DNA from: a virus
Virus record (IMG/VR): IMGVR_UViG_3300025759_000663
Location: 1 to 24,657 of that record
DNA: 24,657 bases
Strand: one strand, 5' to 3'
The translations under genes were made by a program, and so were the position numbers. The notes under the pieces are model-generated. The model saw nothing but the letters and a program-made list of their open reading frames with translations, had not been told where the DNA came from and ran no database searches. Shown in pieces: positions 1 to 24,657 of this stretch (positions are counted from its first letter, which is position 1; every line of letters begins with the position of its first letter).

Positions 1-108
1 GGTATGACCCCAACCTATTGTCCATATACCAACACTATCTTGATAGGCTGTAAGTTCTAAGCCTTCAAACTTTTTAATAAGAGCAATGCCCTCTTTAGAT
101 ATCTTCAT
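1..108 (-). CDS. Endolysin, GH24 (T4-type) lysozyme, N-terminal part only
   Basis: The 36 N-terminal residues are present and the rest runs off the left window edge. They show the GH24 lysozyme signature: Glu15, then eight residues, Asp24, then five residues, Thr30. This is the E-8-D-5-T catalytic triad of T4/P22-type muramidases and is followed by the usual GWGHT stretch. Members of this family cleave the glycan strand of peptidoglycan at the end of infection. No signal peptide or anchor is seen at the N-terminus, so export would depend on a holin. The ATG at 108 lies just after the stop of the Rz1-like gene (113-115), which places the enzyme last in the visible lysis cassette. The family call is secure; only the C-terminal part is unknown. 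Confidence 0.92.
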   Translation of the reverse strand, partial: MKISKEGIALIKKFEGLELTAYQDSVGIWTIGWGHT

Positions 109-112
109 TTTC

Positions 113-487
113 TTATTCCTCGTTGGTAGTGACTTTTCTATAGTAGACCACCACTTCTTTAAGTTCATTTATATACCTCTTTAGTTCTTGCATATTGTAA
201 GCCATCAACTCATAGTCAGGAATTGACATAGCTACAAAGACTATTCGCCCTTCTTCTTTTTTTACTCTTTCTAAAAATTCATCAACATTAAGCTCTGATA
301 CTACAAACCAATATGGCTCATTAAGATTTATCTCTCTCGGCATGACCGGTTGAGCTATTGTTCTTTCTATAGGTTTACTTAGTATGTCAACTTGTTTAGG
401 GATTAGACTGCAACTGTAAGCCGTCATCAAGACTATCAATAATACGGCTGTCTTGTTCAATGCCGTCAAATACTTCTTTTGTTCCAT
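113..487 (-). CDS. Putative o-spanin (Rz1-like) lipoprotein
   Basis: This 124-aa protein has a basic N-terminus, a hydrophobic segment (about residues 12-24) and a Cys at residue 26 in the context TAYSC, a plausible but imperfect lipobox. The mature part is mostly polar and ends in a helical stretch. Its first 92 bases overlap the 3' end of the upstream Rz-like gene in another frame, the architecture typical of Rz/Rz1 spanin pairs that fuse inner and outer membranes during lysis. The mature domain has a predicted alpha/beta character (a central segment rich in Val, Phe, Ile) rather than the Pro-rich form of lambda Rz1, so it is a divergent o-spanin or another lysis lipoprotein. The function rests on position, overlap and lipobox. 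Confidence 0.6.
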   Translation of the reverse strand: MEQKKYLTALNKTAVLLIVLMTAYSCSLIPKQVDILSKPIERTIAQPVMPREINLNEPYWFVVSELNVDEFLERVKKEEGRIVFVAMSIPDYELMAYNMQELKRYINELKEVVVYYRKVTTNEE

Positions 488-788
488 TGTTCACCCTCTT
501 TTCTATTAATCCCGGTTTAGCTGCTGCTAACTTACTAAGATTATGTCGTTTGAAAATATCAAGATACCTATTCATTTCTTGTTGAATTTCTTGATTTCTT
601 GATTGTAGTTCTACTAATCCTCTTGTTTGCATTTCAAAATCTTGTTGCATACTCTCAATAGCTTCTTTTTGTTCTTGGTCTCTCAACTCATAAGCTCTAT
701 TCAAAGATTGCAAAGAAGAATTTTGCCAATACAAAAATCCACATATAGAAATTAAAACTGCTATTACACCTAATAAAATTTTACTCAT
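396..788 (-). CDS. Putative i-spanin (Rz-like), one TM plus coiled coil
   Basis: With an ATG at 788 this gives 130 aa. An in-frame TTG at 797 would add three residues, but the ATG overlaps the upstream stop as ATGA, so I prefer it. Residues 3-21 form one hydrophobic segment (a signal anchor). Residues of about 25-85 are rich in Gln, Glu, Arg and Leu with coiled-coil character. The rest is a polar periplasmic tail. This is the layout of Rz-type i-spanins: an inner-membrane anchor with a periplasmic coiled coil that reaches an outer-membrane lipoprotein partner. The partner would be the overlapping lipoprotein gene at 113-487. A GH24 endolysin follows directly. No sequence-level Rz signature is claimed; the call comes from topology and neighbourhood. 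Confidence 0.68.
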   Translation of the reverse strand: MSKILLGVIAVLISICGFLYWQNSSLQSLNRAYELRDQEQKEAIESMQQDFEMQTRGLVELQSRNQEIQQEMNRYLDIFKRHNLSKLAAAKPGLIEKRVNNGTKEVFDGIEQDSRIIDSLDDGLQLQSNP

Positions 789-976
789 TGACCACAAACC
801 ATAAATAAATCATCAACTACCTGACAACTATCTCCTTCATTTAAAGTTATAGTTCCTTCTGTTGGTTTACCTTTTTGTACTACAAATTCGTTAGTATTTT
901 CATCAAACGCAACAATTGTTTTTGTACAGCTTATTACTAATAAAAATGTAGTTAAAATTAAAATTATTTTTTTCAT
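785..976 (-). CDS. Small lipoprotein of unknown function
   Basis: This 63-aa protein has a classical lipoprotein signal: two lysines, a hydrophobic stretch and the lipobox LVISC with the lipidated Cys at residue 17. The mature part is only about 47 residues and contains two more cysteines (C51 and C61 in the context SCQVVDDLFMVC), which could form a disulfide. It starts at an ATG (976-974) overlapping the stop of the FecR-domain gene and ends in an ATGA overlap with the Rz-like gene. It therefore sits exactly at the joint between the curli-like set and the spanins. It may be an accessory of either. No known family is recognised. Confidence 0.65.
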   Translation of the reverse strand: MKKIILILTTFLLVISCTKTIVAFDENTNEFVVQKGKPTEGTITLNEGDSCQVVDDLFMVCGQ

Positions 977-2118
977 TGACTTTGCCTTATTACTATTACA
1001 GAAGAGCCACCACCATTTACTTTGACTTGATTAGTGACACCATCTTGTTCTAAAACTACTAAGTAGCTTTCTCCACTATCTATTTGTATAGAAGTAGATG
1101 ACGCTACTGACCTTGTTAATTTAACTTCTTGACCAGAAACTATTGTAGTAATTTGTGTTTTCTGGTCTTGTCCTATTGTAGTCCCCTCTATATTTACTGC
1201 TGAAATTGTTTGAGTTAATTCTTCTTCATTATCTAAAACATCTAGCTCAGTAATTATATCTAATAAATCCTCTAAAAAATTTACATTCAGAGCGTCATAG
1301 TCTAATTCTGTAAACTCAAGTTCATCTTTATCCAATGAGTCATCAGCTAAATAATCTACATCTAATTCATCAAAATCTAACAAGTTATCTTCTTGTTTGC
1401 TTTCAGTATTTTCGTCTATATCTTTTTCTTCTTCAGGTGGAGCAATCAACAACATATTATTTATAAAATCTAAAGATAAATCTAAAATAACCGGATTACT
1501 AGGTGGAGCTTCAAATACTCTGGTTGTTGTTGCTTGATAGGGTTTGTTAAGTATTACTGTACCCATTGCTGTTGTCACAGATATTTCGCCTGATGGGTTG
1601 CCATCTTCATCAGGCAATAATATAAACAAACTCTTACCTGTATCTGGCTCTACTGTTATTGTAAAGTCTGTGCCTCTAATACCTACAACTGCACTATTTG
1701 TTGTCAGTTTTATATTTTTTTTAGATATTTTATTTGTAAGGCTTGAAGTAAATCTTGCTGTACCTTTTACAAAATTCAAAGCTAATCTAGAATTATCTGG
1801 GTTTGGGTCAAATACAAATTCATCTATAACAACCATTGAGTGTTCAGTAATCCGAATACTCGTGTCGTCTATAAATCTTATACCCATACGACCTGCTTCT
1901 GTTTGTGCTTTGTCGTAAGACTGTATGCCAAAGTCTGTAATTACATCATAACCTTTGTCACGTTCTATTCTGGCATATCCTGATACTTGTTCTACAGTTC
2001 CTATATCAACAGCTTGTGCTTGTGCCTTGGTCGTTTTGATTGACACAGAAAGTACCATTAGAGCCGTTAGAAGTAATCTTGAGCCAATCATTATCGAGTG
2101 TGCTTTGTTGTGTGACAT
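973..2118 (-). CDS. Secreted FecR-domain protein with acidic repeats and a curlin-like C-terminus
   Basis: This 381-aa protein has a signal peptide: a hydrophobic stretch at about residues 14-27 and an AQAQA cleavage region near residue 36. Alternative starts at Met10 or Met21 would keep part of it. Residues of about 40-195 form a FecR domain, with the typical LTTNSAVVGIRGTDF block at 138-152. Residues 225-300 are very acidic, with short ELD-D-L repeats. The final 35 residues look like a curlin repeat: Q358-x4-N363, then S373-x5-Q379. The gene is wedged between the curlin-like gene and a lipoprotein gene. Its first 113 bases overlap the curlin-like gene in another frame. FecR domains occur in periplasmic signalling proteins and in secreted proteins. 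Here a cell-surface or amyloid-associated role is inferred, not shown. Confidence 0.8.
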   Translation of the reverse strand: MSHNKAHSIMIGSRLLLTALMVLSVSIKTTKAQAQAVDIGTVEQVSGYARIERDKGYDVITDFGIQSYDKAQTEAGRMGIRFIDDTSIRITEHSMVVIDEFVFDPNPDNSRLALNFVKGTARFTSSLTNKISKKNIKLTTNSAVVGIRGTDFTITVEPDTGKSLFILLPDEDGNPSGEISVTTAMGTVILNKPYQATTTRVFEAPPSNPVILDLSLDFINNMLLIAPPEEEKDIDENTESKQEDNLLDFDELDVDYLADDSLDKDELEFTELDYDALNVNFLEDLLDIITELDVLDNEEELTQTISAVNIEGTTIGQDQKTQITTIVSGQEVKLTRSVASSTSIQIDSGESYLVVLEQDGVTNQVKVNGGGSSVIVIRQSQ

Positions 2119-2713
2119 TTATTGTTCTTGACCCTCCTGTATGAGTCAAATGGAAATATGCTCCCTGATAGCCGTCACCATCAAATGTCACAGTATTATC
2201 AGACCCATCTATGTTCATATAGTTTGTAGCTAAGTCTTGGTCAATTGCAGATGTAATTGAATTGTTAGAGCCATTTATTGTCCAATCTAAATCTAATGTA
2301 GAAGCTTGTGCATTAGTTGCTTGACTAAAAGTAAAAGCATTTGATGACCCTGATACTTGTACATTTACATTAGAACTGTCTGCACCATAAGTATTGTTAG
2401 GGTCTGTCTGTATAGCAAATGTATTAGAGTCTCCGGTAAATTCAAAAAAGCCTGTATAACTATCAGCATATATATCGCCTTTAAATATATTTGAATTACC
2501 TAATTGGTTTACATCAAGTGTCATTGTTGCACCATCTAAGTCTAATGGTGTCATAGTACCTGATACAGCAGAAGCTCCACCGATTAAATTTCCAGACCCA
2601 AGCTGCTCAATATCTATATTTGCCGTAGCTCCTGCTTGGTCTATAGATATTTCATTGTCTGTAGCAAAAATATTTATACTTATAAAAATAATTACTGGTA
2701 AATACTTTCTCAT
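2006..2713 (-). CDS. Curlin-like amyloid repeat protein (CsgA/CsgB-like)
   Basis: This 235-aa protein has a signal peptide (MRKYLPVIIF onwards, cleavage near residue 17). The mature chain is rich in Asn, Gln, Ser, Gly and Thr. It carries repeats resembling curlin strand-loop-strand units: Q37-LGSG-N42 and Q70-LGNS-N75, then G-(S/D)-x-N turns around N97, N125, N151, N173 and N219, at intervals of mostly 22-28 residues. Curlin repeats are about 22-23 residues long. Lys and Arg are nearly absent from the mature part. It starts in an ATGA overlap behind csgG, with GGAG upstream. Known curlins are secreted through CsgG and form extracellular amyloid. The repeats are degenerate, so another beta-solenoid protein is possible. 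Confidence 0.72.
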   Translation of the reverse strand: MRKYLPVIIFISINIFATDNEISIDQAGATANIDIEQLGSGNLIGGASAVSGTMTPLDLDGATMTLDVNQLGNSNIFKGDIYADSYTGFFEFTGDSNTFAIQTDPNNTYGADSSNVNVQVSGSSNAFTFSQATNAQASTLDLDWTINGSNNSITSAIDQDLATNYMNIDGSDNTVTFDGDGYQGAYFHLTHTGGSRTINVTQQSTLDNDWLKITSNGSNGTFCVNQNDQGTSTSC

Positions 2714-3513
2714 TCTTTATAGCTCCAATATTGTTTTTCAATTCCTTTTTTTATTGTAGCAAGGATAGCCTCTTCAATAGCTGCCTGAACTGCTATCGTC
2801 ACGCTTTCATTCTCTACATCACCATTTTCTATTTCAATCAATTCGGTTTTATTTTCTATAAATCTAAAAGCGTCTTGATTAGTACCAACACTTAATATCG
2901 TTTTAGATACTGTGACTTCTATAAGAACTCTGCCGGTTAAAACAGATACAGTTCTCAAAGACAATGTGACAGTATCTTGTCTATATTGTTTTGATAAACC
3001 TATGCCTAAAAGTCTAGCTCCACGACCTCCACTTCTTGTATTAGTTTCATAGCCGACTATAGCTCCTTCCATAATTAAACCTGCAAAAACTAATGGTTTT
3101 AATTTTTGTGGGTCATCAAATGTTTCTCTGGTACTTCTTATTAGTTGTCTTTCTTTAGTAAGATTATCTAAACCTATTCTTTCTACAACTTCAAAAAACT
3201 CTCCGTTAGATACAGCTTTCAAAGTCTTTATCAAAAGCACATATGGTGCTTGTGTGACTGCTGTGCTAAACGTAGCAAAATTACTATTACTTCTTCTTTG
3301 TCCTGTTTGGTCTGTAAAAGATGTTGGGTATATAGCTACTATAGGTTTTTTTTCTGCCGGTAAAATAGTTTCTATTTCTTTATTAATAACTCCAACTCTT
3401 TCAGCATACTTCGAAATCTTTTGATTTTGTAAAGCATCATCATAAAAGACAGTACAGCTAGAAAGTAAAACTATTAAGAGGAAAAGTAATAACTGTTTGT
3501 TTATTAGCTTCAT
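2710..3513 (-). CDS. csgG: Curli production/assembly lipoprotein CsgG (outer-membrane secretion pore)
   Basis: This 267-aa protein is close to the length of bacterial CsgG. It has a lipoprotein signal with lipobox LLSSC and Cys20 as the lipidated residue. Several CsgG family blocks are clear: VAIYPTSFTDQTGQ (about 59-72), FSTAVTQAP, FFEVVERIGLDNLTKERQLIR (split around residues 105-125), the PLVFAGLIMEGAIVGYETNT block, and the glycine-rich GARLLGIG segment followed by QYRQDTVTLSLR. CsgG forms a nonameric outer-membrane channel that exports curlins. The start overlaps the 3' end of the csgF-like gene by 56 bases, and the end overlaps the curlin-like gene as ATGA. The family identity is very strong. 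Whether it secretes the neighbouring protein or serves as a lysis or leak pore is inference. Confidence 0.95.
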   Translation of the reverse strand: MKLINKQLLLFLLIVLLSSCTVFYDDALQNQKISKYAERVGVINKEIETILPAEKKPIVAIYPTSFTDQTGQRRSNSNFATFSTAVTQAPYVLLIKTLKAVSNGEFFEVVERIGLDNLTKERQLIRSTRETFDDPQKLKPLVFAGLIMEGAIVGYETNTRSGGRGARLLGIGLSKQYRQDTVTLSLRTVSVLTGRVLIEVTVSKTILSVGTNQDAFRFIENKTELIEIENGDVENESVTIAVQAAIEEAILATIKKGIEKQYWSYKE

Positions 3514-4000
3514 TGGTGACTGTCAAAGTTATATTGGTTTCATCAACCTTATAGTCAATAGTATTCCCCTCAAGTTCTATTGTTCCGTTATCTTGTGCTT
3601 CTTCTCCAAATAATTTATCAACTAATTGTTGAGATAATTTTGCATAAACTCTTGTTTCAAAGTTTCTTATAAATCTTGCAGTTGTGGTATTTTGTTCATC
3701 TCTTTCTGCTTGTTCTACTAAAGCTTCTACTTCTTCTTGTAATGTTTTGTATCTAGTATGTTCTTGATTTTCTATTGTTAAATAGTGTTGAGATGTATTT
3801 ACACCTGAAAAACTTGGAGACTTAAATTTAAAATTCATTTCATCTGCTAATGCTAGATTTACACAAAATGCTATGACTATGAATAAACCAACATACATAC
3901 AAATAATTAAAGCTAAGTCTTTTTGCTCTGCTTTTTTTCTTGCAGCTACTTCTGCCTTAGAAGGTCTGCCTCTTTTTCTTTTAATCTTTTCTTTGGTCAT
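3458..4000 (-). CDS. csgF: Curli assembly protein CsgF-like, with a basic AT-hook-like N-terminal extension
   Basis: The mature region after ALA-52 begins DEMNFKFKSPSFSG, matching the CsgF N-terminal pattern (aromatic-x-F-x-x-P-x-F-G) that inserts into the CsgG pore. The helical middle and beta C-terminal part fit CsgF (about 128 mature residues). Before the hydrophobic segment (about 29-50) lies an unusual stretch of some 27 basic residues with KRKRGRPSKAE, an AT-hook core. An internal ATG at 3898 (Met35) would give a normal signal peptide without this extension, but it has no clear ribosome site. The ATG at 4000 has AAAGG nine bases upstream. It overlaps the holin-candidate gene by 20 bases and csgG by 56. 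CsgF couples CsgG to the surface nucleator in enterobacteria; CsgE is not seen here. Confidence 0.82.
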   Translation of the reverse strand: MTKEKIKRKRGRPSKAEVAARKKAEQKDLALIICMYVGLFIVIAFCVNLALADEMNFKFKSPSFSGVNTSQHYLTIENQEHTRYKTLQEEVEALVEQAERDEQNTTTARFIRNFETRVYAKLSQQLVDKLFGEEAQDNGTIELEGNTIDYKVDETNITLTVTNEANKQTVITFPLNSFTF

Positions 4001-4331
4001 CTCTATCTGCCTTTGCTATTTTATCTTTCTGTACTAATTGTGGCACACCTAACATTGTTTTTAATAATGTATCTTGTCTTATTATTTCATTGTCTACACT
4101 TCTTACTCTATCTATAAGTGATACCAAAATGCCTTGTTGTGAGTCTAGTTTCTGTTGCAATCTACCTTCCATAGCTTTTAGTTGTTCATTTACTTTGTCA
4201 TCAACTACATCAATCTTAGACTCCATGCCATCTATAATTCTGTTTATTAACTTCCATACAAATATACCAAGACCTAAAGCTGCAGCTACAGGAAATCCTA
4301 ACTCAGTTATTAGCCTTACTATATCGTCCAT
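3981..4331 (-). CDS. Holin candidate: one TM with coiled-coil tail
   Basis: This 116-aa protein has one hydrophobic segment near the N-terminus (about residues 9-29), followed by a long charged helix with heptad-like spacing (about 35-90) and a very charged C-terminus. The layout resembles small phage holins or holin-like proteins with one TM and a cytoplasmic coiled coil. It starts in a TAATG overlap with the nuclease gene and overlaps the csgF-like gene by 20 bases, upstream of the spanins and endolysin. A membrane-lesion role is inferred from topology and place. A second candidate (5083-5259) also exists, and I cannot decide between them from sequence alone. Confidence 0.5.
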   Translation of the reverse strand: MDDIVRLITELGFPVAAALGLGIFVWKLINRIIDGMESKIDVVDDKVNEQLKAMEGRLQQKLDSQQGILVSLIDRVRSVDNEIIRQDTLLKTMLGVPQLVQKDKIAKADRDDQRKD

Positions 4332-4753
4332 TATTCAACAGGCTCAAACAAACCAAGCTCAATTAATTTAGTTCTATTAGACTGATGTACAGCTTCTATT
4401 GCAGTTTTGTTTTGTCCAAAGTATTTTGCTGCCATATAATTTTCTACCATAGCATTATTTATATCTACGCCATCACAAACTATTGTTCCTAAAACTCTAC
4501 CAAACTTTCCTCTAGAGTCTCTAAGTTCTGTACGGATAATTACAGTATCTGCTTTTTCTATAGCATCACCCAAAAACTTAGCAGCTAGTTTGCCTCTAGC
4601 TTTTTCATCTTTGTTTCTTGTTCTAGACTCAGGAGTATCTATACCAAAAAGTCTTACTCTACTTTTGTATAAAACAGAAAACCCTAAATCTAGAGTAGCG
4701 TCTACAGTATCGCCATCTACTACTCTATCTATTGTGCATTTATATTCGTACAT
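4331..4753 (-). CDS. Staphylococcal-nuclease-like (thermonuclease, SNase) protein
   Basis: This 140-aa single-domain protein has the full SNase active site. VVDGDTV gives Asp15 (equivalent to Asp21 of the staphylococcal enzyme). RVRLFGIDTPES gives Arg34, Asp39, Thr40 and Glu42 (equivalent to Arg35, Asp40, Thr41 and Glu43). GKFGRVLG gives Arg86 (equivalent to Arg87). Family members are calcium-dependent phosphodiesterases that cut DNA and RNA. No signal peptide is seen, so it should act in the cytoplasm or after lysis. Its gene overlaps the small membrane protein gene upstream and touches the holin candidate downstream (TAATG). Possible roles are host DNA breakdown for nucleotide recycling or clearing DNA at lysis. 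The fold and activity call is firm; the role is inferred. Confidence 0.93.
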   Translation of the reverse strand: MYEYKCTIDRVVDGDTVDATLDLGFSVLYKSRVRLFGIDTPESRTRNKDEKARGKLAAKFLGDAIEKADTVIIRTELRDSRGKFGRVLGTIVCDGVDINNAMVENYMAAKYFGQNKTAIEAVHQSNRTKLIELGLFEPVE

Positions 4754-4925
4754 TATATTTTCTCTTGTTTCTTAAATATCTAAGATAAGCTTTCATATTT
4801 CTTTCAGCTCGTCTTTTCAAATAAAATTTTAATCCAAGCAAACCTAGCAGGAATGAAATGTTCAAGACTACTACAAAAACTAACTCGCTATTCAATGCAA
4901 GACTTTGTTTTCGTCTGCCTCCCAC
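4740..4925 (-). CDS. Small single-TM membrane protein, unknown
   Basis: This protein is 61 aa from a GTG at 4925, or 51 aa from an in-frame TTG at 4895 that overlaps the upstream stop as TTGA. The shorter form fits the coupling style of the neighbouring genes. A strongly hydrophobic segment (about residues 15-34 of the long form) is followed by a very basic tail rich in Arg, Lys and Tyr, giving an N-out/C-in topology by the positive-inside rule. It overlaps the nuclease gene by 14 bases. Small basic membrane proteins near lysis genes may be holins, antiholins or membrane-remodelling factors. No family is recognised. Confidence 0.5.
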   Translation of the reverse strand: MGGRRKQSLALNSELVFVVVLNISFLLGLLGLKFYLKRRAERNMKAYLRYLRNKRKYNVRI

Positions 4926-5086
4926 ATTGACTCTAATAATACTGAAACCAAACTGTCTAGTTCCCCAACTACCTCTACACCTAAATCTGCAGCAGAGTCC
5001 TCTGCTATCTGCAAAGTCTCAGCTACTATAGTAGGTCCTGAATATCTTTTTTCATCATGTGTAAATTCTGTAATAAATAATTTCAT
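4892..5086 (-). CDS. Small conserved phage protein, unknown function
   Basis: This 64-aa acidic protein begins MKLFITEFTHDEKRYSGP and then has an alternating beta/alpha pattern (IVAETLQIAEDSAADLGVEVVGEL). The type resembles short phage proteins I have seen in marine phage genomes, but I cannot name a family. It has a GAGG ribosome site a few bases before the ATG at 5086, which overlaps the upstream stop as ATGA. No membrane segment is present, so it is probably cytoplasmic. The function is unknown. Confidence 0.55.
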   Translation of the reverse strand: MKLFITEFTHDEKRYSGPTIVAETLQIAEDSAADLGVEVVGELDSLVSVLLESMWEADENKVLH

Positions 5087-5259
5087 ACAAACCTCGAAGT
5101 TATTTCTATTGCTGCCATACCTGCATATAAACCATATATAAGCAACTCAATACGTACAAATCTTTTAGAGCCTTCTTCTAATCTTTTTTCTAAATTTTCA
5201 TATCTAATAGTACATTCTCTTTCATGTGAGTGTATTTTATTTAAAGCTTCATCTTTCAT
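5083..5259 (-). CDS. Small coiled-coil/TM protein, XhlA-like topology (second holin-type candidate)
   Basis: I chose the ATG at 5259 (58 aa). The open frame extends upstream only into the preceding fibre gene, whose stop is at 5261-5263. The N-terminal half is a charged helix with coiled-coil character (HERECTIRYENLEKRLEEG), and the C-terminal part has one hydrophobic segment (about residues 37-52). This is the layout of XhlA-type hemolysin/holin-accessory proteins: a cytoplasmic coiled coil with a C-terminal membrane anchor. The ATGA overlap with the next gene supports its reality. The assignment rests on topology only. Confidence 0.55.
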   Translation of the reverse strand: MKDEALNKIHSHERECTIRYENLEKRLEEGSKRFVRIELLIYGLYAGMAAIEITSRFV

Positions 5260-5260
5260 G

Positions 5261-5932
5261 CTATGTCCAATATACGTAGTTTGTTTGACTATTTTGATAA
5301 TAAATTGTATTCCAAGCAGGAGGTGCAGTATATGTATATTTTGTTTGACCTGTCGTAGTAGGTTGTCCGGGAGTCCAATATGTTGCATAAGCCATACTTG
5401 TTCTTGGAATTGTTAGTTGTCCATTTATTGTTTGAGAGTGTCTCATTGTATTCCAATTACTATTAGTTCTTCTTTGATTGAATGTGACTTCTAAACGAGC
5501 ATTACCAAAATTTGTTTTTTGGTATGAAATAGATGAAGAAAATTGAGCTCCTGACCAACCGGTATATGTAGAAGGAGAGCAAGAGCCAAGAGTGCTGCTT
5601 CCATAAGGTACTCCGGCAGGGTTAAATCCACCCATATCTGAAGGAGAAAGAGTCACAGGTCCATTTACATAACCATCTACATTAGCAAAAGGATTATTAA
5701 AAGGAACATAAACCATTGTGTGCATTTGTGTAGTTGTTCCTGTTGCAGCAATCGCAGGTGGAGGTCCAGAAGAAGCTCCATACCATTCTGTAAAAGCCAT
5801 CTGTACACTTGCTGATTTATTTATTAAACCTCGTATTGGTGCAGAATTTATGTTCGACTGTGTTCCAGAAGTGCCACTAGCCTCAACGTGCATTTCATTT
5901 AGAGTTATTTGTCCTGAACTAGGTAATGGCAT
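5261..5932 (-). CDS. Short tail-fibre/tail-tip-like protein (copy 1 of a module)
   Basis: This 223-aa protein starts MPLPSSGQITLNEMHVE, a motif found at the start of many marine phage tail proteins. It then has an FTEWYGAS element and a Gly/Ser/Thr/Tyr-rich beta-type body with few charged residues. Its closest analogue in the window is the protein at 10285-11073, which opens with a similar motif and also follows an S74-type fibre gene. It starts in a TAATG overlap with that fibre gene. A role as a distal fibre or receptor-contacting protein is inferred. The C-terminal Tyr/Trp-rich stretch (PPAWNTIYYQNSQTNYVYW) may form the exposed tip. Confidence 0.65.
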   Translation of the reverse strand: MPLPSSGQITLNEMHVEASGTSGTQSNINSAPIRGLINKSASVQMAFTEWYGASSGPPPAIAATGTTTQMHTMVYVPFNNPFANVDGYVNGPVTLSPSDMGGFNPAGVPYGSSTLGSCSPSTYTGWSGAQFSSSISYQKTNFGNARLEVTFNQRRTNSNWNTMRHSQTINGQLTIPRTSMAYATYWTPGQPTTTGQTKYTYTAPPAWNTIYYQNSQTNYVYWT

Positions 5933-7299
5933 TAGTCAGTTTGCTCCGGTGTTTTATCTGCAGCTAAAATAGCTTCCATTACTTTTATCAATTCTCTATT
6001 ACCACGAACTTCATCAGCTAACTCATTTACTGCTGCAATTAATACAGCAGTAAGTTTTTCATACTTTACTGCCATATATCCATCGGAACGAGTAGTGGTC
6101 AGCTCAGGAAATTGTTTGGCTACTTCTTGTGCTATGACACCTATATCACTTCCTTCATATGCTTCTTGTTTATCATTCCAATCAAAAGTCACACCTCTGA
6201 TTTTGCTCAATCTTTCTAATGGACTTTGTATATCTTTTATATTTTCTTTTAACTTTTCATCTGATGAATAGTAAGCAACAACATCATTATCAAATCTGCC
6301 TATACCTGCAGAAGTTAATTCTACAACAACTGTATCAGAAGCATTTCTGAATAGATGACTTCCATCTGCTTTTAAGATAGTCTCGCCACTATTTGCAAAA
6401 TAAAACCTTTGGTCACCCTCGCTCGAAGTTTGCCAAGCATTAGCAGTATTGCCTAGCTTTGAATTTAATTGTGTTTGTATTGCTGATGTGACTCCATTTA
6501 CATAACCTATCTCTGTAGACGTTGTAGTTGCCGGTGTGACATCTCCACTACCATCTGAAACTAAAGCTCTATTAATAGTTAGGTTTGCCATCTTGCTAAA
6601 AGCAATAGCAGCATTAGCATCTACACTAGCATTGACAACTGCGTCTGAAGCTAATTGGTCTGCACCAACTGCATCATCTGCAATCATAGCTTGTTCTACT
6701 GCATCGTTAGCTATGGTTAGTGCACCATTCCCTGCTATGGTTGCGTCTCCACTCATAGCTACAGGATTAAAATTAGTACCATCTGCAATCAGCATATGAC
6801 CACTAGTATTAGTACCCATTTTTAAATCGTCACCTTCTATAGTTAGGTCACCACTCAAAGCTAAATTATTTAAGCCATCATATACAGCAGCACCTGTACC
6901 TGCTCCATCTAAAAATAATAATTTGCAACTGCCATTAGGAACAGTCACAGAAGCTCCAGAGCCTTGTTTAACAACAATAGATTGACCACCGGTTGTTGAG
7001 TTTTCTACAAATAAAACTTTTGATGCAGTTCTAGGCAAGACTTCTAAATCTCTAGTAGCAGAAAGAGTACCATTAACTGTAGACGTGACTTTAATATACA
7101 TACCTCTGTATTTATCAGAAGCTCCATTTGCTATGGTCACTTGCTTGTTTGCATCTGTTGTAAATGTTGCGTCTGTTTGATATGAGAAGGCTTCTGCTAT
7201 CAAACGTAAATTTAAGTTTGTAGTGTCACCCCATGTACCACTTTGGTCACCGGTTGCCATTTCATTCAAACGCAAATCGTTATCATATGTACTTGCCAT
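5932..7299 (-). CDS. Tail fibre with C-terminal S74 intramolecular chaperone (copy 1)
   Basis: This 455-aa protein opens with STYDNDLRLNEMATGDQSGTWGDTTN, a pattern common in marine phage fibres (residues 3-28, given here with its key parts NDLRLNEM and SGTWGDTTN). A long repetitive Ala/Asn/Thr/Gly region with triple-beta-helix character follows (about 170-300). From about residue 345 comes an S74 endosialidase-type chaperone: SSDEKLKENI, then GVTFDWNDK, IGVIAQEVAKQFPEL and a C-terminal helix. Such domains trimerise the fibre and then cut themselves off before the Ser-Asp pair (around Ser346). The gene has a GAGGAA ribosome site upstream. It is probably the receptor-binding or side fibre; the adsorption target cannot be told. 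Confidence 0.85.
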   Translation of the reverse strand: MASTYDNDLRLNEMATGDQSGTWGDTTNLNLRLIAEAFSYQTDATFTTDANKQVTIANGASDKYRGMYIKVTSTVNGTLSATRDLEVLPRTASKVLFVENSTTGGQSIVVKQGSGASVTVPNGSCKLLFLDGAGTGAAVYDGLNNLALSGDLTIEGDDLKMGTNTSGHMLIADGTNFNPVAMSGDATIAGNGALTIANDAVEQAMIADDAVGADQLASDAVVNASVDANAAIAFSKMANLTINRALVSDGSGDVTPATTTSTEIGYVNGVTSAIQTQLNSKLGNTANAWQTSSEGDQRFYFANSGETILKADGSHLFRNASDTVVVELTSAGIGRFDNDVVAYYSSDEKLKENIKDIQSPLERLSKIRGVTFDWNDKQEAYEGSDIGVIAQEVAKQFPELTTTRSDGYMAVKYEKLTAVLIAAVNELADEVRGNRELIKVMEAILAADKTPEQTD

Positions 7300-7319
7300 A
7301 TTGTTCCTCTTTTAAAAAA

Positions 7320-8033
7320 TTATGCTACGTCAGTCCAATCAGGATTTTGAGTTGTATTAACTTCAGAATATCCTGCAGATTGACTATCATTAACGGGATA
7401 ATAATTTGGAACTTGGTCATCATTAACCAGACCCCAAATATTTATAATACCTAAACTGCCACTTGTACTTACTCCCGAAACATTAACTTTACATTCCGGA
7501 ATTACTACTACTGTACCTAACGAAGCAGAGCTGCTCAAACCTGTCATAGGTATTACATTAACAGTTTGTAAACTTATAGAGCCTAGTGCAGTTGTAGCTG
7601 TTGCATCTCCTACTTGTGCTGCTGTGATATTACAGTCACCTATTATTGTTTCTTCTCCAAGAGCTAAAGTTTTTCCTGATGAAGATACACCTGACACAGA
7701 GCCACCAAATACTACAGCATTTCCAACAGCAGATAGTGCAACTACACCTGTGACACTTACAATAGCACCTGCTGTATTTTGTATTGACCCTACAGCAGAT
7801 ACTCCTTGTACACCAACAATAAACTCATGTAGTCTTGCATCTCCACTAACTGCAACAGTACCTAACTCTGTTTGACCAAATCCTTGATTGACTATAAAGC
7901 TTACTGTAATTACAGGAGTGACAGAATTAACAGAGCCGTTAAGTTCAAAGCCTACCGGTACAAAAGAAGCATTTCCTGTGATACTGCCCAATCCTGCAAA
8001 AGGCGATTGAGCAAAAGCTGTTATTCCAAACAT
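7320..8033 (-). CDS. Repeat-rich fibre-like structural protein
   Basis: This 237-aa protein starts MFGITAFAQSPFAGLG. It contains repeated beta units built around a G-x-V-x-V-S-G pattern (for example VSVTGVVALSAVGNAVV and VSGVSTSGSLGIINIWG). The C-terminus carries a tandem of short related units (DDQVPNYYPVNDSQSAGYS, then NTTQNPDWTDVA), a feature common in marine phage structural proteins. There are almost no Lys residues. It lies between the S74 fibre gene and the first oxygenase gene and is most likely a virion fibre or baseplate-associated component. No receptor-binding or enzymatic motif is visible. Confidence 0.65.
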   Translation of the reverse strand: MFGITAFAQSPFAGLGSITGNASFVPVGFELNGSVNSVTPVITVSFIVNQGFGQTELGTVAVSGDARLHEFIVGVQGVSAVGSIQNTAGAIVSVTGVVALSAVGNAVVFGGSVSGVSSSGKTLALGEETIIGDCNITAAQVGDATATTALGSISLQTVNVIPMTGLSSSASLGTVVVIPECKVNVSGVSTSGSLGIINIWGLVNDDQVPNYYPVNDSQSAGYSEVNTTQNPDWTDVA

Positions 8034-8039
8034 ATTGTG

Positions 8040-8639
8040 TTATCTCCATGGCGTTCCCTCTATCCAAGATACAAGAGAGTGCCTTGTTCCTTCATTTACC
8101 ATTGTGACTCTATGTTGTAAAAAAGAAGGAAATATAATTACTGTTCCTTGTTTTCTTACTAAATGTTTAGGTAAATTTATTTCTCTTTCAAAAAATTCTA
8201 AATCTCCACCATCATAACTATCTGGGTCTGATAGTTGTATGGTAATACTTAATTTTCTTTCCATCGCATATCTTTGCGTATTGATTTCAAGAGGAGCAAA
8301 ATCTGTATCCATGTGCCATCTATAGTGCTGACCTTCTGTGTATTCAGTATGTTGTATTTCATTACACCCACCTGAAATATCTACGCAATAGTTTGTTCGA
8401 TTACAAGTATGAATATACGGCATTATTACTGCTATAAGCTTGTTATAGAGTTCTTCAGTATATGGATTTACCCAACGTATTGCTGTACTTCTTACAACAT
8501 TATCTTGAGTTCCTGCTGTACCTGCACCTATTTCTCCCTCTTGTGGCTCTATTTTATTTAATATTTCTTCATTTATTTCATTGCAAAGTTCTGGACTTAC
8601 TCCTTGGTCTCCATGAAACATACCTATTTTCCCAAACAT
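8040..8639 (-). CDS. 2-oxoglutarate/Fe(II) dioxygenase (prolyl-hydroxylase/PiuC-like)
   Basis: This 199-aa protein has the full metal and cosubstrate set of the double-stranded beta-helix dioxygenases: His109-Met-Asp111 (in HYRWHMDTDF), distal His176 and Arg186 ten residues later (2-oxoglutarate binding). GGDLEFF (144-150) precedes the last strands, and the C-terminus ends SLVSWIEGPxR-like. The family hydroxylates proteins or small molecules using O2 and 2-oxoglutarate. It sits among fibre genes, so modification of fibre or other structural proteins, or of the host surface, is possible but unproven. The N-terminal 40 residues have no signal peptide. Confidence 0.9.
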   Translation of the reverse strand: MFGKIGMFHGDQGVSPELCNEINEEILNKIEPQEGEIGAGTAGTQDNVVRSTAIRWVNPYTEELYNKLIAVIMPYIHTCNRTNYCVDISGGCNEIQHTEYTEGQHYRWHMDTDFAPLEINTQRYAMERKLSITIQLSDPDSYDGGDLEFFEREINLPKHLVRKQGTVIIFPSFLQHRVTMVNEGTRHSLVSWIEGTPWR

Positions 8640-8651
8640 ATTTAACCCCGT

Positions 8652-9365
8652 TTATTTTATTTGTCCTAAAAATTCTCTACCATCTAAAACCCATTCTGAG
8701 TCTTTTTTACAATAGTGTAAAAAACACATATTAACTTCGCCTTCTTTTAGCTCCTCTCTCCAATGCTCAAGCTCTGTGCCTAAATATACTATAGCGTCAC
8801 CTGCACTCATAGTTATGCTATGTGTATTATCTGTTTTATCTTTTATAAATATTTCCCACTTTTCTCCACCCAGACAAACTGTAGCAGAAACTTGAAGTGC
8901 AGGTCTATCTTTGTGTTTTCCTAAAATACTTCCCTTTGCATATTTCCTACAAAAAGAATTTGTTAAATCTAAATCTTGCTGTGATATTTTTTCTACTAAT
9001 GGCTTTTGTTTTTTTAATATAGCCTCTCCAAAAGGAAAGGCATATATGTGCAAACTTCCTTTTGTAAACCAATTTTTACTGTCTGATGAGCCAAACTTTC
9101 CATAAAGAGGTGCTGCTAAATCATGCTTAGTAAAAGAATTTGGTATGGTATTGTTATAATATTTATCTAGATATTGAGCAGCAGCATAATGTATTTCAAA
9201 AGTATCATTAAATAAATTAACTATCTCTTCAGATAAAAAATTTTTTACTAAAACAAAACCTTGTTCCTGAAATCTATTTTGTAAAAAATTAATTTTTTCT
9301 TTTTCTATAGTTTGAAAAAATTTATCATCAGCTTGTTCTACTGCTTTCAAAAAACTATGTTCCAT
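8652..9365 (-). CDS. 2OG-Fe(II) oxygenase-like protein (second, divergent type)
   Basis: In this 237-aa protein, residues of about 135-220 show an oxygenase core: HKD at 151-153 (the HxD motif), then VSATVCLGG and a GDAIVYLGTELEHWRE segment with the distal His201 before Trp-Arg. The N-terminal half is helical with a FVLVKNFLSEEIV stretch like the entry element of phytanoyl-type dioxygenases. It shares little beyond the motif with the oxygenase at 8040-8639, so the two are not recent duplicates. It overlaps the upstream 302-aa gene by 11 bases. The substrate is unknown. Co-occurrence with fibre genes suggests modification of a structural protein or of a small-molecule cofactor pool. Confidence 0.82.
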   Translation of the reverse strand: MEHSFLKAVEQADDKFFQTIEKEKINFLQNRFQEQGFVLVKNFLSEEIVNLFNDTFEIHYAAAQYLDKYYNNTIPNSFTKHDLAAPLYGKFGSSDSKNWFTKGSLHIYAFPFGEAILKKQKPLVEKISQQDLDLTNSFCRKYAKGSILGKHKDRPALQVSATVCLGGEKWEIFIKDKTDNTHSITMSAGDAIVYLGTELEHWREELKEGEVNMCFLHYCKKDSEWVLDGREFLGQIK

Positions 9366-10263
9366 CTAATCTATACCTTATATAACCTTTTACTTGTTTT
9401 ACTTCTAGCGTTTCACAGTCATAAACTATTCCATAACACCATACATCATCTTTTAACTTTTCATCAGGTATAGGAAAAGTATGTCCATATTTTTCGCACC
9501 AAGGTCGAAACAATTCATCAGTTGCAAATAAAAATATATCCCTCTCTTGACATTTACTGCCATCTTCATTGTATATGTCTGCAAAATAATACCAATAAGG
9601 GTTAATATCACTAGGCAAACCTTCCGGTCTAGGAATATCTGCAGTTTGTTTTATTCCATAATAAACAGCTTTGAGTAATCTCTCTTTAGTTTCTAAATCG
9701 TATTTTAATCCATACCAAGGACACCATGTATGACTATCAGGGTCTATTCCATAACTTTGTAAGAGATATCGACTAGGCTCTCTTTGTACATGATACATAC
9801 TAATAGAATTAGTATTTTTGTATGGAGGTCTTAAAGGAGCACCATCAGGAGCAAAGTAAGTTCCTATAACATTTAATTCACCTGACTCCCATACTTCTTC
9901 TTCTTTAGGAAATGCAGCCTTTACTTTTTCTAAAAGAGCCGGACCCTCGCCTGTTGCAATATTCCAATCTTTTCTTACAAGCTTTTGATTTACATATACT
10001 TCATCATAAATATCAGTTCTGTATAAAAAAGACTCATTCCTTTGTATTGCATGACTATATGCTTCAGCTTCTTTATGCCAAGTTTCTAGTGTTTCTGCTC
10101 CTTCTTTATCAAAATTTCCATATTCATCTATAAGTAATTTAGAGTCTTGCTCACTCCATTCCATATAATAATTAACGTCTTTATGTCTATATGTTCCTTC
10201 AAATGTTAAACGCCAAAACTCTTTACCATTTTCATCAATATCTTTTCTTTTACCTGCTACCAT
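9355..10263 (-). CDS. Conserved-looking protein of unknown function, Trp/Tyr-rich
   Basis: This 302-aa soluble protein has many Trp, Tyr, Asp and Glu residues and no signal peptide or membrane segment. A Cys-x-Trp-Tyr cluster (TWCPWYGLKYD) lies near residue 180, another DVWCYGIVYDCE near residue 280, and NPYWYYFADIYNEDG near 220. These repeated W-Y-(G)-x-x-Y-D elements suggest an internal duplication. I do not recognise a family. It lies directly upstream of, and overlaps, the second oxygenase, so it may be a substrate or partner of it. There is no Shine-Dalgarno motif before the ATG at 10263; a TATAAT lies just upstream instead. Confidence 0.6.
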   Translation of the reverse strand: MVAGKRKDIDENGKEFWRLTFEGTYRHKDVNYYMEWSEQDSKLLIDEYGNFDKEGAETLETWHKEAEAYSHAIQRNESFLYRTDIYDEVYVNQKLVRKDWNIATGEGPALLEKVKAAFPKEEEVWESGELNVIGTYFAPDGAPLRPPYKNTNSISMYHVQREPSRYLLQSYGIDPDSHTWCPWYGLKYDLETKERLLKAVYYGIKQTADIPRPEGLPSDINPYWYYFADIYNEDGSKCQERDIFLFATDELFRPWCEKYGHTFPIPDEKLKDDVWCYGIVYDCETLEVKQVKGYIRYRLDGT

Positions 10264-10269
10264 TTTGTT

Positions 10270-10299
10270 ATTATAACAATATCATTATGTGAATGTGAC
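10270..10299 (-). promoter_or_regulatory. Candidate sigma70-type promoter, possibly giving a leaderless transcript
   Basis: On the minus strand there is a perfect TATAAT at 10275-10270. An 18-base spacer upstream is a GTCACA (matching TTGACA at 4 of 6 positions). The -10 box lies only seven bases before the ATG at 10263, so a transcript would start at or next to the start codon. It is also part of the short palindrome at 10265-10279. It could drive the orphan and oxygenase genes apart from the fibre genes. AT-rich sequence gives TATAAT by chance fairly often, so confidence is low. Confidence 0.3.
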
Positions 10300-11073
10300 A
10301 GTATTTGTAGTGCTTCCTGTAGCAGGAAAACCGGGTGAAGTAGGTGCAGGACCAAAAGGATAAAATGTTCCATTACCTGCCCAAGCAGGTTGACCTGACC
10401 AAGTCCAACTAACAGAAAACCAACCGGGCGACAAATATGTAAAATTTGTAAACATACTAAATGTACCACTAGCTCTAGGATAATTTACATTATATGCAGG
10501 ATTAGCTATGTTCATTGTTGTCCAACCTCCGTTTGCAGTTGAACTAGGATAAGTTTTTGGAACAGATAAGTCTCCTCCATATTCAAGACGTAAAGGACCG
10601 GGACCCGGACTAGCTACTGACCCTGAAGATGATGGAGATGTACGCCTTAAACCTTTAAAATTTAATAAAGGTACTACTCCTCTAGATGCAGTCGTATAAT
10701 TATAAATACCTGTTTGATAAAGACTCGGATAATTAATAGGACAACGACCCATATAATTTGTCACAGGGTCATGTCCTGCATCATGTGTGCCTGTTGCAAC
10801 ATTTTCATAACCCCAATAATAAGTTGATGTCGCTGCAACTCCGGGACCAGAAGCTGTAGTTTGATTATCCCAACCTATAGTAAAAGTATATTGATTTGAG
10901 AAACCATTTTTACTTCGCCATTGTGCAAGATTTACAGATGTTGAACTTGGTTGATTATACTGATAAGCCATTTGTTTAACTTCAGTATTATTTATGGAAA
11001 CAGTTGTAGTAGCAGCCAAACCTCTTTCTGTATTCATTTGAGACATTGAAACTGTAGTTGAAGGAAATGCCAT
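10285..11073 (-). CDS. Short tail-fibre/tail-tip-like protein (copy 2 of a module)
   Basis: This 262-aa protein begins MAFPSTTVSMSQMNTERG, a counterpart of the MPLPSSG opening in the protein at 5261-5932, and has a comparable Gly/Ser/Thr/Pro/Tyr-rich, beta-type body with few charges. Pro- and Gly-rich segments near residue 155 (SPGPGPLRLEYGG) and at the C-terminus (FYPFGPAPTSPGFPATG) suggest extended or glycine-rich loops at a tip. It starts in a TAATG overlap with the S74 fibre gene upstream, exactly as copy 1 does. It is probably a distal tail or receptor-contacting protein. Confidence 0.62.
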   Translation of the reverse strand: MAFPSTTVSMSQMNTERGLAATTTVSINNTEVKQMAYQYNQPSSTSVNLAQWRSKNGFSNQYTFTIGWDNQTTASGPGVAATSTYYWGYENVATGTHDAGHDPVTNYMGRCPINYPSLYQTGIYNYTTASRGVVPLLNFKGLRRTSPSSSGSVASPGPGPLRLEYGGDLSVPKTYPSSTANGGWTTMNIANPAYNVNYPRASGTFSMFTNFTYLSPGWFSVSWTWSGQPAWAGNGTFYPFGPAPTSPGFPATGSTTNTVTFT

Positions 11074-12170
11074 TACTTATCCTCTAATTCTTTTACTCTA
11101 GCTTCTAATTCTTTTATAGCTTCTACTAACAGACCTACTGTATTGCCATAACGAATAGCTAAATGTTCTTCTTCAGTTTCTAAATCTTTTTCTGTATATA
11201 CAGCTTCCGGCAAAACTTTTTCTAAATCTTGTGCTATAAGTCCTGTCAATCTATTACCATCTGATTTTAAATCGTAAGTAATACCTTTTAATTGTTTTAC
11301 TTTATCTAAGGCATCATCTATAACTTCTACATTTTCTTTTAGTCTTATATCAGAGGGAGAGCCATAAGCTGTGACATTTCCTGCAACAACTAAATTACCA
11401 CTACCATCAACAGAAAATCTATTAGCTCCACTAGAAGTATCTTGAAAATAAACATAGCTATTTATTTTTATATAAGTTGAGCCACTACTTGCAGTAAAAT
11501 AAAATCTATTTGCACCATCTGTAGAATTTATCCAACCATTAGTTCCAAACTGTGCAGAAGTAGCTATTGTTCCTTGATAAGTTCCATTGTAAGTTGCAGT
11601 CACACCATTATTAAATGTTGCAGCACCACCATTTGACATATCAAGAGTAAGGGCAGTAATTCCTGTACCACCATCATTACCCCTAAAAATTATATCTTTA
11701 TCTTGTACCCCTGCCTCAAAAGCAAAATCACTAGAACTATTAAAAATTTTACCTATTTCTGTTCCAGCATCTTGAAAAGATACCTCTCCATTATTGTCAG
11801 CATCTAAAATAATACTTCCGGGAACATCAAGAGTCATATCTCCAGAAGCAGGTAAAACTACAGCTTTACTTGCAGGTAGTGTACAAAATACATCTTTAGT
11901 TCCTGCAGAAAAATTTACTGCAGAGTCAGAGTTAGAACTACTAATAATTGTAGTTCTCGCTAAAGTATCTGGAGTTGCGTCTGTTATAGTTCCTAAACCA
12001 ACTTCAAACTCGTCTAAACTTTGATGAACGATAGCATAGTAAGTTGTATTGGAATTACCAATACCTGCAACAAATGACTCGAAACCTGTTTCAGCACCTG
12101 CTAAGTTTACTGTGCCTGTTCCTGTAGTTGTTGTTGTTTCTTTTACTCTATCGTTAAGAACAAATGCCAT
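11073..12170 (-). CDS. Tail fibre with C-terminal S74 intramolecular chaperone (copy 2)
   Basis: This 365-aa protein starts MAFVLNDRVKETTTTTGTGT, a common opening for marine phage fibre proteins. The middle is a repetitive Gly/Asn/Ser/Thr region with units such as GDMTLDVPGSIILDADNN. From about residue 271 comes an S74 domain: SPSDIRLKENV, ITYDLKSDG, LTGLIAQDLEKVLPEAV and a coiled-coil C-terminus. The likely self-cleavage site is before Ser273-Asp274. It differs from copy 1 outside the S74 domain. Both neighbouring genes are joined by TAATG overlaps. It is probably another fibre type or another domain of the same fibre complex. Confidence 0.85.
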   Translation of the reverse strand: MAFVLNDRVKETTTTTGTGTVNLAGAETGFESFVAGIGNSNTTYYAIVHQSLDEFEVGLGTITDATPDTLARTTIISSSNSDSAVNFSAGTKDVFCTLPASKAVVLPASGDMTLDVPGSIILDADNNGEVSFQDAGTEIGKIFNSSSDFAFEAGVQDKDIIFRGNDGGTGITALTLDMSNGGAATFNNGVTATYNGTYQGTIATSAQFGTNGWINSTDGANRFYFTASSGSTYIKINSYVYFQDTSSGANRFSVDGSGNLVVAGNVTAYGSPSDIRLKENVEVIDDALDKVKQLKGITYDLKSDGNRLTGLIAQDLEKVLPEAVYTEKDLETEEEHLAIRYGNTVGLLVEAIKELEARVKELEDK

Positions 12171-12598
12171 TAAGCTATTCTAATAATTGCGTTTGAAGCG
12201 TCAGGTGTTGGAAATTGTATTGTAAAGTCACCATTAGTAGAACTTTTATCTCCACCAAAAGCTAATACACATACAGCTTTATTACTATTAGTGCTGTTAT
12301 AAATTAAAGCACCATTAGCAGTTATTGTAGAACTACTAAAAGTTAAATCAGCAAAATCAGTAAATGCAGTTGTTCCACTTGAGGTTGGTGTCACATTTGT
12401 TAATGCTCCTCCACCAGAAGTATAACCTGTACCAGAAACTTCATTAGTTGCTGAGAAAGCAGTTGTAGCTGCACCAAGTGTAGCCGAGCTTGTGTACAAA
12501 GCTAACTTAAAAGCATTACCACTACTGTTTGTAAAATTGTGCGTACCTGTCATAAGTTCAACTTTAAACGAAGTACACATTGCTTGAGAAATTGCCAT
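12170..12598 (-). CDS. Conserved virion structural protein, unnamed family
   Basis: This 142-aa protein begins MAISQAMCTSFKVELMTG and has a beta-rich body (FKLALYTSSATLG, EVSGTGYTSGGG, FADLTFSSSTITANGALIYN). I recognise the pattern from many marine podovirus and siphovirus genomes, where it is annotated as structural or hypothetical, often near fibre or connector genes. The YTSSA segment followed by EVSGTGYT and the Ala/Gly-rich turn fit a beta-sandwich, tail-attached or fibre-anchor protein. It lies between the fibre and adaptor genes with TAATG junctions on both sides. The exact role is unknown. Confidence 0.65.
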   Translation of the reverse strand: MAISQAMCTSFKVELMTGTHNFTNSSGNAFKLALYTSSATLGAATTAFSATNEVSGTGYTSGGGALTNVTPTSSGTTAFTDFADLTFSSSTITANGALIYNSTNSNKAVCVLAFGGDKSSTNGDFTIQFPTPDASNAIIRIA

Positions 12599-12888
12599 TA
12601 CAGCCTCCTTATAATTTCAGCCATATCTTTATGACCTTGTTTTTCTAATAAACCTGCAACTGTACTTCTATCACTAGCTACTGCTTGTTTTAGATAGTGC
12701 AGGATAAGTTGTTGTATAGAGTCTCTAAATGCTTCAGCTTGTGCCTTAACCATAGGGTCTGCTGTGTCACTTATTGAAACTAACCTTTCAACAATTCTAT
12801 CTGTCCAATACTCAGGACTTAAACCTTTATTTTCTGTTGTCTGTACTCCAACAGTACCTGTAGTTGTTTCTATATCAACTGTAAACAT
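12598..12888 (-). CDS. Small helical protein of the connector region, unknown
   Basis: This 96-aa protein has an N-terminal beta stretch (VDIETTTGTVGVQTTE), then a helical C-terminal part containing YWTDRIVERLVSISD and ALIQQLILHYLKQAVASDR-like helices (residues of about 28-80). It ends in a basic helix (EKQGHKDMAEIIRRL). It is widespread in marine phages as far as I recall, always near structural genes, but I cannot give a function. It has TAATG junctions with both neighbours and an upstream ribosome-site-like purine run inside the adaptor gene. Confidence 0.6.
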   Translation of the reverse strand: MFTVDIETTTGTVGVQTTENKGLSPEYWTDRIVERLVSISDTADPMVKAQAEAFRDSIQQLILHYLKQAVASDRSTVAGLLEKQGHKDMAEIIRRL

Positions 12889-13529
12889 TATGTCCTCTTC
12901 TGTCTTAACATACCCTCAGCATAGGTATCTATAGTATTGTCTGCTTCCCCTAAGTTTTTCAATCTAGATATAGCTTGAAAATATCTTTTTTCATATTCAG
13001 CTAACATATCTTGTGCTCCCTTCATATATACATAACCCTCTATTAAACAGCCATATAACAAAGCATTTGTTGCATTTACTGATAACCAAGTTGTTCCACT
13101 CTCTGCTCCTGCTGTAATAGAAGCAGGTTTGTAAAAATAATGTAGCTCTACTGTTAAATTTAAACTTGGAGTTGGTGCCACTATAAAAGTATCATCATCA
13201 TAAAGAGCATAATGTTGTGGTGTTCCTGTTGCTGTTTTATCTGGGTATGCTTCTCTAATAAAGTTTACATCTCTAAAATATAAAAAGTTTTGAGACTGTC
13301 CACTAAAAACAGCTAAAGAAAAATTATCTAAAAAATCTGAGGGTGTAGATAAATATTCATTATTTGCAGTCAATTGACCGGTGACATTTTTTCTAAAGTT
13401 TGGAAGTTTTACGGATTTAACAATCCTTTCTTCTGCTTGTTTAATAATGTCAGGCAAATTAGAAACAAACGAAGTTTCGTTGTTTTCTAAATAATTCTGT
13501 ATTAAAGATTTTAATTCGCTATATGTCAT
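12888..13529 (-). CDS. Head-to-tail adaptor protein, SU10-adaptor-like
   Basis: This 213-aa protein opens with a helical MTYSELKSLIQNYLENNE, then KQAEERIVKSVKLPNFRK and a beta-rich middle (YLSTPSDFLDNFSLAVFSG, HYALYDDDTFIVAPTP, LTVELHYFYKP). A C-terminal helical part (ALLYGCLIEGYVYMKGAQDMLAEYEKRY) follows. This matches what I know of the phage SU10-type adaptor family that joins the portal to the tail. The order, directly behind the gp4-like gene and near the portal genes, fits. The call is by pattern; a structure comparison would settle it. Confidence 0.68.
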   Translation of the reverse strand: MTYSELKSLIQNYLENNETSFVSNLPDIIKQAEERIVKSVKLPNFRKNVTGQLTANNEYLSTPSDFLDNFSLAVFSGQSQNFLYFRDVNFIREAYPDKTATGTPQHYALYDDDTFIVAPTPSLNLTVELHYFYKPASITAGAESGTTWLSVNATNALLYGCLIEGYVYMKGAQDMLAEYEKRYFQAISRLKNLGEADNTIDTYAEGMLRQKRT

Positions 13530-14308
13530 GGTGTATTTGCTTGTCCTCCCATACCACTATGATTGGTACAGTAATAATAAAGAGTAGGTGCTCCAACAGC
13601 TACAGTTATTTGTGTGTATGCTCCTGCATTACCCGGAGTTCCATATGTTGTCACGCCTGTTGTATATTCACTTCCTCCTCCATGAGTTCCATCAGAAGTT
13701 GTAGAAAATCTTAATGGGTGAGTTGCATTACCGGCATTGCTTTGGTCAAACCTATAAGTCTTACCCTCTTCTAAAGTCAATGTAGGTTGTCTAACAGAGT
13801 CAATATAAAAACGATTACCTCCACCATAAGCTTGTACTGTGACTACATAGTTCGTTATTGCTAAGGCACTAACAGCATTTAAGTATGATGTTAATTGGTT
13901 TTGAGTTAATTGAACAGATACATTAGCCGGACTAGGTGAAGGACTAGGACTAGGCGAAGGACTAGGCGAAGGACTAGGACTAGGACTTGGCACATTAGTT
14001 GTTGTTATTGTGCTAAAGCCTATTCCTCCTCTTATGACCATGCCTGTACTGTTCAATGGATTAAATCCAAAATAACTTGTAGAGGCTGCCTCTCCTGAGT
14101 CAGGTCTAGGATTGTATAAACCTATATTGTCTGAAGTATCTACCTCTCCTATTCTATATTGAGGTTGGTCAGGGTCTATACAAGACGGACATATTCTACT
14201 GCCTGTTTTCTTTTGGTCTTGTACTTCGTATTTTAAATCTTTAAGTTTGTAGGTAAAGCCACATCTATCACAGATACCAATTGCTTTTTTACCTGCTGCA
14301 TATGCCAT
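13526..14308 (-). CDS. Zinc-ribbon/Pro-Ser linker/cupredoxin-like protein
   Basis: This 260-aa protein has three parts. Residues 11-43 hold two CxxC pairs (Cys13/Cys16 and Cys40/Cys43), a zinc-ribbon-type knuckle. Residues 107-127 are ten Pro-Ser dipeptides, a flexible linker. Residues of about 158-258 look like a cupredoxin domain: TYRFDQSNAG, then THPLRFST with His197, and a C-terminal YYYCTNHSGMGG giving Cys247, His250 and Met253. His, Cys, His, Met is the ligand set of type-1 (blue) copper sites. The gene lies between the gp4-like and adaptor genes, suggesting a virion location. Copper binding is inferred. The domain may also be a non-binding beta-sandwich relative. Confidence 0.65.
   Translation of the reverse strand: MAYAAGKKAIGICDRCGFTYKLKDLKYEVQDQKKTGSRICPSCIDPDQPQYRIGEVDTSDNIGLYNPRPDSGEAASTSYFGFNPLNSTGMVIRGGIGFSTITTTNVPSPSPSPSPSPSPSPSPSPSPANVSVQLTQNQLTSYLNAVSALAITNYVVTVQAYGGGNRFYIDSVRQPTLTLEEGKTYRFDQSNAGNATHPLRFSTTSDGTHGGGSEYTTGVTTYGTPGNAGAYTQITVAVGAPTLYYYCTNHSGMGGQANTP
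13931..13990 (-). repeat. Pro-Ser coding microsatellite (ten hexamer units)
   Basis: Ten tandem six-base units, read on the minus strand as CCN-AGT or CCT-TCN, encode the (Pro-Ser)10 linker of the cupredoxin-like protein. The Ser codons switch between AGT, TCG and TCA, so the repeat is partly degenerate at DNA level, but runs of identical AGTCCT units remain. Slippage could change the linker length in steps of two residues without a frameshift. Confidence 0.85.
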
Positions 14309-14310
14309 GG

Positions 14311-15000
14311 TTAATAACTATTAGTATTAGGCACAAATCTTATAGCAGCTCTTTCTCTATCTGCTTCTGATACTTCTTTCCAAAGTTCATCATACCTTTG
14401 CTTTATCATAGGTATTCGACTTTGAGATTGGTCATTCTTACAAGCTATGTTGTATGCCAAAGCATAAGTCAAACATGGTAAATATCTAGCAGGAACATCT
14501 GGATTTACACTTGCATTACCACCTGCATCTTCAATTCTTTTTATGTAATCATATAGCAAAGTATAGGTTTGCTTTGAGTCAGGTGTTGCCCAAACTCCTA
14601 TCTTTAATGTCAATCCTTTATCAACATAGTATTGTGTCGGCTTAGATTGCAAAAGTTTTTTAGCTTGATGGTTGTATTCAGTTCTACTTATCCTTGTAAG
14701 TCGTTGGTCAAATTGGTCTGCTACATCTCCTGCATCAGTTCTAATTACAGCATCAACTACTTCTAATGCTGTACTTTCTGCATCATATAAGTTTGTACCT
14801 GCAGTCAAAGTTATACTGCCTTGTTCTACTTTCCAAAGATTAAGTCCTTTGTTTTGCCATTCTAAAAAGATTAAATCCAATGCACGTTTAGCTGTGTTGT
14901 AATCTCCACCTGACATCATAGATAAACCACAGAGGTCAAATGCCTCTTCCATAAGTTCTGTGATATCTAAATTAAATCCGTAAGTTCCACTAGTCGCCAT
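14311..15000 (-). CDS. Tail accessory/connector protein, P22 gp4-like
   Basis: This 229-aa protein opens MATSGTYGFNLDITELMEEAFDLCG and continues with YNTAKRALDLIFLEWQNKGLNLWKVEQG (key parts NLDITELMEEAF and LEWQNKGLNLW). A beta-strand domain follows (ITLTAGTNLYD), with a C-terminal helical tail. I recognise this organisation from many podovirus-like marine genomes as the connector placed next to the portal, related to the P22 gp4 tail accessory factor. It lies beside the zinc-ribbon protein and near the SU10-like adaptor. The role would be closing the head and joining it to the tail. The family call is from memory. Confidence 0.68.
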   Translation of the reverse strand: MATSGTYGFNLDITELMEEAFDLCGLSMMSGGDYNTAKRALDLIFLEWQNKGLNLWKVEQGSITLTAGTNLYDAESTALEVVDAVIRTDAGDVADQFDQRLTRISRTEYNHQAKKLLQSKPTQYYVDKGLTLKIGVWATPDSKQTYTLLYDYIKRIEDAGGNASVNPDVPARYLPCLTYALAYNIACKNDQSQSRIPMIKQRYDELWKEVSEADRERAAIRFVPNTNSY

Positions 15001-15112
15001 ATCTAACTCTTATTACTGTTATGTCTCCTCGCTTTTCTTGGGTTATGATTTTTTGTTTTTTTTTACCAGACTTTTCAATCTGTTCTTGCATATTAGTTCT
15101 AGCTATCGTCAT
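14990..15112 (-). CDS. Very small basic protein, unknown (40 aa)
   Basis: This short reading frame begins at an ATG (15112) that overlaps the stop of the upstream basic protein as ATGA, and its stop overlaps the start of the gp4-like gene by 11 bases. Such coupling on both sides supports a real gene. The 40-aa product begins MTIARTNMQEQIEKSGKKKQ and is strongly basic in the middle. It belongs by position and composition to the run of small basic proteins at 15109-16527. No function can be given. Confidence 0.55.
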   Translation of the reverse strand: MTIARTNMQEQIEKSGKKKQKIITQEKRGDITVIRVRYGD

Positions 15113-15348
15113 CTGTACCTCGCTGTTTTTTTTGCAATGTTCTTTGGTTGTTTTACAAACTGTTTGCCTTTTTTAGTTCCTTTTCTTTTAGCTCTTGTAG
15201 TAGCTGCATATTCTGCAGAAGATAAAGCTTTAATTGCTTTTTCCGGTAGATAACGCTCTCCTGTTTTGCCCGAAGGTTTACCAGACTTTGTTCTCCATTT
15301 TTGTTTAGTCCAATTCTTTAAAGACCTTTGTGACTTTTTTAAAGGCAT
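15109..15348 (-). CDS. Small basic phage protein (79 aa), unnamed family
   Basis: Of the 79 residues, about a third are Lys or Arg. The body shows LKNWTKQKWRTKSGKPS, then RYLPEKAIKALSSAEYAATTRAKRKGTKKGKQF. I recognise this RYLP-KAI-AL-x-AEYAATT-KR pattern from many marine phage and giant-virus-like genomes, where it is an uncharacterised family. The charge suggests DNA or RNA binding. It starts in a TAATG junction and ends in an ATGA junction, so it is an integral part of the operon. Confidence 0.72.
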   Translation of the reverse strand: MPLKKSQRSLKNWTKQKWRTKSGKPSGKTGERYLPEKAIKALSSAEYAATTRAKRKGTKKGKQFVKQPKNIAKKTARYR

Positions 15349-15590
15349 TACTTACCGACTTTTTTCATAGCAGCTTTATGAGCTTTTTCAAAACTCTTAC
15401 CGGCTTCCATCATTTTTTCCATAGCAGACATATGCTTTTTAGAATGATGTTTACCATGTTCTTTCATTTGTTTTTTTTGTGCAGGAGTTAAACCACCTGC
15501 TTTCATAAATCCCATTTTATTCCTAACATCAGTAGGAAGCTTACTTAAACCTTTATTTCCCTCAGGAACTTCTCTAAGTTTCTTATTCAT
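15348..15590 (-). CDS. Small Lys/Met-rich basic protein (80 aa)
   Basis: This 80-aa protein is rich in Lys, Met and His (QKKQMKEHGKHHSKKHMSAM), with a helical C-terminal half (AMEKMMEAGKSFEKAHKAAM). It begins MNKKLREVPEGNKGLSKLP. No known domain is seen. Its size, charge and neighbours point to a nucleic-acid-binding or condensing role, or to a small virion-packaged protein. It has ATGA/TAATG overlaps with both neighbours. Confidence 0.65.
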   Translation of the reverse strand: MNKKLREVPEGNKGLSKLPTDVRNKMGFMKAGGLTPAQKKQMKEHGKHHSKKHMSAMEKMMEAGKSFEKAHKAAMKKVGK

Positions 15591-15778
15591 TTGTATCCAC
15601 CACCTTTAGCTTTATATTGTTTAGCTAACATCTGAGCTTTACGTGCAGACCATTGACCCGGCTTACCACCTTTGCTACCTGCTTTAATTCTATTAAAAAG
15701 ATTTTTACGCATAGTAGGTTTTGTATAATTACCTGCTTCATTAACTCTTGATTTAGATTTTTTTGCTCTACTCACCAC
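15587..15778 (-). CDS. Small basic protein (63 aa), recurrent in marine phages
   Basis: The stretch RVNEAGNYTKPTMRKNLFNR followed by IKAGSKGGKPGQWSARKAQM is highly characteristic. I know near-identical sequences from cyanophage and pelagiphage genomes. The function is not known. It is basic and Gly-rich, without membrane segments. The start overlaps the upstream gene by seven bases and the stop overlaps the next start by four. Confidence 0.75.
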   Translation of the reverse strand: MVSRAKKSKSRVNEAGNYTKPTMRKNLFNRIKAGSKGGKPGQWSARKAQMLAKQYKAKGGGYK

Positions 15779-16065
15779 TTCACCTTATCTGCCCAATAAG
15801 CTGCTGACATCTTACCTTTTTTAATATTTTTTGCATGACGAGCTTTGAAGGATTTTCGTTTTGCTTTCATACGTGCAGACTCTCCTGCTTTAGGTTTACC
15901 TGCAGTCTTAGCTCCTTTTTGTCCAAACCTAATAGTTTTTACTTTGTTGCCTTCTTTAGCAACAACAATATGAGACTTCTTAGGGTGGTTAGGAGTACGC
16001 TTAGGTTTGTTATAACCTGATACTCCTGCCCTTTTTAAACGAGAGTCCTTCTTAGCTCCTGACAT
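15772..16065 (-). CDS. Small basic protein (97 aa), recurrent in marine phages
   Basis: The sequence contains SGYNKPKRTPNHPKKSHIVV, then AKEGNKVKTIRFGQKG, a Lys-rich linker and KARHAKNIKKGKMSAAYWAD at the end. This is a recurrent, uncharacterised family of marine tailed phages. The middle (VVAKEG-KVKTIRFG) should form a beta-hairpin, and the C-terminus a helix. It has a TAATG junction with the 50-aa gene upstream. Nucleic-acid binding is plausible from charge alone. Confidence 0.78.
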   Translation of the reverse strand: MSGAKKDSRLKRAGVSGYNKPKRTPNHPKKSHIVVAKEGNKVKTIRFGQKGAKTAGKPKAGESARMKAKRKSFKARHAKNIKKGKMSAAYWADKVKW

Positions 16066-16217
16066 TATTTGCCTGTCTTACCACCACGGAACATAGCAGA
16101 CATTGGTGCCTTCTTTTTCATAACACCACCACCCATATAGGTTTGATGTTTATTTTTTTTAAGACCACCACCATGTCCATAAGACATCTTTTTATTTTTT
16201 TTCATGTCGCCCGGCAT
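16065..16217 (-). CDS. Very small Gly/Lys/Met-rich basic protein (50 aa)
   Basis: This short frame runs from an ATG at 16217 to a TAA overlapping the next start (TAATG). A GAGG ribosome site lies upstream (AAGTGAGGTAATT). The 50-aa product contains MSYGHGGGLKKNKHQTYMGG and MSAMFRGGKTGK, with Gly-Gly-Gly turns between basic segments. It fills what would otherwise be a 160-base gap in the operon. Similar Gly/Lys/Met-rich mini-proteins occur in marine phages. The function is unknown. Confidence 0.65.
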   Translation of the reverse strand: MPGDMKKNKKMSYGHGGGLKKNKHQTYMGGGVMKKKAPMSAMFRGGKTGK

Positions 16218-16224
16218 AATTACC

Positions 16225-16527
16225 TCACTTCTTTTTTGTAGTAGCTTTCTTTTTAGCTACGGGTTTTTTCTTAGTTGTTTTTTTCTTTGGTGCTTTTCCA
16301 CCTACATATGCTTCATTTACATCAGGTGTTGAAGGGTCATCAGCCACATAGTGACCTTTTGCTGTTCTAGCTCTGACACCATTTAGTTCATCTGCTTTTC
16401 TTTGAGCGTCTGCTAAATCAGGGTCAGGTCCGAATACAACTTCATATATACCTTCAGCATTTGCTTGTAAAACAAAATACTGTGGGGGAAAACCACTTGT
16501 AGAAATAATTGCTTTCTTACTTGCCAT
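16225..16527 (-). CDS. Small protein with Lys-rich C-terminal tail (100 aa)
   Basis: Residues 1-75 look folded: a beta-type start (YFVLQANAEGIYEVVFGPD) and a helix (LADAQRKADELNGVRAR). The last 25 residues are nearly all Lys, Thr and Ala (KKKTTKKKPVAKKK), a histone-tail-like end. An AAGGAG site precedes the ATG. It is the first of the run of basic proteins and may bind DNA or RNA. No family is recognised. Confidence 0.65.
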   Translation of the reverse strand: MASKKAIISTSGFPPQYFVLQANAEGIYEVVFGPDPDLADAQRKADELNGVRARTAKGHYVADDPSTPDVNEAYVGGKAPKKKTTKKKPVAKKKATTKKK

Positions 16528-16536
16528 ATTAACTCC

Positions 16537-16938
16537 TTAATACGTTTTTATCATTTCAAGAGTAATAGAATAGGTATCCCCATTACTAGCACCCTTAGTT
16601 GTGAAAAGAACGTCACCATTCTTTCCTGTTCCTGCATTATTTGGAATACCACCAAAATCCGAATAGTCCATATGCCCATTACTACTTTCTGCCAACTCCA
16701 TGATTAAAACATTAGCATTAGCATTAAAAAATAATTGAACAGACATACCAACAATGGCATGGCTTACTCGTACTATTTTAACTCCGGAACAAGCTGTTCC
16801 TTCTGAGTTAGCAGATAAAGCAGAAACGTCTACTTTAGCTACAGCACTTTCACCCGTGCCATCACTAACATTGGTAAATTTCATAACACAGTTTCTGTCG
16901 CCATCTATAATAGTCTGGCTTGTGACTGCATCTGCCAT
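16537..16938 (-). CDS. Small virion structural protein, beta-rich
   Basis: This 133-aa protein opens MADAVTSQTIIDGDRNCVMK, followed by FTNVSDGTGESAVAKVDVSA and alternating strands (VQLFFNANANVLIMELAES, MDYSDFGGIPNNAG, GDVLFTTKGAS) ending in a SITLEMIKTY strand. I recognise the type from marine phage structural modules. It lies between a decoration-like protein and the basic mini-proteins, and is probably a capsid or head-attached component. It has a weak AAAGG ribosome site. Confidence 0.65.
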   Translation of the reverse strand: MADAVTSQTIIDGDRNCVMKFTNVSDGTGESAVAKVDVSALSANSEGTACSGVKIVRVSHAIVGMSVQLFFNANANVLIMELAESSNGHMDYSDFGGIPNNAGTGKNGDVLFTTKGASNGDTYSITLEMIKTY

Positions 16939-16947
16939 AATTTACCT

Positions 16948-17403
16948 TTAACTTAGATTGTTGTTTTGGATATATAAGACTGTTGCCGTAGCAGCTCCGG
17001 TGGTTGAGTCACCATTTGCTCCGGTGAAGTCGGCTAGAACTTGAATGTCAGTAGTTCCAACATCAGTAGCTTCAGTATCTAAAGTACCTCTTGTTGTTGC
17101 AAGTGCTTTTACATTTTGTCCATCAATAAAAGCATTTCCGTCTGCTGCTGTACCAATAGATACAGTAGCTGCACCACCATCATTATTAACAGTAGTGACG
17201 TTTAATACGACATCAATAATTTGTGAATTAGCCGGTATAGTAGCTATTACTTGGTTTAAGTGACTTGCACCAAGAATATCTACAACTGCAGATTGTGCCA
17301 TAACAACTGAGCCGGTATTAGCGACATCAGTACCTACAGTAGTTCCGGTTGTGTCTTTGATAGTCCCTGCTTTAACAGGTCCTGTAAATGTAGTTGTTGC
17401 CAT
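16948..17403 (-). CDS. Small virion structural protein, beta-sandwich type
   Basis: This 151-aa protein is Ala/Thr/Val/Asn-rich with few charges. It has repeating beta segments such as IDVVLNVTTVNNDGGAATVS, followed by IGTAADG, and it ends with ATVLYIQNNNLS. It is made behind a very strong ribosome site (AAGGAGGG, seven bases before the ATG), suggesting high expression, as expected of a head or decoration protein. It follows the terminator-bearing gap behind the major capsid gene. The exact role is not known. Confidence 0.62.
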   Translation of the reverse strand: MATTTFTGPVKAGTIKDTTGTTVGTDVANTGSVVMAQSAVVDILGASHLNQVIATIPANSQIIDVVLNVTTVNNDGGAATVSIGTAADGNAFIDGQNVKALATTRGTLDTEATDVGTTDIQVLADFTGANGDSTTGAATATVLYIQNNNLS

Positions 17404-17425
17404 TATTCCCTCCTTAAAGGAAAAA

Positions 17426-17465
17426 CTCTATCATCTTGGCTTGTCTGCTAGGTCAGTTGATAGAG
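17426..17465 (-). other. Hairpin with T-rich tail, second terminator-like or regulatory structure
   Basis: CTCTATCA (17426-17433) and TGATAGAG (17458-17465) are a perfect 8-base inverted repeat with a 24-base loop. Read on the minus strand, the stem is followed by TTTTTCC. The loop is long for a classical terminator. It lies between the capsid terminator and the AAGGAGGG ribosome site of the next gene, so it may stabilise the processed downstream mRNA or serve as a second, weaker stop. Confidence 0.4.
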
Positions 17466-17491
17466 AAATTAATTAATCCTAGATGTAGAAA

Positions 17492-17515
17492 AAGGGAGGA
17501 CCGAAGTCCTCCCTT
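17492..17515 (-). terminator. Rho-independent terminator after the major capsid gene
   Basis: Read on the minus strand, a 10-bp GC-rich stem (AAGGGAGGAC / GTCCTCCCTT) closes a TTCG tetraloop, an especially stable loop, and is followed by TTTC within a T-rich run. It begins five bases after the stop codon of the major capsid gene. This is the clearest terminator in the window. It probably attenuates transcription into the downstream late genes so that capsid and upstream mRNA dominate. Confidence 0.88.
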
Positions 17516-17520
17516 AATTC

Positions 17521-18432
17521 TTAGCTTGACCCCGGAGAGCCGAAGATACCTAGAGGGTCTGATACTCCAAAGGAATATCTTTCTCTAGCCTTGTATCTAA
17601 CGTTTCCTGTGTCAAAATCCCCGTCCATGCTTGTAGTCATTGGACTTCTTACAAAGTGCTTCATTCCGTCAGGAATGTCAGTAGTAATGAAGAAGGCATT
17701 AGGGTCAGTTAAATAATGGTTAACTGAGAAACCTTCTGGAATAACACCATTAGTTTTAATAGCGTTAATGTCATTATCTGCTGTTCCTACTCGGTAGTCA
17801 CTTTGTAGCAGTCTAGTTGCTACAAACTGAAGAGCAGAAGGTATGATTAACTTTCTTGCTCTGGCAGCGATTTTCAGACCTCTTTCGTCTGTGTATCCAC
17901 CGATTTGAATAATTGCATCTTCTAAAGATACTTCGTTCAAATCAGCACCTGTGGCAGGTCTATTACTATTTGTACCACCATTAACTAATGGGTGTGCTGT
18001 ACTAAATAGAGTCACACCATCACCACCATTAAAGGAAGTAAAACCATTGTTCAAAGGAACAACACTTTTTACTTGCTTGGTGTAAGCCATAGCTCTAGCT
18101 AAAGCTTTAGTGTATCTAGCTGAAAGCGAAACATAGAGGTTATCCTCCATTGCTTCTTCAGTTATAGCATATCCCATTGCAATAGTTTCGTGAGTATAAC
18201 GAGCTACAAAAGACTCTTGAGCTGTGTCATAACTGATAGCAGCACCCTCGTCTTTAACAGGAGCAGCTCCGAAACCTGATAACTTTAACTCTTCCTCGAA
18301 ACTTCTTTCAGAGTTTTCAGTCACGTAGATATCTTCGTGCTCGTTTTCGTAGTTGTTGTACTCTTCGCCAAATAATGCGTTAAGACCCGGAAGGAGCTGT
18401 TTAAGCTCATTTGCTCTTGATATAGCAGCCAT
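17521..18432 (-). CDS. Major capsid protein (Mu gpT-like, HK97-fold type)
   Basis: This 303-aa protein carries motifs of the gpT-like major head subunit group: LSGFGAAPVKDEGAAISYDT (about 51-70), FVARYTHETIAMGYAITEEA (about 74-93), then MEDNLYVSL, ARAMAYTKQ and GVTLFSTAHPLVNGG. A C-terminal beta part ends in RYSFGVSDPLGIFG. The length fits an HK97-fold subunit without a long delta domain. It has a strong AAGGAG ribosome site and its own terminator, in line with high expression. Its place behind scaffold and decoration genes agrees. The assignment is from motif memory and context. Confidence 0.88.
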   Translation of the reverse strand: MAAISRANELKQLLPGLNALFGEEYNNYENEHEDIYVTENSERSFEEELKLSGFGAAPVKDEGAAISYDTAQESFVARYTHETIAMGYAITEEAMEDNLYVSLSARYTKALARAMAYTKQVKSVVPLNNGFTSFNGGDGVTLFSTAHPLVNGGTNSNRPATGADLNEVSLEDAIIQIGGYTDERGLKIAARARKLIIPSALQFVATRLLQSDYRVGTADNDINAIKTNGVIPEGFSVNHYLTDPNAFFITTDIPDGMKHFVRSPMTTSMDGDFDTGNVRYKARERYSFGVSDPLGIFGSPGSS

Positions 18433-18444
18433 AATTTATTCTCC

Positions 18445-19032
18445 TTATCCGATACCTGTTGCGTTAAGCAACTGATGTCCTACGTTAAACATTACAAGTA
18501 CATCAGTTTTTGCATCACCAATTGCACTATCAGGACCATCGACAAAGTCGATAATCTTTAAAGGTAGTGTATTGGTAGTGTTAGCTGTACTCCCATCTAC
18601 TGCATTTTTGCTTGTGCCAATAGAAGTAGACCCTGCAGTTTGTACAACTGCTACGTTCTTGCCTAAGTCATCTTGGTCTAAAGCCTCGTCTGATTGCATT
18701 TGCATAATCAGAAAAGGGTCAGAAGCAACGTATGCCATAATATCATCTGCTGCTGTACTAGCAGGATAATATTGATTAAAAGTAGTTTGACCGGTTGAAG
18801 GGTCAGTATACGAACAACCTAAAAATACTCCAATAGGAGTCATGGAAGTAGTTCCTGTATCCTTTTGGATTGTAGTGTTTGGGTTGTTGTCTGCCCACTT
18901 AACAAAGTCACCATAAAAAATATCAGTAGCATAAGCGTTGTTAATTTTATAGTGAGTAATCTTCGCATTGTAAGCACACGATACTAACGACCCCATTGGT
19001 CTTGCACCCATAGGTGAAGCTGTTGAAGCCAT
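18445..19032 (-). CDS. Head decoration-like protein
   Basis: This 195-aa, beta-rich, low-charge protein has the start MASTASPMGARPMGSLVSCA, then YFGDFVKW-like turns, VFLGCSYTDPSTGQTTFNQY and ADDIMAYVASDPFLIMQMQS. It sits directly upstream of the major capsid gene, the usual place of a decoration or head-stabilising protein, and I know similar proteins in that place in marine phages. A GAGGAG ribosome site precedes the ATG and a short hairpin lies just before it. Confidence 0.65.
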   Translation of the reverse strand: MASTASPMGARPMGSLVSCAYNAKITHYKINNAYATDIFYGDFVKWADNNPNTTIQKDTGTTSMTPIGVFLGCSYTDPSTGQTTFNQYYPASTAADDIMAYVASDPFLIMQMQSDEALDQDDLGKNVAVVQTAGSTSIGTSKNAVDGSTANTTNTLPLKIIDFVDGPDSAIGDAKTDVLVMFNVGHQLLNATGIG

Positions 19033-19045
19033 AATTGTTTACTCC

Positions 19046-19063
19046 TCTGCAAATAGTTGCAGA
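19046..19063 (-). promoter_or_regulatory. Small hairpin next to the ribosome site of the decoration-like gene
   Basis: TCTGCAA / TTGCAGA form a 7-bp stem with a four-base loop. On the minus strand it ends directly at the GAGGAG ribosome site of the gene starting at 19032, so it could tune translation or protect the 5' end of a processed mRNA. The T-run lies before, not after, the stem on this strand, so it is not a terminator for these genes. Confidence 0.35.
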
Positions 19064-19079
19064 AAAAAATTATTAATTA

Positions 19080-19098
19080 AAAGACTCTATGAGTCTTT
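19080..19098 (-). terminator. Weak terminator-like hairpin at the end of the 174-aa gene
   Basis: AAAGACTC / GAGTCTTT form an 8-bp stem with a three-base loop that includes part of the stop codon (19087-19089). On the minus strand it is followed by TAATTAATAATTTTTTT, an AT-rich, T-ending tail. The stem is only half GC and the T-run is delayed, so it is at most a partial terminator. Confidence 0.4.
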
Positions 19099-19611
19099 AC
19101 CAAAAGTCGTTTTTGATTTGCGTTCGTAAACTTGTTTAGTTGCCATTCTACTATCTTGGTCTTTGAAGTAAGTGTTATCAACAGTTTCAACCTGTTGTTG
19201 TGCCATATCTGAAAAATGCTTTTCACGTGCTTTCGCTCGTTCTTCCGGCATTTTGCATAATAGCAATCCACCAACTTCTATATTACCTTTTGCTGCCCAT
19301 TCTGAATTATGGTCTTGCATATGTATCTGTAGTTCTGGGTGGTCCTCTAAACGACAAGGTGACCAACCATCTCGAAAACTTTTAGATACATTAGGGTTGT
19401 CAGAATTTCCAACTAAGGAAGTTCTTACCCATCTGAAAACCCACCCTTCTTGTGGGTCTGGGTCAGGTAGATTGGCTGTGTTTTCCCAATTCTGATAACG
19501 TTGGGTAGCCTCTCGGCTATCTAATCCCCTAGGGGAACGCTCTTGGTCAGAGGAGTTCACAGAACTTTCCTCCACTTCATTTTCATTTGATGTGTTATCT
19601 TGCTCTGTCAT
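19087..19611 (-). CDS. Conserved head-module protein, unknown function
   Basis: This 174-aa polar protein has a disordered acidic N-terminus (about 1-45), then PQEGWVFRWVRTSLVGNSDN (54-73), VSKSFRDGWSPCRLEDHPEL, a GGLLLCKMPEERAKAREKHF segment and a basic C-terminus. The WVFRW-RTS ... DNxNVSKxFRDGW and GGLLLCKMPEE patterns recur in marine phages next to scaffold and capsid genes. It may be a scaffold accessory or internal head protein. The AAAGGAG ribosome site is clear. The function is not established. Confidence 0.72.
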   Translation of the reverse strand: MTEQDNTSNENEVEESSVNSSDQERSPRGLDSREATQRYQNWENTANLPDPDPQEGWVFRWVRTSLVGNSDNPNVSKSFRDGWSPCRLEDHPELQIHMQDHNSEWAAKGNIEVGGLLLCKMPEERAKAREKHFSDMAQQQVETVDNTYFKDQDSRMATKQVYERKSKTTFGKDS

Positions 19612-20636
19612 ACTTGCTCCTTTAATAATTGATTTGCATACTGCTCCGGACTTATACCAAGTTGTCGAGCTATCTTAACTTGAGTCTGGGTCAGACGTAC
19701 TTGCGAGGGTTTAGAGTTTCCGGTGTTCCTCGTGGCACCGGCAACAACTGTTTGAGGTTGTCTATCTTTTGTTTCAACCACTTCTTCCGAAGGTGTTTGT
19801 TGAATACCAAAAAAATTCGGGAACTTATTACGCATTTCTTTATCTACTTCTGCATAATACTTCTCTGCTTCTTTAGCAGGGTCTATGCCATTAGTTCTTA
19901 ATGCGTTGTCAACATACATAGCATATGATGACATTTCTTTGTGGATTGGCTCAGTACCCATAAACCATGGGTTTTTAGCTGCCCACCTTTGTAAATCTTC
20001 ATCTATTTGTTGAGGTTGTTGTTCAGGTTTTTCCTCAACCGGCAAGTCATTAAGTATTTGTGTTTGTACTTGCTGAGACATATTGTTAGCTGTTTGCTCT
20101 GCAAGAACTGCTTTAGAAAGTTGTTCTTGAGCCTCAGCCATTTTATCTGCGTCACCTGCCTCATAAGCAGACTTATACATTGCTTGTGCATTTTGTTTTG
20201 CCCATAAAGCATTGTTTGCTGCTTGTTTATTTAATACTTCTCCACCTTGGTCTACTAAAGCTTGTAGCTTTTTATTTTCTTCCATAAGAGCTGACAGTCT
20301 TTGTATTGCTTCTTGCGACTCTCTAGTAGCCTGTTCTTTAGCTCTACGTTCCTCATGGTAGTCGTATTTTAATTTATTAATTCTGTCACCGGCTCTCTTA
20401 GAGTAGTCGGTTATCTCAGCATCTAGCGTGTCATCATCAACTTCTACTTCTTCAACGCTTTCATCTCGTGGAGGTCGTCTATCTTCTGCAGGAACATCAT
20501 CTATAATCTCAACAGATAAATCTTCTGGAACTGTATTATCGACTTCCATTGTTTTGCCAAAGAATTTTTCTTCTTCGGACGTGGTAGGCTGACTATCTAT
20601 AATCGGCTCTTCATTTATGATTTCAGTATTGCTCAT
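19608..20636 (-). CDS. Capsid scaffold-like protein
   Basis: This 342-aa, very acidic protein has an N-terminal disordered region (about 1-75, rich in Glu, Asp, Pro, Val), a long coiled-coil helix (about 85-145, DRINKLKYDYHEERRAKEQA onwards), a Gln-rich middle and a C-terminal TQVKIARQLGISPEQYANQL helix. Acidic, helical and placed just upstream of the head genes, it is a typical scaffold that guides procapsid assembly and then leaves. There is no protease motif. The start and stop overlap both neighbours by four bases (ATGA). Confidence 0.78.
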   Translation of the reverse strand: MSNTEIINEEPIIDSQPTTSEEEKFFGKTMEVDNTVPEDLSVEIIDDVPAEDRRPPRDESVEEVEVDDDTLDAEITDYSKRAGDRINKLKYDYHEERRAKEQATRESQEAIQRLSALMEENKKLQALVDQGGEVLNKQAANNALWAKQNAQAMYKSAYEAGDADKMAEAQEQLSKAVLAEQTANNMSQQVQTQILNDLPVEEKPEQQPQQIDEDLQRWAAKNPWFMGTEPIHKEMSSYAMYVDNALRTNGIDPAKEAEKYYAEVDKEMRNKFPNFFGIQQTPSEEVVETKDRQPQTVVAGATRNTGNSKPSQVRLTQTQVKIARQLGISPEQYANQLLKEQV

Positions 20637-21037
20637 GCTCTTACTACTCCTGTTGGGTCATCAACGACTGCTTCCACAGTATCGTCATTTATTAAACGAA
20701 ACTCTTGTCCATACATGACCATACGAGTACCTGAGTAAGCTCTAAAGATTACCCAATCTCCTTTTTGACACCAAGGTCCTGAAGGAAATCTTTGTTTATC
20801 TTTATAGGCTTCAGGTCCAATCTTTAAGACATATCCACATATATTAGATACTTCTTCGTCTTTGATTGTTTGTGAGGCTTTAATAATACCACCCTCCGTC
20901 TTTTCATCTGCTTGTGGCATAGCTACTAATATCTTCCAACCTTTAGGGTCAGGTAGCTGTGTCTTAACATCTTCTTTTACGGGTGGAGCTTTTACACTCT
21001 CTGGGTCTGGGATATTTTCTAGTTTTACTTCACTCAT
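20633..21037 (-). CDS. GroES-like (Cpn10, gp31-type) co-chaperonin
   Basis: This 134-aa protein has a 30-residue acidic N-terminal extension followed by a Cpn10-like barrel: KGWKILVAMPQADEKTEGGI (residues of about 32-51), then the mobile-loop-like IIKASQTIKDEEVSN, GYVLKIGPEAYKDKQRFPSG, CQKGDWVIFRAYSGTRMVMY and GQEFRLINDDTVEAVVDDP. Phage co-chaperonins such as T4 gp31 replace host GroES so that host GroEL can fold the capsid protein. No GroEL gene is in the window. The neighbours (scaffold and capsid genes) fit that role. The fold call is strong. Confidence 0.85.
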   Translation of the reverse strand: MSEVKLENIPDPESVKAPPVKEDVKTQLPDPKGWKILVAMPQADEKTEGGIIKASQTIKDEEVSNICGYVLKIGPEAYKDKQRFPSGPWCQKGDWVIFRAYSGTRMVMYGQEFRLINDDTVEAVVDDPTGVVRA

Positions 21038-21066
21038 ATATTTGCACGACTTTAGGAGTCGAGTAC

Positions 21067-21285
21067 CTATTCACGCTCTTCATGTCTTTTCTTCCAATCC
21101 GACATTTCACGCTCTGCAAGGGATAATCCCTCGATAATTCCACATAATCTTTTATAGTCAGGGTAATCTTTTAGATTGCCTGTTGCTATATGTTGTTCAT
21201 GCTCCCTAATGATATCATTTAGCCTTCTCTTTAAAAACTGTGAAAGTGATTGCTCTTTGACATCATTACTCATTCTTATTGACAT
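21067..21285 (-). CDS. Small conserved helical phage protein (72 aa)
   Basis: This all-helical, charged protein starts MSIRMSNDVKEQSLSQFLKR and continues EHEQHIATGNLKDYPDYKRL and GIIEGLSLAEREMSDWKKRH. The pattern of a helix, a short loop with DYPDYKRL-GIIEGL and a charged C-terminus recurs next to portal genes in marine phages. It overlaps the end of the portal gene by 20 bases. A portal- or packaging-associated role is possible; none is known. Confidence 0.65.
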   Translation of the reverse strand: MSIRMSNDVKEQSLSQFLKRRLNDIIREHEQHIATGNLKDYPDYKRLCGIIEGLSLAEREMSDWKKRHEERE

Positions 21286-23746
21286 CTTCGACTATTTGTC
21301 TAGCTATGTCAATACCTTTTTGGAAATCTTCTCTTGCCTCTGCCTTTCTAGTTTCATCAACTTCTAGCAAATCACTAGCAACCTGCTGTCCTATTTTAGC
21401 TCCGGCTATTTGTTCTTGAGATTGAATTCTTTCTCTTTCAATTTCATCTCTGTTAATTGCTTTCTCTGCATCAAGCTGTAGCCTTGCAGAACTCTCTGCA
21501 ATCTTTCTTTGTACTTCAGCTTCTTTAACTGCAATCTCTCTATCTTTCATTTGCAGTAATGGGTCTTGCTGTTGCTGTGCAATTCTTTCTTGTTGCTCTT
21601 TAGCTTGTGAAGTTATAGCAACTCTTTGTGCAGCTTCTGCAACTAATTCAGATATACGCTTCTCAACATCTGGTGGAATAGGCTCACCCTCTGGTGGTAG
21701 TTCAATACCCATTTCTCTTTCTACTTGTTTTCTAAACTTCATAGTTAAGTGTTGATTAACATACGCTGAAGCATTAGCCACAATGCTTTGTGCATTAGGA
21801 CTTTGCTCAATACTTGCAGCGACCTCAGGATTTTGTTGAGCTGCAACAATAGTTTCAATATGAGCGTCATGGTCTTGGAACGGAAATGCTTTGACCGGTT
21901 GACCATTAATTAAATTTTGTACTGCAGTCACAGGGTCTACAGGTTTAATATCATCTGTATCAGGTATGATATCTTCTACGTTTCTTATGCCTAGTGTTTC
22001 TAGCATTTGTCTGTGTAGCTCAGGCATATTATAAATCTGTGGAGCTGTAGTAGCTAACTGCATTGCAGCTTGATACTGCATAATTCTTTGTGCCATAGTT
22101 GAAGCATTAGGGTCAGAGACCGGTAGTACATCTACTCTTTCATCAAAGTCCTCTACCTTTATAAACTCTTCTTCGTCCATCTCATATGGGTAAGAAGGCT
22201 CAGTAAAGTCTTTTACAATGCCAACTAGTATTTCAAATTCTTTTCTCATAGAAGCATGAAGTCTTGCTTGTACTGCTGACATAACTTTCATGTTTCTTTC
22301 TAACAAAGCTAAGGTAGTTCCAACCGGAGCTTGGTTATTCATGTCAGATACTTTCATATCATTCATACTTGCAAACCTTCTACCTTCTTCAACTATATTT
22401 TGTAGTAATTGATACAGCGTTTGCGAAGGCTCTTTGTATGGTAAGAAAGTAATATTATCCCTGATAGCACCACCGGGGACATCAACATCTCTAAACTCTC
22501 CGGGCATGATAGGAGTATCATCTCCTTTGACTCTCAAGCCTCTAGCTTTAAGACCACCCGGCAAGTTAGATAAAGTACCGGCATCAACTAATTGTCTAAG
22601 TATTGAAGTTGCTGACTTAGCTAAACCACCAACCATGTGTATCAAACCAAAGCCATAAAACCCTAGACCCGGCAAGTATTGGTAGTGTACGAAGTGCATA
22701 CGTCTTAGTTTCTTAGGGTCATTCTCGTAATAGTTTCTTCTAATACTAAGTATTGTTCCACTTGGATAATCTATAGTGACAACATAAGGCAAAGCTATTC
22801 CGGTCATCTCGCCATTAGCCATGTCCTCAAACCCTTTTAAATCAAGGTCTACCTGCATTTCTAAAAGAGTATGCCTATCATCAAAGTTATAAGTATTGCT
22901 CTCGCCTGTCATCTCGTCATACTTCTTGCGTATATCGGATTGATTATCAGACGGCTCAGGTATATCTATGTCACGATAAAATCCTGCTACCTGACTCTTT
23001 CTTATTTCATTCGTAGACTTGTGCATTACATGGGTTGCACGTTGACAAGTTTCTAAATCACTTGCTCCATAATTAACTACAACATCTTCTGCCGGAACAA
23101 ATAAAGAAGCAGGTCTTTCTAAGTTTGGGTCGTAATAAACCTTTCTAAATGCAGAGCCGGCAAGTGGCAAGGAGAACAACATCTTTTCCGTTTCTGTCCT
23201 GTATTCTGACATCTGATATGTCAACAAGAAGTTTAGATAATCTTGTACTCGACCTGCTTGTTTGGTTTTATCTTCTGTTATCTTTCCAACAATCTTTGTT
23301 CTGACAGGTCCTTGTGCCGGAAACATTTCAGCAATAGATTGAGATTGAAACCTAATTACTGCTTCACTAAGCATAGGGTGGAATACTCCACAGGCTCCTG
23401 CCCAAGGTGTAGTCCTTTCTTCAATCTTCAAACCTAATTGGTCTAAGCCTTTTACATAGGTCTCTTCCCATTCAGAACGTGAGTCTTTGTCTGCTTGATA
23501 TTGGGAAATCAAATCGCCACCCAAGACATTCAAGTCATCTTCTGACATCAAGTCTGCAAGGTTTGCATTGAAACCAGATTGAATTACATTTTCAGACTCA
23601 GGGTCGAAATCAATAATCATTCCTCCGTCCTCCGTAGCTATTGCCACGGAGTCAGGATTATCTATGGAGATTGATAACTCTTCCTGTTCTGGAAGTTCGT
23701 CCGTACCCTCGATAGGAGTAGCCGGAGTATTTCTTTCTATTGCCAC
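21266..23746 (-). CDS. Portal protein, P22-type
   Basis: This 826-aa protein has an acidic N-terminus of about 75 residues. A portal body follows: KGLDQLGLKIEERTTPWAGA and GVFHPMLSEAVIRFQSQSIA in the clip/wing-type part, FVPAEDVVVNYGASDLETCQ, YLPGLGFYGFGLIHMVGG (stem and crown part) and LLQNIVEEGRRFASMNDMKV. The C-terminal 150 residues are a charged coiled coil rich in Gln, Glu and Ala, like the barrel extension of P22-type portals. It forms the dodecameric DNA channel at the head vertex and binds the terminase. It starts nine bases behind the terminase stop. Length and C-terminal barrel fit the P22 group. Confidence 0.9.
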   Translation of the reverse strand: MAIERNTPATPIEGTDELPEQEELSISIDNPDSVAIATEDGGMIIDFDPESENVIQSGFNANLADLMSEDDLNVLGGDLISQYQADKDSRSEWEETYVKGLDQLGLKIEERTTPWAGACGVFHPMLSEAVIRFQSQSIAEMFPAQGPVRTKIVGKITEDKTKQAGRVQDYLNFLLTYQMSEYRTETEKMLFSLPLAGSAFRKVYYDPNLERPASLFVPAEDVVVNYGASDLETCQRATHVMHKSTNEIRKSQVAGFYRDIDIPEPSDNQSDIRKKYDEMTGESNTYNFDDRHTLLEMQVDLDLKGFEDMANGEMTGIALPYVVTIDYPSGTILSIRRNYYENDPKKLRRMHFVHYQYLPGLGFYGFGLIHMVGGLAKSATSILRQLVDAGTLSNLPGGLKARGLRVKGDDTPIMPGEFRDVDVPGGAIRDNITFLPYKEPSQTLYQLLQNIVEEGRRFASMNDMKVSDMNNQAPVGTTLALLERNMKVMSAVQARLHASMRKEFEILVGIVKDFTEPSYPYEMDEEEFIKVEDFDERVDVLPVSDPNASTMAQRIMQYQAAMQLATTAPQIYNMPELHRQMLETLGIRNVEDIIPDTDDIKPVDPVTAVQNLINGQPVKAFPFQDHDAHIETIVAAQQNPEVAASIEQSPNAQSIVANASAYVNQHLTMKFRKQVEREMGIELPPEGEPIPPDVEKRISELVAEAAQRVAITSQAKEQQERIAQQQQDPLLQMKDREIAVKEAEVQRKIAESSARLQLDAEKAINRDEIERERIQSQEQIAGAKIGQQVASDLLEVDETRKAEAREDFQKGIDIARQIVEDVNKNE

Positions 23747-23754
23747 TTAGTACC

Positions 23755-24657
23755 TCAGTAATAGTCTGCGACTTTATTATGTTCTAAAGGCTCATCTTCC
23801 TCGTCACTCTCTAAAGGAATAAACCCACCTTGTCTAAATCTTAGTAATGCTTGTGTACTGCTATCAACTAAATCGTCATGTTCCATATTAGGAAACCCTG
23901 CGAATTGTTCTATCACTTCTTCTCCCCACCTTGTTTCTGGACACCATACTACACCAGAACTAAATAAATCTGAAACTGCATTTACTCTTGAAATCTTATC
24001 ATTACCTCTGCTAGGTGTGTATTCCTGTACCGGAATACCTATGGCACGTAGCTCAAATATCAGAGGCATACCTGCAGCCTTAGCCTCAACTATGAAAGCA
24101 TCAGGTTTGTATTCGTTGTATTTATCCTGAGCTTTTCGTTTCAACTCAGGAAACTCTAGTCTTTCTTGGTAAGCGTCTAACAAAATAAGATTAGGTACAA
24201 ACTTACCTTCATCATCTTCTTTGTAAAAGACACCCCAAGTAGTACAAGCAGAGAAGTCAGCTCTTTGATTTTTCATAAAGGCTGTATCCCAAGACTGAAT
24301 AATAAACTCACAATCCGGTGGGTTTCTACCTTCCCATACTTTCCACCATTCCCTTTTTATCAAAGCTCCCTCTTCGGAGGTAGGGTCTTGTTGGTATTGT
24401 GATTGCCATTTGCTATTAGGTAGCTCTGCTTTCAAAGCAGTTAATTCATCAAGCGACCAAAACTCTTCCCATAAAGGATTACCTGAGGGCAAGATAGCAG
24501 GGAGTTCTATAACTTCCCATTGGTCTGCACCACCACGTTTAATACTCGCATCAACAACTTGACCGGTCAAATCCCTTTGGTGCCACCTTGTCATTACCAC
24601 AATGATAGAGCCATTCGGTTGTAAACGTTGTCTCGGTCCTGAGGTATACCACTCATA
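23755..24657 (-). CDS. terL: Terminase large subunit, C-terminal part (start outside the window)
   Basis: The frame is open to the right edge, giving the C-terminal 300 residues. The visible part begins near the end of the ATPase domain: an IIVVMTRWHQRDLTGQ element (about residues 18-33), typical of phage terminases. The nuclease domain has the RNase-H-like set: QSWDTAF with Asp124 (visible-part numbering), a VEAKAAGMPLIFEL segment and a C-terminal NMEHDDLVDSSTQALL with the further acidic residues. Walker A and B would lie beyond the edge. The protein drives DNA into the procapsid and cuts the concatemer. It is first in the operon, directly ahead of the portal gene. Confidence 0.93.
   Translation of the reverse strand, partial: YEWYTSGPRQRLQPNGSIIVVMTRWHQRDLTGQVVDASIKRGGADQWEVIELPAILPSGNPLWEEFWSLDELTALKAELPNSKWQSQYQQDPTSEEGALIKREWWKVWEGRNPPDCEFIIQSWDTAFMKNQRADFSACTTWGVFYKEDDEGKFVPNLILLDAYQERLEFPELKRKAQDKYNEYKPDAFIVEAKAAGMPLIFELRAIGIPVQEYTPSRGNDKISRVNAVSDLFSSGVVWCPETRWGEEVIEQFAGFPNMEHDDLVDSSTQALLRFRQGGFIPLESDEEDEPLEHNKVADYY

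Follow-up and report, generated by a model that had tools for sequence, protein, structure and literature searches.

Why should a marine phage encode a run of tiny, strongly basic proteins between its capsid gene and its head-tail connector gene, and what would such proteins do there? The question arises from a window of 24,657 nucleotides, the whole stretch of DNA analysed here (IMG/VR virus record IMGVR_UViG_3300025759_000663, positions 1 to 24,657), in which the basic block fills a variable slot between the major capsid protein and the head-tail adaptor. The genes concerned are the following.

17521..18432, minus strand: major capsid protein (MCP), matched by phrog_371; upstream border of the slot
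16948-17403 and 16537-16938: two acidic genes between the MCP and the basic block
16225..16527, minus strand: g100, 100 aa, first gene of the block; a small N-terminal region and a Lys-rich C-terminal tail
16065..16217, minus strand: g50, 50 aa, a Gly/Lys-rich ORF with relatives in a narrow lineage
15772..16065, minus strand: g97, 97 aa, profile match to phrog_7595; putative distant relative of Tlr6F/DUF5754
15587..15778, minus strand: g63, 63 aa, phrog_17747, GTG start; apparent N-terminal half of a split DUF5872-like protein
15348..15590, minus strand: g80, 80 aa, fast-evolving, inserted between g63 and g79
15109..15348, minus strand: g79, 79 aa, phrog_14910; apparent C-terminal half of the split DUF5872-like protein
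14990..15112, minus strand: g40, 40 aa, overlapping g79 by 4 nt and the adaptor gene by 11 nt
14311..15000, minus strand: head-tail connector of the SU10_adaptor family (Pfam PF24175, E 1e-11); downstream border of the slot

A sequence-only reading had described six basic proteins here. The block is real and its coordinates, 14990-16527, are right, but seven consecutive ORFs (100, 50, 97, 63, 80, 79 and 40 aa) were counted; its placement between head and connector genes is borne out by the MCP on one side and the connector on the other. From the 100-aa ORF to the adaptor the junction spacings are +7, -1, -7, -4, -1, -4 and -11 nt, negative from the second junction on, so that all junctions except the first overlap. 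The same reading had called all of the proteins Lys-rich and overlapping or adjacent, which agrees with the six overlaps at seven junctions, with a pI of 9.8-11.3 for all seven and with net charges of +0.09 to +0.29 per residue, except that g100 (net charge +9) is basic solely via its C-terminal Lys tail and the charge of g40 is moderate (+5). Among the other listed minus-strand ORFs of the window, 33 of 34 carry at most +0.03 per residue, and by our own arithmetic on a hand-picked ORF list the chance that seven of the eight basic ORFs among 41 would be adjacent in random order is about 1e-5. An NCBIfam search with the seven proteins gave no match, and no enzymatic domain was found in them by profile-library searches that included Pfam and NCBIfam, the anti-defence library PADLOC being outside the scope.

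Conservation outside this genome was found for all seven genes, narrowly for g50 and g40 (18 of 493 loci each), while g97, g63 and g79 are, by profile matches, widely conserved; the refuting condition set in the sequence-only reading, absence from other genomes, is not borne out for any of the seven. Its expectation that several of the proteins turn up repeatedly among marine phages, with no role assigned to them, was upheld: the g97 domain was found by scanning in at least 600 viral-contig stretches and in 46 phage records, g63 in at least 600 stretches and 17 records, and g79 in at least 599 stretches and 19 records, some records being duplicates of one phage. In the accessible parts of the open-access PMC literature, which leaves aside subscription papers, no function is given for these families, and the PhiGT1 paper, in the part available, holds nothing on them. 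The loci were gathered with relatives of the window's genes as seeds and retained in best-first order, and are not a random sample; their ORFs were called mechanically, and some contigs appear under several locus ids, duplicates having been removed only for the count of 226 loci given below (identical g79 DNA) and for the g79 tree (identical proteins). OVC8 turned out to be a VP2-like podovirus of no relevance here. Cultured phages with the set include roseophage CRP-1, HMO-2011, HTVC033P, MEP401 and cyanophage S-H1.

The neighbourhood of these genes varies. In S-H1, KBS-S-2A and MED4-184, g97 lies between a MuF/head morphogenesis gene and the gene preceding the capsid gene, which in S-H1 is annotated as a putative scaffold. 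In HMO-2011 and the CRP phages the genes lie close to those for lysis and terminase, and the stretch viewed contains no capsid gene; in HTVC008M the surroundings of g97 include no annotated head gene. These cases place the genes in a late region that is not strictly the head module. Small basic proteins of several families are common in the slot. Fifteen of 37 capsid-adaptor slots are without g97, g63 and g79, and at least four of these (L416, L417, L418 and L424) hold a second basic family, DUF6321. Among phage records, the match that covers the window's head region best is HTVC027P, which likewise lacks the three genes and has DUF6321. A divergent clade of g97 is rarely found beside the other two, with g79 in 18 of 77 loci and both g63 and g79 in 7 of 77.

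g63 and g79 were shown to travel as a pair and to correspond, as two putative halves, to one DUF5872-like protein; that they behave as a single unit appears to be new. Each has a full-length profile match (g63 residues 3-63 to phrog_17747, E 1.8e-38; g79 residues 1-79 to phrog_14910, E 8.5e-41), and dN/dS against the relative L008 is 0.05 for g63 and 0.03 for g79, from few changes each. Of the g79-seeded loci, 45 extend 1500 bp or more upstream, and in 44 of these g63 lies upstream of g79 on the same strand. The two occur together in 18 of the 37 capsid-to-adaptor slots and singly in none; among all 80 capsid-seeded loci, many of them partial, 7 hold only one. Fusions were found among the 493 loci, joining g63 to g79 in 11 and g79 to g97 in 3. 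Seven of ten scanned g63-g79 fusions matched DUF5872 (PF19197; best E 1.6e-5), and in one of them, L060, residues 5-115 align to positions 2-109 of the 116 in the profile (E 2.2e-4). Such co-linear coverage, by g63 and then by g79, was found on fused relatives and not on the window's own pair. No Pfam match to DUF5872 was obtained for the split g63 or g79 of the window or of its long relative G001; in the records searched the best fused phage form scores 25.2 bits, the cut-off being 27.5, and the spans aligned there are similar to that of L060. DUF5872, which has been annotated in an algal giant virus (PMC12085832, seen in part), is a single polypeptide, whereas in the window it would be split in two genes with g80 between them. 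Scanning genome contigs with a fused DUF5872-like protein gave a single MAG contig. The PBCV basic adaptor domain (PF08789, cut-off 20.4 bits), tried as the identity of the g79 half, matched in 0 of 10 records, its controls being silent too. No contact is claimed between the halves because the model of the fusion has a pTM of 0.49.

The third conserved protein, g97, was shown to be the free-standing version of a domain found in other phages as an appendage of capsid maturation proteases or within a portal/MuF protein. Residues 4-97 match phrog_7595 over its full length (E 1.5e-42), and dN/dS against L008 is 0.10, from few changes. In gp125, the capsid protease of ICP1, the g97 profile hits a C-terminal segment (residues 173-261, E 3e-12), Peptidase_S78_2 occupying 36-160; in gp107 of Aeromonas phage 4L372XY it hits the N-terminal half (64-150, E 2e-17), and S78_2 follows at 176-287, so that the domain order is reversed between the two. 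In gp012 of Aphanizomenon phage CL131 the match (528-604, E 9e-14) lies between Phage_portal_3 (60-419) and InPase (631-752), with Phage_Mu_F at 991-1103. Of the 43 proteins in the g97 alignment, 37 have a match to phrog_220 ("minor head protein and DNA pilot"), the best of them at E 1e-18. The fusion of this domain to XkdF-type capsid proteases and its presence inside a portal-InPase-MuF protein, as seen from these profile matches, are new. g97 itself and G001 show no S78_2 (PF14550) domain, nor do 35 of the 37 g97/DUF6321 records. Fold searches of the PDB gave no match for the g97 model, and neither these nor PDB sequence searches with g97 alone, ICP1 gp125 and profiles A4, A6 and A8 turned up a credible relative of g97 or of the g63-g79 fusion.

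g97 and DUF6321 exclude each other in what appears to be a further new pattern, the two never having been found together in one record or one locus among those examined. Among 226 deduplicated loci holding both g63 and g79, g97 is in 130, DUF6321 in 62, both in 0 and neither in 34, perhaps because of contig ends. Each phage record tested by profile was shown to carry one copy of g97 or of its putative alternative and never both: exactly one of the two was found in 45 of 45 records searched whole (35 and 10, respectively), which were self-chosen from about 490 loci and of which the g97-seeded ones carry g97 by construction. Fourteen of the 45 entered through g63 (10) or capsid (4) seeds, and each of these also has exactly one. 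In a separate copy count g97 was single in 34 of 37 records and zero in 3. On the g79 tree the swaps require 26 parsimony changes against a shuffled mean of 52.8, with 6 non-nested supported mixed clades among 7 listed; the tree is poorly resolved, the protein being short, but is fairer than Fisher p-values, which treat related contigs as independent. The PF19846 profile (cut-off 28.5 bits) has no match in G001 and passes in 10 other records. In S-B43, DUF6321 is the C-terminal domain of a 427-aa protein annotated "structural protein" and encoded near the terminase. Profile-profile comparison of g97 with DUF6321 gave probabilities of 4.7 and 17, which lends no support to treating them as one family. 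No report of the exclusion was found in the accessible parts of the open-access PMC literature, subscription papers lying outside its coverage. The sequence-only reading had mentioned neither the exclusion, nor the apparent halves of one family, nor the capsid-protease fusions.

The reading tentatively preferred for the block, at a rough probability of 0.45, treats it as a cassette, expressed late, of small basic proteins that enter the procapsid and serve in head assembly, encoded in a variable slot of the capsid module. Late expression would follow from position. g97, or DUF6321 in its place, would be a protein-binding factor of the procapsid interior, acting where portal, protease and acidic scaffold (candidate gene at 19608-20636) meet, for example by recruiting maturation or core components to the inside of the shell. 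Its partner would be the DUF5872-like pair, whose basic proteins would bind either the acidic scaffold or DNA as it enters, and some copies would probably stay as minor internal virion proteins. In favour of this reading are the fusions, the place of g97 in S-H1, KBS-S-2A and MED4-184, the pairing of g63 with g79, the alternation with DUF6321 and the single copy of g97. Against it stand the contexts with no head gene nearby, the slots (and HTVC027P) without the three genes, the capsid-seeded loci with one member of the pair, the g97 clade seldom found beside the pair, the S78_2 search negative in 35 of 37 records, the negative PDB fold search for g97, the lack of support for homology between g97 and DUF6321, and the 34 loci with neither of these two. 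For the free-standing members no virion proteomics, knock-out or binding data were found in the open-access PMC literature, as far as its text was accessible, and the roles of the fusion partners are annotations.

An alternative, unlikely but with definite points in its favour, is that the proteins are injected effectors, loaded in the head and entering the host with the DNA, where they would bind its proteins or nucleic acid at an early stage of infection. This possibility of a packaged effector persists because one g97 domain lies within the portal-InPase-MuF protein, a type of architecture read as virion-packaged and injected by Iyer et al. 2017 (PMC5512222, seen in part). The variable content of the slot, as expected of a conflict cassette, and its several families of small basic proteins point the same way, as does the structural match in BFVD between the g63-g79 model and a 1022-aa phage protein annotated ParB/Sulfiredoxin (48 columns, 56% identity, presumably the g63 half). 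Against this, the seven proteins have no enzymatic domain within the libraries named above, purifying selection and the single copy of g97 or DUF6321 in all 45 records look like a housekeeping virion function, and the occurrence of capsid-protease fusions in either domain order speaks for assembly. The CL131 protein is a 1393-aa multidomain polypeptide of the phrog_220 type, whereas the window's proteins are single small domains, short of the 2 to 15 domains per polypeptide of polyvalent proteins; the multidomain form was seen only in this distant relative.

Quite improbable is a class of late non-virion nucleic-acid binders, such as RNA or ribosome binders or regulators, riding in the late operon. 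The genes of HMO-2011, CRP-13 and HTVC033P do lie near lysis or terminase genes and away from the capsid gene, and the composition of the proteins resembles, by eye, that of ribosomal proteins. The fusions to portal/MuF, to capsid protease and to an annotated structural protein argue against it, as does the position next to scaffold in the three cyanosiphophages.

Condensation of DNA in the head, raised in the sequence-only reading, would make these charge-neutralising head proteins similar to the protamine-like proteins of eukaryotic DNA viruses, and is very doubtful for the block as a whole. All seven proteins are basic, and the measured homologues of g63 and g79 are all positive, with minima of +0.145 per residue over 130 domains and +0.114 over 142; a precedent exists in chlorovirus PBCV-1, whose basic proteins are packaged and DNA-bound (PMC3281028, seen in part). 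The available part of the same paper finds no evidence that basic proteins much neutralise phage dsDNA, which speaks against such a role. As the core role of g97 the proposal is not supported: the g97 domain has a net charge of 0 in 4L372XY, +1 in ICP1 and +1 in GR7B over 87-89 residues, so that positive charge is not what the family conserves, and condensation is disfavoured because the protease-fused forms are uncharged. The g97 core is moreover predicted to be folded (AF2, mean pLDDT 86) and not protamine-like, and the one-copy alternation with DUF6321 and the protease fusions suggest specific protein contacts. For g63 and g79, whose measured homologues are uniformly positive, a condensing role may still apply.

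g100, g50, g80 and g40 would be lineage-specific companions, for which no role is proposed. g100 is preceded by AAGGAG, scores 15.5 bits against SPOR, below the Pfam cut-off of 21, is represented by relatives in 55 of the 493 loci, its own copies being counted, and shows a dN/dS of 0.23 against L008, from few changes, and of 0.10-0.30 among the rows listed. g50 and g40 look like real genes of narrow spread because each recurs in 18 loci (own copies included; about 12 other contigs by our own count) in more than one protein variant; dN/dS against L008 is 0.12 and 0.18, from few changes each; g50 has three variants, its C-terminal half being more constant, and g40 has two. g80 (dN/dS 0.55 against L008; phrog_31838, E 0.001) holds a mobile motif of about 25 aa, LPxxVRxKMG[FY], which occurs within further small proteins close to g97, g63 and g79 as well; g80 has matches in 113 loci, out of a set of 493 that includes 79 seeded with g80 itself. 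That some of the tiny ORFs are non-functional or neutral filler, as the narrow lineage of g50 and g40 and the dN/dS of g80 might suggest, is scarcely credible, and is refuted for g97, g63 and g79 by low dN/dS and hundreds of homologues, with 0 hits for their profiles and that of DUF6321 in 34076 reversed ORFs, while g50 and g40 keep their reading frames across their variants.

Beyond phages, the closest known counterpart of g97 is Tlr6F/OLV2 (PF19058, DUF5754), likewise a small single-domain protein, found in nearly all polinton-like viruses, several virophages and many giant viruses, where it shows no detectable similarity to functionally characterised domains (PMC4642659, seen in part), and also in some phages, with no known function (PMC4642659 and PMC12220804, seen in part). 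g97 scores 14.7 bits against PF19058, and the best of 12 records 20.9, below the cut-off of 27.4; nine of 43 alignment members match at E <=0.05 (best E 1.5e-4). g97 is accordingly called a putative, sub-threshold distant relative and not a member. By Foldseek (BFVD) its model matches an uncharacterised Tunisvirus protein with probability 0.99, the family of that protein not being established as Tlr6F. The parts of the two Tlr6F papers available contain no mention of the g63-g79 link, the DUF6321 exclusion or the protease and portal fusions. Were g97 a phage relative of Tlr6F, the capsid-protease fusions would give a concrete handle on that family, including the fusion of ICP1, for which a procapsid-assembly platform in E. 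coli, using ICP1 coat plus scaffold, exists (PMC10945586, seen in part). In gp125 and its relatives (phrog_9979, phrog_1530; Peptidase_S78_2/XkdF) the g97-like domain is a fused, uncharged accessory, whereas the g97 of the window is free-standing and strongly basic. Fusion to capsid-building proteins makes a long-standing gene of unknown function testable, and the linked, mutually exclusive pattern would explain the fixed combinations of tiny marine-phage genes and predict which replace which. A broader and speculative extension, unlikely as it stands, is that g97 and DUF6321 are interchangeable versions of a near-universal head-maturation factor of aquatic tailed phages, partnered with the split DUF5872, the same set occurring in polinton-like and giant viruses; if true, it would mean a capsid-assembly or genome-packaging aid common to Duplodnaviria and Varidnaviria. 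DUF6321 (PF19846; gp43 of HTVC010P and a protein of P-TIM40) is similar to g97 in size, charge and slot, accompanies g63-g79 and has a short RRKSFxAR-like motif in common with it.

The segment at 14990-16527 on the minus strand was found by ORF calling to hold seven consecutive ORFs of 100, 50, 97, 63, 80, 79 and 40 aa (g100 to g40, named by length), almost all overlapping their neighbours; the 40-aa ORF extends 11 nt into the adaptor gene. All seven products have a pI of 9.8-11.3, in contrast to the remainder of the window in the charge comparison. A sequence-only reading had described six tiny, basic, coupled ORFs here; the basic character and mostly overlapping layout hold, while the count rises to seven. 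The virion module runs from terminase, portal, a GroES-like gene, the acidic g342 and g174, and g195 to the major capsid protein (MCP) gene, followed by two acidic genes, the basic block, an SU10-type adaptor and tail genes.

16065-16217, minus strand: g50, Gly/Lys-rich
15772-16065, minus strand: g97, matching phrog_7595 over nearly its full length
15587-15778, minus strand: g63, matching phrog_17747 likewise
15348-15590, minus strand: g80, carrying a ~25-aa motif
15109-15348, minus strand: g79, matching phrog_14910, again nearly full length
20633-21037: GroES co-chaperonin gene within the head module (phrog_3188, E 1.9e-14); HTVC027P and 023Pt_psg01 also have one near capsid genes
16948-17403: gene after the capsid gene, with a weak match (E 3.4e-5) to a PHROG whose label, Rz-like spanin, is unexpected within a head module
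13526-14308: gene after the adaptor, with a Pro-Ser repeat linker and a C-terminal part matching tail fibre and wedge families
4740-4925: lone basic 61-aa ORF downstream of the tail-fibre gene, with a hydrophobic stretch and pI 11.5

The earlier suggestion that several of these proteins recur in marine phages was borne out for g97, g63 and g79, which tblastn located in 46, 17 and 19 phage records, counts that include phages with two records. Carriers are roseophages, pelagiphages, HMO-2011, cyanophages, SIO1-like phages, a Vibrio phage and others; scans of viral contigs gave at least 600, 600 and 599 stretches, respectively, and the three genes are under strong purifying selection. Among 493 loci seeded by relatives of window genes, g100 was matched in 55 and g80 in 113 (79 of the 493 being g80-seeded). 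Matches to g50 and to g40 came from 18 loci each, all of one lineage and showing two to three protein variants. The three g50 variants (L008, L260-L264) share an identical C-terminal half and differ in the N-terminal half.

Within the first 160 loci (six annotated, the remainder g97- or g63-seeded), g79 was present in 122 of the 123 with g63; of the 45 loci from a separate g79-seeded scan that reach 1500 bp or more upstream, 44 have a same-strand g63 there. A single g63-g79 polypeptide is encoded in 11 of the 493 loci and a g79-g97 fusion in three. Pfam DUF5872 was matched by seven of ten g63-g79 fusions (best E 1.6e-5; almost end to end in the tabulated case), with fused phage forms scoring under its curated cut-off (25.2 vs 27.5 bits). 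Because of these fusions and the DUF5872 match, two of the tiny proteins noted earlier are most simply the halves of a single protein. They are separated by g80 in the window. Two Gly-rich proteins of 415 and 454 aa (L142:6410-7657 and L121:5761-7125) carry g79 as N-terminal domain, the latter with a C-terminal part matching tail tape-measure families. The g80 motif, GLxKLPxxVRNKMG[FY]M then GG, occurs at varying positions in otherwise unlike small proteins near g97, g63 or g79 (L003, L064, L128, L143, L152, L219, L223, L225, L228 and others), and could act as a mobile signal for targeting or processing; g63 and g79 also occur in 42 of the 79 g80-seeded loci.

Both MCP and adaptor were visible in 37 of 80 capsid-seeded loci, and the slot between them held at least one of g97, g63 and g79 in 22 and none in 15. 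There g63 and g79 were found jointly in 18 slots and singly in none; one alone occurred in 7 of all 80 loci, many of them incomplete. By mechanical ORF calls, 41% of the 202 other slot ORFs, DUF6321 included, reach a net charge of at least +0.08 per residue, whereas outside the slot 9% of 349 ORFs do. Given this varying content and bias, the slot is a variable cassette site preferring small basic proteins.

Slots lacking g97 often hold another very basic protein of ~96 aa, of Pfam family DUF6321 (HTVC010P gp43 is a member), whose cut-off was passed in 10 of 11 records, the exception being the window's own relative. Across 226 deduplicated loci with g63 and g79, g97 accompanied them in 130, DUF6321 in 62, both in none and neither in 34; when 45 whole records were searched with both profiles, 35 had g97 only, 10 had DUF6321 only, and none had both or neither. 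On the g79 tree of 185 loci the g97/DUF6321 label required 26 parsimony changes (shuffled mean 52.8), and supported clades hold both states. Since the label changes so often and no locus has both, the two appear to have been swapped repeatedly without co-existing. Profile comparison gave no support for g97-DUF6321 homology, so the two alternating families may be related or unrelated. In S-B43 a DUF6321 domain forms the C-terminal end of a 427-aa protein that is annotated as structural and encoded near terminase. One 175-aa ORF (L478:6846-7373) joins a stretch that looks HNH-like by eye to a DUF6321-type domain.

The g97 domain follows the protease in ICP1 gp125, an annotated capsid protease adjoining scaffold, decoration and coat genes, and precedes it in the capsid protease gp107 of Aeromonas phage 4L372XY. 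In a 1393-aa CL131 protein it has the portal domain on one side and InPase on the other, MuF lying further along, and in S-H1, KBS-S-2A and MED4-184 a standalone g97 sits between a MuF/head morphogenesis gene and scaffold/MCP genes. Families flanking the loci include terminase, portal, head-tail adaptor, scaffold, tail and endolysin, each a minority of the 149 neighbour representatives scanned out of 152 clusters; the commonest, phrog_2 (terminase), matches five.

Alongside these observed fusions, positions, pairing and alternation, the most likely model, at a probability of about 0.45, is that the block proteins are procapsid-interior assembly factors. We infer where they act, what they bind and that they are present in particles: g97 or DUF6321 would serve for targeting or as an adaptor at the contact of portal, protease and scaffold, partnered by the basic DUF5872-like g63-g79 pair, which would engage acidic scaffold or DNA. 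The model is weakened because the genes are not always beside capsid genes, because a divergent g97 clade mostly lacks the pair in view, and because neither g63 nor g79 accompanies g97 in 32 of 80 g97-seeded loci, some on short contigs; an open-access literature search returned no experimental datum on any free-standing family member. Injected effectors are an unlikely alternative reading of the block, and late non-virion nucleic-acid binders an even less probable one. DNA condensation, raised by the sequence-only reading, is the least probable of the three, having lost ground for g97, whose domains in 4L372XY, ICP1 and GR7B carry net charges of 0, +1 and +1 over 87-89 residues.

The median over 216 g97 domains is +0.22 per residue, and all g63 and g79 homologues measured are positive; net charge is not a trait common to the g97 family. 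The family instead conserves a compact domain in which Pro, Val, Gly and two Trp are invariant in both alignments; its predicted fold has a mean pLDDT of 86, and a PDB fold search found no match for it. Uncharged forms together with this conserved domain favour action by specific protein contacts rather than DNA condensation. The match of g97 to Pfam DUF5754 was sub-threshold; published accounts treat this family as uncharacterised and place it, as Tlr6F/OLV2, in virophages, in polinton-like and giant viruses and also in some phages (PMC4642659, PMC12220804, PMC3671162, PMC8547959). From its sequence g97 is judged a distant relative, not a member, of DUF5754/Tlr6F. A Hva1_TUDOR domain protein directly precedes g97 in S-H1 (L172:5753-5977), the CRP-901 relative (L167:3995-4252) is annotated as an HVA1 family protein, and the g97 model also matches a BFVD entry annotated ChaB.
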